From NCBI GenBank assembly GCA_001513155.1, contig LFSR01000032.1, positions 62,001 through 126,000 of the forward strand: a stretch of 64,000 bases of DNA, read 5' to 3'. Numbering within the stretch: the stretch's first letter is position 1; each line of letters begins with the position of its first letter. The notes below the pieces were generated by a model. The model was not told the DNA's origin. It did not search any database and saw nothing but the letters and a program-made list of their open reading frames with translations. The translations under genes were made by a program, and so were the position numbers. Source of the stretch: Syntrophomonas sp. DTU018 (GTDB taxonomy: Bacteria > Bacillota > Syntrophomonadia > Syntrophomonadales > Syntrophomonadaceae). Below, one piece after another: positions 1 through 64,000 of the stretch.

Positions 1-1
1 T

Positions 2-1384
2 CACCTGCAAATGCTGCAGCAGCAAATCGCGGAGACAGAACAGCAGCAAGCCCGCTTGCTTGAGGAACAGAATGGTTGTGATGACGAAATTGCATATTTG
101 TCGCAGCAGATAAAGGAAGTGGAAGAGGAAATACTAATTCTTAACCAGGAACTGCGAGAACGGGAAAAGCGCAGCGCGGATCTGGCTCAGGAGTTGGAAG
201 AAAGCCGGCAGAGCGGGGAGGATTCCCGGCGGGAAATGGAAATACATTTAGCCCGGGTAGCCTCTTATCGTGAACAGGTGGAAATAAAGAGCCGGGAACT
301 GGAAAACCTCCAGCGCAGCCTGGAACAGATGGAACAGATAGATTATTCCTACCGGCAATCAGCCCAAGAAGCCTTAAATCTTTACAAGCGGCTGGAAAAG
401 GAGATCGCTCAGCAAGAACGGCGCATCGGTGAATTGGACCAGCTTCTTAAAGAAGGGCAGGATAAATTGCAGCACCTGGCTTCTCAGTTGGAAAATGAAC
501 GGCAGGCCGAGATCGAGGCTCGCAACCGCATGGATAGCCTGCAGAATTCAGCAGAGCCCATGCAGAAGCAATTAGAGGAGATGCAACAGCAGCTTCATCA
601 GAATGAGCTTTTAATTGCCCGATTGGAAACAGAACAGGAAGGATTAATGACCCGCTGGGAAGAGAAATTCTCCGGCGAGGATTATAGCCAGGAGGATACT
701 GGACCTTTAAGCGGAGGCGTACGCCGCTGGCGGCAGCGCTTGGAGGAAATTGAAGAGCAGATGGCAGAGCTGGAACCCGTTGATCTGACTGCCATCGAAG
801 AATACCAGCAAATTGCTCAGCGCTTTGAGTTTCTGTCCCAGCAGGTGGAAGATCTCCAGGAGGCGGAAAAATCCCTGGGAAGCCTCCTGAAGGAAACAGA
901 AAATCTCATGATGGAGCGTTTCTCCCAGTTTTTGGAGTTAGCCAATCAGAGCTTTCAGGAGACCTTCAGCGAAATCTTCAACGGCGGGGAAGGAGCCTTG
1001 GTTTTGGATGACAAGGCTGACCGTTTGGAGGCAGGGATTGATTTTGCAGTGAAGCTTCCCGGCAAGAAGGTGCAATCCCTTAATCTGCTGTCGGGTGGTG
1101 AACGGGCTTTGACCTGTATAGCTTTTATATTTGCCCTGCTGCGTCTGAAACCTACTCCTTTCTGTTTATTGGATGAAATAGATGCTTCCCTGGATGAAAC
1201 TAATCTGATACGCTATACCCAATTCCTGAAAAGCATGGCGGAAAGAATGCAGTTTGTGGTAATCACTCACCGGCAAGCTACAATTGAATGCGGTAATCAC
1301 CTGTATGGTGTAACCATGCCGGAGAAAGGAATATCCAAAATTTTTACTCTGGACTTGAGCCAGGCGGAAACCCTGGCGGGATAG
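2..1384 (+). CDS. smc: Chromosome partition protein SMC (C-terminal part, 5' truncated)
   Basis: The frame is open from the left edge, so the true start lies outside the window; about 460 residues are visible. SMC dimers compact and segregate DNA with ScpA/ScpB. The first ~280 residues are Glu/Gln/Leu-rich coiled coil, the returning arm of the SMC rod. They are followed by the C-terminal ATPase head: the ABC signature LSGGE at 1088-1102 and Walker B LLDEIDAS near 1165-1188, then the D-loop and VITHRQ switch. The hinge and Walker A half are missing only because of the window edge. ftsY follows after 19 bases, the usual Firmicute order smc-ftsY. Confidence 0.96.
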   Translation, partial: HLQMLQQQIAETEQQQARLLEEQNGCDDEIAYLSQQIKEVEEEILILNQELREREKRSADLAQELEESRQSGEDSRREMEIHLARVASYREQVEIKSRELENLQRSLEQMEQIDYSYRQSAQEALNLYKRLEKEIAQQERRIGELDQLLKEGQDKLQHLASQLENERQAEIEARNRMDSLQNSAEPMQKQLEEMQQQLHQNELLIARLETEQEGLMTRWEEKFSGEDYSQEDTGPLSGGVRRWRQRLEEIEEQMAELEPVDLTAIEEYQQIAQRFEFLSQQVEDLQEAEKSLGSLLKETENLMMERFSQFLELANQSFQETFSEIFNGGEGALVLDDKADRLEAGIDFAVKLPGKKVQSLNLLSGGERALTCIAFIFALLRLKPTPFCLLDEIDASLDETNLIRYTQFLKSMAERMQFVVITHRQATIECGNHLYGVTMPEKGISKIFTLDLSQAETLAG

Positions 1385-1403
1385 TATAGAAGAGGTGGAC
1401 ATA

Positions 1404-2456
1404 GTGGCAATTTTTGATCGTTTTAAGGGGAAAAAACAGCAGGATGAAAGCCAGCTGCAGCCGGAAGCAGCATCAATCCCGGAGGAAAAGGGGAATGGCA
1501 GTGAAGAAGCTTCGTCCTCCAAGACCGGCTGGCTGAGCCGATTTAAAAAGGGACTGCAGAAAACCCGGCAGAACCTGAGCGGCCGGTTAGAATCCTTGAT
1601 AAAACACAGCGACCGCATAGATGATGATTTTTGGGATGAAGTAGAGGAAATCCTTATTCAAGCCGATGTAGGGGTGGAAACATCCCTGGAATTGGTGAAT
1701 AAGGTGCGGCAAGAAGTCAAAAAGCAAAAGCTGCAGGAACCTGAACAGGTACTGGAATTAATCCGGCAGGAAGCCGCCGACATGCTTAAGCTGGAAGAGA
1801 GCAGCGAGCTATGTTTCAGCGAAGATGGTCCTTCCGTTATCCTGGTAGTTGGTGTCAACGGCGCTGGGAAGACCACCTCAATAGCTAAGCTGGCCTATCA
1901 ATTTAAACAGCAGGATAAACGGGTGCTGCTGGCTGCTGGTGATACCTTCCGGGCGGCAGCTATTGACCAGCTGCAGATATGGGCTGACCGTATCGGGGTT
2001 GATCTGATCAAGCACCAGGAAGGAGCGGATCCCGGAGCAGTGGTATTTGATGCCCTGAACGCCGCCCGTGCCCGGCGAGCCGACTGCCTCATAATCGATA
2101 CAGCTGGCCGCCTGCAGAATAAAACCAACCTTATGAAAGAAATCAGCAAGGTTCGCAAGATAATCGAAAGGGAAATACCTGGTGCCCCTCATGAAGTATT
2201 GCTGGTGCTGGATGCTACCACCGGCCAGAACGCTATCAGCCAGGCCAAGGTTTTTACCGAAGCTACCGGGATATCAGGCATTATTCTTACCAAATTGGAC
2301 GGCACCGCCAAAGGAGGCATTGTACTGGCCATTGCCCGGGAGCTGCAAATTCCCGTGAAGTTCATCGGCATTGGAGAAGGTATGGAAGACTTGAAGCCCT
2401 TTGCGGCAGATATGTTTGCTGCAGCTCTATTTGACCGCAGCGCCGAAGAGGAATGA
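1404..2456 (+). CDS. ftsY: Signal recognition particle receptor FtsY
   Basis: FtsY is the membrane-associated SRP receptor GTPase that docks ribosome-nascent chain complexes at the Sec translocon. The first ~60 residues are charged and low-complexity (A domain), followed by the N helical bundle and the G domain. Visible GTPase motifs are GVNGAGKT (G1, about residue 150), DTFRAAA (G2/I-box), DTAGR (G3), [10 protein letters not shown] (G4) and [12 protein letters not shown] (closing motif). Start choice: GTG 1404 gives [11 protein letters not shown], typical of FtsY, with the ribosome site AGAGGTGG 5 bases upstream; an in-frame GTG at 1395 lies inside that site. The length of 350 aa is normal. 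Confidence 0.95.
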
Positions 2457-2483
2457 CATTAGTTGGATAAGGGGGAACCGCTT

Positions 2484-3281
2484 ATGGCACTTGTTGGTGT
2501 TATTGGAGGGACAGGAGTATATGATCCGGGTATTCTGGAAAATATCAGTGAACATATACAGTCCACGCCTTATGGTGAGGTAAAAGTATTATTGGGGTAT
2601 TATAGGGGACAACAGGTAGCCTTCATACCCCGGCACGGCAGCGGGCACAAAGTACCGCCCCACCTGGTGAATTACCGGGCTAATATCAAAGCCCTGCATG
2701 ATATTGGAGTAAAAAGCATAATTGCTACCGCTGCGGTAGGATCTCTGACCCATGACTTCCAACCAGGGTCCTTTGTTTTATCCGACCAGTTTTTGGATTT
2801 CACCCGCACCCGTAAATCTACTTTTTATGAAGGAGATAATGATGCAGGGGTAGTTCATTGTGACATGACCGTCCCTTATTGCCCCGAAGTAAGGCAGGCT
2901 TTGGTAAAAGCCGGGGAAGAGTTAGGGGTTAAAGTCCATAATGGAGGAACCTATGTGTGTACTGAAGGGCCCCGTTTTGAAACAGCTGCGGAAATCGCTA
3001 TGTTCAAACAGCTGGGGGGTCATTTGATTGGTATGACCAGTGTTCCGGAAGTGTGCCTGGCCCGGGAGCTGGGCCTTTGCTATGCCAATATATCCATCGT
3101 TACCAATTATGCGGCGGGTATATCTCCCAATATTTTAACCCACAGCGAGGTTTTGGAGATGATGGCCAGCCGCATCCAGCAGCTGCGGGAAGTGATAATG
3201 ACCAGCATCAAATATATTCCGGCAGAGCCCGGCTGCGACTGCAAGCGAATTCTGGATGAAATAGGGGTTATGGGTAAATGA
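2484..3281 (+). CDS. mtnP: S-methyl-5'-thioadenosine phosphorylase
   Basis: Phosphorolyses methylthioadenosine to adenine and 5-methylthioribose-1-phosphate (family II nucleoside phosphorylase). Motifs: GVIGGTGVYDPG at the N-terminus (phosphate loop), RHGSGH, TEGPRFETAAEI, GMTSVPEV and ARELGLCYA. The VPEV/MT pair is typical of MTAP-like members rather than guanosine phosphorylases, but a 6-oxopurine phosphorylase is not excluded. Start: ATG 2484 with AAGGGGGAA upstream; a TTG at 2463 lies in frame but before the ribosome site. The stop overlaps the start of mtnA by 4 bases (ATGA), implying coupled translation in the salvage operon. Confidence 0.88.
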   Translation: MALVGVIGGTGVYDPGILENISEHIQSTPYGEVKVLLGYYRGQQVAFIPRHGSGHKVPPHLVNYRANIKALHDIGVKSIIATAAVGSLTHDFQPGSFVLSDQFLDFTRTRKSTFYEGDNDAGVVHCDMTVPYCPEVRQALVKAGEELGVKVHNGGTYVCTEGPRFETAAEIAMFKQLGGHLIGMTSVPEVCLARELGLCYANISIVTNYAAGISPNILTHSEVLEMMASRIQQLREVIMTSIKYIPAEPGCDCKRILDEIGVMGK

Positions 3282-4306
3282 TAAATACTGTTGCCTACGA
3301 AAATGACCAGGTAATTGTTTTGAACCAAAACCTGCTGCCCGACAAGATAGTATACGAATCATATACTTCCGTCGAGGAAGTGGCCGAAGCTATCCGCACT
3401 TTAAAAGTGCGGGGTGCCCCGCTGATCGGGGTAACAGCCGCCTTCGGCCTGGCTTTGGGAGCAGCCAGGTACTCGGGCAGGGCTGAGGAGTTTACAGAAT
3501 ACTACTCAGCTATCCGCTCCCAACTGGCTTCTACCCGGCCCACCGCTGTAAACCTGTTTTGGGCACTGCAGCGCATGGATAGGGTTTACCAGAATAATGC
3601 CCACCGGGAATTGGCGGAATTAAAAGAACTGCTGTTGAATGAAGCCCGCTGCATGTTTGAAGAGGATATCCAGACCAACCAATTGATAGGCCAGCACGGT
3701 GCTCAACTGCTGCAAGAATCCAGCCGGGTCCTGACCATATGCAATGCCGGGGCTTTGGCCACCTGTGGTTATGGTACTGCCCTGGGAGTGATCAGGAGTG
3801 CGTATCAGCAGGAGAAAATTGCAAAGGTGTGGGCCTGTGAAACCCGCCCCGTCTTGCAGGGAGCCCGCCTCACAGTATGGGAACTGATGCAGGATCAGAT
3901 TCCTGTTGCCCTGATAACCGACAATATGGCCGGTTACATTATGAAGCTGGGAAAGGTAGATGCAGTCATTGTAGGAGCTGATCGCATAGCCGCCAATGGT
4001 GATACTGCCAATAAAATCGGCACCTATTCTCTGGCGGTTCTGGCTCATCACCACGGCATTCCTTTCTACGTGGCCGCTCCCCAGTCCACTATAGACTATT
4101 CCATTGCTTCTGGCCAGGATATACCCATTGAAGAGCGAGACCCGGAAGAAGTGCGCTCTGTCCGGGGCGTATATCTGACCGTAAAAGAGGCCGAGGTATT
4201 CAACCCGGCTTTTGATGTAACCGATAACCGGCTTATTACCGGCATAATTACTGAAAAAGGGGTAGTGTTTCCCCCTTATGAAAAAAGTTTAAGGGAAAGG
4301 AACTAG
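3278..4306 (+). CDS. mtnA: S-methyl-5-thioribose-1-phosphate isomerase
   Basis: An eIF2B-alpha-like aldose-ketose isomerase converting methylthioribose-1-phosphate to methylthioribulose-1-phosphate; relatives also isomerise 5-deoxyribose-1-phosphate. Visible: RGAPLIGV near the N-terminus, TICNAGALATCGYGTALGV carrying the family's catalytic Cys, ETRPVLQGARLT, and GADRIAANGDTANKIGT carrying the catalytic Asp. The length of 342 aa is standard. The ATG overlaps the mtnP stop. The aldolase-type gene starts 3 bases after its stop, so the substrate of that enzyme is probably the ketose phosphate made here. Confidence 0.93.
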   Translation: MINTVAYENDQVIVLNQNLLPDKIVYESYTSVEEVAEAIRTLKVRGAPLIGVTAAFGLALGAARYSGRAEEFTEYYSAIRSQLASTRPTAVNLFWALQRMDRVYQNNAHRELAELKELLLNEARCMFEEDIQTNQLIGQHGAQLLQESSRVLTICNAGALATCGYGTALGVIRSAYQQEKIAKVWACETRPVLQGARLTVWELMQDQIPVALITDNMAGYIMKLGKVDAVIVGADRIAANGDTANKIGTYSLAVLAHHHGIPFYVAAPQSTIDYSIASGQDIPIEERDPEEVRSVRGVYLTVKEAEVFNPAFDVTDNRLITGIITEKGVVFPPYEKSLRERN

Positions 4307-4309
4307 AGT

Positions 4310-4969
4310 ATGCATTACCAAGGAGAACGGCAGCAAGTTATACGCATCGGCAAGGAAATCTACCAGCAGGGGCTGGTAGCCGGCACCTGGGGTAATGTCA
4401 GCTGCAGGCTGAAGCCGGATCACTATTTTTTAATTACTCCCAGCGGGATGCCCTATGAGTCCTTACAGCCAGAGGACCTGGTGGTGATGGATCTGGAAGG
4501 AAATATAGTGGACGGAGAGCGGAAGCCCTCTTCCGAATATCGTCTGCATGTGCGGATTTATAAAGAACGGCCGGATGCAGGAGCCATTGTCCATGTCCAC
4601 AGTCCCTGGGCTTTAGCTTATGCAGTAGCCTACCAGCCCATCCCGGTGCTGTTGGAAGAGAGTGCTCAGGTATTGGGAGGACCTGTGCCGGTAGCCCGAT
4701 ATGCCCATGCTGGTACTGATGAATTAGCAGCAGCTGCCTGTGAAGCTTTAGGAAAAGAAAGCAAGGCAGTTTTGCTGGCCAATCATGGCCTGGTCGGACT
4801 GGGAAAGAACCTGGAGGAAGCTTTACTGGTTTGCATTATTGCCGAAAAGACTGCCAGGATAGGCTTAACCGCCAGGCTTCTGGGTACGGTTAACAGTCTA
4901 TCTCCTGAGGATGTGCAATACCTGCATCAATCATTCCGTGATTATGGGCAGCCCAAGCCAAAAAATTAA
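4310..4969 (+). CDS. Class II aldolase / adducin-family protein, probable 5-deoxyribulose (methylthioribulose) 1-phosphate aldolase
   Basis: A zinc-dependent class II aldolase of the FucA/AraD/MtnB superfamily, 219 aa. Visible: GTWGNVS (phosphate loop), SGMPYESL, KPSSEYRLH with the catalytic Glu, VHVHSPWA with two zinc His, and ANHGLVGLG with the third zinc His. By position (directly after mtnP-mtnA) it should act on methylthioribulose-1-phosphate or 5-deoxyribulose-1-phosphate. Aldol cleavage would give DHAP plus an aldehyde. MtnB dehydratases share this fold, so dehydration in the classical methionine salvage pathway is the alternative, but none of the later genes of that pathway (mtnW/X/C/D) is present here. 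Confidence 0.8.
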   Translation: MHYQGERQQVIRIGKEIYQQGLVAGTWGNVSCRLKPDHYFLITPSGMPYESLQPEDLVVMDLEGNIVDGERKPSSEYRLHVRIYKERPDAGAIVHVHSPWALAYAVAYQPIPVLLEESAQVLGGPVPVARYAHAGTDELAAAACEALGKESKAVLLANHGLVGLGKNLEEALLVCIIAEKTARIGLTARLLGTVNSLSPEDVQYLHQSFRDYGQPKPKN

Positions 4970-4985
4970 GACCGGAGGTAATACC

Positions 4986-6284
4986 ATGAAAATGTTATTA
5001 AAAAACATTACGGTTCTTCCTATGGCCGAACCCGGCAAAATCATCGAGAAAGGTTATGTCTTAATTAACGGCAATCTGATTGAAGCGGTGGGATCAGGAG
5101 ACCCGCCGGCAGGGGAATATGAAAAAGTTATAGACGGCACCAATTATCTGGTTATGCCGGGACTTATCAATACTCACACCCATGCGGCCATGACCATGCT
5201 GCGCAGTTATGCTGATGACCTGCCCCTGATGGAATGGCTGCAAACCAAGATATGGCCCATGGAGGACCGGCTTACCGGGGATGATATTTACTGGGGCACC
5301 ATGCTGGCCATCATCGAGATGATTAAATCGGGAACTACTACCTTTACTGACATGTACTTTCATATGGACCGGGTGGCTCAAGCAGTGGAAGAAACCGGCA
5401 TACGGGCGGTATTGTCCCGGGGAATGATAGGAGTAGGGCCGGAAAACCAGCTGGCTATAGAACAATCACGCCAGCTTATTGAGCAATGGCAGGGTGCAGC
5501 AAACGGCAGGATTACTTTTATGCTGGGACCCCATGCTCCCTATACCTGCCCGCCGGATTATTTAAAGCAAGTGGCGGATTTAGCCCGGGAAACCGGAGCC
5601 GGGATTAACATTCATGTGGCAGAAACCCTGGATGAGATAAACACTATAAACCGGGACTATGGAGTATCATCGGTAGTGTATCTGGAAAAGGCCGGCATTT
5701 TTGAATTTCCGGTAACTGCTGCCCATTGCGTGCACCTCAGTGATGAGGATATAGCCATATTAAAGAAATATGGGGTAGGAGTAGCTCATAACCCGGAAAG
5801 CAACATGAAACTGGCCAGCGGCATTGCTCCTGTACCCAGGATGCTGGAGGAAGGTGTTCCTGTAGGTTTAGGTACCGACGGGGCTTCCAGCAACAATGAC
5901 CTGGATATGCTGCAGGAAACCAGGACCTGCGCTTTGTTACATAAAGTAAACAATATGGATCCTACCGTGCTGCCAGCTGAGCAGGCCTTGACCATGGCCA
6001 CCGCCCTGGGGGCGAAAGCCCTGCACCTGGGTGATCAAATAGGATGCCTGCGTCCCGGCTATAAGGCGGATATGATATTGATCAACCTAAATCAGCCTCA
6101 TATGATACCTCGCTATGATCTAATCGCCAATCTGGTCTATGCCGGCAAAGCCAGTGACGTGGATACAGTTATCATTGACGGGCGTATAGTCATGGAAAAC
6201 CGTCAGCTTACCACCATTGACGAGAAACAGGTCCTGGAAAAGTGCAAAGAAATAGCCGCGCGTCTGGTTCATAATAAGGATTAG
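4986..6284 (+). CDS. mtaD: 5-methylthioadenosine / S-adenosylhomocysteine deaminase
   Basis: Amidohydrolase of the TRZ/ATZ family that deaminates the adenine ring of MTA, SAH or 5'-deoxyadenosine. Visible: NTHTHAAM (metal HxH), IHVAET, TAAHCVHL, HNPESNMKLASG and GLGTDGASSNNDLDM, the typical metal-site and substrate motifs, in a 432-aa protein of normal length. Start ATG 4986 follows GGAGGTA; the open frame extends upstream into the aldolase gene, but that part is not family-like. It is the last gene of the nucleoside salvage operon. Its stop codon (6282-6284) overlaps the stop of the convergent iron-sulfur gene. Confidence 0.9.
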   Translation: MKMLLKNITVLPMAEPGKIIEKGYVLINGNLIEAVGSGDPPAGEYEKVIDGTNYLVMPGLINTHTHAAMTMLRSYADDLPLMEWLQTKIWPMEDRLTGDDIYWGTMLAIIEMIKSGTTTFTDMYFHMDRVAQAVEETGIRAVLSRGMIGVGPENQLAIEQSRQLIEQWQGAANGRITFMLGPHAPYTCPPDYLKQVADLARETGAGINIHVAETLDEINTINRDYGVSSVVYLEKAGIFEFPVTAAHCVHLSDEDIAILKKYGVGVAHNPESNMKLASGIAPVPRMLEEGVPVGLGTDGASSNNDLDMLQETRTCALLHKVNNMDPTVLPAEQALTMATALGAKALHLGDQIGCLRPGYKADMILINLNQPHMIPRYDLIANLVYAGKASDVDTVIIDGRIVMENRQLTTIDEKQVLEKCKEIAARLVHNKD

Positions 6285-6742
6285 GAATCAACTTTCCATC
6301 CCTTGCGGTAATGAGTTCCATCGCAGAAAGGACGCTTTTCACTGAGACCGCAGCGGCATAGGGAGGTTTTGCCTGTTTCTTGCTTGATGCTGCCGTCAAC
6401 ATCCTGCAATTGATAAGGGCCTTCCAGTACCAGGGGGCCATTGCGTATCACTTTGATGCGCACCAGAGATGCAGCCGCATTGCTGGCAGCATCACGGCTG
6501 CCCGGACCTTTGGCCAGATCGGGATTTACAGAGGATCCCTCAGGCAGGGAGTATTTTAAAGCGCCGGAAGGACACTCATCTATAGTTTTGATAATCTCTT
6601 CCGGGCTGGCTGCATTAATATTTACCCAAGGCCGCCTGTCCACATCAAATACTGAGGGGAGTCGCTTGAGGCAGATGGCTGAATGAGAGCAGCGTTCCGG
6701 CTCCCAGTATACTATGAGGTCCTTGTTGCTGTATTCCTTCAT
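6281..6742 (-). CDS. Iron-sulfur protein with divergent 4Fe-4S domain and CDGSH zinc-finger-type domain
   Basis: A 153-aa two-domain protein. Residues ~10-70 resemble the divergent mono-cluster ferredoxin domain (Fer4_19): CSHSAICLKRLPSVF, then DECPSGALKY. The C-terminal ~45 residues carry CRCGLSEKRPFCDGTH, a clear CDGSH motif (CxCx2Sx3PxCDGTH), which binds a redox-active 2Fe-2S cluster. The start ATG follows AAGGAG with good spacing. It is convergent with mtaD, the two stops sharing bases, and divergent from mobB. Role unknown; electron transfer or Fe-S handling is a reasonable guess given the nearby formate dehydrogenase. Confidence 0.85.
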   Translation of the reverse strand: MKEYSNKDLIVYWEPERCSHSAICLKRLPSVFDVDRRPWVNINAASPEEIIKTIDECPSGALKYSLPEGSSVNPDLAKGPGSRDAASNAAASLVRIKVIRNGPLVLEGPYQLQDVDGSIKQETGKTSLCRCGLSEKRPFCDGTHYRKGWKVDS

Positions 6743-6821
6743 TGTTCAATCTCCTTACACGTTGTTTTATATTTACTACTATACCCCTTTTGCCAGATAG
6801 CGACAAGAAAGAAGGTGGAGC

Positions 6822-7307
6822 ATGGTACCGGTCATAGCTTTTGTTGGCAGGCATAATTCCGGGAAAACCACATTGCTTTGCAGAATAATCGGCAGGTTGC
6901 AGGAGAGAAGAATAGAATGCGCAGTAATTAAACACAGCCATCACTTGCTTACCCCGGACAGTTACGATTCCGGTAAGCTATATGCTGCTGGAGCTAAACA
7001 GGTGTACCTGAGTACGCCCCAGGAAACCTTGATTTATCTTCGGGAGGAGCAACCCCTGGATAAGATTCTGGGCCAAATTGGAGCTGCAGCAGACATTGTA
7101 TTCCTGGAAGGATTTAAACAATCCGCTTATCCCAAGATAGAGGTAATCAGGACTGATGTTGATCCCGAGCCTCTGAAGGCATCTAATGTTATTGCCCGGG
7201 TTATCGATGGCAAAGGGTTTGATGACGGGATACCCCAGTTTACCTTTGATCAGGAAACCGAACTGCTGGAGTTTATTATAGAACAAATCAAATCAGCCCG
7301 CGGATAA
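6822..7307 (+). CDS. mobB: Molybdopterin-guanine dinucleotide biosynthesis adapter protein MobB
   Basis: P-loop GTP-binding protein of 161 aa that assists MobA in making the bis-MGD cofactor needed by formate dehydrogenase. Visible: FVGRHNSGKTTL (Walker A, residues ~6-17), AVIKHSHH, DSYDSGKLYAAGA, and DIVFLEGFK (Walker B region), all typical of MobB. The ribosome site GAAGGTGGAG sits just before ATG 6822. It is divergent from the CDGSH gene (80-base spacer) and faces fdhE across a structured non-coding stretch. No mobA is present in the window. Confidence 0.92.
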   Translation: MVPVIAFVGRHNSGKTTLLCRIIGRLQERRIECAVIKHSHHLLTPDSYDSGKLYAAGAKQVYLSTPQETLIYLREEQPLDKILGQIGAAADIVFLEGFKQSAYPKIEVIRTDVDPEPLKASNVIARVIDGKGFDDGIPQFTFDQETELLEFIIEQIKSARG

Positions 7308-7310
7308 TCA

Positions 7311-7535
7311 GGGTTAGGAGATAGCCTATCCCCGAACAACCTATCCCAACACCGGTGGAGGTCCACCGTGGATTGTAAGCTGGTTGATGCTATTATCAAT
7401 GGCAAAGCTTCAATGGTATCAAGATCATTCCCAATAATGCAAGAGGGACGGTTTGACTGTTTAAGGAGGTTTTCTACAGGTGAATTAACTCCACAGCAAG
7501 AACCGCCCCTGTTGCGTATGTCACACGGAGCCTAG
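7311..7535 (+). other. Structured intergenic stretch with four hairpins and a possible 55-codon reading frame
   Basis: Between convergent mobB and fdhE. Four consecutive inverted repeats: GGGTTAGG/CCTATCCC (7311-7318/7325-7332, one mismatch); CGGTGG/CCACCG (7353-7358/7363-7368); TTGATGCTATT/AATGGTATCAA (7384-7394/7412-7422, G-U pairs); GGGACGGTT/AACCGCCCC (7445-7453/7501-7509, one mismatch) with nested CTGT/ACAG and GGAG/CTCC. A frame GTG 7368 to TAG 7535 (55 codons, no recognisable domain) has GGAGG 6 bases upstream, but that site lies inside the second hairpin. Either a small RNA, a decayed REP-type element or a small gene; undecided. Confidence 0.35.
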
Positions 7536-7542
7536 CCTTTTC

Positions 7543-8376
7543 TTAAAGCAGATAATCGCCATCATGATTAGTATAACCTTGTTCCTGAGCTAACATATCC
7601 AGGTAGATAGTACCTATATTTGCTATATACATATCTACCTGTCGACCGCTGGTGCGTTCATCATAAGTTTTTAAATAACCATGACATTGTTTGCACACAT
7701 AAACCCGGTAGGCATCATTTCCTTCCACGCTCAGATAAGAGATATCGTTGGGATGATCGCAGCCGCAGTGCACACAGAACAGGTAACGGGTCTTCCACTC
7801 TGAAAAACATCGGTCACAGAACATAATGCGTTGTCCATCCTCCTGCCGCAGACGACTGAAATGAGATTTAGCTCCGCAAATGGGGCAGATAGCAGGAATA
7901 TCCCAATGAAAATCATTAGCCAGTTCTTCCTGGTATGACTCAGCTATCAGACGCAGTACTGGACGCAGAGCATGATCCAGAACAAAGATAAAAAATTCCT
8001 CTGGAATTTCCAGTTGTTTGGCTGTGTCGACAAGTTCACTTTCCTTGGGCTTCAGGAAAGCTTTTACAAGGTTATCAAAATCAAGCCACTTGAAGTTGGA
8101 CTTCAGTTTTTTGACATGTTCTGAAACCGAAGGACGAGCTGTTTCAAGAAATGTTAAAAGCCCATCCAAAAGGTTTTGCAACAAATCCCCGTCGATATTA
8201 GGATTAATCTGGCTGAGCAAAGGCTTTTTGTTCTTCTGCAGTCTAACCGAAAGATCCTCTTTGGAATGAATGAAACTATTGCGCAGGCGTATGGTTTGTT
8301 CATTCTGCCAGCTTTCCAAAGATTGAAAAAACTCCAGGTACCCTTCAGGTAGAGGGGTAGGGGGATGTAAGTCCAT
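7543..8376 (-). CDS. fdhE: Formate dehydrogenase accessory protein FdhE
   Basis: FdhE is a rubredoxin-like cytoplasmic maturation factor required for active respiratory formate dehydrogenases; it interacts with the catalytic subunit before Tat export. The 277-aa protein has a helical N-terminal half and four CxxC motifs in the C-terminal third: CPICG, CDRC, CVHCG and CKQC, the family hallmark. ATG 8376 is preceded by GAGAGGTGA. It is the last gene of the fdnG-fdnH-fdnI-fdhE series, separated from fdnI by 123 bases that contain a hairpin (see 8438-8456), so its expression may be reduced relative to the structural genes. Confidence 0.9.
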   Translation of the reverse strand: MDLHPPTPLPEGYLEFFQSLESWQNEQTIRLRNSFIHSKEDLSVRLQKNKKPLLSQINPNIDGDLLQNLLDGLLTFLETARPSVSEHVKKLKSNFKWLDFDNLVKAFLKPKESELVDTAKQLEIPEEFFIFVLDHALRPVLRLIAESYQEELANDFHWDIPAICPICGAKSHFSRLRQEDGQRIMFCDRCFSEWKTRYLFCVHCGCDHPNDISYLSVEGNDAYRVYVCKQCHGYLKTYDERTSGRQVDMYIANIGTIYLDMLAQEQGYTNHDGDYLL

Positions 8377-8437
8377 CTATTTCACCTCTCATAATGCTCC
8401 TTAATGCAGTTTATCAAATAATCAAGTCAAAACCAAA

Positions 8438-8456
8438 GGGGGAGTATAACTCCCCC
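8438..8456 (-). terminator. Hairpin between fdnI and fdhE, possible partial terminator
   Basis: Perfect 8-bp GC-rich stem (GGGGGAGT/ACTCCCCC) with a 3-base loop. Read on the minus strand it is followed by TTTGGTTTTGACTT, a broken T tract. It lies 45 bases after the fdnI stop and ahead of fdhE, so it may attenuate transcription into fdhE. Confidence 0.5.
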
Positions 8457-8499
8457 CAAAAAAGTTTGTACTCGGAAGATACTATAACTGGCTGTTCTT

Positions 8500-9192
8500 T
8501 TAGTCAGCACTTTCAGTCTTAGCCTTTTCCCCGTAAGTCTCCTCATACCAGATAGCATGATGGTGTTGGGCCCAATCGGAGCGGACCGTTCCTTTCCACA
8601 TGCCCCAGAAGGACTCACCGGAACCGGGGTGGAATGAGCCCAGATAAGCATGCATACATACCATAACTGTAGCCAAAACCATAGCTATATCATGGATCGG
8701 ATAAGCAACTCGTACCAGTCCTGCTGGAAAGATAGACGGGAACCACATGATGTAACCGCTGAGCACCAGCAGAATTACGCAGGTCGGGGTGACAATGGAG
8801 TTGCCTTTTTCCCCTCCATTGAACCTGGTTTGGGGCGGCATTTTAACTGGAAAGCCCAGGAATTCTAAAGGGAATAACATAACGAATTTGATGTCATTTA
8901 TACCGAAACGGAGTATATCTTTAATCCAGTTAATTATGCCTTTGAAATCAAAGACTACAAAAAAGAGTATGCTCAGAGTCATTATTACCGCCGATATCCG
9001 GTGAACCAGACCTGCTCCTGCATATCCGCCGAATATGGCTGCCAACCAGTCTACACTGTCTAAAAACAGTACCAATCCGGTAAATAAACAGAGCAGAAAA
9101 GTCACCGTGTGGCTCCAGTGCGTCAGGCGGGCTACAAAATTAAACCGTTCTACGCGTGGAATATCCTCTCGGTATTCAGGAAGTAACTGCAT
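8500..9192 (-). CDS. fdnI: Formate dehydrogenase gamma subunit, cytochrome b
   Basis: Membrane cytochrome b of a formate dehydrogenase-N type complex; it takes electrons from the Fe-S subunit and passes them to the quinone pool. The 230-aa protein shows four hydrophobic segments (about residues 27-50, 60-88, 130-155, 165-190). Conserved His for heme ligation include LTHWSH (first helix), LVHR (second) and the late helix ending VCMHAYLG. Its ATG overlaps the fdnH stop by one base (TAATG). Order alpha-beta-gamma matches FdnGHI. The C-terminal tail is hydrophilic. Confidence 0.9.
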   Translation of the reverse strand: MQLLPEYREDIPRVERFNFVARLTHWSHTVTFLLCLFTGLVLFLDSVDWLAAIFGGYAGAGLVHRISAVIMTLSILFFVVFDFKGIINWIKDILRFGINDIKFVMLFPLEFLGFPVKMPPQTRFNGGEKGNSIVTPTCVILLVLSGYIMWFPSIFPAGLVRVAYPIHDIAMVLATVMVCMHAYLGSFHPGSGESFWGMWKGTVRSDWAQHHHAIWYEETYGEKAKTESAD

Positions 9193-9992
9193 TATTCATG
9201 CCCCCCTTCATCATGCTCACCATGTTTGTTGGCCAAGATACGGGTGGTTACAAAGCTGACAGCAGATCCTGCCAGAGCTATAGGAATCAGCCAGCCAAGG
9301 TAAGGTTGAATCCAATCCTGCCAGAAAGGAATTTGGCCAGGAATCTTAGGATTAACAGGTAAACCAAATTTATCTGGGGTATCAGTCAATACATATATCT
9401 TATTGAGGCCGCCCAACTCCAATTTCCCATAAATGGTAGCCCGGGGGAAGCCATTAGCCCGAAGAAACTTTACACGATCTTCTGCATACTGGAGCAATTC
9501 ATCCCGATCACCAAACATGAGAGCACCTGGAGCACAGGTTGCAGCGCAAGCAGGCTGCAGGCCTTCTTCCACACGATCAGCACACAAGGTGCATTTAGCA
9601 ATTTTATCTTCTCGTTTCCTATATTTGGGTATTTCGAAAGGACAAGCATAGGTGCAGTACTGACACCCAATACATTTATCGGGGTCATGAATAGTGGCAC
9701 CCCAGTCTGTTTTCGTATACGCCCCCCGAGGACAGACTTTCATACAGGCAGGTTCAAAACAGTGCATACATTGATACTTCAAGAAGTTCCATATCACGCC
9801 GTCAACCGGGTCTTCGGTTTCGATCATTTTAACGATGGTGTAGGTATCGCCATTAGTGTCTTTATGAGTCTGATAATTTCCCTGGAAGGGCTCGATTACA
9901 GCTGGCAGCTGGTTCCAGTTCTTACAAGCGACCTGGCAACCGCGGCAGGCTGTACATCTGCTGGTATCATAGAGATTGGTTAAATATGCCAT
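9192..9992 (-). CDS. fdnH: Formate dehydrogenase iron-sulfur (beta) subunit
   Basis: Four-cluster ferredoxin-type subunit carrying electrons from the molybdenum subunit to cytochrome b. Cysteine groups in order: CTACRGCQVACKNWN, CMHCFEPACMKVCP, CIGCQYCTYACP, and CTLCADRVEEGLQPACAATC. A single C-terminal hydrophobic helix (about residues 228-248) would anchor it in the membrane, as in FdnH. Start ATG 9992 follows AAGGAGGG; the longer frame from 10016 begins inside fdnG and ahead of that site. Only two bases separate the fdnG stop and this start. Confidence 0.94.
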   Translation of the reverse strand: MAYLTNLYDTSRCTACRGCQVACKNWNQLPAVIEPFQGNYQTHKDTNGDTYTIVKMIETEDPVDGVIWNFLKYQCMHCFEPACMKVCPRGAYTKTDWGATIHDPDKCIGCQYCTYACPFEIPKYRKREDKIAKCTLCADRVEEGLQPACAATCAPGALMFGDRDELLQYAEDRVKFLRANGFPRATIYGKLELGGLNKIYVLTDTPDKFGLPVNPKIPGQIPFWQDWIQPYLGWLIPIALAGSAVSFVTTRILANKHGEHDEGGHE

Positions 9993-9994
9993 CT

Positions 9995-12900
9995 TTAAGC
10001 CCTCCTTATATCGCACAGAAATGCTTTATACTCGGGACACATAGTATTAGCATCGCCTATGTGCGGGGTCAGCCGGTTGGCAATATCACCAGTTGCATAA
10101 CCTTTGAAGCCGTAATGCCAGAGCAGGCCAATCTGGTGAACAATCTTGCCACCCAGGTTAAAGGGCTTAAAACGTTTGGTAACACAGGCTATTGCCTTAA
10201 TGTCACCGCGGGTAGTGGAAACAATAACCTCATGACCGTTCTTAATACCTTTTTCTTTGGCCAGCTCTTCGCTAAGTTCCACTATCATATCTGGCATAAG
10301 CTCTGCCAACCAGGGCAGGTTGCGGGTTAAAGCACCACTCTGCCAGTGTTCTGTTACTCTGTAAGTAGTGGCTATAATCGGATATTTGTCCGTATTTCCC
10401 TGTTTTTCAGGTTCCCATACCTTGGCTACAGGATTGAGGGGCTGTTTGTTTAATATAGGAGGCATCGGGCTCTCCCAGGGTTCGTAATGCTCTGGGAATG
10501 GACCGTCTTTTAACACACCGTTGGTGGAGAAAATACATCCTTTGCCTTCGGGACGCATAATAAAGGGATCCTTGAAAGCAGGATTATCGGGACCAACGGT
10601 CTTAATGAAGTCAGGTACATCCCATCCTGCCCAGCCTCCTGATGCTTCATCCCACCACACCAGACGGCGGTCATCGTCACCTGGCCAGGGGTTGATTCCG
10701 TCAGGCTGAACTGAACAGCGGTTGTAAACGATACGACGATTCATTGGCCAAGCCCAGCCCCAATTGGGGAATAAGCCTAATCCTGAAGGATCTTCTTTTT
10801 GACGAAGCTGCGGCTTATAAACAAACTGACCATCTTTTAACGTGGTGGCACCACAGTATATCCAGTTACCACAGGCAGTAGAACCGTCATCCTTCAATTG
10901 AGCAAAACCCTCTACAGGAGTACCGTCCGCTACATTATAGCCACACATCTCATTGGCAACTTTAAGGATGTCTGGTTCATGTTCATCATGTCCATCATAA
11001 TCCCAGGTCATATTGACAATAGGTTCATCTTCTGGACGGGTACTGCCGGCATAAAGCTGTTTTATACGCTTGCCAAGCTCATTATATATCCATAAGTCTG
11101 ATCTTGATTCGCCGACCGGATCAGCACCTTTCCAGCGGAACTGCACCCAGCGCCCCGTTTGTGATGCGGTTCCTTCTTTTTCATAGACGGCAGCTGCTGG
11201 CAGGAAGAATACCTCAGTTCCGATGTCTTTAGGAGTATATTTTGGTACATCAGGATTATTAGTAGCTCTTTCCCATCCTTGGTAGGTCCAGAATTCAGCA
11301 GTCTCATTCAGCCATAGATCCATGGAAACCATCCATTTTAGTTTAGTTAAAGCTTCCTGCTCTTTATTGGCATTGGGGCCGCCTACCACTGGATTGGTTC
11401 CGTTTACAAAAAGGCCTTCAATTTCGCCTTTGTGCATGGCCTCAAATAGTGCTATATGGGAATAATTTTTGCTGGCATCACGTTTGGGCAGGTAATGATA
11501 GGCAAAATCATTTTCAGCGTTGGCAGCATCGCCATACCAAGCCTTTAATAGGCTGACCACCCACTTGGAGGAATGAATTCTCCAGCCAGAATAAGGTATG
11601 CCCGCTTTAACCAATTCCCGGAACTCGTTCAGGTTGCTGAAGGGCAGCTTGGCTGCTCCGGGAGTTATTTTGCGGATGAAGGAAATCAAATCTTTGTTGT
11701 CTTCAGTATTAGTTGGTGAATCGATATAACCGGGGATGATGTGGAACAAAAGGGCCATATCGGTTGCACCCTGAACATTATTCTCGCCGCGCAGAGCATT
11801 TATACCTCCGCCGGGACGACCGATGTTTCCTAATAACAGCTGTATAATGGCGAAAGCTTTAACATTCTGACTGCCTACTGTGTGCTGGGTTATACCCATG
11901 GCATAGCAGATGGTACCGGTTTTGTCAGGAGCACCGGTACTGCAGAACAGCTCCAGAACCTGCATATATTTGTTCTTGGGCGCACCGGTAATCTTGCATA
12001 CTGTATCGATATCATAGCGTGAAAAGTGCTTTTTAAGCAGTTGGAATACGCAACGGGGGTGTTGCAGTGTTTCGTCAGTTAAAATTTTGCCGTCGGGGCC
12101 GTACTGATAGTCCCAGGTACCAAAATCATAGGCCCGCTTGGATGCATCATATCCGGAGAATAAACCATCTTCAAAGCTAAACTCGTCTTTTATCAGGAAA
12201 GATGCATTTGTGTAATTGACCAGGTATTCCTTGTGATACAAGTCATTTTCCAAAATATAATTAATCATTCCACCCAGGAAAGCTATATCGGTTCCCGAGC
12301 GTATGGGGCAGTATAGATCCGCTACCGCCGAAGTCCGAGTAAAGCGAGGATCAACATGGATGATCTTGGTCTGACGTTTGGGATCAAACCTTCCCTTCAT
12401 AAGCCATTTCATGCCAATAGGATGGTTTTCAGCCATATTACTGCCCATAATAAGGGCCACATTAGTATTTTTCAGATCAATCATATGATTGGTCATGACC
12501 CCACGACCAAATGCAGGTGACAAACCAGCCACCGTGGAGGAGTGTCAGATACGAGCCTGGGTTTCCAAATATACAACACCCAGGGACCTCATTAATTTGG
12601 ATAACAGGTAGCACTCCTCATTATCCAATCCAGAACCGCCGATAGAAGCAATTTTTTCAGTGCGGTTCACGATCATGCCGTTTTCAGTATGAATAAAACT
12701 TTTATCTCTAGTCTCTTTCACTCGCTCGGCAATAGTCTGCAGCATCCAATCCCAATCTTTTTCCACCCACTTGTCGCTGAAAGGTGCACGATACAGGGGT
12801 TTCTTAACCCGTTTGGGGTTAATAATCTGTTCACCGGTATGAGGATCATAGATCTCTCGGAGGTTAAACATAGCTGCACCCTTGGGACAGGCGCACCCCT

Positions 12901-13156
12901 CATTAATAGGGTTGTCCGGGTCTCCCTGCACACTTAACAACTGTGTCTCTTTGCCTTCGCGATGCTCCGCATAGACAACCAGGCCACAACCTGATGCACA
13001 GTAGGGGCAAATGGTTGGCACCGGGGTTACATTCTTTATGCGTAGCTCTTTAATGGCTGCAGCCGTTGCCTGGGTGTCAAAGCCAAGATCAAGAATGGCA
13101 AAGCTGGCTGCTGTTGCACCGGTTACCTTTAGGAACTGTCTGCGGGTAACCTTCAT
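9995..13156 (-). CDS. fdnG: Formate dehydrogenase alpha subunit, selenocysteine-containing, Tat-exported
   Basis: Catalytic bis-MGD subunit, 1053 aa, oxidising formate to CO2. One in-frame UGA at 12547-12545 (codon 204) splits the gene into two apparent frames. The residues around it, YLETQARI-U-HSSTVAGLSPAFGRG, match the selenocysteine site of FdnG-type enzymes, so it is read as Sec, not a pseudogene. N-terminus: a twin-arginine signal (RR at residues 5-6, then a hydrophobic stretch ending around ATA), so the active site should face outside. Next comes the 4Fe-4S motif CPYCASGCG near residue 50. Later motifs such as MGSNMAENHP, GNIGRPGGGINALRGENNVQGATDM (given in part) and the C-terminal dinucleotide-binding domain are in place. 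Needs selA/B/C/D, which are not in the window. Confidence 0.95.
12516..12547 (-). promoter_or_regulatory. UGA selenocysteine codon and candidate SECIS hairpin in fdnG
   Basis: UGA is at 12547-12545. After 11 bases a small hairpin follows, GGTGG at 12533-12529 pairing with TCACC at 12520-12516 (one G-U), with apical loop bases CUGGUUUG. Bacterial SECIS elements sit about 11 bases after the UGA and have a GGUC/U-type apical loop with an exposed U, which fits. The pairing is short and was folded by eye. Confidence 0.7.
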
Positions 13157-13219
13157 AACACATCACACTCTCCTTTCCCCAAATGATAACATTTCGCAAG
13201 AATTCCCGTAGCAAAATAA

Positions 13220-13303
13220 TAGCACCTTATGGACCCGCAAGCTTGTATACCATGATACATACATGGATACGCAAATAACAATGTGGGCATTCCATAGGTG
13301 CTA
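13220..13303 (-). promoter_or_regulatory. 84-base nested palindrome in the fdnG leader
   Basis: Outer arms TAGCACCTTATGGA (13220-13233) and TCCATAGGTGCTA (13291-13303) are complementary except for one extra T. Inside, CCCGCA pairs with TGTGGG with one G-U or A-C position, and GTATACCATG (13245-13254) pairs with CATGGATAC (13262-13270) with one bulge. The whole can form one long hairpin ending 64 bases before the fdnG start. Candidate regulatory RNA or operator. The remaining part of the 310-base gap (13157-13466) holds the fdnG ribosome site AAAGGAG, a smaller repeat TGGTA/TACCA (13345-13362), and no convincing gene. Confidence 0.5.
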
Positions 13304-13466
13304 AAATTCCCCCCCGAAGAATTCCAACCTACTAAAACCATGTATGGTAAATGAACATACCACATCGTATTTTGTTTTCGACACGAACCTAGAAATTCCT
13401 TGATGCAATATTTAGAAATCGGGGTAATATTACTATTTTTTATACAAGGCATAAAAAGATGGAATA

Positions 13467-15377
13467 TCATTCGGCACTTAAACGAATATGACCACTTCCT
13501 TCCAGATTATAACCACCCAAGGCTGATACTCTTTCAATGAATTCCTGACTTTTAATGGTATTAATCAGGCATTCTACATGCTCAGGCCGGATTATATCGG
13601 GTAAGATACATAACTCATAGTCTTCTTCCACCAAGGGAATAAAGTCCAGGCCTAAAACTCGTGCACTGGCATAGACTCCCATGCCTACATCACAGGAATC
13701 GTTTTGTACAGCAGCAGCTACAGCCAGATGAGTGTATTCTTCGTGGTTGTACCCGTATATATCTTCGGGTTTTAGGTTTTCTTTGGCCAGGAGATAGTCT
13801 AACAACACTCTAGTTCCCGAACCCTTCTGCCGGTTTACGAACCGTACACCGGATCGGGCCAAATCAGTTAACCCTTGGATATTGAGAGGATTACCGGGTT
13901 TGATAATTAGACCCTGTTGCCGTTTAACCAGGGTAAGCAGTTTCCAGTTTATCCCTGACATATAACGTTTAAGATAACTGGTATTGTAGGTGCCAGTCTG
14001 GGGGTCTAGCAGGTGAATACCAGCCATATGGGTTTCCTGGCGCCGCAGAGACATAATTCCCCCCATACTGCCTACATTGCTGGAAATAAGGCGAATACCA
14101 TAATGGCGTTGGAGCAGGTCTGCCAGAACATCAATAGCCAGATCGTGGCTGCCAATGCATACTATGGTGTTATCAATTATTTGGCGGGAGCGATGCAGCC
14201 ATACCTGTACCACTTCCCCTGCCTGAATCCCCTCACTGCCTCGGGGTATGCGAATGAAACCGTCTGATTTTACCAGGCTGGTGGTTACTCCGGCTCCACG
14301 GTTGAGGGGGTAAGCATAATAGCCAGTAGGAAGAGAGGCACAGTTAACGTATACGTATTCGTCGACCCCCATAGGAGAAGGGAGTTTGCGAGCAATCTGA
14401 CAATCCAGCACGTCCTCTTGTGGTTCGGGTATACCCTGTCTGGCAAACAGAGCTGGACGAACAAATAGGTTGAAGACCAGCTGGGCGGATATAGGATAAC
14501 CGGGGACGCCAACAACTGGCTTATTGTCTATAGAGCCTAATATGGCGGGTTTACCGGGTCTTATAGCTATACCATGAATCAATAGCTGCCCTAATTCCTC
14601 AACTATATGGGCAGTGTAATCCTCACGGCCTGCTGAGGAACCCGAACCAATTATCAACATATCACACTGATCTAACATTTCCAAAACTGCTTTTTTGAGG
14701 AGTTCACGATCATCAGCTACAATGGGATGGCGCAGAGGGATAGCCCCCCATTGCCGGCAAAATGCACTTAACATATGGCTGTTGGATTCAACAATAGTTC
14801 CCGGCGCCATGTTATCACTACCGGACTCTACTAATTCGGTACCCGTAGGTATAATAGCTACTACCGGCTGTTTAACCACTTCTACTTCATCTACCCCTGC
14901 TGTAATCAGTGAAGCTAGTTCGTAGGGACCAATACGGGTATAGCTAGGCAGGAGCAAATCCTGGGCTACCATGTCTTCTCCAATGGAGCGAATGTGCTGC
15001 CAGGGCACGGCAGGCTGGATAATACGGGCCCGGTCATTTTCGAAGTTTACATCTTCGATCATAATAACCGCATCATAATCATCCGGTACATAGTCACCGG
15101 TATCAACTTCCATATATTTGTCAATATAAACCGGGGATTTCTCCGTAGCCCCATATGTGTCAGCAGCGCGCACAGCAATACCATCCATAGCAGCTGCCGG
15201 ATAATGGGGGGCAGAACGTTTGGCGTAGACGGCTTGACCAGTAATGCGATTTAAGGCATTATGAACTGGTATGGTTTCAACTTGCGGGGTACAGAAACCC
15301 AGAGAATCAAGATGACTCATCCACCGTTTGCGGGCCTCATCTAGGGGCATGTTTTCTATATAAACTTTTCTTGACAA
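13467..15377 (-). CDS. MoeA-type molybdopterin molybdotransferase fused to a periplasmic-binding-protein-like domain
   Basis: 636 aa. Residues ~1-405 are a MoeA domain: HYPAAAMDGIAVRAADT, DTGDYVPDDYDAVIMIEDV, GSGSSAGREDYT and RPGKPAILG...VVGVPGYPIS, which inserts molybdenum into molybdopterin. Residues ~415-630 form a PBP-like (type 2) domain of the kind found in ModA/LysR effector domains, with VRFVNRQKGSGTRVLLDYLL and CDVGMGVYASA. Such fusions may sense or deliver oxyanion. TTG start 15377 has GGGAGG 8 bases upstream. It lies upstream of fdnG in the same direction, separated by the 310-base leader, and is head-to-head with a second moeA. Confidence 0.88.
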   Translation of the reverse strand: MSRKVYIENMPLDEARKRWMSHLDSLGFCTPQVETIPVHNALNRITGQAVYAKRSAPHYPAAAMDGIAVRAADTYGATEKSPVYIDKYMEVDTGDYVPDDYDAVIMIEDVNFENDRARIIQPAVPWQHIRSIGEDMVAQDLLLPSYTRIGPYELASLITAGVDEVEVVKQPVVAIIPTGTELVESGSDNMAPGTIVESNSHMLSAFCRQWGAIPLRHPIVADDRELLKKAVLEMLDQCDMLIIGSGSSAGREDYTAHIVEELGQLLIHGIAIRPGKPAILGSIDNKPVVGVPGYPISAQLVFNLFVRPALFARQGIPEPQEDVLDCQIARKLPSPMGVDEYVYVNCASLPTGYYAYPLNRGAGVTTSLVKSDGFIRIPRGSEGIQAGEVVQVWLHRSRQIIDNTIVCIGSHDLAIDVLADLLQRHYGIRLISSNVGSMGGIMSLRRQETHMAGIHLLDPQTGTYNTSYLKRYMSGINWKLLTLVKRQQGLIIKPGNPLNIQGLTDLARSGVRFVNRQKGSGTRVLLDYLLAKENLKPEDIYGYNHEEYTHLAVAAAVQNDSCDVGMGVYASARVLGLDFIPLVEEDYELCILPDIIRPEHVECLINTIKSQEFIERVSALGGYNLEGSGHIRLSAE

Positions 15378-15463
15378 TTCCAGTCCTCCCTGCTTTATTT
15401 TCCACTGTTCTTAAGTAAAATCTAGCATATATAAATTTGATGTGCCACTTTTGCTGCTGCTTT

Positions 15464-15491
15464 TTGCCCCCGGTTAATCGTGGTATATAGT
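15464..15491 (+). promoter_or_regulatory. Possible sigma-A promoter for moeA
   Basis: TTGCCC (15464-15469), 16-base spacer, TATAGT (15486-15491), inside an AT-rich run 44 bases before the moeA start. The -35 is a weak match. The 157-base spacer (15378-15534) must hold divergent promoters for both moeA paralogues. Confidence 0.35.
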
Positions 15492-15534
15492 ATATATAAA
15501 AAGGAAGAGTGAAATAGCAGATGAGGTGTTGTAA

Positions 15535-16746
15535 ATGATTGAATTTCTAAAGGTAGTAACGGTTCAAGAGGCTCTCCGGTTAATAGCTGGTGCTTTGCCC
15601 TACCGGGACTGGGAAGTAGTAACACTTCCCTTTGCTCTGGGGCGGGAGTTAGCTGAGCCGGTATACAGTCCGGAACCGATACCTTCATTTCCTCGTTCCA
15701 CCGTGGATGGTTATGCAGTTTGTGCTGCCGATACCTTTGGCTGCAGCGAATCCCTGCCTGCATTTCTGGAGTATCGGGGTGAAATTCAGATAGGAAATAA
15801 ACCGGATTTGGCAATTATGCCCGGGCAATGCTGCTGGATCCCTACTGGGGGAATGCTGCCATCAGGCACTGATGCGGTGGTAATGGTTGAATATACGGAA
15901 CGATTAGGTGATGATACTGTTTTAGTATTCAGACCGGTTGGACCAGGGGAAAATATTATGCACATTGGAGAAGATGCTCCGGAAGGCAGCTTACTGTTGC
16001 ACCAGGGTCACTGGCTTCGTTCTCAGGATCTAGGGTTATTGGCTTCTGCGGGGGTCAAACAGGTGAAGGTTTGGAAGCCATACCGGGTAGGGATTATATC
16101 CACCGGCAATGAAATTGTACCTTTGGATGTATGCCCGCAGCCCGGGCAGGTCAGGGATGTTAACAGCATATCTCTGGCAGCAGCAGTCCAATCAGCTGCT
16201 GCTGTGGCTAAAACCTATTCTATTGTCCCTGATGACTATGACAAGCTGCGTCAGGCTGTGGCGGCAGCCTGTGAGGAAAACGATTGGGTATTGATGTCAG
16301 GGGGCAGCTCGGTAGGAGTAAAGGATATGACCCTGGAAGTATTGATGAGTTTTCCTCATGCCCAGTTGCTGTTTCATGGTGTAGCTGTCAAGCCAGGAAA
16401 GCCTACCTTGGCTGTCAGAATCGGCGACAAACTAGTGGTTGGCTTGCCCGGTCATCCGGTCTCAGCCTTGACCATGTTCGGGGTGATCTGCAGACCATTC
16501 CTGGACTCTAAGCCACCCAGTCAGGTAATCGCTGTTGCAGGGGCTAATATTGCCTCCCAGGCCGGACGGGATGATTATATACCTGTGTCCCTGAAAGATA
16601 TAGATGGGCGGAGGGTAGCCGATCCGTTATTGGGAAAATCGGGTTTAATGACCGTCCTGGCTCAAGCTGACGGGTACATTCATATAGGTTATCAACAGCA
16701 AGGTGTTTTGAGTGGGGAATCAGTGCTGGTAACCAGATTCGATTAG
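15535..16746 (+). CDS. moeA: Molybdopterin molybdenumtransferase MoeA
   Basis: Stand-alone MoeA of 403 aa that ligates molybdate into adenylated molybdopterin. Visible: FPRSTVDGYAVCAADTFG, the MPTGG-like IPTGGMLPSGTDAVVMVE, ISTGNEIV, MSGGSSVGVKDMT, VKPGKPTLAV and VGLPGHPVSAL, in family order. It is divergently transcribed from the MoeA/PBP fusion, so the locus carries two MoeA paralogues, one with and one without a sensor-like extension. In other bacteria such pairs have been assigned to molybdenum versus tungsten insertion, but the sequence here does not settle this. Confidence 0.92.
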   Translation: MIEFLKVVTVQEALRLIAGALPYRDWEVVTLPFALGRELAEPVYSPEPIPSFPRSTVDGYAVCAADTFGCSESLPAFLEYRGEIQIGNKPDLAIMPGQCCWIPTGGMLPSGTDAVVMVEYTERLGDDTVLVFRPVGPGENIMHIGEDAPEGSLLLHQGHWLRSQDLGLLASAGVKQVKVWKPYRVGIISTGNEIVPLDVCPQPGQVRDVNSISLAAAVQSAAAVAKTYSIVPDDYDKLRQAVAAACEENDWVLMSGGSSVGVKDMTLEVLMSFPHAQLLFHGVAVKPGKPTLAVRIGDKLVVGLPGHPVSALTMFGVICRPFLDSKPPSQVIAVAGANIASQAGRDDYIPVSLKDIDGRRVADPLLGKSGLMTVLAQADGYIHIGYQQQGVLSGESVLVTRFD

Positions 16747-16785
16747 GGGGAGGATGCCTTCTGCCAGCTGTTTTCACTGCATGCA

Positions 16786-17910
16786 TCAGGGAAAACCTTT
16801 TATGGACTTGTGATTAAGGAGGAATTCTATATCTTCTATTAGGTCATCCCGCTGCTGATCTATGGAAAGGAAATCCATAGCTTTGACATAGAAATCTTCC
16901 AGACGATCATGATACTGTTTTGCCAGAGCTATCCATTCTATGGCTTCGTTGATCCCATTTTCCAAACGTTCTTTTGCCAGGGCGATTCTTTTGGCATAAG
17001 GGCTAAGAGCATCTTGGGGCAATAGCTGGTCGAAGTCTAACTGCCGTTTGTAGCGCCTTCCTGACAGGTGTTCCGCATAGGCAAATAAATAATCGCTTAC
17101 ATCCAGTAAAGCTCTCCGGTAATCAGGCAAGTATACCATATCTATCTGAGCAGGGTCGAAAGGATTGTGGAATACTTCGGCTCTAACCCCGGTTAACTCG
17201 ATCATGTGGACCAGGTGTTCAATTAAATCCCTGACTCCGCTGCCCGGACTGCCTTTAATAGCATACAGAGCGGTATCAGCCTCCAAAATGTTTTCCACCT
17301 TTAAGATTATGCCGGCGGGAGTAATGGCCCCAGCAAACAGGTGGCGCTCGCCAGCGTCCACCGATGTCTCGGTTCCCTCAAGGAAATCAGCTACAAGGGC
17401 AAGAGTATTGCGAGCGACAACTTTATCAATGCGTATTTTTTTTAGATAAACTGACCACTCCTGCCAAGCCAGATGGGCTTCCGCCAGCCGGTGATAAGCC
17501 TGTTGGAAACAAAAGGATATCTGATCACTGATTTCGATTATCTGTTTGCGATTTTCCGTTAAACTGGTGGGCTGCCAGTACTGACCCAGATTTATGATTT
17601 CATCCACCGCACCAGGGTATCGGGGATCAACCACATGGGGAGCCGTGCCATCCAGAACTGCTGCTTGGTGGTTGCCGATCACGATGCCATCCAGGGAATC
17701 AGGATCTGAGGAACACCAGTGGTATTCAATGTCGTATCCTTGATTTTCAAAGTACTGGCCGATTTTTTTCATGAAATTGGATTTTCCCACTCCAGGCCCG
17801 CCTTTTAAGATATATTTTCTCTTAACGGTGGGTTTGACCAGGTATTGGTAAAATGAATAAAAACCATAACAGGTGTTTCCACCCGGGAAAAAATGACGGG
17901 ATTTACCCAT
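16786..17910 (-). CDS. P-loop ATPase-like protein of unknown function (PRK06851-type)
   Basis: 374 aa, cytoplasmic, no signal or membrane segment. The N-terminal half begins GKSRHFFPGGNT, then KYILKGGPGVGKSNFM (canonical Walker A, about residues 38-52). The C-terminal half repeats the arrangement: RHLFAGAITPAG, then YAIKGSPGSGVRDL, a Walker A in which the key Lys-Ser is replaced by Val-Arg. It therefore looks like an internal duplication with one active and one degenerate nucleotide site. I recognise the family only as a conserved uncharacterised ATPase of sporulating Firmicutes. Start ATG 17910 has GGAGG 8 bases upstream; earlier in-frame starts overlap that site. Transcribed alone, convergent with moeA. 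Confidence 0.7.
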   Translation of the reverse strand: MGKSRHFFPGGNTCYGFYSFYQYLVKPTVKRKYILKGGPGVGKSNFMKKIGQYFENQGYDIEYHWCSSDPDSLDGIVIGNHQAAVLDGTAPHVVDPRYPGAVDEIINLGQYWQPTSLTENRKQIIEISDQISFCFQQAYHRLAEAHLAWQEWSVYLKKIRIDKVVARNTLALVADFLEGTETSVDAGERHLFAGAITPAGIILKVENILEADTALYAIKGSPGSGVRDLIEHLVHMIELTGVRAEVFHNPFDPAQIDMVYLPDYRRALLDVSDYLFAYAEHLSGRRYKRQLDFDQLLPQDALSPYAKRIALAKERLENGINEAIEWIALAKQYHDRLEDFYVKAMDFLSIDQQRDDLIEDIEFLLNHKSIKGFP

Positions 17911-18115
17911 GGCCATCGCCTCCAAATTTTTAGATTGTCGCTGAACTATGTAGCAGGAATTTGTATTATGTAATTATGTATATGAAGTGATTAGTTTTTT
18001 TAGGTATATTTAGGCAATGATCACAGGTATCTTACCGGTGATTATTTTAATATCGGTGGTTGGGTTTAGTGTTGCTTCTAACCAGCTAACTTATTATCTC
18101 AGGAGGAAAAAGTTA

Positions 18116-20893
18116 TTGCTTAACTGGAAAATCGAGCCGGTAGATGGGAAGAGCGTGCAAAGGCTGCGCCAGTCATTACATATTTCCGAAATACTCGCTT
18201 CAGTCCTCATCCGCAGAGGTATTGATGATCCCCAGGAAGCCAGGTATTTTTTGTTTGCTGATCGCACCCACCTGCAGTCCCCGGAATATATTCCCGGTCT
18301 TAATGATGCTGCCCGGCGCATACAACAGGCCATAATGGGCGGAGAGAGAATTGTAATTTACGGAGATTATGATGTGGATGGGATTTGCGGTACGGTAATT
18401 TTACTAGAATGCCTGCAAAACCTGGGAGCTAAGGTGGATTATTATATTCCCGATCGGTTTGATGAAGGTTATGGTCTTAATTGTGAAGCAGTGGAAAAAC
18501 TGGCTTCCCAGGGCATTCACTTGCTGATTACAGTGGACTGCGGTATCAATTCGGTTCAAGAAATCGCCCGGGCTTCTGAGCTGGGCATGGAAGTAATAGT
18601 TACTGACCATCATACTCCGGAGTCAGTTCTTCCGGATGCTGCTGCTATTGTCAATCCTCATTTGGGAGCACCTGACAAAATGCGGGACCTGTGCGGGGCA
18701 GGAGTAGTATTTAAACTGGTGCAGAGGCTGGGCAGGGGCATAATTGCCAACCAGCAGTTTAATGATTGGATCGAGCTGGCAGCTATGGCTACGATAGCGG
18801 ATATTGTACCTCTTAGAGGGGAGAACCGCATTTTAGTCAAGGAAGGGCTGAATTGCCTCCGGCAAACTCGCCGCCCCGGATTGAAGGCCTTAATTGAGGA
18901 AAGCAGGAGCGACGGGGAGTCACTCCAGGCCTATCATTTGGGGTTCATCCTGGCACCCCGGATCAATGCTGCCGGGCGTTTGCAGCATGCCAGCCTGGCG
19001 GTTGATCTGTTAATGGCTAAAGAAGAAAGCGCTGCCCGGCGGCTGGCTCGGGAATTATGCCGGTTAAATGAGGAACGCAGGCGCATTGAACAGGCAGTGG
19101 TTGATGAAGCTGCTGCTTGTGTTGACAGAATGGAGGAGAACTTGAAAAAGGGTATTCTCATGGTAGAAGGGGAAGGCTGGCATCCAGGTGTAATCGGCAT
19201 CGCTGCTTCAAGACTGGCTGAGCTGTACGGACTGCCGGTAGTATTAATCTCCTGGGAGGGGGAACTGGGCCGGGGGTCTGCCCGCAGCATACCTGGATTT
19301 GATTTATATGAGGCCTTGTATGCCTGCCAGGATACCCTGGAAAAATTCGGAGGCCATGCCATGGCCGCCGGTCTCTCCCTTAAGCGTTCCCAATTGAAGG
19401 AATTTAGACAGCTATTGCAGGAACAAGCCTCCCTGGTCCAGACAGGGGGGGAAGCAGTAACCTATCTGGATGGGGAGATATTTTCCCACCAGATAACCAT
19501 GGATCTGGCGCGGGAATTGGAGATGCTGAAACCTTTTGGGGAGGGTAACCCTGTCCCGCTGTTCCTGATTCATCATAGTAAGATTGAACGGGCTTCTCTG
19601 ATGGGTTCCGATCGCAGCCATTTCCGGGCGGTGCTGCAGCCCGGCAATATACCGGTAATATCATTTCGCCGGTCGGAATGGATTGAATATCCCTTTCGCC
19701 AGTGCCGCTTTGACTTGCTGGGGCATTTGGAGATTAATTCCTACCAGGAAAAATTCCAGGTGCAGGTTAAAGCTGCTCACTTGGAACCCAGCTATAAAAA
19801 TCCTGCTGCCGGCTGTGAGCTTAAGCTGCAAAACATATTGGATGAGACGGTGAGAATGCTGCGATGCGGTAAGCCGGCAGTGTTTGTATTTCCTACCTAT
19901 CGCCTGCTATGTTATTACTATAAGTTTTTGTCCACTTTGTTATTACCTGAGGCAGTATGTCTCCTCCATGGACATCTGCCCCCCCAGGAGCGATTAGCTG
20001 CCGAGACAGCTTTGTCCAGCGGACACCCCCTGGTTTTTTTGCTTACCGAGTCTTTCTGCCAGCATTTGAGAAAAAAGTCAGGTCACCCTTACCTGAAGGG
20101 TGATTATATGGTAAAATTTTGGCCGTTAGCGGCGGAATCAGCTGATTGCTGCTTCAACCGCTGCTATCCGGACATAAAAGATCAACCCCGGGTTAAATTA
20201 TCCAGTAACATTAACAGCTTCCCGGATCATACCCTGCTGTATATAAACAGCCAGGCAAGCAGAGCCAATTTAAATCAACAATGGACCAAGCTGACCAAAA
20301 GATTTTCAGTATCTGACTGGACTTTCAGCGAAGCCCTGCCGGCAGGTGAACCGGTCCAGGACAATGGGCAGGCTGAACCTGCCCACTTTGGCTGGCCTAA
20401 GGCAGACCAGGTGGTCCTGGTTGATCCTCCTTACAGCTGTTATGAAGCTTTAGTCTTAGCCCAGCAGGTAACTCCTGCTCCATCGGCGGTTGTGCTTCAG
20501 GCTGAATTTACTCCCCGGCAATTAATGACTCTGGAAGATAATTTGCAGCAAATATATCCTGACCGGACGATTATTGCCAAAAACGCTGCCTGCCTGGCAA
20601 AACTGGCCCGGCAAGGGCTAATTCAGGAGGATTTGCAGGCTTTGACTGCTCGAGCCAGCCAGGCTGCCGGTTTAAAGCTCAATGAACAGCAACTGTTAAG
20701 TTCACTGCGCACCATGTCTGATTTAGGGTTGTGCCTGTATCGTAAAAAGGGTAGTATTATTGAAATAAAGATGCTTAATTCGCCTTCAGCAACTCTGGAT
20801 TTGGCGGATTCGCCTTTTTACCGCGAGGGACAGATGGAAAAACGAGCTTTCGACAGATGGAAACAGTGGGTTATACAAGAACTAGCATGGTGA
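18116..20893 (+). CDS. recJ: Single-stranded-DNA-specific exonuclease RecJ
   Basis: 5'-3' ssDNA exonuclease of recombination and mismatch repair. DHH phosphoesterase motifs: YGDYDVDGICGT, LITVDCGINS, VTDHHTP; the DHHA1 motif GGHAMAAGLSL follows near residue 420, then the OB-like domain. The C-terminal ~350 residues are a long extension with a helicase-like look, as in several Firmicute RecJ proteins; 925 aa is at the long end. Start: TTG 18116 (MLNWKIEP-like) has AGGAGG 9 bases upstream. The open frame continues to ATG 18017, which would add a 33-residue piece with a membrane-like helix and no good ribosome site. relA follows after 6 bases. Confidence 0.92.
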   Translation: MLNWKIEPVDGKSVQRLRQSLHISEILASVLIRRGIDDPQEARYFLFADRTHLQSPEYIPGLNDAARRIQQAIMGGERIVIYGDYDVDGICGTVILLECLQNLGAKVDYYIPDRFDEGYGLNCEAVEKLASQGIHLLITVDCGINSVQEIARASELGMEVIVTDHHTPESVLPDAAAIVNPHLGAPDKMRDLCGAGVVFKLVQRLGRGIIANQQFNDWIELAAMATIADIVPLRGENRILVKEGLNCLRQTRRPGLKALIEESRSDGESLQAYHLGFILAPRINAAGRLQHASLAVDLLMAKEESAARRLARELCRLNEERRRIEQAVVDEAAACVDRMEENLKKGILMVEGEGWHPGVIGIAASRLAELYGLPVVLISWEGELGRGSARSIPGFDLYEALYACQDTLEKFGGHAMAAGLSLKRSQLKEFRQLLQEQASLVQTGGEAVTYLDGEIFSHQITMDLARELEMLKPFGEGNPVPLFLIHHSKIERASLMGSDRSHFRAVLQPGNIPVISFRRSEWIEYPFRQCRFDLLGHLEINSYQEKFQVQVKAAHLEPSYKNPAAGCELKLQNILDETVRMLRCGKPAVFVFPTYRLLCYYYKFLSTLLLPEAVCLLHGHLPPQERLAAETALSSGHPLVFLLTESFCQHLRKKSGHPYLKGDYMVKFWPLAAESADCCFNRCYPDIKDQPRVKLSSNINSFPDHTLLYINSQASRANLNQQWTKLTKRFSVSDWTFSEALPAGEPVQDNGQAEPAHFGWPKADQVVLVDPPYSCYEALVLAQQVTPAPSAVVLQAEFTPRQLMTLEDNLQQIYPDRTIIAKNAACLAKLARQGLIQEDLQALTARASQAAGLKLNEQQLLSSLRTMSDLGLCLYRKKGSIIEIKMLNSPSATLDLADSPFYREGQMEKRAFDRWKQWVIQELAW

Positions 20894-20899
20894 TGAGGA

Positions 20900-23086
20900 A
20901 TGGGCCCCGAACTGATTATTGAAAAAATTAAACAATATGATCCATCGGCTAATGTGGAGCTGATTAAAAAGGCTTACTATTATGCGCAAAGAGCCCATGA
21001 CGGCCAGAAAAGGATTTCCGGTGAGCCCTATATTATTCATCCGGTGGAAGTAGCCCTTATTCTAACGGAAATTGAGATGGACACTGCTTCCATTTGTGCT
21101 GCCCTCCTCCATGATGTTATTGAAGATACAGACATGAGTTATTCCGCCATAGTCAATGAGTTCGGAGAAGAGATCGCTCTGCTGGTAGACGGGGTTACCA
21201 AGTTAAGCCGCATTAATTTTAAATCCAAGGAAGATGCTCAGGCGGAGAACCTGCGCAAGATGTTCATAGCCATGGCCAAGGATATCCGGGTAATTTTAAT
21301 CAAACTGGCCGATCGCCTGCACAATATGCGCACTCTGGAATACCAAAGCGAACGCAAGCAAAAAGAAATCGCCCAGGAGACTCTGGAGATTTTTGCCCCC
21401 CTGGCTCATCGCCTGGGTGTTTTCAAGTTTAAGTGGGAATTAGAAGATTTGGCCTTTTGTTATTTGGAACCGGATATTTACTATGAAATTGCCAAGCGCT
21501 TAAAACAAAAACGCAGAGATCGGGAAGAGTATGTCCATGAATTGATACAGCAGATAAGAAACGGCCTGGAACAAATAGATATTAAGGCTGACATAAAAGG
21601 CCGGCCTAAAAACATTTACAGCATTTATAAAAAGATGGTGAAGCAGGGCAAGGACATTGATGAAATATATGACAAAATAGCGATCCGGGTGATAGTTGAC
21701 GATGTTCGCGACTGCTACGGGGTGCTGGGTATTATTCACACCATGTGGAAGCCCCTTCCGGGACGTTTCAAAGACTATATAGCTACTCCCAAGCCCAACC
21801 TGTACCAATCCTTGCATACCACTCTGATCGGCAAAGGCGGTGAGCCCTTTGAGGTACAGATTCGTACCTGGGAAATGCACCGAACTGCCGAATATGGTAT
21901 TGCTGCCCACTGGCGCTACAAAGAAGGAGCCAATCCTAAAGACAAAAAGTTCGATGAAAAGCTGTCCTGGCTGCGGCAAATACTGGAGTGGCAGCAGGAA
22001 GTCAAAGACACCAGTGAATTTATGGAGTCCTTAAAAATAGATCTTTTTGATGATACTGTTTTTTGCTTCACTCCCAAGGGCAAAGTTATTGAACTGCCCA
22101 AAGGTGCCTGCCCGGTTGATTTTGCCTACCGGGTGCATACTGAAGTAGGGCACCAATGTATCGGTGCCAGAGTAAACGGGCGGATTGTGCCCCTGGATTA
22201 TCCCCTCAGCAATGGTGACATAGTGGAGATACTGACTTCCAAGAGTTCCCCCGGTCCCAGCTATGACTGGCTTAATTTTGTAAAGACTTCCTCCGCTAAA
22301 AGCCGGATAAAACAATGGTTCAACCGGGAAAAACGCCAGGCTAATATTTTGCGGGGCTATGATCTGCTGGAGAAGGAACTGCGCAAAAAACACTTCAGCA
22401 CCAAAGAATTTCTGCAGGAAGATAAAATGCTGGAAGTAGCCCGGCGATTAGGCTACAATTCTGCCGATGATCTGTATGCCGCTGTTGGCGATGGCAACAT
22501 AACCGTCAATCAGGTTTTGAATAAACTGAAGGAACTGTTTTTCCATGATGCCCAGGTAGACGATATTGTGCCTCTTAATGTCACCGACCGGGTTATACCC
22601 CATCGGGACCGGGACAGCAGTGCCCTGCGCATTAAAGGAGTAGATGATGTAGCCATTCGTTTGGCCCGCTGCTGCAATCCCCTGCCCGGTGATCCGGTAT
22701 TAGGCTATATTACCCGGGGAAGAGGGGTCTCGGTACATCGCAAGGATTGCCCCAATCTGAACAATTACCTGCGCACGGAAAAGGACCGGATTATAGAAGT
22801 GGAATGGGCGGAAGAGCGGGGCATATATACGGTGGAAATTGAAATAAAGGCCATGGACCGGGCTCGTTTAACCGCCGATATTATGAATATCATAGCCGAT
22901 ATGCGTATTAACATTTTATCGGTCTTTTCCCGGGCTACCAAGAATAATCTGGCTATAATGAACCTAAAACTGGAAATTAAGGATATGCCTCAAATGTACG
23001 CGGTGATGCAGCGACTGCAAAAAGTAAAGGATGTCCTGGAAGTTCACCGGGTACTGCCAGGTGAGGTAAGAGGTGAGCAGGTATGA
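20900..23086 (+). CDS. relA: Bifunctional (p)ppGpp synthetase/hydrolase RelA/SpoT
   Basis: Long RSH protein of 728 aa controlling the stringent response. N-terminal HD hydrolase domain with HDVIEDT and [12 protein letters not shown], intact, so hydrolysis is expected. Synthetase domain with [20 protein letters not shown] and EVQIRT. Then TGS ([21 protein letters not shown]), a zinc-finger/helical region with RCCNPLPGD, and the C-terminal ACT domain. Its last bases overlap the dtd start (ATGA). Ribosome site before ATG 20900 is weak (GATGAGGA immediately adjacent). Confidence 0.96.
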
Positions 23087-23532
23087 GAGCAGTTGTTCAG
23101 AGGACCAAAAGCAGCCAGGTAAGTGTTAACGGCCAAGTAGTCGGGCAGGCTGGTCCTGGTCTGACCGTACTTTTAGGGATAAAGCGGGGAGACCAAACCA
23201 GTGATGCCGAATATATAATGGATAAAATCATCAATTTACGGATATTCGAAGATGAGGAAGGGAAGATGAACCGTTCTCTGTTGGAGTGCGGCGGGGAAAT
23301 ACTGCTGGTGAGTCAGTTTACCCTGTACGGTGATGTTCGCAAAGGACGGCGCCCCAGCTTTACTGATGCCGAACTTCCGGAACGGGCTGAACCTTTGTTT
23401 GCATACTGCTGCCAATTCCTCCGGGATAAAGGCATCAGGGTTGCCACCGGGATATTTGGAGAACATATGGTGGTAAGTATAGAAAATGATGGACCATGTA
23501 CTATCCTGTTGGATAGTGAACGGAATTTTTGA
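23083..23532 (+). CDS. dtd: D-aminoacyl-tRNA deacylase
   Basis: 149-aa homodimeric proofreading enzyme that removes D-amino acids (and Gly) from tRNA. Visible: [13 protein letters not shown] at the N-terminus, the SQFTLYGD active-site motif, KGRRPSF, and [11 protein letters not shown] at the C-terminus. The last replaces the usual GPVT with GPCT, a mild change of the cross-subunit Gly-cisPro motif that keeps Gly-Pro. It starts inside the end of relA, the common relA-dtd order in Firmicutes, and its stop overlaps the next ribosome site. Confidence 0.95.
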
Positions 23533-23546
23533 AGGAGGCGTGCCGA

Positions 23547-24170
23547 GTGATTTTAAAAGGGTTAGAGATTAATACCATGGGTACCAACTGTTATATTGTT
23601 GGCTGTGAAGAAACCAAGGAAGTAGCTGTCATAGATCCGGGCGGAAATCCCCGGGGAATTGTGCGATTCCTGCAGCAAGAGGGATTAAAGGCAGTTTATA
23701 TAATCAACACCCATGGCCATATAGACCATATCGGCGGCAATAGAGGCGTAAAAGAAGCTACCGGCGCTAAGATTCTTATCCATGAAGATGATGCCAAGAT
23801 GCTGGTTAACCCCATGTCCAATTTCTCTTTCCTGATGGGAAGCAGAGTGACTAGTCCTCCCGCTGACCAGTTCCTGCGTGATGGGGATATCATAAAAATC
23901 GGCAATACGGTTGAACTTGAAGTTATCCATACCCCCGGTCACAGCCCGGGAGGTATTTGCTTAAAAACTGACAATATTATTTTTGTGGGGGACACTCTGT
24001 TTTACGGTTCCATCGGCAGGACCGATTTTCCGGGAGGGTCCTACCACCAGCTTATCAAAAGTATCAAAGAACGCTTGCTTTGCTATGATGATGATGTGGT
24101 ATGCTATCCGGGACACGGTCCGGCAACAACTATAGGTTTTGAAAGACAGCACAATCCTTTTTTAATATAA
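23547..24170 (+). CDS. Metallo-beta-lactamase-fold hydrolase (glyoxalase II-like)
   Basis: 207-aa MBL-fold hydrolase. Metal motifs: HGHIDHIGG (HxHxDH), HTPGHSPGG, VGDTLFYGSIGRTDFPGG with the bridging Asp, and a final CYPGHGPAT His. This matches YqgX/YcbL-type glyoxalase II-like enzymes that hydrolyse thioesters; the natural substrate cannot be read from sequence. Start GTG 23547 has AAGGAGG 8 bases upstream; a longer frame begins at TTG 23529, which overlaps the dtd stop and precedes the ribosome site. Fourth gene of recJ-relA-dtd-hydrolase. Confidence 0.88.
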   Translation: MILKGLEINTMGTNCYIVGCEETKEVAVIDPGGNPRGIVRFLQQEGLKAVYIINTHGHIDHIGGNRGVKEATGAKILIHEDDAKMLVNPMSNFSFLMGSRVTSPPADQFLRDGDIIKIGNTVELEVIHTPGHSPGGICLKTDNIIFVGDTLFYGSIGRTDFPGGSYHQLIKSIKERLLCYDDDVVCYPGHGPATTIGFERQHNPFLI

Positions 24171-24179
24171 AATAACTAC

Positions 24180-24208
24180 TTTACAAGAGCCTGGCACCAT
24201 GCTATTAT
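24180..24208 (+). promoter_or_regulatory. Sigma-A promoter of the aroF-pheA leader
   Basis: TTTACA (24180-24185), 17-base spacer, TATTAT (24203-24208). Transcription would start near 24215, just ahead of the T-box Stem I. Confidence 0.65.
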
Positions 24209-24215
24209 ATGTGCT

Positions 24216-24514
24216 AACCACAACATCTAAAATGTTATAACCATCAAATGCTGTGAACAAGTAAAGTAGAAGTGGGGAACTATTCAGAGAGGAGACGCCG
24301 GCGGCTGAAAGCGTCTCTATAGGGAAACACTTTGAAGTTCACTTGGGAGCACCCGGCTGAAACCATCGGGCAAGTAGGCTAGGGCGGAAACTTCCACCGT
24401 TAAAAGGAAGGGGATATCGGATCAACCTGTATCCTTTTTGAGCGGGCCTACAGGCAACATGGGTGGTACCGCGGGAAGTCAGCTTCTCGTCCCATAGGGG
24501 ATGAGAAGTTTTTT
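24216..24514 (+). promoter_or_regulatory. T-box riboswitch, phenylalanine-type, complete
   Basis: T-box leaders bind uncharged tRNA and switch between antiterminator and terminator. Seen: a Stem I region with AGAGAGG and GAAGTTCACTTGGGAGC, whose specifier loop gives TTC (24338-24340), a Phe codon. The T-box core GGGTGGTACCGCGGG is at 24461-24475, and a terminator CTTCTCGTCCC/GGGGATGAGAAG (24483-24493/24497-24508) is followed by six T. A Phe specifier suits aroF-pheA. Confidence 0.92.
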
Positions 24515-24630
24515 GTTATAAAAACAGGATGATCCCGTATCCTTAAAAGAGCGGGCAATTAATGCCAATCAGGGTGGTACCGCGGGAAGTTAACAGCCTC
24601 TCGTCCCTTCCAGGGATGAGAGGTTTTTTA
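24515..24630 (+). promoter_or_regulatory. Second T-box antiterminator/terminator module without Stem I
   Basis: A second T-box core GGGTGGTACCGCGGG lies at 24572-24586 and a second terminator CCTCTCGTCCC/GGGATGAGAGG at 24597-24607/24613-24623 is followed by TTTTTT. The bases before it (GTATCCTTAAAAGAGCGGGC) resemble the matching part of the first module (GTATCCTTTTTGAGCGGGC). It looks like a partial duplication lacking Stem I and a specifier. Confidence 0.85.
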
Positions 24631-24651
24631 TTCTAATGGAGGTGAAGCATA

Positions 24652-25494
24652 ATGAAAGGACTGAAAATAAAGCTAGCTGATGATATGCTGGTTTTGCGCC
24701 AGGCTAACCAGCCCGCCACTGTTATCAATGTAAAAGGCTGTCCTATTGGCGGGGACTCAATAGTGGTGGTGGCTGGGCCATGTGCTATAGAAAATGAGGA
24801 GATTTTAAAGGAGACCGCTTTCAAAGTACGGGGATCGGGAGCGGTTATGCTGCGGGGCGGGGCCTATAAGCCCCGGACTTCTCCCTACAGCTTCCAAGGT
24901 CTGGGAGAGGAAGGATTGCGGATCCTGGCCCGCATCGGCGAGGAAATGAATATGCCGGTGGTAACAGAAGTAATGGACACTGCTGACATAGAACTGGTGA
25001 GCCAGTATGCGGATATCCTGCAGGTAGGAGCCCGCAATATGCAAAACTTCTCCCTGCTGAAAAAACTAGGCCAGATAAATAAACCAATCATCCTCAAGCG
25101 GGGGTTGGCAGCTACCATTGAAGAATGGCTGTGGGCGGCCGAATACATCCTAGCGGGAGGCAACTCCCAGGTGATACTGTGTGAACGGGGCATAAGGACT
25201 TCTGAGCCCTGGACCCGGAACACCCTGGATTTATCTGCGGTAGCCCTGGTCAAAGAGCTGACCCACTTGCCGGTACTGGTGGATCCTAGCCATGCCACCG
25301 GCATACGCAGTCTGGTAACCCCTATGGCCCGGGCAGCTATTGCTGCAGGAGCCGACGGCATTATGGTGGAGGTGCATCCCCATCCGGAAAGAGCTTTGTC
25401 GGACGGGGACCAGTCCCTGACACCTAAGGGTTTCAGCCAGCTAATGAAGGAAATAGAGCCCATTGCCCGAGCGGTGGGAAGGAGAGTTTACTAA
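24652..25494 (+). CDS. aroF: 3-deoxy-7-phosphoheptulonate synthase (type I-beta)
   Basis: First enzyme of the shikimate pathway, condensing phosphoenolpyruvate and erythrose-4-phosphate. Visible: [61 protein letters not shown] and MVEVHPHPE (metal and substrate ligands). Only ~26 residues precede the barrel, less than the ~60-residue ferredoxin-like regulatory domain of Thermotoga-type enzymes, so allosteric control by that domain is probably absent. ATG 24652 follows GGAGGTG. Controlled by the upstream T-boxes and joined to pheA by TAATG. Confidence 0.94.
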
Positions 25495-26321
25495 TGAGTT
25501 TGGGTATCTTGGGACCGCCGGGTACTTTCAGTGAAACAGCCGCCATCGCTTATGGCTGGCCTAAGGAGGAACTGGTGTATGCTGATTCCATTCTGTCCCT
25601 TTTCCATAATCTGTGCCAGGGGGAAGTAACAGATATTCTGGTTCCTTTTGAGAACTCAGCAGCGGGTATACTAAGGAATAGCCTACTGGGTTTAACCCAG
25701 TTTCCGGTAATGATCAAGGGAGAAGTCACTGTCCCTGTAAAACAGTGCCTTATGGGGGCTCATCCCTATGATCCTGCCGAAATAGAAGTGGTGGTGACCC
25801 AGCCCGCTGTACTGGCCCAGTGTGAAAATTACCTGCGCCGGAATTTGCCCGGGGTGCGCATCGAAATAACAGAAAGCACTGCCCGGGCTGCTCAGATGGC
25901 AGCGGCTGATTTGCGCAAAGCAGCCGCTATCGGTCCGGAACAGGCGGCGGAAAACTATGGATTAGTTGTCATAGCCAGGGATATTCAGCAGGAAAACAAC
26001 TGCACCCGTTTTTTTCACCTGAGTCAAGCTGCCAAACTGCCAGGCAATGCTGGCAATAAAAGCAGCATCATATTTGAACTTGATGATCGTCCGGGTGCCC
26101 TGTATAAAGCTTTAGAAGTTTTCGCCCTTCAACAGCTGAACTTGACCAAAATTGAGTCTTTTCCTGTAAGAAGGAAAGCTGGGTACCGGTTCTATGTGGA
26201 GGTGGATCTGCCCATCAATCAACTGCCAGTGACAGATCTGCTGGCTGAATTGGAATCCCGCTGCACGGCGGTCTTATATCTGGGCAGCTATTACCGTTGC
26301 AGGGAGGTTATTGCTTGTTAA
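25494..26321 (+). CDS. pheA: Prephenate dehydratase
   Basis: Makes phenylpyruvate from prephenate for phenylalanine synthesis. 275 aa: catalytic domain with GILGPPGTFSE at the start, VPFENSAAG, and the essential NNCTRFFHL (TRF) motif near residue 175. The C-terminal ACT domain begins IIFELDDRPGALYKAL and includes KIESFPVRR, in place of the usual ESRP, which binds Phe for feedback inhibition. No chorismate mutase domain is fused. Its ATG overlaps the aroF stop and it shares the T-box leader. Confidence 0.94.
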   Translation: MSLGILGPPGTFSETAAIAYGWPKEELVYADSILSLFHNLCQGEVTDILVPFENSAAGILRNSLLGLTQFPVMIKGEVTVPVKQCLMGAHPYDPAEIEVVVTQPAVLAQCENYLRRNLPGVRIEITESTARAAQMAAADLRKAAAIGPEQAAENYGLVVIARDIQQENNCTRFFHLSQAAKLPGNAGNKSSIIFELDDRPGALYKALEVFALQQLNLTKIESFPVRRKAGYRFYVEVDLPINQLPVTDLLAELESRCTAVLYLGSYYRCREVIAC

Positions 26322-27799
26322 TTCAGACTACATTCCAACCAGCCCAATTATATGAGGCGGTGCATGAACTGATTCGTATGGCCTATCCCAAGCATGATTT
26401 GGTCCGTGTGGAAACACCTTCGGCCCAGGTGAAACTGAACATGCAGATGGACCTGCAGGATCAGCGGGTGACTTTTTCCGGCTGGATAATCTCAAAAGAA
26501 AAAGAGACAGCCCGTAAAGAAACCTATTTCCTCGATGAAATAGAAAGGGATGAACTACACCGGCATCTGAACCGGCTTACCAGGCGCTTTGCCTATGACT
26601 TGCTGGTGGAACACACCGGGCATTCCATCAACAGCTATGGAATATTGACCGGAATGCGGCCGGTTAAGCTGGTGCATCGCATGTTGGAGCAGGGCATGTC
26701 ACCCATCCAGATCAGGGAGCAGTTAACCAGTGACTTCCGTATGAGTCCGGAAAAAGCGGAACTGATAATGGAAGTGGCCAGCAACAACTATCCTTTTGCA
26801 GTCAGGGGACCCCAGGCTTACAAGACGGTGGGTTTATATATCGGCATACCTTTTTGTCCTTCCCGCTGTTATTACTGCTCCTTTCCAGGAGCAGTATACC
26901 GGGCTGGTGACTCGCTCCAGTCTTTCCTGCAAGCGCTGGAGCGGGAAATGGAGGGTATATCCCAGGTTCTTAATGACACTGGGCGATCTGTCCAGAGCAT
27001 ATACATTGGCGGAGGCACCCCTACCGTGCTCTCGGAGGCTGAATTGGACCTGTTGTTCAGCCACCTGAACCGGTGGTTTATTTCTCCAGCAACCCTCGAG
27101 ATCACGGTAGAGGCGGGCAGACCCGATACACTTACCCCCAGTAAACTTAGGCTGCTAAAAGATGCGGGGGCTAATCGGATCTGCATAAATCCTCAAACCA
27201 TGAACAATGAGACCTTGGTCAAAATCGGCCGGGCTCATGATAGGGAAGGAGTGGTGCGATCAGTTAATTGGGCAAGAGAAGCGGGTTTCAGACAAATCAA
27301 TATGGATTTAATTGTTGGTCTTCCTGATGAAGGCCGTCAGGAATACCAGCGCACAGCAGAGGATATTCTTGCACTAGCCCCGGAAAACATTACCGTACAC
27401 ACCTTGGCGGTGAAAAGGGGCTCGCCTATGGCAGAACAGGAGGGGCGGGAGTCGGTAGGTGACCGTGTTAAAACGGTACAGGAGGGTCTTATTATGATGG
27501 AAACCTTCTTTAGAGCCAACAATTACAAGCCTTATTATCTGTACCGGCAAAAATACATGCAAGCCAGTATGGAGAATATAGGCTACTCCCTGCCCGGTCA
27601 CTTCTGCCTGTACAATATCAATATGATTGAAGAAAAACAGACTATTATCGGCATAGGAGGGGGAGCAGCCAGCAAATTTGTCAACCCCAGGGATGGAGAA
27701 CTCAAGTCTTTCTATAATCCGAAAAACCCTGCGGTTTATGCGGAATCAGTCGACAGGTTAATAGCTGCTAAAGTTGACAAGCTTAAGGCCGTACATTAG
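26315..27799 (+). CDS. hemZ: Coproporphyrinogen dehydrogenase HemZ-like radical SAM protein
   Basis: 494-aa radical SAM protein of the oxygen-independent coproporphyrinogen oxidase group. The first ~160 residues are a family-specific N-terminal domain. The radical SAM motif GIPFCPSRCYYCSF (CxxxCxxC) is near residue 175, followed by YIGGGTPTVLS, ITVEAGRPDTLT and GLPDEG. The C-terminal HemN-type region is present. HemZ members are common in Bacillus and clostridia; a coproporphyrinogen role is by family only. Start: TTG 26315 with AGGGAGG 7 bases upstream, overlapping the pheA stop by 7 bases. Confidence 0.85.
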   Translation: MLIQTTFQPAQLYEAVHELIRMAYPKHDLVRVETPSAQVKLNMQMDLQDQRVTFSGWIISKEKETARKETYFLDEIERDELHRHLNRLTRRFAYDLLVEHTGHSINSYGILTGMRPVKLVHRMLEQGMSPIQIREQLTSDFRMSPEKAELIMEVASNNYPFAVRGPQAYKTVGLYIGIPFCPSRCYYCSFPGAVYRAGDSLQSFLQALEREMEGISQVLNDTGRSVQSIYIGGGTPTVLSEAELDLLFSHLNRWFISPATLEITVEAGRPDTLTPSKLRLLKDAGANRICINPQTMNNETLVKIGRAHDREGVVRSVNWAREAGFRQINMDLIVGLPDEGRQEYQRTAEDILALAPENITVHTLAVKRGSPMAEQEGRESVGDRVKTVQEGLIMMETFFRANNYKPYYLYRQKYMQASMENIGYSLPGHFCLYNINMIEEKQTIIGIGGGAASKFVNPRDGELKSFYNPKNPAVYAESVDRLIAAKVDKLKAVH

Positions 27800-27835
27800 A
27801 ATTATCCAAGAATTATGCGAGGCTGGAGGTGCTTT

Positions 27836-29104
27836 ATGCAGATCAAAGCTCCCCGGGGTACATATGATATTTTGCCCGACGAAGCAGTGAAATGGCAGTG
27901 GATGGAGCAGGTGCTGAGGGAAACCGCTGAACGGTTTGGATATAGAGAAATCCGTACTCCCATGTTTGAACACACCGAATTGTTCCACCGCGGGGTAGGA
28001 GAAAGCACCGACATTGTCACCAAAGAAATGTATACCTTTCTGGATAAAAGCCAGCGCAGTCTGACCTTGAGACCGGAAGGTACAGCCTCGTGCGCCCGGG
28101 CTCTTATCGAGCACAGCCTTTATAACGGAACTCTTCCTATTAAGTGGTATTATATTGGTCCCATGTTCCGGTATGACCGGCCCCAAACCGGTCGGTACCG
28201 GCAGTTTCATCAATTTGGGATAGAAGCTTTCGGCAGCCGCAGTCCCTACTTGGATGCGGAAGTTCTGTTCCTGCTGGTGGAAATTCTCAAGGGACTAGGG
28301 CTTCCCGCCTATGAACTGCATTTGAACTCGGTGGGATGTTCCCAATGCAGGGAAGAGTACCGCCGAAAACTTATAGAGCATATCACCCCCGTAAAAGATC
28401 GGCTTTGTGCCGATTGTCAGGTTCGTTACCTGCAGAATCCCTTAAGGGTACTGGACTGCAAGGAAAAAAGCTGCCACCAGGCTATTGCCGATCATCCCAC
28501 TTTGATCGACAGCTTGTGCGATGACTGCCGGGACCATTATACCCTGGTGCAGAAGGCTCTCCGGGACAATGGTATTGAATTTGTCCACGACGACAATTTG
28601 GTAAGGGGACTAGATTACTATACCAATACCGCTTTTGAGATTCATATCCCCGGAATCGGTGCCCAAAGTGCGGTAGGGGGAGGAGGACGGTATGACGGCC
28701 TGGTTGAGTCCTGCGGGGGACCATCCTTACCCGGGATAGGTTTTGCTCTGGGATTGGAGCGGCTTTTGCTGGCCTTGGACAAGTATAAAGGTGTTCCGCC
28801 GGCGGAAAAGCAGGTAAATGTTTTCGTGGCTGTAATGCAGGACCACCTGGAGGATCGAGCCGCGGCCCTTTTATACCGGCTGCGCCAGCAGGGGATAGCT
28901 GCGGATAAGGATTACAACCAGAGGAGCAGCCGGGCCCAAATGAAGCTGGCTGACAAGCTGGGAGCAAAATATGTAATCCTGTTGGGTGAGGATGAAGTTA
29001 AAGGCGGCTTTGTTACGGTAAGAGACATGAAAACCAAAGAACAACGGAAAGTTGATCAAGAAGGGCTGATCCCTTTTTTGCAGGAACGCTTGGATAATTG
29101 TTAG
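27836..29104 (+). CDS. hisS: Histidine-tRNA ligase
   Basis: Class II synthetase of 422 aa. Motifs: RGTYDILPDEA, TLRPEGTASCAR (motif 2 region), YYIGPMFRYDRPQTGRYRQF, LVRGLDYYTNTAFEI (His-specific motif), GGGGRYDGLVE and GIGFALGLERLLLAL (motif 3), plus the C-terminal anticodon-binding domain. Start ATG 27836 after GGAGGT; an earlier in-frame ATG at 27815 lies before this site. It precedes aspS by 15 bases, as in Bacillus. Confidence 0.97.
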   Translation: MQIKAPRGTYDILPDEAVKWQWMEQVLRETAERFGYREIRTPMFEHTELFHRGVGESTDIVTKEMYTFLDKSQRSLTLRPEGTASCARALIEHSLYNGTLPIKWYYIGPMFRYDRPQTGRYRQFHQFGIEAFGSRSPYLDAEVLFLLVEILKGLGLPAYELHLNSVGCSQCREEYRRKLIEHITPVKDRLCADCQVRYLQNPLRVLDCKEKSCHQAIADHPTLIDSLCDDCRDHYTLVQKALRDNGIEFVHDDNLVRGLDYYTNTAFEIHIPGIGAQSAVGGGGRYDGLVESCGGPSLPGIGFALGLERLLLALDKYKGVPPAEKQVNVFVAVMQDHLEDRAAALLYRLRQQGIAADKDYNQRSSRAQMKLADKLGAKYVILLGEDEVKGGFVTVRDMKTKEQRKVDQEGLIPFLQERLDNC

Positions 29105-29119
29105 GAGGAACATCAGAGC

Positions 29120-30880
29120 ATGAAAAGGACGCATAGTGCTACGGAATTAACCGTCGATCACGCTGGGCAGGAAGTGGTATTAAATGGTTGGGTAGATACC
29201 AGGCGTGACCATGGGGGCTTGATTTTTATTGACCTCCGGGATCGTTCCGGTATTATCCAAATCGTATTCAGCCCGGAGGTTGGAGAAGAAGCCTTTCATT
29301 TAGCGGAACAGGTCCGCAGTGAGTATGTTATCGCTGTCCGCGGGGAAGTCAGAAGACGACCTAAAGACACAGAAAACCCCAATCTGAAGACCGGATTAAT
29401 AGAAGTATATGCCCGGCAGATGGAGGTGTTAAATCCCGCCAAAACGCCGCCTTTCTACATTGAAGACGGTATTGACGTGGATGAGACTCTGCGCCTGCGT
29501 TACCGGTATTTGGACTTGAGACGGCCGGAGATGCGGGACTGTCTCCTGTTACGGCATCGGGTTGTTCAGACTATGCGGTCCTTTTTAGATCAGCGGGGCT
29601 TTATAGAGATTGAAACACCTATTCTTACCAAGAGTTCTCCTGAGGGGGCCCGGGACTATCTGGTGCCCAGCCGGATTCACCCCGGTGAATTCTATGCTTT
29701 GCCCCAGTCACCCCAAATATTTAAGCAAATACTGATGGTGGCCGGTATGGAAAAGTATTTCCAAATAGCCCGCTGTTTCCGGGATGAGGATCTGCGTGCT
29801 GACCGGCAGCCGGAGTTTACCCAGCTGGATATGGAAATGTCCTTTGTGGACGAAGAAGATGTTTATGCCCTGGTGGAAGACCTCATGGCCGTCTTATTCA
29901 AAGAAGGCATAGGTCTTGACATACCTACACCTTTTCCCAGGATTACCTATGATGAGGCTATGCTGAAGTATGGTTCCGACAAGCCAGACATGCGCTTTGG
30001 CCTGGAAATCATCGATTTGACCGAGCTGGTTAAAGACGTGGAGTTTAAGGTGTTTTCCTCAGCAGTTCACTCTGGCGGTGTAGTGCGGGCAATTAATGCC
30101 AAGGGCTGTGCTGTATTCTCCCGCCGGGAAATTGATGAACTGACCCAGATAGCTATTGACAATGGGGCCAAGGGCATGGCCTGGATTATTGTGACCGAAA
30201 ATGAACTGCGTTCACCCATAACCAAGTTCTTTTCCGAAGAACAGATGAACCGGGTGCTTCAGGCTTTGGATGCCAAACCGGGAGATTTGCTGCTGTTCAG
30301 TGCCGATTCACCGGAAACAGTAGCCCGGGTTCTGGGGACTATTCGCCTGGAACTGGGCAAGCGGTTAAAGCTCATTGACGAATCTGTCTTTTCATTTGTA
30401 TGGGTAACTGAATTCCCCCTGTTGGAGTGGGACGAGGAAGAAAAACGCTATGTAGCCGTGCATCATATGTTTACATCTCCCCGGGCAGAGGACATTCCTC
30501 ATCTGGAAGAAAATCCTCTCCAGGCCAGATCCAGGGCTTACGATCTGATCCTGAACGGGACGGAAATAGGCGGAGGCAGTATTCGTATCCATCGCCGGGA
30601 CTGGCAGGAAAAAATGTTCAGACTGGTGGGATTATCACCGGAAGAAGCCTACGACAAATTCGGGTACATGCTGGATGCTTTTGAATATGGAACTCCGCCC
30701 CATGGCGGCATAGCCTTTGGAGTGGATCGCCTGGTTATGATAATGGCTGGACGCAGCAGTATCAGGGATGTCATAGCTTTTCCCAAAACCCAGAGTGCTT
30801 CCTGCCTGCTGACCCAGGCACCTTCTCCGGTAAGTCCCAAGCAACTGCGGGAATTATCCCTTAGAGTCCGGGAGAAGTAA
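29120..30880 (+). CDS. aspS: Aspartate-tRNA ligase
   Basis: Bacterial-type AspRS, 586 aa. N-terminal OB-fold anticodon domain ([20 protein letters not shown]), motif 1 around [13 protein letters not shown], motif 2 [18 protein letters not shown], the bacterial GAD insertion (residues ~290-420), and motif 3 [12 protein letters not shown]. Organisms without GatCAB-independent AsnRS may use a non-discriminating version, which sequence reading cannot decide here. ATG 29120 follows TAGGAGGAA. It is followed by the 6S RNA gene. Confidence 0.97.
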
Positions 30881-30924
30881 GCGGGAACTGGCAATGCTGC
30901 CTATTAATAACAGGCCCGTTTCCC

Positions 30925-30953
30925 TTGAAGTGCCCCCGGTTGTGTGATATATT
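30925..30953 (+). promoter_or_regulatory. Sigma-A promoter of the 6S RNA
   Basis: TTGAAG (30925-30930), 17-base spacer, TATATT (30948-30953), located 45 bases after aspS and predicting a start near 30960. Confidence 0.7.
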
Positions 30954-30959
30954 TTACCT

Positions 30960-31165
30960 AGCAATAGTCAATTGTGTCAGGAAATCCCTGCTGTGTGCGT
31001 GTAAATGCCGTAAGTTTTTGCCAACACCAAAAACGAGGGAATTCGGCTCCATGTGTGGACTGTATGCCTGGCTTGACCGGGACACAGAAAGCATGTGGGA
31101 GAATACCCACCTGACGAGAACAGGTTTAAACTACGGCTACCACGGCTCGGTGGGGTTTTTTTATT
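30960..31165 (+). ncRNA. ssrS: 6S RNA
   Basis: 6S RNA mimics an open promoter and sequesters sigma-A RNA polymerase. Seen: a closing stem GCCGTAAGTTT (31007-31017) with AAACTACGGC (31128-31137). A central bubble has TTGCCAACACCAAAAACGA on the 5' side and a small ACCTG/CAGGT hairpin on the 3' side. The terminal stem pairs GGGAATTCGGCTCCATGTG with CATGTGGGAGAATACCC imperfectly. A CCAC/GTGG hairpin and seven T end it near 31161. Size (about 180-205) and the position between aspS and tcdA, as for bsrA in Bacillus subtilis, agree. Exact ends are estimates. Confidence 0.82.
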
Positions 31166-31183
31166 GGAGGTATACAGAAATTT

Positions 31184-31888
31184 ATGGAAGGATTTTTGCA
31201 AAGGACTTCCTTATTAATAGGTGAAGATGGAATTCAGCGCTTACAAAATTCTTTCGTAATGGTAATCGGCCTGGGCGGGGTAGGTTCTTATGCTGCAGAA
31301 GCCCTGGCCCGCAGCGGAATCGGCCACTTAACCCTGGTTGACCGGGATCGGGTGGAAGCATCCAATATTAATCGTCAACTGCCTGCCCTGCATTCAACCC
31401 TGGGGCGCTTCAAATGTGAAGTAATGGCCGAGCGAATACGGGATATTAATCCGGATATAGATCTGCGGGTACTGCCGGTTGAGTATACTCCTGAGACCGC
31501 TGATAAGATACTGGATAGATCCTATGATTTTGTGGTGGATGCCATCGATTCCCTGACCGACAAGATTCACCTCATCGAGCACTGCCTGAAAAAAGGCCTG
31601 CCCATCATTAGTTCGATGGGAGCTGCCAACCGTCTTGATCCGCTTAAGTTTCAAATCACTGATATTAAAAATACCCATACTTGCCCAATGGCTCGCAAAC
31701 TGCGCAAAGAGCTGCGTCAACGGGGGATTTCTTCCGGGGTAACAGTGGTATATTCCACCGAGAATCCTCGAACACCGCAATATCACGAGGCAACTCGGCT
31801 GGGAAGCATCAGCTTTGTCCCCGGAACTGCGGGGCTGGCCATGGCCGGTTTCGTGGTCAACAGTATTCTGGCCAACACTCCCCGATAA
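31184..31888 (+). CDS. tcdA: tRNA threonylcarbamoyladenosine dehydratase (TcdA/YrvM, ThiF family)
   Basis: E1-like ATP-dependent enzyme of 234 aa that cyclises t6A37 of tRNA to ct6A. Visible: VIGLGGVGSYAAEALARSG (nucleotide loop), DRDRVEASNINRQLPA, DAIDSLTDKIHLI, and SMGAANRLDP. The C-terminal VPGTAGLAMAGFVVNSIL is the expected hydrophobic end. Start ATG 31184 lies about 12 bases after GGAGGT, a long spacing with no better alternative in frame. The gene directly follows the 6S RNA terminator. Confidence 0.9.
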   Translation: MEGFLQRTSLLIGEDGIQRLQNSFVMVIGLGGVGSYAAEALARSGIGHLTLVDRDRVEASNINRQLPALHSTLGRFKCEVMAERIRDINPDIDLRVLPVEYTPETADKILDRSYDFVVDAIDSLTDKIHLIEHCLKKGLPIISSMGAANRLDPLKFQITDIKNTHTCPMARKLRKELRQRGISSGVTVVYSTENPRTPQYHEATRLGSISFVPGTAGLAMAGFVVNSILANTPR

Positions 31889-31987
31889 AATGGTTAGTAA
31901 CTATGGCAATACCCCTTTTAAGCCTTTGTCGCAAAAAAGTAATTATTTTCATGTAAGGCAGGAAATAAATATTAGGAGGTAGAATTA

Positions 31988-33289
31988 ATGACCTACTGGG
32001 ATCGCGAAAAAGAGTGTATGCCTCGGGAGGAATTAGAGAAACTTCAGCTCAGAAGATTAAAGGAAACTGTATATCGGGTATACGCCTTCGTACCAGCCTA
32101 CAAGGAAAAAATGGATCAGGTTGGTATTAAGCCGTATGACATAAACAGTTTGGACGATTTGCAAAAGCTGCCTTTCACGACCAAGCAGGATCTAAGGGAT
32201 AATTATCCTTTCGGCATGTTTGCTTTGCCCATGAGCGAGGTAGTAAGGGTACACTCTTCATCAGGCACCACCGGAAAGCCAACGGTGGTCGGCTATTCCA
32301 GGCGTGACATCGATATTTGGGCTGAATTGATGGCCCGAGCCCTAACCAGTGCAGGTGCTAACCGCCATTCCATCATACAGAACTCTTACGGTTATGGCTT
32401 GTTCACCGGCGGACTGGGTGTTCATTATGGGGCTGAGAAACTTGGAGCGTCAGTTATTCCCACATCTGGCGGCAACACCAAGCGCCAGATAATGCTGATG
32501 CAGGATTTCGGCACTACCGTATTAACCTGTACTCCTTCATACGCCTTATACCTGGCGGAAGTAATGGAGGAAATGGGTATCAGCCCGGCAGAGTTAAAAC
32601 TGCAGTGCGGTGTTTTCGGAGCCGAACCCTGGTCCGAAAACATGCGGCGAGAAATAGAAAACAAGCTGCGCATTGATGCTTATGATATATATGGACTCAG
32701 TGAAATAATAGGGCCGGGCGTTGCTATAGAATGCCCCGTGAAGCAGGGACTTCATATAGCCGAAGACCATTTTATTGCGGAAATAATTGATCCTGAGACC
32801 GGGGAAACTCTGCCAGAAGGTTCTATGGGTGAACTGGTAATCACTACTATTACTAAAGAAGCCTTGCCCATGATCCGTTACCGGACCCGGGATCTTACCA
32901 AACTGGACAGGTCAGTATGCGAGTGCGGCAGGACTCATGTCCGCATGCAGAAAGTACTGGGACGTTCCGACGACATGGTTATTATCCGGGGGGTTAACGT
33001 ATTCCCCTCCATGGTGGAAAGCGTACTGCTCGATATTCCTGGTGTTGAACCCCATTACCTGCTGGTAGTGGATCGCAAAGGTAATCTGGATATCCTGGAA
33101 GTCAGGGTTGAAGTGTCGGAGAAGATTTTTTCCGATGAAGTTCGCAAGTTAGAAGAACTGGGAGCCACTATTACCAAAGAATTGGAAAGTGCCCTGGGTA
33201 TAAGCGTTAAGGTACGTTTAGTGGAACCCAAATCCATTGAGCGCAGCGAAGGCAAGTCCAAAAGAGTTATAGATAGAAGAAAAATATAA
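31988..33289 (+). CDS. paaK: Phenylacetate-CoA ligase
   Basis: Adenylate-forming acyl-CoA synthetase of the PaaK group, 433 aa. Visible: [20 protein letters not shown] (P-loop of ANL enzymes), [26 protein letters not shown], and [10 protein letters not shown], plus the C-terminal domain with [17 protein letters not shown]. Substrate may be phenylacetate, another aryl acid or a short branched acid. It is paired with an ACT-domain gene 11 bases downstream, a frequent anaerobe arrangement that suggests amino-acid-derived acids as substrates or effectors. Confidence 0.93.
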
Positions 33290-33300
33290 GGAGGGGCAGT

Positions 33301-33729
33301 ATGGCGAAACAAATTTCCGTGTTTTTAGAAAATAAAGCGGGACGTCTGGCCCATGTAACTCGTGTGCTGGGAGAAGCAGGAATCAACATTCGTGCCCTGT
33401 CCATTGCTGACACCTCTGATTTTGGAATACTGCGACTGATTGTAAACGATCCGGAAAAGGCTTATCGCATATTGAAAGAAGCTGATTTCACCGTCAGCGA
33501 AACAGAAGTAATAGCAGTCCAAGTACCTGATTCCCCAGGAGGATTGGCAACTGTTTTGGAACAAATGTCAGAAGCCAATCTGAACATCGAGTATTTATAT
33601 GCTTTTTTGGGTACAGCAGAAAACGATGCACTGGTTATTTTTAAAGTAGAAGATATTGAAAAAGCCAGGCAGACCTTTAATGAGAAAGGAATACGTTTCA
33701 TTGATGAACAACAACTTTATAAATTATAA
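33301..33729 (+). CDS. Tandem ACT-domain protein
   Basis: 142 aa made of two ACT domains: residues ~1-68 (QISVFLENKAGRLAHVTRVL, NIRALSI) and ~70-140 (VIAVQVPDSPGGLATVLEQM, NIEYLYAF). ACT dimers bind amino acids. There is no catalytic domain, so it is likely a ligand-binding regulator of the neighbouring PaaK or its pathway. ATG 33301 follows AAGGAGGGG. A hairpin after it (33739-33761) ends the pair. Confidence 0.9.
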   Translation: MAKQISVFLENKAGRLAHVTRVLGEAGINIRALSIADTSDFGILRLIVNDPEKAYRILKEADFTVSETEVIAVQVPDSPGGLATVLEQMSEANLNIEYLYAFLGTAENDALVIFKVEDIEKARQTFNEKGIRFIDEQQLYKL

Positions 33730-33738
33730 AAGTTCAAT

Positions 33739-33770
33739 GGGAGTTCTGAATCGGGACTCCCTGGCCTTTT
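33739..33770 (+). terminator. Terminator after paaK-ACT
   Basis: GGGAGTTC (33739-33746) pairs with GGACTCCC (33754-33761) with one mismatch and is followed by TGGCCTTTTAA. Weak T tract. The rest of the gap to 33952 holds no gene; it contains the AAGGAGG site of the next gene. Confidence 0.5.
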
Positions 33771-33952
33771 AACTGTACTGTTAAAATATTTGCAGTAATC
33801 CGCCTTCTTGAACACAGCAACATTCTTACTTATATCCCTTCACCATTCACGGCACCATTCTGAAGATACAGCTACCAGATACCTGACTGCAGTAGCATTC
33901 CCAGCTCCTTCCCAACAATGATTGAGAAAACAGTGCGAAGGAGGTGAACGAA

Positions 33953-34447
33953 ATGAAGAAAGCCATCGGTCTAGGTTTAATCGTAGGCGTATTCTTTGCC
34001 CTGTTTGTCCTGTTTCAGAATTATCTGGGAGCTACAGCGTTCTATATTGCTGCCGTCGCCATGGCAATGTTCGCAGTGCTTGGTCCCTTTGGGGACTATC
34101 TAAAAGCTGCCATCGCTATGCTGGTAGGTGTGATAGTTGGCCTAGCTTCTATGGTAATCCTGGCCTTATATTGTCCCCTTCCCCCTGACAACCTCCTGTA
34201 TGTGGCGATAGTCTCAGGCATTGCTCTTTTCCTGCTAGTGGTGCTCTCCGTTACCGGGCTGAGAATTGATGCCATGTTTTTAGGCTGGGCAGCCGCTTTA
34301 GCCGGTTTGTATCCAACTTATCTGGCTAATGCAGCTTCTCTGGCATCAGCAATTGTGCCTGCCGCAGTAGGAGTTACCGTATCCCTGATGGTGGGATTGG
34401 CATTATCAGTGCTGGTAATCAAAATTGCCATGGCGGTAAATCGATAA
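33953..34447 (+). CDS. Small integral membrane protein, DUF1097-like
   Basis: 164 aa, almost entirely hydrophobic, with about five membrane helices (residues ~5-20, 25-45, 48-70, 78-97, 105-125, 130-160, some short). No catalytic or transport motif is recognised. The composition (Ala/Gly/Val-rich, GPFGDYLKA loop) resembles the DUF1097 family, which is uncharacterised; that assignment is tentative. Start ATG 33953 has AAGGAGG 8 bases upstream; a GTG at 33944 is inside it. First gene of an envelope cluster with the next two genes. Confidence 0.7.
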   Translation: MKKAIGLGLIVGVFFALFVLFQNYLGATAFYIAAVAMAMFAVLGPFGDYLKAAIAMLVGVIVGLASMVILALYCPLPPDNLLYVAIVSGIALFLLVVLSVTGLRIDAMFLGWAAALAGLYPTYLANAASLASAIVPAAVGVTVSLMVGLALSVLVIKIAMAVNR

Positions 34448-34467
34448 ATGTGAGGGGAGGGATATAA

Positions 34468-36390
34468 GTGAAGAAGAGAACCAGGTTATATCAGCTGCTG
34501 GCATTATTTATGGCCTTATCATTGGTGTTCGTGCTGCCTTTAAGTGCAGCTGGGCCTCAAGGGGCTCCTGAAAAGGTAATTGATAACGAACTGGTAATAT
34601 CTACGCTGGGTGAAGACGGATCTATTGTAGGAATGCAAGTGCTTAATCAGATAAGAGTCTTTGGAGATGGGTCTTTCTCAGTACAGGATACCAGTAAATT
34701 TAAACTCTCTTCTATCAGAAATTTATACGGTTCAGAAAAAATCAACTACAGTGACGGCAAGATAGACGTAAACCTGTCTTCAAGCGGTTATTCGGACTTG
34801 TATTATCTTGCTAAGCTAGATAATAATGAAATAGCTAATGTTGAGTTTCCAGTTAGCGTTAAGGTGGAGTACTATTTAGATGGCAAGAAGGTTAAACCTT
34901 CCGAAATGGCCGGCAAATCCGGACATATCAAAATAGTATGTGAAGTAGAAAACCTGACTGGTGAACTTAAAACCCTGGAATTTCAAGATTCCAAAGGTGA
35001 GACTGTAACCAAGGAAATGATGGTTTATACTCCTTATGCAGTCTCCATAAGCGGTGTAGAGCTGGCTAATGACAAGTTTGCCAATATTAGTGCCCCTGGC
35101 GTAGCCGGAGAATCACCGGAAGGTGTACTGGCTAATGTGCAGGGAGTTACTTCGGTTAGCTGGACGGTTCCTTTGATTCCGCCGGCTTATCCGGCCAAGC
35201 AGTATACCGTTTTGGAAGCTGACGGCAAGAATATTGAAATTCCCAGTTTCAATATCGGTGTAATGCCTATATTGCCAACTACTTCTTCTGTTGACAATCT
35301 GACCGGAAGCCTGCAACAGCTTTATGATGGCTTTAACCAGATTGAGCAGGGGATTGGCGCCAGCAACAAGGATGCTACTTTACTGTACGGTCTGGCATCG
35401 GTCAAAGATGGCCTGCGTCAGGTAGTTGATGGTATTGGCACAGTAGAAACAAACCTGAAGACCATTAGAGTAGGATTGGCTAATCCCAACTTTGATGCCT
35501 CATCCTACAATATGGCCACCGGCACTGATGCCAAGGGAGCCACACCCGGTGCCAAAGATGCTATTGGGCTGATGAAGAATACCATTGACACTCAGCTTAT
35601 GGCAGCCTTCGCCGCACAAAAAATGGTTTTGGGATTAATGGAAACTGCTATTGGAACATCAGCTGATAACGGACAGGAACCCTCTCTAAATACTAGTCTG
35701 TATAATGATATTAATTACCTGAAGGCTGCTACTGCCGGAACTCCAGCTTATCAGGTAATTACCAATGCTATCGAACCTAAACTAAAGGCTATGAACAACA
35801 ACGTTAAAGTATTCCGGGATGGCGGTGAAATGATAACCGCAACTGGAACTATGGCTTTTCCTGCCAGCGTAACTGCGGTAGAATTAGGTAGCAAGACCTT
35901 ATCGGAAAAATTAGGCCAGTTAGATAGCGGCTTAACCATGGCTGTACTCGGACTGGGAGCCTTGGATGAAAAGGGTCGACCGGTTCCGGTAATGGCTAAC
36001 GGAAAACCTGCCAGCCTTCTGTATGCCTTGGAGTACCTGCAGCAGAATATTAACGGGAAAATGATACCCGGTATTGACCAGCTTGCAGAGGGTGCCGGAA
36101 AGATCGGAACCGGGGCACTGACTGCCAAAGATGCGATCAGTGTTGGTCTGCAGACCACACCGGTTATGATGGAGGCCATGAATGAAAAACTGGCTACAGC
36201 CGATACTTTCCTGGGCAAACCTGAAGGTGCAGAAGGAACAGTAACCTATGTATTCCAGACTCCAGCCATTACTACTGAAGGGCAAGCCATGAAATATGGT
36301 CTTGGTGCTATTGCCGTAGCCCTGATCCTGCTAATTGCGGTAGGAAGACCGCCCAAACAGGCTTTCCAGGCTCCGGCTGAACAAGCATAA
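34468..36390 (+). CDS. Exported membrane-anchored protein of unknown function, YhgE/Pip-like ectodomain
   Basis: 640 aa. N-terminal signal peptide (KKRTR, then a hydrophobic core, cleavage near residues 28-30), a ~580-residue extracytoplasmic region, and one C-terminal helix (about 611-628) followed by a short Pro/Ala-rich tail. Residues ~285-350 carry spaced Leu/Gly heptads (LQQLYDGFNQIEQGIG, VKDGLRQVVDGIG) like the ectodomain of YhgE/Pip phage-infection proteins, but the ABC-2 membrane domain of that family is absent. GTG start with GGGGAGGG upstream. Lies between a membrane protein and a secreted stalk protein; probably a cell-surface assembly. Function not known. Confidence 0.72.
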   Translation: MKKRTRLYQLLALFMALSLVFVLPLSAAGPQGAPEKVIDNELVISTLGEDGSIVGMQVLNQIRVFGDGSFSVQDTSKFKLSSIRNLYGSEKINYSDGKIDVNLSSSGYSDLYYLAKLDNNEIANVEFPVSVKVEYYLDGKKVKPSEMAGKSGHIKIVCEVENLTGELKTLEFQDSKGETVTKEMMVYTPYAVSISGVELANDKFANISAPGVAGESPEGVLANVQGVTSVSWTVPLIPPAYPAKQYTVLEADGKNIEIPSFNIGVMPILPTTSSVDNLTGSLQQLYDGFNQIEQGIGASNKDATLLYGLASVKDGLRQVVDGIGTVETNLKTIRVGLANPNFDASSYNMATGTDAKGATPGAKDAIGLMKNTIDTQLMAAFAAQKMVLGLMETAIGTSADNGQEPSLNTSLYNDINYLKAATAGTPAYQVITNAIEPKLKAMNNNVKVFRDGGEMITATGTMAFPASVTAVELGSKTLSEKLGQLDSGLTMAVLGLGALDEKGRPVPVMANGKPASLLYALEYLQQNINGKMIPGIDQLAEGAGKIGTGALTAKDAISVGLQTTPVMMEAMNEKLATADTFLGKPEGAEGTVTYVFQTPAITTEGQAMKYGLGAIAVALILLIAVGRPPKQAFQAPAEQA

Positions 36391-36418
36391 AAATTTTTGT
36401 CGGGAGGTTTGAGAAGAC

Positions 36419-37117
36419 ATGAAAAAAAGATGGATCGCCTTGTTAACTGTGGCAATGCTGTTTGCCTTCACAGCAGGGGTAGTGGCACAACCGGCTGTGC
36501 AGTCAATTACCGCCAGCCTTGCCAACGATTTCAAATTCACCTTAAATGGTGAAGCATGGACTCCGATGGATAATGGGCAGCCTATGGCTCCGATTGTCTA
36601 CAATGGCAGAACATATTTACCTGTACGGGCTATTGCTGAAGCTCTGAACATCAAAGTTGACTGGGATGAAGCTAACCGTACCGTAATCCTCGGCGAAGCT
36701 CCGGCTCCTGCTGAAGAGCCCGCTCCTGCTGAAGAGCCTGCTCCAGCTGAAGAGCCTGCTCCAGCTGAAGAGCCTGCTGCTCCTGCTGCTGAGTTAGCCA
36801 TTGAGCCCACTGCTGCTGATTTCAGCAAGAGCGCTCCTGCCGATATCCCCGTGAAGGTTACCTGGGGACCGGCTAAAGCTATTACCGGCATCACTGGTTC
36901 CGCTCTGGGCGGAGCTGTAAAAATCACCCCGGAAGCTGATAAGCACTATGTGGTAACTGATAATGGAGACGGCACTGCACAGCTGACCATTAAGAAAGAA
37001 GTAACTGCATTACTGCCTGTGCCGATCACCGCGGTTCCTGAGGGCACTACCCTGACTCTGACCATTGCCTTTGACAATGGTGACAAGAAAGATTTTGCAG
37101 TTACAGTTGCAAAATAA
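36419..37117 (+). CDS. Secreted stalk-domain protein with PAPAEE linker and X2-like domain
   Basis: 232 aa. Signal peptide (MKKRWIALLTVAMLFAF, cleavage after VVAQ region). Residues ~35-92 match the copper amine oxidase N-terminal-like stalk domain: KFTLNGEAWTP, NGRTYLPVRAIAEALN, VDWDEANRTVIL. Then a Pro/Ala/Glu linker with four PAPAEE repeats, and a C-terminal ~105-residue beta domain (PTAADFSKSAPADIPVKVTW ... LTLTIAFDNGDKKDFAVTV) resembling X2/Ig-like modules of surface proteins. Likely cell-wall associated. The gene ends in a strong terminator at 37147, closing the three-gene cluster. Confidence 0.8.
   Translation: MKKRWIALLTVAMLFAFTAGVVAQPAVQSITASLANDFKFTLNGEAWTPMDNGQPMAPIVYNGRTYLPVRAIAEALNIKVDWDEANRTVILGEAPAPAEEPAPAEEPAPAEEPAPAEEPAAPAAELAIEPTAADFSKSAPADIPVKVTWGPAKAITGITGSALGGAVKITPEADKHYVVTDNGDGTAQLTIKKEVTALLPVPITAVPEGTTLTLTIAFDNGDKKDFAVTVAK
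36701..36772 (+). repeat. Four 18-base tandem repeats encoding PAPAEE
   Basis: Units at 36701, 36719, 36737 and 36755, differing only at third codon positions (CCG/CCC/CCT and CCT/CCA). They encode the flexible linker of the stalk protein; copy number may vary by slippage. Confidence 0.9.
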
Positions 37118-37146
37118 AAACCGGGAATTATAACACAAACATAATT

Positions 37147-37180
37147 GCGGCAGAGGTTCAGCACCTCTGCCGCTGTTTTT
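37147..37180 (+). terminator. Rho-independent terminator after the stalk-protein gene
   Basis: Perfect 11-bp stem GCGGCAGAGGT/ACCTCTGCCGC (37147-37157/37163-37173), loop TCAGC, then TGTTTTTA. Confidence 0.9.
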
Positions 37181-37268
37181 ATGTTAGTATAGGTACCGGT
37201 GCTAAAATGCTATACGGTAATAATAAGAATGAGAAAGCAATAAAAATGTACCACCAAGGGGGACTTTC

Positions 37269-38318
37269 ATGTACGAGTATACGGGCAACATCCATATGCA
37301 TTCCACGTTTTCGGACGGTGCTTTAACCATACCGGAGATTGCTGCCCTGGGAAACAAGCAGGGATTGAATTTTCTCATTGTAACCGATCATCAAACCCTG
37401 GCTGGACTGGACCAGGGGATGGAAGGGTATTATGATAAAACCCTGGTTTTGATCGGCATGGAGGTGAATGAGCACAGCCACCATTATCTGGCCCTAAACG
37501 TGAGGACTGTAGTTCCAGACAATGAGAGCAACCCCCAACAGGTTATTAACGGCGTAAACCAGCAGCAAGGCATTGGTATTATTGCCCATCCCTTTGAAAA
37601 AGGATCCAAGTTTTATCACAACGGGCTGACTTTCTTGTGGACCGATTGGTCAGTGCAGGGGTTTCAAGGTATCGAAATCTGGAATCATCTATCCCGCTGG
37701 CGGGATGAACTCACCGGTATATTCAGGGGTCTGCTGCTGATATTAAAACCATCCCTGGCACTGCACAAAGGGCCTTACCGGGAGACATTAAGGCTTCTGG
37801 ATGGATATCAGGTGCAGGGAAAGCAGGTTTTTGCCTATGGAGGTTCCGATGCTCACGGAATTAGATTTAAATTACCATTAACCAGCATTGAAATTGGTTC
37901 TTATGAACAGGGATTTCGTTCCATCAATATGCACATTTTAACCGATCAGCCGCTGCAGAATAACTTGGAGCATGACCGTCAGCTGATCTACCAGGCATTG
38001 GCCCAGGGGAACAGCTGGGTAGCCTGCGATTATTACCGGAACAGCCGGGGTTTCCGGTTTGAAGCCCAAAGTCCTCGGGGCAAGTGGGGGATGGGGAGCA
38101 CCATATCCTGGCACCGGGGTATAGATTTACTGGTAAAAACTCCTTATCCAGCCCGGGTATTGATGCTGCGCAATGGAGAACTGTGGGCAAAAAGTCAGGG
38201 GACTAAACACCGGTTTCCCGTGAATCGTCCTGGTGTATACCGGGTGGAAGCTGAGTACCGCCGGGGCTGGAGTTGGCAGCCCTGGATATTCTCCAATCCC
38301 ATTTGGATTAGCGAATGA
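37269..38318 (+). CDS. PHP-domain metal-dependent phosphoesterase
   Basis: 349 aa, cytoplasmic. PHP motifs: NIHMHSTFSDGALTIPEI (HxH and Asp), VTDHQTLAG, IGMEVNE, IIAHPFEKGS and YGGSDAHGI, giving the usual trinuclear metal site. The last ~100 residues form a beta-rich tail with WISE end (GVYRVEAEYRRGWSWQPWIF), also seen in PHP proteins that act on nucleotides or phosphates; the substrate is unknown. ATG 37269 follows AAGGGGGA. Stand-alone unit bounded by terminators at 37147 and 38406. Confidence 0.85.
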   Translation: MYEYTGNIHMHSTFSDGALTIPEIAALGNKQGLNFLIVTDHQTLAGLDQGMEGYYDKTLVLIGMEVNEHSHHYLALNVRTVVPDNESNPQQVINGVNQQQGIGIIAHPFEKGSKFYHNGLTFLWTDWSVQGFQGIEIWNHLSRWRDELTGIFRGLLLILKPSLALHKGPYRETLRLLDGYQVQGKQVFAYGGSDAHGIRFKLPLTSIEIGSYEQGFRSINMHILTDQPLQNNLEHDRQLIYQALAQGNSWVACDYYRNSRGFRFEAQSPRGKWGMGSTISWHRGIDLLVKTPYPARVLMLRNGELWAKSQGTKHRFPVNRPGVYRVEAEYRRGWSWQPWIFSNPIWISE

Positions 38319-38343
38319 CCGAAAGGTAACTGCTAAAAATAAA

Positions 38344-38372
38344 CTATAGGTCCCGGACCATGAGGACCATAG
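38344..38372. repeat. Inverted repeat CTATaGGTCC / GGACCATAG
   Basis: Arms 38344-38353 and 38364-38372, with one extra A; the left arm is also part of GGTCCCGGACC. It lies 25 bases after the PHP gene and may be a hairpin 3' end or an operator. No T run follows directly. Confidence 0.45.
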
Positions 38373-38405
38373 TACAAATTTTAGCCTATACTTTTTTGCT
38401 GTAAA

Positions 38406-38448
38406 AAGGCTGAAATGCCCTTTTAATGGGCGTTTTCAACCTTTTTTT
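38406..38448 (+). terminator. Strong terminator ahead of the dcw cluster
   Basis: AAGGcTGAAAtGCCC pairs with GGGCgTTTTCAaCCTT around the loop TTTTAAT, followed by seven T. Separates the PHP gene from the mraZ promoter. Confidence 0.85.
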
Positions 38449-38521
38449 CAATTTTGTGGCGAAAAAAATGACAATGTAATAAATTTCACAAAGCAGGGAT
38501 GGAAGTGTACTTAAGAGAATT

Positions 38522-38553
38522 AAGTGGATTAAAGTGGGGCAAAGTGGTATACT
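38522..38553 (+). promoter_or_regulatory. dcw promoter with three MraZ-type direct repeats
   Basis: AAGTGG occurs at 38522, 38532 and 38542, exactly 10 bases apart, i.e. on one DNA face. The -10 box TATACT (38548-38553) directly follows the third copy. MraZ autorepressors bind GTGGG-type repeats at this period upstream of their own gene, so this is very probably the MraZ operator. The -35 is poor (TGGATT at 38525-38530), hidden in the repeats. Confidence 0.8.
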
Positions 38554-38594
38554 ATCCCTAAAATGGTGGGTAAAGCAGGGAGGTAATGGCGATA

Positions 38595-39026
38595 ATGTTC
38601 TTAGGTGAATATCAGCATTCACTGGACAGCAAAGGTCGCATTACTATTCCTGCCAAGTTTAGGGATCAACTCAGTGATCGCTTTATAGCTACCAAGGGTT
38701 TGGAGAACTGTATTTTTCTGTTCCCTTTAAGTGAGTGGCACAATATCGAGGAAAAACTGCGGTCGCTGCCTATGACTCGTGCTGATGCCCGTTCCTTTGT
38801 ACGCTTTTTTTTCTCCGGTGCTTCAGAATTGGAAGTGGATAAGCAGGGAAGAACAGTAATACCAGCGAATTTAAGAGAATATGCAGGAATTGACAAAGAT
38901 GTTGTCATAATAGGGGTAGGATCTCGAGCTGAGATTTGGGCTAGCGAAAAATGGGCAGAATACAACCAGGAAAAAGCCGGCCACTACGAACAGCTGGCTG
39001 AAAGCCTTGTAGATCTCGGTATCTAG
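38595..39026 (+). CDS. mraZ: Transcriptional regulator MraZ
   Basis: 143-aa AbrB-fold protein, first gene of the dcw cluster and repressor of it. Two tandem SpoVT/AbrB-like halves, each with the family motif: HSLDSKGRITIPAKFRDQL (residues ~7-25) and LEVDKQGRTVIPANLREYAG (~80-99). Start: ATG 38595 gives MFLGEYQHSLDSKGR, the family N-terminus; ATG 38586 lies 2 bases after GGGAGG, too close. Its operator repeats are 40-70 bases upstream. Confidence 0.95.
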   Translation: MFLGEYQHSLDSKGRITIPAKFRDQLSDRFIATKGLENCIFLFPLSEWHNIEEKLRSLPMTRADARSFVRFFFSGASELEVDKQGRTVIPANLREYAGIDKDVVIIGVGSRAEIWASEKWAEYNQEKAGHYEQLAESLVDLGI

Positions 39027-39036
39027 GAGCGATAAC

Positions 39037-39957
39037 TTGCATCAGCCCGTATTGCTTGCTGAAACCATATCCTATTTGCTTAATAAACCTGACGGCATCT
39101 ACGTAGATGGCACGGTAGGCGGAGGGGGACACCTGCAGGGCTTGTTGCAGAATTTAGACCCACAAGCCAGGGTTATAGCTCTTGATAAAGATCTGGATAC
39201 CCTGGAGGCAACCAGAAAAAGATTTCAGCACGACCCGCGAGTGGTATTTGTACATGAGGATTTCCGCCATCTAACCCGGGTCTTGGCCGAGAAAAATCTT
39301 ACAAAAGTGGATGGAGTATTGCTGGATTTGGGCGTGTCATCTATGCAACTGGATCTGGAGGAGAGAGGTTTCAGCTTTCATGATGATGCCCGATTGGATA
39401 TGAGGATGAACCGGCAGGATAAATTGACTGCCTGGGATATAGTAAACACTTATGATGAGTCAGATTTACTAAGGATTTTGGTCCAGTACGGGGAAGAAAA
39501 ATATGCTCCCTCTATTGTTCGCAGCATCATTAAGAGGCGACAGGAAAAAACCATCGACACTACTTTGGAACTAACCGAGTTGATCAAAGCTTCGGTTCCA
39601 GCCAGTTACAGGCGGGAGAAGCATCCAGCCCGAAAAACTTTTCAGGCTTTGCGGATAGCAGTTAATGATGAATTAGGCGCTGTAGAAACCGTACTACCCC
39701 AAGCAGTGGAACTATTAAATCCTGGAGGACGTTTATGTGTAATTACTTTCCATTCGCTGGAAGACCGCATAGTTAAACGCTTTATGCAGTGGGAAGCTCG
39801 AGCATGCGTCTGCCCGCCGGAACAGCCGGTATGTACTTGCAATCATCAAGCTAGATTAAAAATATTGACCCGTAAACCAGTTCAGCCCAGACCGGAAGAA
39901 TGCCGCAGCAATCCTAGATCACGCAGTGCTAAACTCCGGGCAGCCAGCAGAATCTAG
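39037..39957 (+). CDS. rsmH: 16S rRNA (cytosine1402-N4)-methyltransferase RsmH
   Basis: Methylates N4 of C1402 in 16S rRNA with SAM. 306 aa. Visible: YVDGTVGGGGHLQGLL (SAM motif), ALDKDLDTLEATR, LLDLGVSSMQLDLEERGFSF, HPARKTFQALRIAVNDEL and ITFHSLEDRIVKRFM. C-terminal segment has the Cys cluster ACVCPPEQPVCTC. TTG start 39037 preceded by TAGGAG. Standard second gene of the dcw cluster. Confidence 0.96.
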   Translation: MHQPVLLAETISYLLNKPDGIYVDGTVGGGGHLQGLLQNLDPQARVIALDKDLDTLEATRKRFQHDPRVVFVHEDFRHLTRVLAEKNLTKVDGVLLDLGVSSMQLDLEERGFSFHDDARLDMRMNRQDKLTAWDIVNTYDESDLLRILVQYGEEKYAPSIVRSIIKRRQEKTIDTTLELTELIKASVPASYRREKHPARKTFQALRIAVNDELGAVETVLPQAVELLNPGGRLCVITFHSLEDRIVKRFMQWEARACVCPPEQPVCTCNHQARLKILTRKPVQPRPEECRSNPRSRSAKLRAASRI

Positions 39958-39984
39958 TTCTACTAGCCAGGGAGGACGAATAGG

Positions 39985-40461
39985 ATGATACAGGCAGGCT
40001 TAGATTATGCAAATAGATGGGATGCCGAGTCTTTTTACCGGCCGGTGCCGCAGGTAAAAAAAGTTCGGCGTACATATCGCAAAACTAATCCAAAAGGCAA
40101 AATGATTGTAAAAGCAGCGCTGGCCTTATTCGTTTATGCCTTGATACTGGTTTATCTATGTATTAAAGGTGCTGTGTTGGGCTATCAGATTGTGGAACTG
40201 GAAAAGGAGATCCAGCAATTAGAAACGGATAACCGGCGTTTAGAATATAATATTGCGCAAAAGTGCTCCTTGGATTATATTGAAGCTGCCGCTTTGGAAT
40301 TAGGTATGGAAAAAGCATCCCAGGGCATAGCAGTGGCTGTAGTACCTGATTACGAACCGGTGACCATAAGTGAAAATACCCAGACTCCCGCTCAAGCAGA
40401 CAAGAGTCTCTTAAACAAGCTGTACAACAACCTGCTTATGCTTGCCCACAATAATCCATAA
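39985..40461 (+). CDS. ftsL: Cell division protein FtsL
   Basis: 158 aa bitopic membrane protein of the divisome (FtsL-DivIC-FtsQ subcomplex). Basic cytoplasmic N-terminus of ~50 residues, one helix at about 50-70, then a leucine-zipper coiled coil (VELEKEIQQLETDNRRLEYN) and the short family motif around LDYIEAAALELGM. Position between rsmH and the PBP gene decides the call, since FtsL sequences are poorly conserved. Its last codons overlap the leader of the next gene, with the PBP start 19 bases after its stop. Confidence 0.85.
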   Translation: MIQAGLDYANRWDAESFYRPVPQVKKVRRTYRKTNPKGKMIVKAALALFVYALILVYLCIKGAVLGYQIVELEKEIQQLETDNRRLEYNIAQKCSLDYIEAAALELGMEKASQGIAVAVVPDYEPVTISENTQTPAQADKSLLNKLYNNLLMLAHNNP

Positions 40462-40480
40462 CGCTGCGAGGTGGACCTCT

Positions 40481-42601
40481 ATGCAAACAGCAAATCTGCA
40501 GGTTCGAAAGCGTATTGCCACGCTTTTTTTCTTATTTACGATAGTCTTTATTTTGCTGGGCAGCCGTATCTTCTGGGTACAATTTGTGAAGGGAGCTGAA
40601 TTATCTGAAAAGGCTTTGCAGAACCGCATGCGGGATATCCCGGTGGAAGCCAAAAGGGGAATAATATATGACCGCAACGGTGAAGAATTAGCTATTTCTA
40701 TCAGTGCTGATTCAGTTTACGCTATACCTGCCGAAGTGCTTGCTTCCAAGCAGGAAAAGGAAATAGCTGCCCGATTAGCTGCCATATTAGAAATGGATGA
40801 GGACAAATTATACCAGCGTATTACCCGCACCAGTTCTTTTGAGTGGGTGAAAAGGCAGATAAAACCAGAACAGGCCCAGAAAATAAGGGAAGCAGACCTT
40901 CCCGGCATCGGACTCACCGAAGAGAGCCGCCGTTATTACCCCAAAAATACCCTGGCTGCCCACGTCCTGGGTATTTCCGGCGTTGACAATACCGGTCTGG
41001 AAGGAATTGATTTTTATTATAATGATTTAGTCGGAGGAACACCGGGAAGAATCGTGGTGGAACATGATGCTGCTAACCGTCCTATCCCCGAAGCCACCCA
41101 TAAGTATATCCCTCCGGAAGACGGAGCTAATTTGATCCTTACCATAGATGAAACCATTCAATATATAACAGAACGTGAGCTTGACAAAGTATTTAAAGAA
41201 CGCCAGGCCAAATCCGCGGCGGTCATTGTTATGGATCCCAAAACCGGAGAAATACTGGCCATGGCTTCACGTCCTACCTTTGACCCCAATAATTACAATG
41301 ATTATCCCGCCCAGAACCGCCGCAATTTTGCCATCAACGATGCTTTTGAACCCGGGTCAACCATGAAAATATGTACGGCCGCCATGGCCCTGGAAGAGAA
41401 GATCGTGGGATCAAACAGTCAGTTTTATTGTCCGGGGCACATAAAGGTGGGTAAGGAAACCATCCGCTGTTCAGGGGGTACTGCTCATGGCAATCAAACT
41501 TTTGCGCAAATAGTGGAAAACTCCTGTAACGTTGGCTTTGTACAGGTTGGCTTGGACCTGGGACTGGAAAGGTACTATAAATATTTACGTGCCTTCGGTT
41601 TTGGGAAGACTACAGGCATAGATCTGCCTGGCGAAGCTGAGGGGATTATAGTACCTGAATCCCGGGCTATGCAGATTGACCTGGCTACTATGGCTTTCGG
41701 GCAAGCCAATGCCGTAACGGCTATCCAGATGACTGCTGCAGTTGCGGCTGTAGCCAATGACGGCAAACTCATGCAGCCTCATTTGGTTCGGCAGGTTATA
41801 TCTAAAGACGGCCAGGTAATCAAAAACTCCGAACCTAAAATGGTGCGCCAGGTCATATCTCCGGAAACGGCCCGGGAATTGTGCATGATACTGGAAGGGG
41901 AGGTCATCAACGGAACGGGTAGAAATGCCTATATGCCAGGGTACCGGGCAGCAGGGAAAACGGGTACCGCCCAAAAGATATCTCCCAGCGGAGGATACCT
42001 AGCTAATGAATATGTGGCTTCCTTTATTGGTTTTGCACCGGCGGACGATCCGCGCCTGGTATGTATGGTGGTAGTTGATGCTCCCCAGGGTTATCCCTAT
42101 TATGGCGGTTGGGTAGCAGCCCCAGTGTTCAAGGCTATAATGGAGGACTCCCTGCGTTACCTGGAGGTTCCCAAACGGGAAGATCCGGCTGCCGCGGCAG
42201 AAGCCCAGCCTGCTGTTAAACAGGTTTTAGTGCCGGATGTGGTAAACCTGCCCCTGGCAGAAGCCCTTACTGCTATAAAGTCCCGGGGCTTGAATGTAAA
42301 GGTAACCGGGGAGGGCAATATTGTGTGGCAGCAGACTCCCAAACCAAATACCAAATTACCGCAAAACTCTGAGGTTATCATATATCTGTCTCCTTTTGAC
42401 CAGGGGGGAGAAAATACTGAAGTTACTGTGCCTGATTTACAGGGCAAGTCTATGAAAGAAGTGGCTAAAATCTTATCGGACTTGGGGCTTCACCTGATAC
42501 CGGAAGGGTTTGGTTTGGCCTACGAACAATCTCCGGCGCCTGGTAAAGTGGTTACCAGCGGGTCGAATATCAAGGTTAAATTCCAGCCTGTCGGGGAATA
42601 G
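40481..42601 (+). CDS. Class B penicillin-binding protein with two PASTA domains (FtsI/SpoVD type)
   Basis: 706 aa transpeptidase. N-terminal membrane anchor (about residues 16-38), dimerisation domain, then the transpeptidase: FEPGSTMKIC (SxxK, about residue 292), SCN (SxN) and AAGKTGTAQK (KTG). Two PASTA domains at the C-terminus begin VPDVVNLPLAEALTAI and VPDLQGKSMKEVAKIL. It could be the division PBP or the sporulation SpoVD; with a single copy in the cluster, sequence alone cannot separate them. Start ATG 40481 has AGGTGG 6 bases before; a TTG at 40442 lies inside ftsL. Confidence 0.92.
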   Translation: MQTANLQVRKRIATLFFLFTIVFILLGSRIFWVQFVKGAELSEKALQNRMRDIPVEAKRGIIYDRNGEELAISISADSVYAIPAEVLASKQEKEIAARLAAILEMDEDKLYQRITRTSSFEWVKRQIKPEQAQKIREADLPGIGLTEESRRYYPKNTLAAHVLGISGVDNTGLEGIDFYYNDLVGGTPGRIVVEHDAANRPIPEATHKYIPPEDGANLILTIDETIQYITERELDKVFKERQAKSAAVIVMDPKTGEILAMASRPTFDPNNYNDYPAQNRRNFAINDAFEPGSTMKICTAAMALEEKIVGSNSQFYCPGHIKVGKETIRCSGGTAHGNQTFAQIVENSCNVGFVQVGLDLGLERYYKYLRAFGFGKTTGIDLPGEAEGIIVPESRAMQIDLATMAFGQANAVTAIQMTAAVAAVANDGKLMQPHLVRQVISKDGQVIKNSEPKMVRQVISPETARELCMILEGEVINGTGRNAYMPGYRAAGKTGTAQKISPSGGYLANEYVASFIGFAPADDPRLVCMVVVDAPQGYPYYGGWVAAPVFKAIMEDSLRYLEVPKREDPAAAAEAQPAVKQVLVPDVVNLPLAEALTAIKSRGLNVKVTGEGNIVWQQTPKPNTKLPQNSEVIIYLSPFDQGGENTEVTVPDLQGKSMKEVAKILSDLGLHLIPEGFGLAYEQSPAPGKVVTSGSNIKVKFQPVGE

Positions 42602-42625
42602 CCAATTATGAAAGGGTGAGTATTC

Positions 42626-44092
42626 GTGCGGTTAGATCAGGTATGTTTGGGAATTGATTATAATATTGTCCAGGGAAGTCTAGAAACTGAGATTACCGGT
42701 GTCTGTTATGATTCGCGCCAGGTCAGACCCGGAAGCCTGTTTGTATGTATTGTGGGGCAGAAAACCGATGGACACCAGTATGCTCATCAGGCTGTTCAAG
42801 CAGGAGCGGCGGCCATACTTGCGGAAAGGGAAATAGATGTGGGCGGGCAGGCTGCCTTGATACTAACCGATAATACCCGCACCGGATTGGCTAAGGCTGC
42901 GGCCAATTTTTATGGACATCCATCCCAGCAGTTAAGGGTGGTGGGCGTAACAGGCACTAACGGTAAAACCACCACTACTCACCTCATCCAGGCTATCTTA
43001 AATGAATATAATAAACCGGCTGGAATAATGGGTACCTTATATGCCCGCCTGGGCGATATCACCAGGGATTATGGACATACCACCCCTGAATCTGCTGACA
43101 TTCAGGAGTTCTTCCGGCTGTTAGCCGACAATGCTGCCGAGTATGTGGTTATGGAAGTGTCTTCCCATGCTTTGGAACAGCACCGGGTGGACACCATACA
43201 CTTTGATGCCGCCGTATTCACCAATCTTACCCAGGATCATCTGGATTATCATAAAACTATGGAAAACTACCGGCAGGCCAAATTAAAGCTGTTCCAGATG
43301 GTGGAGGCTAAGCCGGGAAACTTCAGCGTTGTGAACATGGATGACCCGTCAGCGCCGTATTTTGTGGAGGCCTCTCCGGTACCCTGTTATACCTATGGCA
43401 TTAATTCCGCTGCTGATGTAAGAGCAGTTGATATACAAAACAGTCTGAAAGGCACCCAGTTCAAAGTGCTGTTTGAGGATCAGTCTTTTACTGTAACGAT
43501 GAAATTAATTGGCGGGTTCAGCGTATATAATGCTTTAGCGGCTATTACCTTTGCTTTGGCGGAAAAGATACCCGTTCCTGTTATTCAGCAGGTTTTAGCC
43601 AATATTGAAGGGGTTCCCGGCCGGTTTGAACAGGTTGATTTGGGACAGGACTATACCGTGGTAGTAGACTATGCCCATACCCCGGATGGGCTGGAGAATA
43701 TTTTACGGACCGCCCGGGAGCTGACTGGAAACCGGTTGATTACTGTGTTTGGCTGCGGCGGTGACCGGGACAGAACCAAAAGACCGCTGATGGGAGAAAT
43801 TGCCGGGCGATATTCGGATTTTTGCATTGTGACTTCTGACAACCCGCGCACCGAAGATCCCCAGGCTATTATTGATGATATACTTCCGGGTTTGAACCGG
43901 GTAGAAAACGCCCGTTATGCAGTTGTTCCTGACCGCCGTGAAGCTATACGGCATGCCATCAACATAGCTAAGAGCGGTGATTTGGTGGTAATTGCCGGGA
44001 AAGGGCATGAAACTTACCAACTGGTCATGGGGCAGGTACTGGATTTCGATGATCGTCTGGTCGCAGCCGAGATGATTAAGGAGAAGATGTAA
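42626..44092 (+). CDS. murE: UDP-MurNAc-tripeptide synthetase MurE (meso-diaminopimelate-adding)
   Basis: Cytoplasmic Mur ligase, 488 aa, adding the third peptide residue. Visible: GVTGTNGKTTTTHLI (ATP loop, about residue 110), EVSSHALEQHRV, NLTQDHLDYHKTMENY, VDYAHTPDGLENIL, GCGGDRDRTKRPLMG and TSDNPRTEDPQ. The DNPR motif marks meso-DAP rather than lysine as substrate, consistent with DAP-type wall. GTG start with AAAGGGTG upstream. Confidence 0.96.
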   Translation: MRLDQVCLGIDYNIVQGSLETEITGVCYDSRQVRPGSLFVCIVGQKTDGHQYAHQAVQAGAAAILAEREIDVGGQAALILTDNTRTGLAKAAANFYGHPSQQLRVVGVTGTNGKTTTTHLIQAILNEYNKPAGIMGTLYARLGDITRDYGHTTPESADIQEFFRLLADNAAEYVVMEVSSHALEQHRVDTIHFDAAVFTNLTQDHLDYHKTMENYRQAKLKLFQMVEAKPGNFSVVNMDDPSAPYFVEASPVPCYTYGINSAADVRAVDIQNSLKGTQFKVLFEDQSFTVTMKLIGGFSVYNALAAITFALAEKIPVPVIQQVLANIEGVPGRFEQVDLGQDYTVVVDYAHTPDGLENILRTARELTGNRLITVFGCGGDRDRTKRPLMGEIAGRYSDFCIVTSDNPRTEDPQAIIDDILPGLNRVENARYAVVPDRREAIRHAINIAKSGDLVVIAGKGHETYQLVMGQVLDFDDRLVAAEMIKEKM

Positions 44093-44094
44093 TT

Positions 44095-45474
44095 GTGCAG
44101 ATGACTTTGGGATATCTAACACAAGTAACTGGTGGTCAACTGGTACATGGGTGTGAGCAAATGCCGATATCCGGGGTCAGCACGGATTCGCGCCAGGTAA
44201 AAGAGGGGGAAGTATTTTTTGCCCTTACCGGTGAAAACTTTGATGGTCACAATTTTGTGGCGGATGCCTTGGCCAAAGGAGCCGCGGCAGCAGTAGTATC
44301 GAAGCTTGATTCTCATCTGACTCAGGCAGCAGACAAGGGTTTGGTCCTGGTTGATGATACTGTGCAAGCTCTGCAGGATCTGGCCTCTGCCTGGAGGCTG
44401 AACTATAAGCTGCCTCTAGTCGCCATTACCGGCAGTGTGGGAAAAACTACTACCCGGGACCTGCTTAGCGCAGTATTGTCTACCAGGTGGACCACTTTAA
44501 CCACTTACGGCAATTTCAATAATGATATCGGTCTTCCTCTTACCTTGCTGCGGCTGAGGGGTGAGCACCAGGCAGCAGTAGTGGAAATGGCCATGCGTGC
44601 CCCCGGGGAAATCCTCAGATTGGTTAGAGTTGCCCAGCCTACGGCGGCCATAATTACCAATGTGGAGCCGGTTCACCTGGAGACCCTGGGGAGCCTGGAA
44701 AACATTGCCCGGGCTAAATGCGAAATATTAGCTTCCGTACAGGATTTTGCCGTTATCAACGGAGATAATTCCCTATTGAAAAAAGAAGCGGCAAATTATT
44801 CTTGTCCCTGTTATACCTTTGGCTATAATGAAGATTGTGATTTCAGGATTCAGCAAGTTAAATTGAACCAGCATAAACTGGAGGTAGCGGTTCGGATGAT
44901 AAAAGAACCAGCTTGTTTTGAGTTTGCCGTTCCCTCCAGACAACTGGCTTATAATATCATAGCTGCTGCGGCAGTCGCCTATTTATATGGGTTTAATATT
45001 GATGAAATACAACAGGGATTAGCGGCCTACCGCCCCACCGGAAACCGCTTGCATATATCCCCCTTAAGGGGTGGCGGTATTTTAATAAATGATACTTATA
45101 ATGCCAATCCGGTTTCCATGGCAGCGGCATTGGAAACAGGGCGGGAGCTGGCAGGATCCAGCCGCTTTGTGGCGGTATTGGGTGATATGTATGAACTGGG
45201 AGATTATGAAACCGAAGGACATAAAGCGGTAGGTGCCAAAGCTGCTCAAGTAGGCGTTGATCTTCTGGTTACCATTGGTGAAAAGGGAAGTATCGTAGCC
45301 AGGGAAGCGCAAAAGCAAGGATTACCGCCGGAGCGAGTTTATCATTTTCCGGCCAAGGAAGATAGTATTGATTTTCTGCGTACCCAGGTCAGTAAGCAGG
45401 ATACCGTTTTGTTCAAAGCATCGCGGGGTTTGCAGCTGGAGACCCTGGTTGATGAATGGCTCAAAGATGAATGA
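44095..45474 (+). CDS. murF: UDP-MurNAc-tripeptide:D-Ala-D-Ala ligase MurF
   Basis: 459 aa, finishes the pentapeptide precursor. Visible: ISGVSTDSRQV near the N-terminus, AITGSVGKTTTRDLL (ATP loop), TYGNFNNDIGLPLTLL, VVEMAMRAPGEI, NVEPVHLETLGS, INDTYNANPVSM and LGDMYELGDYE. GTG 44095 lies 2 bases after the murE stop; an ATG at 44101 is also possible since AAGGAG is upstream of both. Confidence 0.96.
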   Translation: MQMTLGYLTQVTGGQLVHGCEQMPISGVSTDSRQVKEGEVFFALTGENFDGHNFVADALAKGAAAAVVSKLDSHLTQAADKGLVLVDDTVQALQDLASAWRLNYKLPLVAITGSVGKTTTRDLLSAVLSTRWTTLTTYGNFNNDIGLPLTLLRLRGEHQAAVVEMAMRAPGEILRLVRVAQPTAAIITNVEPVHLETLGSLENIARAKCEILASVQDFAVINGDNSLLKKEAANYSCPCYTFGYNEDCDFRIQQVKLNQHKLEVAVRMIKEPACFEFAVPSRQLAYNIIAAAAVAYLYGFNIDEIQQGLAAYRPTGNRLHISPLRGGGILINDTYNANPVSMAAALETGRELAGSSRFVAVLGDMYELGDYETEGHKAVGAKAAQVGVDLLVTIGEKGSIVAREAQKQGLPPERVYHFPAKEDSIDFLRTQVSKQDTVLFKASRGLQLETLVDEWLKDE

Positions 45475-45489
45475 TCCAGGAGGATATCG

Positions 45490-46464
45490 ATGCAGGGAAT
45501 TGTCACGACCACTCTGCTGGCATTGCTGATTGCCGGACTGATAACTCTTCTCATGGGACCGGTTCTAATACCTTTTCTGACCCGGCTAAAGGTGGGGCAG
45601 AATATCCGGGAGGATGGCCCCCAGCGGCACTTGAAAAAGGCAGGAACCCCAACTATGGGGGGGATAATGATAGTTACTGCAGTTATGGCTGCCACCTTTA
45701 TTATGGCGGGCAACAGCGGGGAAGCTATAGCCGCTGTAGTAATAATGCTGGCTTTTGGAGCCGTGGGTTTCTGGGATGACTATATCAAGGTAGTTTTAAA
45801 AAGATCCCTGGGTTTACGGGCACGGGAAAAGCTGGGCCTGCAGTTGCTGATTGGCCTGGCTTTTGCGTTGTTGCTCCTTTATTATTTCCAGCGGGGAACT
45901 TATGTGGTAGTTCCCTTTTCCGGTTACGAATGGGATTTGGGTTTGGCTTACATTCCTTTTCTCATCCTGGTACTCATGGCCACTACCAATACCGTTAATC
46001 TTACCGATGGACTGGACGGATTGGCCTCCGGGGTAACCTTTTTTGTAGCCCTGGCTTTTGCACTGGTCTGCCTGATGACTTCTCATTACCAGCTCACCGT
46101 ATTCTGCGGTGCTTTAGCGGGAGGATGTCTGGGTTTTCTTTTCTTCAATCGCCACCCCGCCCGGGTATTCATGGGTGATACCGGATCCATGGCTCTGGGA
46201 GGAGCAGTGGCAGCGGTGGCAGCTTTTACTCATTCGGAGTTATTCCTGCTGCTGTTAGGCGGTGTTTATGTTCTGGAAGGTTTAAGTGTTATTCTCCAGG
46301 TAATATCCTTTCAGACTACCGGGCGGCGGATACTGCTGATGGCTCCGCTGCATCATCATTTTGAGCTGAAAGGATGGCCGGAAAAAAAAGTAGTGCGTTT
46401 CTTTTGGTTTCTGGCTTTGCTGTTTACCGTAATAGGGCTGTTGGGTTATCGCAACATTGGATAG
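45490..46464 (+). CDS. mraY: Phospho-MurNAc-pentapeptide transferase MraY
   Basis: Makes lipid I from UDP-MurNAc-pentapeptide and undecaprenyl phosphate. Polytopic, ten membrane helices, 324 aa. Visible: REDGPQRHLKKAGTPTMGG, FWDDYIKVVLKRSLGL (Asp pair), NTVNLTDGLDGLASG, FNRHPARVFMGDTGS and MAPLHHHFELKGWPE, all hallmark motifs with catalytic Asp and HHH. ATG follows AGGAGG. Confidence 0.97.
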   Translation: MQGIVTTTLLALLIAGLITLLMGPVLIPFLTRLKVGQNIREDGPQRHLKKAGTPTMGGIMIVTAVMAATFIMAGNSGEAIAAVVIMLAFGAVGFWDDYIKVVLKRSLGLRAREKLGLQLLIGLAFALLLLYYFQRGTYVVVPFSGYEWDLGLAYIPFLILVLMATTNTVNLTDGLDGLASGVTFFVALAFALVCLMTSHYQLTVFCGALAGGCLGFLFFNRHPARVFMGDTGSMALGGAVAAVAAFTHSELFLLLLGGVYVLEGLSVILQVISFQTTGRRILLMAPLHHHFELKGWPEKKVVRFFWFLALLFTVIGLLGYRNIG

Positions 46465-47851
46465 GGAAGTGTATCATCATATGTTTGCAGGGCAAAAGGT
46501 TTTGGTAGTTGGTCTAGCCAGAAGCGGGCTGGCAGCTGCTCAGAGCTTATATAAGCTAGGTGCCCGGGTTATTGGCTATGATCAAAAAAGAATAGAGGAA
46601 CTGGACCCGGCAGTTAAAGAATTGGAACAACTGAACATTCCGGTAGTGAACCAGCTGGAGCCCGATATTATTAATGAATCCCTGGATTTAATCGTGGTAA
46701 GTCCGGGAGTCCCTTTAAGCTTGCCAGTCTTTGACTGGGCTCGCCAGCAGGGGTTACCGGTTATCGGTGAACTGGAACTGGCTTACCGGCTTAAAAAACC
46801 CCAGGTGGATCTGCTGGCGGTTACCGGCACCAATGGCAAAACAACTACCACTGCTTTGCTGCGCTACATACTGGAAAAGAACGGATATGCGGCCTATTAT
46901 GGAGGCAATATAGGGCTGCCCTTAACCAGCCTGCTGGAAAAACTCACCGAGGGTGTAGTGGTTGTAGAAGTGTCCAGTTTTCAACTGGAGACCGTTGACC
47001 AATTTCATCCCGGTATTTGCGGTTTGTTGAACATCACCCCCGATCATCTGGACCGGCATAAGACGATGCAGGCCTACGTTGAAGCCAAATCCCGGATTTT
47101 CAAACAGCAGCAGCCCGGTGATTATGCGGTATTCAATTTTGATGATGATTATCTGCGCCAATTAGCGGAAAAGTGCCCGGCTGACGTGGTGTTTTTTTCC
47201 ACTCAGCAATCACTGCCGGAAGGATTCTTTATCGATGGGAACATAATTGTCTACCGGCATAAAGGAGTGGATATTCAGATTTGCCCGGCAGGGGATATTC
47301 GCCTGCGGGGTCAGCATAACCTGGAAAATGTCTTATGCGCTGTAGCCATGAGTTATCTATATGGAGCCAGACCAGCCATGATCAGTGATGCCTTAAAAAC
47401 CTTTACCGGCGTAAGGCACCGCATGGAAGAAGTAATTTATCATCAGGGAGTCCTTTACGTCAATGATTCCAAAGCTACCAATCCCGAATCGGCTATTAAA
47501 GCCTTGCAGTCCTTTGATCAGCCGATAATACTGATTGCCGGAGGCAGGAACAAAGGATCGGACTTTGCTGAGTTTGCCAGGGTCATAGCAGAAAAAGTGC
47601 GGGAGTTAATTATTCTGGGGGAAGCTCGCTCGGAGATTAAGGATGCGGTCATGAAGACTTCCTTCAGGAATATACATGAGGTAAACGACCTTACAGAAGC
47701 GGTAAGGCTTGCGTCCCAATTGGCTGTAGCCGGAGACGTGGTGTTGCTGTCACCTGCTTGTGCCAGCTGGGATCAGTTTCCCAGCTATGAAAACCGGGGT
47801 GATTTGTTTTGCGAGCTGGCCCGGTCTCTGTCACAACCGTCACTTGATTAA
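46457..47851 (+). CDS. murD: UDP-MurNAc-L-Ala:D-Glu ligase MurD
   Basis: Adds D-glutamate to UDP-MurNAc-L-Ala. 464 aa. Visible: VLVVGLARSGLAAAQ (N-terminal nucleotide loop), VSPGVPLSLPVF, AVTGTNGKTTTTALL, EVSSFQLETVDQFHP, NITPDHLDRHKTMQAY, GVRHRMEEV, NDSKATNPES and LIAGGRNKGSDF. The start is uncertain: TTG 46457 overlaps the mraY stop, and GTG 46469 and ATG 46481 are alternatives; none has a strong ribosome site, so coupling to mraY is likely. Confidence 0.95.
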   Translation: MDREVYHHMFAGQKVLVVGLARSGLAAAQSLYKLGARVIGYDQKRIEELDPAVKELEQLNIPVVNQLEPDIINESLDLIVVSPGVPLSLPVFDWARQQGLPVIGELELAYRLKKPQVDLLAVTGTNGKTTTTALLRYILEKNGYAAYYGGNIGLPLTSLLEKLTEGVVVVEVSSFQLETVDQFHPGICGLLNITPDHLDRHKTMQAYVEAKSRIFKQQQPGDYAVFNFDDDYLRQLAEKCPADVVFFSTQQSLPEGFFIDGNIIVYRHKGVDIQICPAGDIRLRGQHNLENVLCAVAMSYLYGARPAMISDALKTFTGVRHRMEEVIYHQGVLYVNDSKATNPESAIKALQSFDQPIILIAGGRNKGSDFAEFARVIAEKVRELIILGEARSEIKDAVMKTSFRNIHEVNDLTEAVRLASQLAVAGDVVLLSPACASWDQFPSYENRGDLFCELARSLSQPSLD

Positions 47852-47866
47852 GAGGAGGCGCAAAGG

Positions 47867-48967
47867 TTGCGTTTGAGAAAGGGACCTCCCGATTTTATTC
47901 TCTTCATAACCACCCTGCTGTTAATCGGAATCGGTTTGGTAATGGTGTTTAGCTCCAGCGCGGTTACTGCCAACCTAAGATATGATGATCCTTATTTGTT
48001 CTTCAAAAGACAGCTGTTGTTTGCTTTTATCGGACTCATCTGCATGCTGGTAGTTATGAAAATCAACTATCTGCGCATTAAAGACCTGGCTATTCCCCTG
48101 ATGGTTGTTGCTCTGTTGTGCTTGATTCTAGTAGTAACTCCCCTGGGAATAGTAACCAAAGGGTCCAGCCGCTGGCTGGGAGTAGGTATCTTGCAGTTTA
48201 CTCCTTCTGAATTGGCTAAATTGGCTATAGTTCTCTTTTTGGCCAAGACCATGGCAGTGAATATAGATTATATAAAATCCTTTACTAAAGGAATTCTGCC
48301 CTTTTTAATTCTCACCGCCCTGGTGTGCGGACTGATTATGCGGCAGCCTGATTTGGGGACAGCTTTTGCCATTGCCGGGACCGCATTTTTTATGCTGCTG
48401 GCCGCCGGTGCCCAGGCCAGTCATTTAGGGCTGATAGCGGTTTCCGGTGCAGGTTTGGTAGCCGCAGCTATTGCCGTTGCCCCTTACCGCATGGAACGAT
48501 TTATTGCTTTCCTCAACCCCTGGAAATATCCTACTGATGAAGGGTTTCAAACTATCCAGTCTCTGTATGCCCTGGGATCAGGGGGACTTTTCGGCATGGG
48601 ACTGGGCAGAAGCCGGCAGAAATTTTTCTACTTGCCGGAACAGCATACCGACTTTATTTTTGCTATCTTGGGTGAGGAGTTGGGCTTTTTGGGGGCCTTT
48701 CTGGTAATCTGCCTTTTCGTGCTCTTTGCCTGGAGGGGTTTCCGTATAGCCATTAATGCACCTGATACCTTCGGCAGCTTGCTGGCCACCGGTTTGACTG
48801 TTATGGTGGTTTTCCAGGCGGCTATTAACATAGGAGTGGTATCAGGCGCACTTCCGGTTACCGGCATAACCCTGCCTTTCATCAGTTATGGCGGATCTTC
48901 GCTGCTGTTTACTATGATAGGGGTGGGGTTATTGTTGAATATATCGCGATACAGTACCTATCGCTGA
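47867..48967 (+). CDS. ftsW: Lipid II polymerase FtsW (SEDS family)
   Basis: 366 aa with ten membrane helices. SEDS glycosyltransferases polymerise lipid II and work with a class B PBP, here probably the PASTA-PBP upstream. Visible: MVFSSSAVTAN, GSSRWLGVGILQFTPSELAKLA, MRQPDLGTAFAIAGT, FAILGEELGFLG and TLPFISYGGSSLL, including the catalytic Asp region. It could equally be called SpoVE; in Bacillus the dcw copy is the sporulation form. TTG start with GAGGAGG 8 bases before. Confidence 0.93.
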   Translation: MRLRKGPPDFILFITTLLLIGIGLVMVFSSSAVTANLRYDDPYLFFKRQLLFAFIGLICMLVVMKINYLRIKDLAIPLMVVALLCLILVVTPLGIVTKGSSRWLGVGILQFTPSELAKLAIVLFLAKTMAVNIDYIKSFTKGILPFLILTALVCGLIMRQPDLGTAFAIAGTAFFMLLAAGAQASHLGLIAVSGAGLVAAAIAVAPYRMERFIAFLNPWKYPTDEGFQTIQSLYALGSGGLFGMGLGRSRQKFFYLPEQHTDFIFAILGEELGFLGAFLVICLFVLFAWRGFRIAINAPDTFGSLLATGLTVMVVFQAAINIGVVSGALPVTGITLPFISYGGSSLLFTMIGVGLLLNISRYSTYR

Positions 48968-48979
48968 CAGGAGGATCTT

Positions 48980-50068
48980 ATGAAGGCGATCATTACGGGT
49001 GGCGGAACTGGCGGGCATATTTATCCGGCCCTGGCTATTGCTAAGGAACTATGCCGGCGAAAACCGGATATGGATATTCTGTATGTGGGATCCAAAGGAA
49101 TGGAAAGCCGCATTGTCCCTGAAGCCGGCTTTAATTTTGTGGCCATTGATGTTTCCGGTATTGATCGCTCTTCTATGCTGAAAGCGAGCAAATCCCTGGT
49201 AAAGTTTCCCTACAGTTTTTTTCAGGCCCGGGATATAATCAAAAAATTTCAGCCCGATTTTGTCCTGGGTACTGGCGGATACGTTTCCTTTCCTGTGGTC
49301 CTGGCGGGAACTTATTTTGCCCCCAAAACTTTCATCCACGAGCAGAACGCTTACCCAGGACTGGCCAACCGTATCCTGGCCAAACGGGTTGACTGTACCA
49401 TGCTGACTTTTGCTGAAGCCCAGGAATACCTGGAAGCCAAACGGATTAAAATAACGGGACTGCCAGTGCGCCAGGAATTCTTTGAAGTCACTCCCGAAGC
49501 TGCCCGAAAGGCCTTAGGATTGGAGGACAACTGGTTCACCTTAATCGCTTTTGGGGGAAGCCGGGGAGCAGCCTCCATAAACCGGGCTATGCTGGAAGCC
49601 GTTGATAGGCTGCAGGACAAAAAAATGCAAATTATTTGGATAACTGGCTGGGACAGCTATGAGGATCTAAGCCAGCAAGTAAAGGAACGCTTGACCGCAG
49701 ATCATAAGGCCAGGATCAGAATGCTGCCCTATATGAATAATATTGAACAGGCTATGGCAGCAGCCCATCTGGCGGTTTGCCGCGCTGGGGCCAGTACCCT
49801 GGCGGAATTGGCCATATTGGGATTGCCGGCTATTTTGGTTCCCTATCCCTATGCTGCGGAAAATCATCAGGAAAAAAATGCCCGGGCTCTGGTGGAGAAA
49901 AATGCGGCAGCTATGGTTATTGATGAGTTCTTGGACGGAGATACTTTAGTTAAAACCGTAGAATCACTGCGCAGTGAACCTGAGCGTCTGAGCAATATGC
50001 GCCAGCAGATGCTGAAAGAAGCCAAGCCTCATGCTCTGGATGATATCATCGCTGAATTGCTTAATTGA
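48980..50068 (+). CDS. murG: UDP-GlcNAc:lipid I GlcNAc transferase MurG
   Basis: Peripheral membrane GT28 enzyme converting lipid I to lipid II, 362 aa. Visible: [17 protein letters not shown] at the N-terminus, [62 protein letters not shown] and [16 protein letters not shown] follows CAGGAGG. After it a 109-base gap precedes murC. Confidence 0.97.
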
Positions 50069-50177
50069 ATTTAGCTGAGTTTGCAGCTGGACAGGCCTGG
50101 TATATCAGAATGTAACCACTTTTGTTAAATATGCATACCATAAAGTGAAGAATCAGTTGGTTCAAGGAGTTGAGGAA

Positions 50178-51569
50178 ATGACCGACAATAACAACGGACA
50201 ATGGATCCATATGGTAGGGATTGCCGGAGCAGGAATGAGCGGAATTGCCAAGGTTCTTGCCCAACAGGGCGTGAAAGTTACCGGATCTGACCTGCAGCAT
50301 AATGAGATAACTGAACAGCTGGAGCAAATGGGTATTACTGTTTATCAGGGTCATTCCTCATCCTACCTTCAGGAAGGAGTTGATGTGCTGGTCATATCCT
50401 CGGCTATCCCAATGGATAATCCCGAGGTCGTTCTTGCTCGCCATCGCAATATACCAGTCCTGAAGAGGGGACAGATGCTGGCTAATCTGGTCAATCGCAG
50501 CAAAGGCATAGCAGTAGCCGGTGCCCATGGTAAAACAACTACTACCTGTATGATATATACGGTTTTATCCGGTTGCGGATTAGACCCTGCCTTTATTGTA
50601 GGGGGAGAACTGCAGGATTATCATCTCAATGCCAAACTGGGAGAGGATGACTTATTTGTAGTAGAAGCCGACGAAAGTGACGCTTCATTTTTAGAATTGC
50701 GCCCCTTTGTAGCAGTAGTAACCAATATCGAAGATGATCATCTTGACTATTATCATACTTTAGACCGGCTGCAAGAAGCTTTTCGCCAGTATATCGACGG
50801 GGTGCAGCCCCAGGGGTTCGCGGTGCTTTATGGGGATGATCCGGGTATCAGAACCATTTCTGGCCGCACTGAAACCCGCTGTGTTTTCTATGGTGAAGGG
50901 GAGGAAAACGACTATTATTTGCGAAACTGGCAGGCACAAGGTCTGGGGTCGGTTTTTGAGATATATGAGCATGGCCGCAAGCTGGGAAAAGTACGCTTAT
51001 CCGTTCCCGGAAAGCACAATGCCCTTAATGCACTGGCAGCTATTGCCACCGGCCGGGAGTTAGGTTTGGAGTTTGCCCATATGAGCAAAGCAATTGCTGT
51101 TTTTCATGGAGCCAAACGGCGTTTTCAAATTATTGGTGAGCATAATAACATCACAGTGGTTGATGATTATGCTCATCATCCCACAGAAATCAAAGCCACC
51201 TTACGAGCAGCGCGCACTTATCATTCCAGCCGATTGATAACCGTATTTCAGCCTCATCGCTATACTCGTACCCGTCAACTGGGTACCCAGCTGGGGGAGG
51301 CTTTACATGAGAGTGATATAGCTGTGATTACCAATATATATGCGGCCGGAGAAACTCCTATTCCTGGTATCAGCAGCGATATTGTCTTTAAAGCTGCTCA
51401 TCAGGCTGGGTGTACGGCAGTATACATTCCTGATCTGGATAGTATTGTGGATTATCTGTTAGAAATCTGCCGCCCCGGTGATCTGATCATAACCATGGGG
51501 GCTGGCGATATCTGGAAAGTTGGGCCAGCGTTTATTAACCGGTTAAAACAATCTGTCCCGCAGGCGTAA
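50178..51569 (+). CDS. murC: UDP-MurNAc:L-Ala ligase MurC
   Basis: Adds the first peptide residue, 463 aa. Visible: HMVGIAGAGMSGIAKVL, VAGAHGKTTTTCMIY, VVEADESDASFLELRP, NIEDDHLDYYHTL, DDYAHHPTEIKATL and FQPHRYTRTR. Start ATG 50178 lies 8 bases after AAGGAG; a GTG at 50145 is in frame but lacks a site. The 50069-50177 gap has no other gene; a separate promoter is possible but not evident. Confidence 0.96.
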   Translation: MTDNNNGQWIHMVGIAGAGMSGIAKVLAQQGVKVTGSDLQHNEITEQLEQMGITVYQGHSSSYLQEGVDVLVISSAIPMDNPEVVLARHRNIPVLKRGQMLANLVNRSKGIAVAGAHGKTTTTCMIYTVLSGCGLDPAFIVGGELQDYHLNAKLGEDDLFVVEADESDASFLELRPFVAVVTNIEDDHLDYYHTLDRLQEAFRQYIDGVQPQGFAVLYGDDPGIRTISGRTETRCVFYGEGEENDYYLRNWQAQGLGSVFEIYEHGRKLGKVRLSVPGKHNALNALAAIATGRELGLEFAHMSKAIAVFHGAKRRFQIIGEHNNITVVDDYAHHPTEIKATLRAARTYHSSRLITVFQPHRYTRTRQLGTQLGEALHESDIAVITNIYAAGETPIPGISSDIVFKAAHQAGCTAVYIPDLDSIVDYLLEICRPGDLIITMGAGDIWKVGPAFINRLKQSVPQA

Positions 51570-51587
51570 GCTAGCGGAGGTGTTTCT

Positions 51588-52844
51588 TTGGACTGTTTAG
51601 TGGTAAGAGGTTCAAAACCACTCAAGGGCCAGGTTAGGATTAGCGGCTCCAAAAACTCAACGCTCCCGATAATGGCTGCTAGTCTGCTCTGCTGTGGTGA
51701 AGTAGTATTGACAGGTGTACCTGATCTGGAAGATATAAAAGTAATGGCTCAGGCTTTAGAAGTCTTGGGAGCCAAAGTCAAACGGGAGAAAGATGTATTA
51801 ATTATTGACGGGAGCACAGTAAACCGGGTTGAACTGCCTGAAGAGATATCCCGGAAAATGCGGGCATCTAATCTGGTCATGGGAGCCCTTTTATCCAGGT
51901 TCCATCAGGCCCGCGTGGCTTATCCCGGCGGGTGTGCAATCGGAACCCGGCCGATGGATTTGCATCTTAAGGGCTTTCAGAGTATGGGTTTCAATATTCG
52001 TGAAGAATACGGCTATATGGAGGGAACAGCCGGCTCTTTGCGGGGCCAGGAGATATTATTGGACTTTCCCAGTGTAGGGGCCACGGAAAACCTGATCATG
52101 GCAGCAACCCTGCTCCCTGGTACCACTGTATTGCGGAATGCGGCCCGGGAACCGGAAATAGTTGATTTACAAAACTTTTTAAATCGCATGGGTGCTAAGA
52201 TCAGAGGTGCCGGGCTGGACACCATACGCATCGAAGGGGTCAGCCGCCTGGGGGGTGTGGAGCACGCCGTGATACCTGACCGGATAGAAGCAGGTACCTT
52301 TATGGTAGCTGCTGCTATATCCAGGGGAGAAGTAACTATTGAGAATGTGGTGGTGGAACACGTTCAATCTGTAGTTTCCAAGCTGAGGGAAATAGGAGTG
52401 GAAGTTCTTACCTCCAATTCAGGAATCAAAGTAGTAGGGGGAGGCCGTTTGCGGCCTTGTGATATCAAGACTATGCCCTATCCCGGATTCCCCACTGACA
52501 TGCAGCCTCAGTTCATGGCTTTGCTGTCTTCGGTACGAGGAACCAGTGTGCTGGTGGAGACTATTTTTGAAAATCGTTTTATGCATGTTCAGGAGCTGCG
52601 CCGCATGGGAGCTGATATCAAAGTGGAGGGCAGAGTAGCTATAATAAAAGGGAAAAACAGGTTGGAAGGAGCATCCGTTGAAGCTACTGATCTTCGAGCC
52701 GGTGCCGCTTTAATTCTTGCCGGATTATTTGCTGAGGGAGAAACCCAGATTCACCGGGTGGATCATATAGACCGGGGTTATGATAAAATTCATGTTAAAT
52801 TGCAGAGCCTCGGCGCAGATATAACCAGGGGGCCTAGGACCTAA
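51588..52844 (+). CDS. murA: UDP-GlcNAc 1-carboxyvinyltransferase MurA
   Basis: First committed step of peptidoglycan synthesis: adds enolpyruvate to UDP-GlcNAc. 418 aa. Visible: SGSKNSTLPIMAASLL, RASNLVMGALLSRF, the active-site loop YPGGCAIGTRPMDLH with the fosfomycin-target Cys intact, EAGTFMVAAAISRG, YPGFPTDMQPQFMALL and DLRAGAALILAGLFAEG. TTG start after GGAGGT. murB, which would follow biochemically, is not in the cluster. Confidence 0.96.
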   Translation: MDCLVVRGSKPLKGQVRISGSKNSTLPIMAASLLCCGEVVLTGVPDLEDIKVMAQALEVLGAKVKREKDVLIIDGSTVNRVELPEEISRKMRASNLVMGALLSRFHQARVAYPGGCAIGTRPMDLHLKGFQSMGFNIREEYGYMEGTAGSLRGQEILLDFPSVGATENLIMAATLLPGTTVLRNAAREPEIVDLQNFLNRMGAKIRGAGLDTIRIEGVSRLGGVEHAVIPDRIEAGTFMVAAAISRGEVTIENVVVEHVQSVVSKLREIGVEVLTSNSGIKVVGGGRLRPCDIKTMPYPGFPTDMQPQFMALLSSVRGTSVLVETIFENRFMHVQELRRMGADIKVEGRVAIIKGKNRLEGASVEATDLRAGAALILAGLFAEGETQIHRVDHIDRGYDKIHVKLQSLGADITRGPRT

Positions 52845-52891
52845 GGGCAAGGCCCCTCTGAACTTTTAATAATGCGTTTACAAAAATTTTC

Positions 52892-52900
52892 TGTTATAAT
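52892..52900 (+). promoter_or_regulatory. Extended -10 promoter upstream of ftsQ
   Basis: TGTTATAAT: consensus TATAAT at 52895-52900 with TG one base earlier. The -35 region is poor. It sits in the 93-base spacer between murA and ftsQ and would add expression of ftsQ to ftsZ. Confidence 0.5.
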
Positions 52901-52937
52901 CAAGCATACGGAATCTGGGGATGGAGGATTACTTCTG

Positions 52938-53675
52938 ATGAAGGGCACACCTCGCAGGTTTTTTCGTGCATCCATCTTCCTGTTGTTGGCAATGATCTGT
53001 GTATATTTCTTTCTGCACAGTTCTTTTTTTCAGGTTGATACAATAACGGTTACAGGCAATTCAGCTGTTCCCAAGCATGATATAATTGAACTATCCGGCC
53101 TTGAAGAAGGAATCAATTTATTCTCCGCTGATGAAAACTTGGTATCCCGAGCAGTAGAAATACATCCCATGATAAAGCAGGCTCATCTGGTTCGGCACCT
53201 GCCAAGGGCTTTGGAAATTCAGGTCAGCGAGAGGACAATGTGGGCGGTGGTACCTGCCAATAATGAATTTTTAATTGTTGATGACGAAGGGGTTTGTATT
53301 AACAAAAGCCTGCTGTTCCCAAGCCTGGAATTGCCGGTGATTACCATTGATCCTGTTCCTCAGGGAATTCTGCCGGGACAAGCTCTGGAATCTCAGGGTA
53401 TTGCTTTAATCCGCAAGGTATGGGATGGACTCTCTGAACAGGAGCAGGAGAGAATATCAGATTTTCATTATACTGTAAGCAATCAGGAATTAATTATATA
53501 TACAATAGAAGGAACCGAAATCAGGTTTGGAAAAGATGAACGCTTGGATGAGAAATTATCGGCCATGAACCAGGTTTTTCAATTGGAACAGGACTTTGAT
53601 AAGTCAGGACAGGAAGCTTTAGTTTATGTTGATATCCGCTATAAAGGGCAACCGGTGGTCAGGACCTCCGGGTGA
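52938..53675 (+). CDS. ftsQ: Cell division protein FtsQ/DivIB
   Basis: 245 aa bitopic divisome protein. Short basic cytoplasmic tail, one helix (about residues 11-30), then a POTRA domain starting VDTITVTGNSAVPKHDIIEL and the FtsQ beta domain with VRHLPRALEIQVSERTMWAVV. Start ATG 52938 follows GGAGG by 10 bases; the frame extends to ATG 52872, which overlaps the predicted promoter and is less likely. Stop overlaps the next open frame. Confidence 0.9.
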   Translation: MKGTPRRFFRASIFLLLAMICVYFFLHSSFFQVDTITVTGNSAVPKHDIIELSGLEEGINLFSADENLVSRAVEIHPMIKQAHLVRHLPRALEIQVSERTMWAVVPANNEFLIVDDEGVCINKSLLFPSLELPVITIDPVPQGILPGQALESQGIALIRKVWDGLSEQEQERISDFHYTVSNQELIIYTIEGTEIRFGKDERLDEKLSAMNQVFQLEQDFDKSGQEALVYVDIRYKGQPVVRTSG

Positions 53676-53698
53676 CAGAACTGAGAAAGGTGATAATA

Positions 53699-54418
53699 AT
53701 GCGGAGTAAGGGAGCGCAAATATCAATAGCTCTAGTTTGTTTAATTCTGGGGATTATGCTGGCAGTACAATTCAGAACTACGGCTGCTATCCAAGCTACC
53801 CAGACCGATGGCCGGATTGAAGAATTAACCCAGAAGCTGCAAACCGTAACCAGTGAACGGGATGCCTTGGCAGAAGAAGTTTTGGGACTACGCTCTAAAT
53901 TGTCCAATTTCCGCCAAACCGACCAAGCTCTGGCCGATCTGCAGCAAGAAATCATTGACGCTAACATGGCAGCTGGTTTAGCTGCCGTGGAAGGACCCGG
54001 TATCATTTTGACAGTAGATGACAGTCCCCTTTATTATCAGGTGGGAGAAAACGCCAACGCCTATATTGTCCACGATTATGATTTGCTAAATATTGTAAAC
54101 GAATTAAAATCTTCCGGGGCTGAAGCCATATCAGTAAATGGCAAGCGTATTATCGCCATGTCCGAAATTCGCTGTGCTGGCCCGACTATAATAGTAAACG
54201 CGGACAGAATTGCTCCTCCCTTTGAGATAAGAGTGATTGGTAATCCAGATATACTGGAGAGCGGCCTGCTTATGCCGGGTGGCCGACTGGAACAGCTTAA
54301 AGTGCTGGGAATGCCGGTTCAGATACAAAAATTGGAGAAGGTAGAAATACCTGCTTACACCGGCAGTTTTAAGTTCGATTACGCACTACCCGTTGAATAC
54401 AAGGAAGAGGCGGAATAA
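53699..54418 (+). CDS. DUF881 family membrane protein (YlxW/YlxX type)
   Basis: 239 aa: N-terminal membrane helix (residues ~8-24), coiled coil of ~50 residues (RIEELTQKLQTVTSERDAL), then the DUF881 domain with GPGIILTVDDSP, LLNIVNELKSSGAEAISVNG, and NPDILESGLLMPGG. Such proteins lie between divIB and sbp/ftsA in Firmicutes; function unknown, division linked by position. Start ATG 53699 after AAAGGTG. Its stop TAA is followed by sbp after a few bases. Confidence 0.88.
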   Translation: MRSKGAQISIALVCLILGIMLAVQFRTTAAIQATQTDGRIEELTQKLQTVTSERDALAEEVLGLRSKLSNFRQTDQALADLQQEIIDANMAAGLAAVEGPGIILTVDDSPLYYQVGENANAYIVHDYDLLNIVNELKSSGAEAISVNGKRIIAMSEIRCAGPTIIVNADRIAPPFEIRVIGNPDILESGLLMPGGRLEQLKVLGMPVQIQKLEKVEIPAYTGSFKFDYALPVEYKEEAE

Positions 54419-54422
54419 TGGA

Positions 54423-54758
54423 ATGTGGCTGTTGATCCTTTTTTGCTTACTGGTTGGTCTGATAATCGGTTTTTCCATACCGGTATTAATGCCGGCAATA
54501 TATGCCAAATACATGTCCATTGCGATACTGGCAGCATTGGATTCAGTGTTCGGCGGTATTCGTGCCTACATGGAGGATGGTTTTGACAATACCATTTTTA
54601 TAAGTGGATTTATAGTTAATATGGTATTAGCAGCCGGACTAGCCTACCTTGGCGACCGGTTGGGAGTGGAGCTTTACCTGGCAGCAGTAGTGGTTTTCGG
54701 GGTCAGAATTTTTCAGAACCTGGGGATCATTCGCCGTTATCTTTTGAAAAAATACTGA
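54423..54758 (+). CDS. sbp: Small basic protein Sbp (DUF1290)
   Basis: 111 aa, three to four hydrophobic helices. Visible: IPVLMPAIYAKYMSIAILAA, LDSVFGGIRAYMEDGFDN (family signature), and a final FQNLGIIRRYLLKKY basic tail. Found next to DUF881 and ftsA in Bacillus and clostridia; function unknown. The ATG at 54423 lies within 5 bases of the DUF881 stop; an in-frame TTG at 54393 would overlap that gene. Confidence 0.88.
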   Translation: MWLLILFCLLVGLIIGFSIPVLMPAIYAKYMSIAILAALDSVFGGIRAYMEDGFDNTIFISGFIVNMVLAAGLAYLGDRLGVELYLAAVVVFGVRIFQNLGIIRRYLLKKY

Positions 54759-54777
54759 TTATTTACCTGCCGGGAAA

Positions 54778-54808
54778 GAGGAATTAGATTCCTCGTGTTG
54801 TATTTTTT
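54778..54808 (+). terminator. Hairpin with T run between sbp and ftsA
   Basis: Perfect 7-bp stem GAGGAAT/ATTCCTC (54778-54784/54788-54794), then GTGTTGTATTTTTT. The T tract is 8 bases away, so it may be a partial terminator that lowers read-through into ftsA-ftsZ. Confidence 0.5.
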
Positions 54809-54838
54809 ATTAGGACTTCAAGTGAGGGGTGCGTTTAC

Positions 54839-56062
54839 ATTAAGAAACGAAACATCCTGGTAAGCATGGATATTGGTACCAGCTTTGTTAAAGCAGCCAT
54901 GGCCGAAGTCCACGGGCAAGATGTTCATTTGTTAGGCTTAACAAAAGTTCCCTCCTTCGGACTGCGTAAAGGAAGCATCATAGATATTGAAAGTACTGCC
55001 AAGTCCATAGATAATTGCTTAAGCGAACTGGAACGTCTTACCGGTATTGAGGTCTACAGTGCTTTGCTGGGATTTTCCGGAGTAAGCATTTCGATTCTGA
55101 ATAACCATGCTGTTATAGCCGTCGCCAACCCCACCTATGAAATTACCCAGGAGGACAAGGAGCGCGTATTATACTCAGCCCGCAACCTGTCTTTGCCACT
55201 GGATAAAGCGATCATACAGATTATTGAGCGCCAGTATATAGTGGATAGCTATGATGGAGTAAAAGATCCGGTTGGAATGGTAGGAAGCCGTTTAGAGGCT
55301 GAGGTAGCTATAGTAGTAGGGGCTATAGCTGCCATTCAAAACTTACAGAGAAGCGCCCAGCGAATAAATCTGCATGTGGATGACTTGATGTATACTGCCC
55401 TGTTAGGGGCAGAATCTGTATTATTACCGGCAGAAATGGAAATGGGAGTAGTTCTGGTAGATATCGGCGGAGGAACTACGGAAGTAACTTATTTTGAAGA
55501 AGGAAGTGTCCTGCAGACCTCGGTTCTGCCCATCGGCGGTGAATATATTACTAAGGATTTGGCCATTGTGCTGCGTACTTCCATGGAAGAAGCCAACCGC
55601 ATCAAGGAAATCCATGGAGTAGCTAGCCCGGAAATGGCTAAGAGTGATATGGTGGTACATGTTCATAATATACAGGGGAAAGAAGCCCGGGAAGTATCTC
55701 AGCAGGTCATCGCCGAAATAATTTCTGCCCGGGTAACTGAAATGACGGAATTGATTTATGCGGAACTCAAACAGTTCCAATGCCTGAATCGTATGCCGGG
55801 GGGTATAGTATTAACCGGCGGTGGTGCCAAATTAGTGGGATTTGCTGAATTAATGGAAGAATACATATCAGTCCCGGTCAGGGTGGGTTTGCCGGAGAAT
55901 GTTAAGGGTTTACCCCCTGATTTTAATCGCCCCCAAAATGCTGTGGTTTTAGGAGGGTTATTATATTCGGCTCGGCAGAGAGCCAGCAAACAAGAGGAGA
56001 GTCCACGTTTTATGGGTTTAATTGATCGATTAACCTATTGGTTTAAAGACTTATTTCGGTAA
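54839..56062 (+). CDS. ftsA: Cell division protein FtsA
   Basis: Actin-like ATPase tethering FtsZ to the membrane. Visible: VSMDIGTSFVKAAMAEV (phosphate 1), a 1C domain, VLVDIGGGTTEVTYF (phosphate 2), GGEYITKDLAI, LTGGGAKLVGFAEL (adenosine motif) and a C-terminal amphipathic helix (IDRLTYWFKDLF). The start is unusual. The first canonical codon, ATG 54866, lacks a ribosome site and would cut into strand 1. ATT 54839, 8-9 bases after GAGGGGTG, would give a normal KKRNILVSMDIGTS N-terminus (407 aa). I give the ATT start; ATG 54866 (398 aa) is the conservative alternative. Confidence 0.9.
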   Translation: MKKRNILVSMDIGTSFVKAAMAEVHGQDVHLLGLTKVPSFGLRKGSIIDIESTAKSIDNCLSELERLTGIEVYSALLGFSGVSISILNNHAVIAVANPTYEITQEDKERVLYSARNLSLPLDKAIIQIIERQYIVDSYDGVKDPVGMVGSRLEAEVAIVVGAIAAIQNLQRSAQRINLHVDDLMYTALLGAESVLLPAEMEMGVVLVDIGGGTTEVTYFEEGSVLQTSVLPIGGEYITKDLAIVLRTSMEEANRIKEIHGVASPEMAKSDMVVHVHNIQGKEAREVSQQVIAEIISARVTEMTELIYAELKQFQCLNRMPGGIVLTGGGAKLVGFAELMEEYISVPVRVGLPENVKGLPPDFNRPQNAVVLGGLLYSARQRASKQEESPRFMGLIDRLTYWFKDLFR

Positions 56063-56080
56063 AGCAGGGGAGGTTTTGCA

Positions 56081-57142
56081 ATGCCGTTGGATTTCGATGT
56101 CGAGATGCAGCAATTTGCTAATATCAAGGTAATAGGAGTCGGTGGCGGAGGAAACAACGCCATTAACCGGATGATTGAAGCTGGGCTAAAAGGAGTTGAG
56201 TTTATAGCGGTTAACACCGATGCTCAGGCTCTATATATGTCCAAAGCAGAATCAAAAATTCAGATAGGAGCCAAATTGACCAAAGGCTTAGGTGCTGGTG
56301 CTGACCCGGAGATTGGCATGAAGGCTGCTGAGGAATCCAACGAAGAAATAAGAAGAGCCTTAATGGGAGCCGATATGGTTTTTGTTACTGCCGGTATGGG
56401 CGGGGGAACCGGTACCGGTGGTGCTCCGGTTATTGCCCGTATCGCCAAGGAATTAGGATCCCTTACGGTTGGTGTAGTTACCAAGCCCTTTGCTTTTGAA
56501 GGACGTAAGCGCAGTGCCCAGGCTGAACGCGGCATTCAAGCCCTGCGGGAACAGGTGGACAGCTTGATTACCATTCCCAATGATCGCCTTCTGCAGGTAG
56601 TAGACAAGCATACCAACTTTAATGATGCCTTTAAAATAGCCGATGATATACTGCGCCAGGGGGTACAGGGAATATCCGATCTCATTGCCGTACCGGGAAT
56701 AATAAACTGTGACTTTGCTGATGTTCAGACCATTATGCAGAATACCGGCTCCGCATTAATGGGAATCGGCCGTGCCAAAGGTGAAAACCGGGCTGCTGAA
56801 GCTGCGAGGATGGCCATTTCCAGTCCTCTTTTGGAGACCTCCATTGACGGAGCCAAAGGAGTCCTGTTTAATATAAGCGGCGGCAACGACCTGACCCTGT
56901 TTGAAATAAATGAAGCTGCAGAGATTATCCATCAAGCAGCTGACGAGGAAGCTAACATTATATTCGGCGCCAACATTGATGAATCTCTCAATGATGAGGT
57001 TAGAGTGACTGTGATCGCTACCGGCTTTTCCACAGCCCGGCCTGCTGTACCGGAGACTCCCCGCAGTCGGGTTCTGGATACACCGGTGTCCTTCTTCGAT
57101 AAAAGCGATTTGGAGATTCCTCCTTTCCTGAGAAGGAAATAA
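56081..57142 (+). CDS. ftsZ: Cell division protein FtsZ
   Basis: Tubulin-like GTPase forming the Z ring, 353 aa. Visible: [36 protein letters not shown] (tubulin signature), [27 protein letters not shown]-type [10 protein letters not shown] and [15 protein letters not shown]. The C-terminal peptide [10 protein letters not shown] that binds FtsA is present after a linker of only ~25 residues, short for the family. ATG after GGGGAGG. Ends the dcw cluster with a terminator. Confidence 0.98.
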
Positions 57143-57155
57143 CTTAACGATAACG

Positions 57156-57183
57156 AACCGGGAAGACATTTCCCGGTTTTTTT
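57156..57183 (+). terminator. Terminator after ftsZ
   Basis: AACCGGGAA/TTTCCCGGTT stem (57156-57164/57169-57178) followed by seven T. Confidence 0.92.
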
Positions 57184-57246
57184 GCTTTTCTGGCCGATTA
57201 TAGTTGAGCAAGCTTTGCTAAAGCAACAAATTCCCATCTCATCCAT

Positions 57247-57255
57247 TGGTATAAT
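57247..57255 (+). promoter_or_regulatory. Extended -10 box upstream of spoIIGA
   Basis: TGGTATAAT: TATAAT at 57250-57255 with TG one base before. It lies 85 bases before spoIIGA. No clear -35 and no convincing Spo0A box (TGTCGAA) was found in 57184-57340, the rest of which shows nothing else. Confidence 0.4.
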
Positions 57256-57340
57256 GTGGAATACATTATCACAAATATAAAGACATAACCATTAATTAGC
57301 GTAAAATTGACCGCTGGGAAAGGTACCAGGTGCTGGCATT

Positions 57341-58216
57341 ATGGGGTCAAGAGTATACGCGGATATAACTTTTCTGGTTAACTTCATCATGGACTTTTTA
57401 ATCCTATGGGTTACAGTTCGGTTAACAGGAATACCTGTCTCTTATATCCGCATTGTTATCGCAGCCGGACTGGGCGGCATATATGCAGTAGGGTATTTGT
57501 TCCCGGAACTGTCTTTTTGGTATTCACTTCCGTTTAAAGTACTGTTCTCAGTTTTTTTGGTTATAGTGGCTGTTTTGCCCCGTACCTGGAAGGATCTAGC
57601 CAAGAGCATGCTGTTGTTTTACGGTATTAATTTCCTGGTGGCGGGAGCCAGCCTGGGCTTTTCTTATCTGGTTCAGTCATCTTATCAGTTCGATTATTCA
57701 TATTGGTGGCTGCTGGCCGGCATCAGCTGTGCGCTGTTATTGGGCATATATGGGAAAAGCTGGTTTAACGAGCGTATCCTGCCCCAGTTGTTGAAATTCC
57801 CGGTACAACTTACTTTTGGCGGTAACCGCTGTTCTGGTCAGGGATTTGTTGATACGGGCAATGGTTTGCGAGATCCCCTTACCAACCGGCCGGTGATTAT
57901 TGCTGAGTATCAACTGCTGAAAGATTGTCTGCCTGCGGATTTCCAAAGCGCCCTGGAAGACAGCTGCAACCAGGAAGAAATGCTGGATAGATTGAGTCAA
58001 AGCAGTTGGGCTAACCGGTTGAGATTGATTCCTTTTACCTCTATTGGCAAAAAAAATGGATTGCTGGTAGGGATCCGGGCTGATGCCATCCGGGTCGGCT
58101 TAGGTAATAACAGTATTAAACATAGCAATATGGTAGTGGGCATTTACCAGGATAAGCTCAGCCCAGAGGAACATTACCAACTCCTGATACCTTTAGAAAT
58201 ACTTAATAATGGATAG
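57341..58216 (+). CDS. spoIIGA: Sporulation sigma-E factor processing peptidase SpoIIGA
   Basis: 291 aa aspartic protease in the mother-cell septal membrane that activates pro-sigma-E. Five membrane helices in the first ~145 residues, then a cytoplasmic protease domain with [15 protein letters not shown] (catalytic Asp about residue 171) and a basic [16 protein letters not shown] region. It precedes sigE by 11 bases, the conserved spoIIG operon. Confidence 0.94.
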
Positions 58217-58227
58217 GGGGAGTAAGC

Positions 58228-58947
58228 ATGAAAAGATTGTCGATCTGGAAATTGCGCCTCTATTTTCTGTACTGGCTGTTAGCCCGGCAGAAACCCAAGT
58301 TCATACATTATATTGGCTCAACGGAAGTGCTTCCCCCGCCCTTAAAGGAGCAGGAAGAATATGATTTGATTTCCCGGTTGGATCAGGGGGATATGGCAGT
58401 TAAGGCTAAGCTGATTGAGCACAACCTGCGCTTGGTAGTTTATATAGCCAAAAAATTTGAAAATACCGGCATCAACATTGAAGATCTGGTATCCATCGGT
58501 ACCATCGGATTAATTAAAGCGGTGAATACTTTTGAACCCAAGAAAAATATCAAATTAGCCACCTATGCTTCCCGCTGCATTGAGAATGAAATATTGATGT
58601 ACCTGCGCCGCAACTTGAAAAACCGGGCGGAAGTATCTCTGGATGAGCCTCTTAATGTGGACTGGGACGGCAATGAACTGCTGCTGTCCGATGTTTTGGG
58701 CACGGAGAGCGACATGATATATAAGAAGATTGAAGGGGATGTGGAAAAGCACCTGCTCTGGCAGGCTATGCATAAGCTGAATCCCCGGGAAAAAACCATA
58801 ATTAAGCTGAGATTTGGCCTGGAGGACGGGGTGGAGAAAACCCAAAAGGAAGTGGCCGATATTCTGGGGATTTCCCAATCCTATATATCCCGTCTGGAAA
58901 AGCGCATCTTGAAGCGTTTGCAGCGGGAGATCAGAAAAATTGAGTAA
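58228..58947 (+). CDS. sigE: RNA polymerase sporulation sigma factor SigE (pro-form)
   Basis: Mother-cell sigma factor, 239 aa. Residues ~1-27 are the basic/hydrophobic pro-sequence, with the cleavage region around [15 protein letters not shown]. Region 2: [30 protein letters not shown] (given in part) and [20 protein letters not shown]. Region 4: [23 protein letters not shown]. Agreement with Bacillus SigE is close throughout. ATG follows TAGGGGGAG. Co-transcribed with spoIIGA. Confidence 0.96.
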
Positions 58948-58980
58948 CTCTATCTGCTGGAAAACTTGTTTGTCTTCACC

Positions 58981-59005
58981 GGTTCCACTTTAAAAATGAA
59001 ACCGT
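58981..59005 (+). repeat. Upstream, decayed copy of the sigE terminator
   Basis: GGTTCCACTTTAAAAATG then AAACCGT; identical in 24 of 25 bases to the terminator at 59160-59184. One change breaks the palindrome and no T run follows (GAGAGTG instead). Confidence 0.8.
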
Positions 59006-59030
59006 GAGAGTGTTAAAAAATTAGCTAAAA

Positions 59031-59120
59031 GAGATCGCCACGTCGCTACGCTCCTCGCGAAGACATACCAAAAGGCCGTCTTATGTGTCATTGCGAGCCC
59101 CGGAGGGGCGTGGCAATCTC
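59031..59120. repeat. REP-like palindromic element, 90 bases
   Basis: Arms of 35 bases, 59031-59065 (GAGATCGCCACGTCGCTACG...) and 59086-59120 (...GGGGCGTGGCAATCTC), about 70% complementary, around a 20-base centre. This TCATTGCGAG/GCAATCTC type of repeat is widespread and multi-copy in many bacterial genomes. It sits between sigE and sigG. The rest of the 399-base gap shows no gene. Confidence 0.75.
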
Positions 59121-59159
59121 AAACGTCTAACCGCTAAAAGACTTCTTTGACAGTCTGAC

Positions 59160-59191
59160 GGTTCCACTTTAAAAATGGAACCGTTTTTTTA
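59160..59191 (+). terminator. Terminator between sigE and sigG
   Basis: GGTTCCA/TGGAACC stem with loop CTTTAAAAA (59160-59184), extended by ACGG/CCGT, followed by seven T. Confidence 0.88.
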
Positions 59192-59346
59192 ATAGGCACT
59201 GATTCAGAACCCAGAATAATTCCCCTGGTCAGCGAGAATACTTTTATTAACAGTATTGCTACAATGACGCCTCTCAGCTAAATCGCACTGTGAACTAAAA
59301 CATAAGCAGCAACCCATTTAAACTCAAGGGGAAGGAGCAGGACGCT

Positions 59347-60117
59347 TTGATTAACAAAGTTGAAATCTGTGGAGTCAATACTTCCAAACTTCCCGTGTTA
59401 AAGAACGAAGAAATGAGGGAATTGTTCCAAGCCATGCAATCAGGAGATGCTTCTGCTCGGGAGCAGTTGATTCAAGGCAATCTCCGCCTGGTTTTAAGTG
59501 TTATTCAAAGGTTCAGCAACAGAGGCGAATATGTGGATGATCTTTTCCAGGTAGGGTGTATTGGCTTAATAAAAGCCATTGACAATTTTGATTTAAGTCA
59601 AAATGTCCGGTTTTCAACTTATGCAGTTCCTATGATTATTGGAGAAATCCGGCGTTATTTAAGGGATAACAATGCGGTAAGAGTATCAAGATCTTTGCGG
59701 GATATTGCTTATAAGGCTCTGCAGGTTCGAGAAAAACTGGTATCAATACATGGATCTGAACCAACTATTGCCCAAATAGCTGAAGAGCTGCAGATTCCCC
59801 GGGAAGAAGTGGTATTTGCCCTGGATGCTATTCAGGAACCGGTTTCCTTGTTTGAGCCCATTTACAATGATGGGGGAGATCCTATCCTGGTCATGGATCA
59901 AATCAGTGATGACCGTAATACCGACGAGTCTTGGCTGGAAGAGATAGCTATCAAAGAAGCTATGAAAAAGCTCAACAATCGGGAAAAACACATAATATCG
60001 CTGCGTTTTTTCCAAGGAAAAACTCAGATGGAAGTTGCCGATGAGATCGGCATATCCCAAGCTCAGGTCTCCCGGCTGGAGAAAGCCGCCTTAAAACAAC
60101 TGCGCAAATATATTTGA
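59347..60117 (+). CDS. sigG: RNA polymerase sporulation sigma factor SigG
   Basis: Late forespore sigma factor, 256 aa. N-terminus INKVEICGVNTSKLPVLKNEEM is the SigG-specific segment (about residues 2-23). Region 2: NLRLVLSVIQRFSNRGEYVD and RFSTYAVPMIIGEIRRYLRD; region 3 RVSRSLRDIAYKAL; region 4 KTQMEVADEIGISQAQVSRL. No pro-sequence. TTG start 59347, with GGAG about 9 bases before. Separate from sigE through the terminator. A forespore promoter was looked for but not resolved. Confidence 0.95.
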   Translation: MINKVEICGVNTSKLPVLKNEEMRELFQAMQSGDASAREQLIQGNLRLVLSVIQRFSNRGEYVDDLFQVGCIGLIKAIDNFDLSQNVRFSTYAVPMIIGEIRRYLRDNNAVRVSRSLRDIAYKALQVREKLVSIHGSEPTIAQIAEELQIPREEVVFALDAIQEPVSLFEPIYNDGGDPILVMDQISDDRNTDESWLEEIAIKEAMKKLNNREKHIISLRFFQGKTQMEVADEIGISQAQVSRLEKAALKQLRKYI

Positions 60118-60139
60118 AAGGAGCGCATGGAAAGGTTCG

Positions 60140-60277
60140 ATGTACAAAAACTTGCTGGTGATATGCTTGATAGGTATTATTCTGGCATTGCTGCTGCCTA
60201 TTACGGAACAGTACTCTGCCAGTGAATTGGCTTTTACCTATGATAACCTGGTGCAAACTGAGATCATAGCCAAATAG
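60140..60277 (+). CDS. Predicted 45-residue membrane peptide downstream of sigG
   Basis: ATG 60140, preceded by GGAAAGG at 4 bases, to TAG 60275-60277. The product starts MYKNLLVICLIGIILALLLP: a basic residue and a single hydrophobic helix (residues ~5-20), then a polar acidic tail (EQYSASELAFTYDNLVQTEI). It begins 22 bases after sigG and ends before a strong terminator, so it would be co-transcribed with sigG. A competing frame (ATG 60131, 32 codons) looks less like a protein. No family recognised. Confidence 0.5.
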   Translation: MYKNLLVICLIGIILALLLPITEQYSASELAFTYDNLVQTEIIAK

Positions 60278-60310
60278 CTCTGCTCCTATCTTAGAAGGCC
60301 ATACCATGGA

Positions 60311-60339
60311 GGAGTTGCTATGAGCAGACTCCTTTTTTT
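60311..60339 (+). terminator. Terminator after sigG and the small peptide
   Basis: GGAGTTGCT/AGCAgACTCC stem (60311-60319/60323-60332) with loop ATG and seven T. Confidence 0.9.
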
Positions 60340-60371
60340 GTTACAATGGTGGCATAAACGGAGGTAGGAGA

Positions 60372-61673
60372 ATGGGCCAGGATGATATAGTTCTGTACTG
60401 GTGCGGGAAAAAGCTGCCAGAGGTAAAAAACTATGAATATTATACCCAGCAGACGGTATTCCCCTGCGCCAACCAAAACACCCTTAATAAGCCTCTTTTT
60501 CAGGTGAACAACCAGCTATGCTTAGGCACGGATCATGAGGTAATGGCATGGCTGCTGGATAATGGCTATCAGAACAGCTTTGACTGCATATACATAGATC
60601 CGCCATATTTAACCGACAGTGACTATTATGCCCAGATAAAAGTTGATACTCCCGGCGGAACTCAGCGGGTCAAACAGCGGGTATTTCGTGACATTGGCTA
60701 CCGGAATCTGGCCTCTTACCTGCAGCATATCTATGAGTCAATAGCTATGATAAAGGAACTTTTGTCGGAACAGGGCAGCCTGTTTATTCACCTGGATTAC
60801 CATTCCTCCCATTATGTAAAGATAATTCTGGATGAAGTTTTTTCTCCCCAGCGCTTTGTCAATGAGATTGTCTGGTGCTATGGAGGGGGCAGCGGAACCC
60901 GGCGCCATTTTCATCGCAAGCATGATGTTATATTTTGGTACAGCCGGGGAGCGGACTATATTTTTAATCCCCAGTACCGGCCTTATTCCCCAGGCACTAT
61001 ACAAAGAGGTCTTACCAAAGTTAAAGGGGATCGTTATAAGCTGGACAGCAGAGGGGCACTGCTGCAGGACTGGTGGCATGACATACCCAAAATTCTCAGC
61101 CCCACAGCCAACAGCAACTGGAAGTTTCCCACCCAAAAACCAGTGGAACTGGTACAGCGCATCCTGCAAGCCGCAACTGCGGAAAACTCTCTGGTAGGGG
61201 ATTTCTATTGCGGTTCAGGAACCACTGGAGAAGCCTGCGAAAACCTGGGGCGCCGGTGGGTAATGAGTGACAACAGCATATATGCTATTCAAACCAGTAT
61301 TCACAGGCTAATCAGATCCAGTAGCCGGCCTTTTATAGTCAGTTCCACTCAACCGGAACCTTCCCCGCCCGGTGACTTATCAGTTGCAGCAGAATACTTT
61401 TCCAATTTATTCGGCAATGAATTAACCATTAGCCTGCAGTCCTATCAGCCCAAGGACAACCGACCGCCCAGCTTGGCCTGGATCGATTTCTGGGAGATAG
61501 GCTGGTTAAATGGTGAGAATTTCATATCCCTGCGGCAAGTTATTCCAGCCAAAAGAGGGCAGAGGGTTCCCGACTGGGTTAGCCTTAAGCTTGACGAAAT
61601 CAGCCAGCCCTTGGCAGTGCAAGTCTGGGATATCCAGGGAGGACCAGTTAAAATGCCCATAACTCTGCTGTAA
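60372..61673 (+). CDS. Orphan DNA methyltransferase (N4-cytosine/N6-adenine, beta-class)
   Basis: 433 aa. Motif order is catalytic first: CIYIDPPYLTDSDYY (motif IV DPPY, about residue 75), a variable recognition region (~120-250), TQKPVELVQRIL, then DFYCGSGTTGEACENLGRR (motif I, about residue 280). This is beta-class topology. DPPY suggests adenine-N6 (or cytosine-N4) methylation. The last ~110 residues after the SAM domain are unassigned. No endonuclease or specificity gene is adjacent. ATG 60372 after GGAGGTAGGAG. It sits between sigG and dprA. Confidence 0.88.
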   Translation: MGQDDIVLYWCGKKLPEVKNYEYYTQQTVFPCANQNTLNKPLFQVNNQLCLGTDHEVMAWLLDNGYQNSFDCIYIDPPYLTDSDYYAQIKVDTPGGTQRVKQRVFRDIGYRNLASYLQHIYESIAMIKELLSEQGSLFIHLDYHSSHYVKIILDEVFSPQRFVNEIVWCYGGGSGTRRHFHRKHDVIFWYSRGADYIFNPQYRPYSPGTIQRGLTKVKGDRYKLDSRGALLQDWWHDIPKILSPTANSNWKFPTQKPVELVQRILQAATAENSLVGDFYCGSGTTGEACENLGRRWVMSDNSIYAIQTSIHRLIRSSSRPFIVSSTQPEPSPPGDLSVAAEYFSNLFGNELTISLQSYQPKDNRPPSLAWIDFWEIGWLNGENFISLRQVIPAKRGQRVPDWVSLKLDEISQPLAVQVWDIQGGPVKMPITLL

Positions 61674-61728
61674 CTGCACTGGTCTCCCCCATATCCAATC
61701 TATACCAAACTCCTGTACATATTACTTA

Positions 61729-61902
61729 TTACTTACGAATCCGGTGCTGTTTCAAAAGCCTATGAATATCAGTTTCCTTGTCATCGCCCAAAGGCAGCCA
61801 GACATCATCATAGACATCTTCGTCCAGTACGTCTTCCCGGTCCAGAGTACTGCGCAGGCGATAGCGAATAAATGATAAAGGCTCATAAGAAAATATACGC
61901 AT
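61729..61902 (-). CDS. Predicted 57-residue acidic protein
   Basis: ATG 61902 to TAA 61729 on the minus strand, with an excellent ribosome site GGGAGG 5 bases before the ATG. The product MRIFSYEPLSFIRYRLRSTL continues with an Asp/Glu-rich middle (DREDVLDEDVYDDVW) and a basic end (LLKQHRIRK). No membrane segment and no known domain. It starts 26 bases after the stop of the next small gene upstream (61929-62123), so the two look like an operon. The stretch 61674-61728 holds nothing else I can identify. Confidence 0.6.
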   Translation of the reverse strand: MRIFSYEPLSFIRYRLRSTLDREDVLDEDVYDDVWLPLGDDKETDIHRLLKQHRIRK

Positions 61903-61928
61903 TTTTCCTCCCTCATTACCGGCTTATT

Positions 61929-62123
61929 CTAGCGATGCTGCATGCGGCGTCCTAACAGGTATACTCCAGTGATAGCTATAGCATGCAGCACCCACCACCC
62001 TGGCTCCAGCATGCTGAATGTGCCTGGGTCAATCCTATCTCGGTGCATTACTTTTTTACTCAGAGAGTGCTTTATATCCATCAAATTCAAAAGAGTGGAA
62101 AGCAAAGGCATCACTCCTTTCAT
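61929..62123 (-). CDS. Predicted 64-residue single-pass membrane protein
   Basis: ATG 62123 to stop 61929, minus strand. The sequence contains LLSTLLNLMDIKHSLSKK, then DRIDPGTFSMLEPGWWVLHA leading into one hydrophobic helix (about residues 41-58) and a basic end (GRRMQHR). ATG 62111 (60 aa) is an alternative, since AAAGGAG lies between the two starts. Together with the next gene it forms a minus-strand pair between the methyltransferase and dprA. The divergent region 62124-62307 is AT-rich and includes TATAAT at 62189 on the + strand. Confidence 0.5.
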   Translation of the reverse strand: MKGVMPLLSTLLNLMDIKHSLSKKVMHRDRIDPGTFSMLEPGWWVLHAIAITGVYLLGRRMQHR

Positions 62124-62307
62124 ATATTTTTCAATAATATTTTTCCCGCCGGCCGTTTTATTAGCAGAAGTAAATAATGTAACTCACATATAATAACAAA
62201 TAATTGCCATATAGGAAAAAGAAGGTAAAATTCTTGCTTTGCCTAAATATTTATGGTATCAATGGCGATAGAGTTTCATTTGTTCATTAAAAGCGGGGAG
62301 ATAGCGG

Positions 62308-63405
62308 ATGGATCGAACTGAGAAAGAAGCACTATGTGAAATCCATGCCTTGTGTGGGGTTGGGGCTGCTACTTTATGGAAAGCTTTCCATGAGCGGGGC
62401 AGTTTTACTCAATTGTATCAAGCAAATGAGGCGGATTTATACGAAATTCTGCCGCCGGAGGCAGTGAATGAATTGATCCAAAGGCGTCGCTCCCGGACAT
62501 CCTGGGATTGTCTTGAAAGAATTGAAGCCCATGGCTTTCAGGTTGTTTCCGTATTAGATGACAACTATCCGGAATTATTGAGGACTATTCATAATCCGCC
62601 TTTTGTAATATACTGTGCAGGTAACTTGGAATTATGGAATAGCTTTTGTTTGGCCATAGTGGGTTCCAGAAATGCCACTCATTATGGGCGGACTACTGCC
62701 AGAAAACTAGGTGAAGAATTAGCGGCTTACGGGGTTGTAGTAGTGAGCGGCATGGCCCGAGGAATTGATGCCGAGGCTCATGTCGGGGCTCTTAATACCG
62801 GTACTACTATAGCAGTTCTCGGCAGCGGAATAAATGTGGTTTATCCCCGGGAAAATCAATCCCTGTATGAACGCATCCGAATGCAGGGACTAATAATCAG
62901 TGAATTTCCTATGGACTCACCGCCGGATTCCAAACACTTTCCTATGCGCAATCGTCTTATATCCGGTTTGAGCCGGGGAGTAATTGTGGTGGAAGCCAGG
63001 GAACGCAGCGGTGCCCTCATTACAGCTGATTTGGCTTTGGAACAGGGACGAGATGTTATGGCCGTACCCGGGCCCATAACCAGTAAAAACAGTGTGGGAA
63101 CCAATCGCCTGATTCAGCAGGGAGCCAAACTTGTTATGGACGTTGAAGATATCATAAGCGAGTACCCTAACTTTAATTGGCAATTGGCTTCACCGCCGAT
63201 TATGGTGGAAGGCATGTTGTTTGCAGAAGAGGACAGTGAAGAAGCTGAAATACTGCAGCTGATTGAAGTTGATGGAATTCATTTTGATGAACTGCTGCAG
63301 CGAACCAGCCTGGATCATGGAACCTTGAGTTCTTTGCTGCTAAAACTGGAGCTAAAGGGGATAGTGACGTCAACCCCGGGTAATTACTATGTTAGGATAC
63401 GTTAG
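62308..63405 (+). CDS. dprA: DNA processing protein DprA
   Basis: Loads RecA on incoming single-stranded DNA in transformation; universal in bacteria. 365 aa. N-terminal SAM-like helical domain (~1-80), Rossmann domain with [74 protein letters not shown] and [21 protein letters not shown] (given in part). A C-terminal winged helix follows (~300-360). ATG after GGGGAG. topA follows, the common dprA-topA pair. Confidence 0.96.
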
Positions 63406-63455
63406 ATGATCCTTGGCACATAGAACACGATAATATTCATGGAGAGGTGATCTGT

Positions 63456-64000
63456 TTGGCAGATACGACTCTGGTGATTGTTGAGTCAGCAGCCAAAGCA
63501 AAAACTCTGAGCAAATTCCTGGGCAAAGGGTACCGGGTAAAGGCATCCATAGGACATATTAAAGACTTACCCAAGAGTAAACTGGGCATTGATATAGATA
63601 ATGACTTTGAACCCCAGTATATTACTATCCGCGGGAAAGGGGATTTACTTAAGGAAATCAAGGATGAATCCCAGAGAGCGGAGCAGGTGCTGTTAGCCAC
63701 TGACCCAGACCGGGAAGGGGAAGCTATTGCCTGGCATCTGCAAAATGCCATGCGTATTCCTGCTGATGCCAAATGCCGGGTTGAGTTTAATGAAATTACC
63801 AAAGAAGCCGTGAAAAAAGCTATCAAGAAACCACGGCCCATTGACCTCAATCGGGTTAATGCCCAGCAGGCCAGAAGAGTATTGGATAGATTGGTAGGAT
63901 ACAATCTAAGTCCCTTGCTGTGGAGCAAGGTACGCAAAGGACTAAGTGCCGGCCGGGTTCAGTCGGTAGTTGTTAGGCTGATATGTGAACGGGAGCAGGA
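63456..64000 (+). CDS. topA: DNA topoisomerase I (N-terminal part, 3' truncated by window)
   Basis: Relaxes negatively supercoiled DNA. Open from TTG 63456 (GGAGAGGTG upstream) to the window edge, about 181 codons. Visible: [19 protein letters not shown] and [17 protein letters not shown] (Toprim start), [17 protein letters not shown] (Toprim DxDxE), [33 protein letters not shown] and [16 protein letters not shown]. Active-site Tyr lies beyond the window. The other-strand frame here is a shadow. Confidence 0.96.

Follow-up and report, generated by a model that had tools for sequence, protein, structure and literature searches.

Partially tandem T-boxes are a named class of T-box riboswitches, the mode of action of which is given as unknown in a 2020 review (PMC7583486, section 18). 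According to the same review, the RRRxG-Stem III-AA element together with the antiterminator constitutes the discriminator, which is necessary and sufficient to sense aminoacylation. More generally, in the available text of PMC12452182 and PMC9481103, tandem riboswitches are either whole units or sets of several aptamers that share a platform; an aptamer shared by two platforms is not described there. A full-text literature search on T-boxes, strand displacement and tandem arrangement yielded nothing beyond a general review. In fully tandem T-boxes, as presented in the available parts of PMC12452182 and PMC9413887, the sensor and regulatory domains are repeated, so that two tRNAs can be read. 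An earlier note on the DNA analyzed here had stated that most tandem T-boxes duplicate the whole leader, in agreement with this part of PMC12452182.

We analyzed a stretch of 64,000 nt from Syntrophomonas sp. DTU018 (contig LFSR01000032.1, positions 62,001 to 126,000), referred to below as the window. At 24244-24632, aroF (DAHP synthase) and pheA are preceded by a T-box leader with a Phe specifier (UUC). This leader has one Stem I/II but two discriminator-plus-terminator units and thus is, by its anatomy, a member of the partially tandem class. The architecture itself, checked against PMC7583486 only, is already known; what we propose here, for a subset of the class, is a specific mechanism with covariation support. 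With the transcriptional T-box (RF00230) the leader shares Stem I with the specifier, Stem II with the pseudoknot, the Stem III purine string, the antiterminator/terminator and the Phe pathway target, but it differs in carrying two discriminator/terminator units per Stem I/II and a linker hairpin that separates the pseudoknot from Stem III and has a competing second 3' arm. It resembles fully tandem T-boxes, as far as they are covered in PMC12452182 and PMC9413887, in its serial terminators and in the sharper response to be expected of them. However, it does not belong to them, because its unit 2 comes without a Stem I and the leader offers a single anticodon-binding site. The pseudo-cooperative tandem riboswitches in the available text of PMC9481103 likewise combine one ligand with two checkpoints, but their aptamers are independent, whereas in this leader one bound ligand would be read twice. 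The features of the locus, in window coordinates, are as follows.

24180..24208, + strand: promoter-like site TTTACA-17-TATTAT, -10 hexamer preceded by TG, start predicted near 24216 (consensus scan only)
24244..24352, + strand: Stem I, the sole domain for codon recognition; AGUA/GAA in the specifier loop, AGAGA / UGAAA as distal motifs (RF00230 alignment)
24338..24340, + strand: specifier codon UUC (Phe), from its place in the specifier loop and tRNA-Phe(GAA) in the genome
24352..24411, + strand: Stem II and Stem IIA/B pseudoknot, F-box CCGUUA (RF00230 alignment; pseudoknot CUUCC/GGAAG from sequence)
24412..24422, + strand: linker helix, shared 5' arm GGAUAUCGGAU, near-invariant in orthologues, pairs with both 3' arms
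24426..24434, + strand: linker helix, 3' arm 1 CCUGUAUCC, local hairpin with 24412-24420
24440..24495, + strand: discriminator 1 with purine string GAGCG, Stem III, AA, bulge UGGUACC (24464-24470) and antiterminator helices A1/A2 (RF00230; RRRxG-Stem III-AA motif of PMC7583486)
24481..24515, + strand: terminator 1 including U-tract (terminator prediction)
24533..24542, + strand: 3' arm 2 UCCCGUAUCC, complements the shared 5' arm; together with upstream ACAGGAUGA it extends across the unit-1 hairpin loop (complementarity tests)
24549..24608, + strand: discriminator 2 with GAGCG (24549-24553), Stem III (24554-24566), AA, bulge UGGUACC (24575-24581) and antiterminator helices (RF00230 positions 153-216; bulge invariant in 17 orthologues)
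24595..24630, + strand: terminator 2 including U-tract (terminator prediction)
24652..25494, + strand: aroF-type DAHP synthase, 280 aa, first regulated gene (ORF; product from sequence and family knowledge)
25494..26321, + strand: pheA, prephenate dehydratase, second regulated gene (ORF; product from sequence and family knowledge)

The genes after pheA are presumably a HemZ-like gene, hisS and aspS, named from sequence as members of established families. Immediately downstream of aspS, at 30982-31160 of the window, lies a 6S RNA (RF00013, 96.8 bits).

The full-length RF00230 match extends over 24244-24497 and scores 107.4 bits against a cut-off of 93. A second, truncated match at 24543-24608, obtained with a relaxed threshold in a search of the same genome, corresponds to model positions 153-216 (30.9 bits, E 4.5e-5 for the genome). 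Together with two intrinsic terminators (24481-24510 and 24595-24625) and the UUC specifier, these matches bear out the earlier note, which had described two T-box modules in series behind one Phe specifier; the chance expectation for two cores at such a spacing in the window is 0.00. The second module lacks Stem I, as had also been claimed: its match begins only at model position 153, and the first U-tract is followed by purine string 2 after only ~30 nt, which leaves no place for one. A consensus scan of the + strand put the predicted start near 24216, the first position given in the earlier note, and found no promoter-like site between the units. The specifier at 24338-24340 is preceded by GAA-G and followed by A, which identifies it as Phe. 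This fits the pathway downstream, aroF-pheA, of which a Phe T-box is the expected regulator. The genome encodes a tRNA-Phe(GAA) whose 3' end, ACCA, complements the UGGU of both T-box bulges.

The second module had been described as a repeat of the T-box core and terminator. Both are indeed present, but the description understated the unit, which is complete, with purine string, Stem III, T-box bulge, antiterminator and terminator. GAGCG-Stem III-AA, that is, an RRRxG...AA-flanked Stem III, occurs in both units (24440-24457 and 24549-24568), and in each unit the antiterminator and the terminator are mutually exclusive. Because this element plus the antiterminator equals the discriminator of PMC7583486, unit 2 is, judged by its sequence, a complete charging sensor without an anticodon reader of its own. 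RNA polymerase would thus have to pass two serial tRNA-dependent switches that use one codon-recognition domain, a view of the earlier note that the sequence supports; that unit 2 responds to tRNA is what we infer from it.

The two-unit layout is conserved. Upstream of aroF, two exact cores GGGUGGUACCGCG, 102-152 nt apart, are present in 17/17 closest orthologues, which come from 15 genomes of the window's family (12 genera) and two of a second family. Five aroF loci of a third family (f2) share the layout with a degenerate unit 1 and a canonical unit 2: the first core is altered (GGUAUAGCG, GGUUGCGCG) and the Stem III of unit 1 is lost, so that the strict exact-core pattern reads this family as single-core. 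When the 17 second units were aligned, neither the T-box bulge nor strand CCUCUCGUCCC of the antiterminator/terminator showed any variation, and among the 35 distinct loci of the window's group the bulge UGGUACC is found in all 35 second units and in 26 first units. The idea that unit 2 is a functionless, decaying remnant of a full T-box duplication, although suggested by the absence of Stem I and Stem II from it, appears scarcely credible given these invariant strands, the retention of unit 2 in three families and the fact that in some loci it is unit 1 that decays. The comparison of leaders in relatives that the earlier note had called for hence speaks for conservation across three families of the order and against strain-specific decay.

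Beyond aroF, the pattern of two close cores was found in 34/63 genomes of the order and in 37/399 genomes sampled from the phylum, whereas the reversed control pattern gave none; in a viral collection no such close core pair was detected. Among the matches listed, close tandem cores occur in Lactiplantibacillus, Lentilactobacillus, Secundilactobacillus, Alicyclobacillus, Desulfosporosinus and Pelotomaculum; a few of the listed matches, from GC-rich genomes, are apparently fortuitous. The genes downstream of tandem leaders, identified by eye from sequence, include aroF, a sodium-symporter-type gene, trpE, serC and amino-acid ABC permeases. Since it is kept across orthologues, families and the phylum sample, the two-unit layout is, as far as can be read from sequence, neither local nor decaying.

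Several further observations concern these leaders. In two sets of partially tandem loci (L029-L032 and L034; L050-L052), the first bulge is degenerate (UGGUAUA, UGGUAUU, UGGUUGC) and the second canonical, so that they represent natural unit-1 mutants of use for probing unit 2 alone. In the third family, a partially tandem T-box with a Phe specifier (L044) is located upstream of a HemZ-like gene (coproporphyrinogen dehydrogenase family), and in the window the HemZ-like gene comes after pheA. At four loci (L014, L021, L024, L031) the Rfam match is far longer than usual or extends to the second core. The model is thus able to link the lone Stem I with discriminator 2, in which case database annotation would hide the tandem structure.

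The fourth base of the T-box sequence, N of UGGN, pairs with the discriminator base of the tRNA, and an identical N in the two units is expected if one tRNA is read by both. It is identical in 76/84 non-redundant tandem loci; after shuffling, the mean agreement was 57.6 and the maximum 66 (5000 shuffles).

The linker that tethers unit 1 to Stem I/II contains, between the pseudoknot and Stem III, the hairpin GGAUAUCGG-AUCAA-CCUGUAUCC. In unit 2 the 5' arm of this hairpin is gone and the 3' arm UCCCGUAUCC is kept directly ahead of the purine string, where it can pair with the sole 5' arm of the leader. The 5' arm can pair with arm 1 or with arm 2 but not with both at once, and either pairing is nested rather than knotted. 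At many loci, arm 2 extends into the complement of the apical loop, an extension that arm 1 does not have; in L219, for example, GGGUAUCGGAAUAGUU is matched with AACUAUUCCCGUAUCC. The T-boxes of lactobacillus His leaders are unrelated in sequence, yet their linker 2, too, complements the 5' arm and loop (GGAGUUUAGUGAUAA pairs with UUAUCACUAAACUCC in L108, UAGAGUUUAGUAUUUA with UAAAUACUGAACUCUA in L097). In L079, a non-homologous arm AUUGCACCGAU forms 10 of 11 pairs with AUCGGAGCAAU.

Against dinucleotide shuffles, the complementarity of linker 1 and linker 2 was significant (p<=0.05) in 44/84 non-redundant loci, and the lowest reachable p value (0.0099) was obtained in 26/84; the combined p value was 4e-32. 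For the 50 loci with a UAUCGG-type arm, 77% of the cells between the 5' arm and arm 2 were paired, compared with at most 48% after sliding by 1-3 columns, and 113 cells were changed on both sides, compared with at most 71 when slid, all of these loci being related sequences. One column that is either A-U or G-C was matched in 48/50 loci, with G-U in the remaining two, and this change probably reflects few events. In the same 50 loci, complementarity between the loop and linker 2 was 0.64 within a locus and 0.52 after swapping partners (z 5.7, at register 0). The signal was weaker one base off and near zero at shifts of 2-4, and z remained at 2.2-4.7 after collapse to 10-37 lineage groups. Single T-boxes with the same hairpin had the arm motif downstream of the terminator in 0/25 cases and reached p<=0.05 in 1/25, and we regard this comparison as the most important control for the proposed pairing; the pattern for the hairpin matched in 49/250 genomes, tandem loci included. 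The hairpin itself, GUAUCGG...CCCGUAC with a conserved C-C mismatch, is widespread between the pseudoknot and Stem III in T-boxes of the phylum (L227-L256).

When gapped duplexes were predicted in wide windows and compared with dinucleotide shuffles, the mean z was -0.5 over 135 loci, because terminator remnants dominated the predicted duplexes; narrow windows, partner swaps and register slides were used in its place. A local hairpin in linker 2, which is possible in some loci (L015, L024 and L026, of the ACAGG..CCUGU type), was rejected as the cause of arm-2 conservation, as it covers only part of the conserved strand and does not occur in all loci. About half of the tandem loci show no significant complementarity, and by eye the serC leaders of Desulfosporosinus have no such arm. 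Strand exchange would therefore not be universal, and the loci without complementarity must presumably work otherwise or via simple tethering.

These results bear on two further explanations. The two units might be serial independent switches, unit 2 sensing the Stem I-bound tRNA through tethering and the linker complementarity being a by-product of duplication. Such independence would agree with the complete discriminator 2, the matching UGGN and the several tandem loci in which no arm-2 complementarity is detectable. Indeed, arm 2 may have begun as a copy of arm 1, and the core complementarity would then be partly inherited; the loop extension, the lactobacillus class and L079 are the only lines of evidence free of this objection. 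However, complementarity to the apical loop is locus-specific and not derivable from copying arm 1, and lactobacilli show the same layout with unrelated sequence, so that we consider independent switches rather unlikely. Alternatively, unit 2 could, with no codon being read, capture free uncharged tRNA by its end and sense the total uncharged tRNA with a given discriminator base, a possibility raised in the earlier note. The lack of a separate Stem I in unit 2 would suit this idea, as would the sufficiency of the discriminator for sensing aminoacylation (PMC7583486). Yet free capture needs no linker strand matched to the unit-1 helix, and the strand that pairs with the 5' arm tethering unit 1 to Stem I/II is conserved and covaries. 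Moreover, the affinity for tRNA without Stem I should be low. Free capture is thus highly improbable, and the sequence evidence points to re-use of the tRNA held by Stem I.

We consider it fairly likely that the leader is a partially tandem T-box in which strand exchange leads to a second test of the same bound tRNA; strand exchange fits better than the two readings offered earlier, steeper control and free tRNA-end sensing, of which the former would be compatible with it. An uncharged tRNA-Phe on the specifier would pair its ACCA end with discriminator 1 and terminator 1 would be antiterminated. Once linker 2 has been transcribed, 24533-24542 would displace arm 1 from the shared 5' arm (24412-24422), with the apical loop as a toehold for the invading arm 2. 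Unit 1 would be looped out, discriminator 2 would come to the same place with respect to Stem I/II and to the bound tRNA, and the tRNA end would be read again ahead of terminator 2. The sequences suggest that a swap of pairing partners within the RNA could in this way put the second test site in the position of the first: the two units have similar arm-to-purine-string distances (means of 6.0 and 5.2 nt, n=34), and because of this similarity discriminator 2 would land where discriminator 1 had been. Read-through would then require two positive readings from one tRNA. The two readings would multiply both escape probabilities, the second check would be delayed by ~110 nt of transcription, and less leak and a sharper response would be expected.

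Computed folding energies, all obtained without tRNA or kinetics, are consistent with such an exchange. The exchange duplex was stronger than the local hairpin in 44/44 loci, and when 24404-24570 is folded freely, the exchanged form has the minimum energy (-62.7 versus -57.8 kcal/mol); with antiterminator 1 held, the exchange is favoured by a small margin of 1.4 kcal/mol (-50.3 versus -48.9). It is also conceivable that the helix between linker 1 and linker 2 mainly dismantles the used unit 1, a reset that frees the tRNA end, or that the modules are alternatives, one of which is being lost. The degenerate unit-1 bulges (UGGUAUA/UGGUAUU) in the third family and in one genus (g3), and the missing first Stem III of the former, would be in line with this proposal. 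However, both units are intact in the window and in most orthologues, and a reset would be part of the hand-off and not an alternative to it; we regard this explanation as improbable.

Another T-box leader of the same genome, on contig C2 outside the window, has an unusual organization. In this leuS leader (specifier CUC, Leu; L009/L257, positions 1501-1770 of L009), a tRNA-Ala(GGC) gene with CCA lies inside the Stem III loop. Similar leuS leaders are present in many genomes of three families of the order (L258-L263, L265-L267, L269-L273, L275, L277-L280; in L277 an N gap interrupts the tRNA). A full-text literature search found nothing on a tRNA gene within a leuS T-box leader. Excision of the tRNA-Ala would cut the leader between the specifier and the antiterminator.

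For the partially tandem T-boxes, the shared 5' arm and the two competing 3' arms make the open question of their mode of action (PMC7583486) testable with a few compensatory mutations. The evidence tips slightly in favor of a general RNA device, in which a nascent strand would invade the linker helix via the apical loop and pass a sensor with its bound ligand on from the first to the second expression platform, so that one tRNA is proofread twice; it would have evolved, or been re-encoded, in Clostridia (Phe, Trp) and in lactobacilli (His), which use unrelated sequences for it. If this is true, riboswitches can re-use one ligand-bound aptamer in successive decisions, which amounts to proofreading, and the rule could be used to find more cases and to design low-leak leaders.
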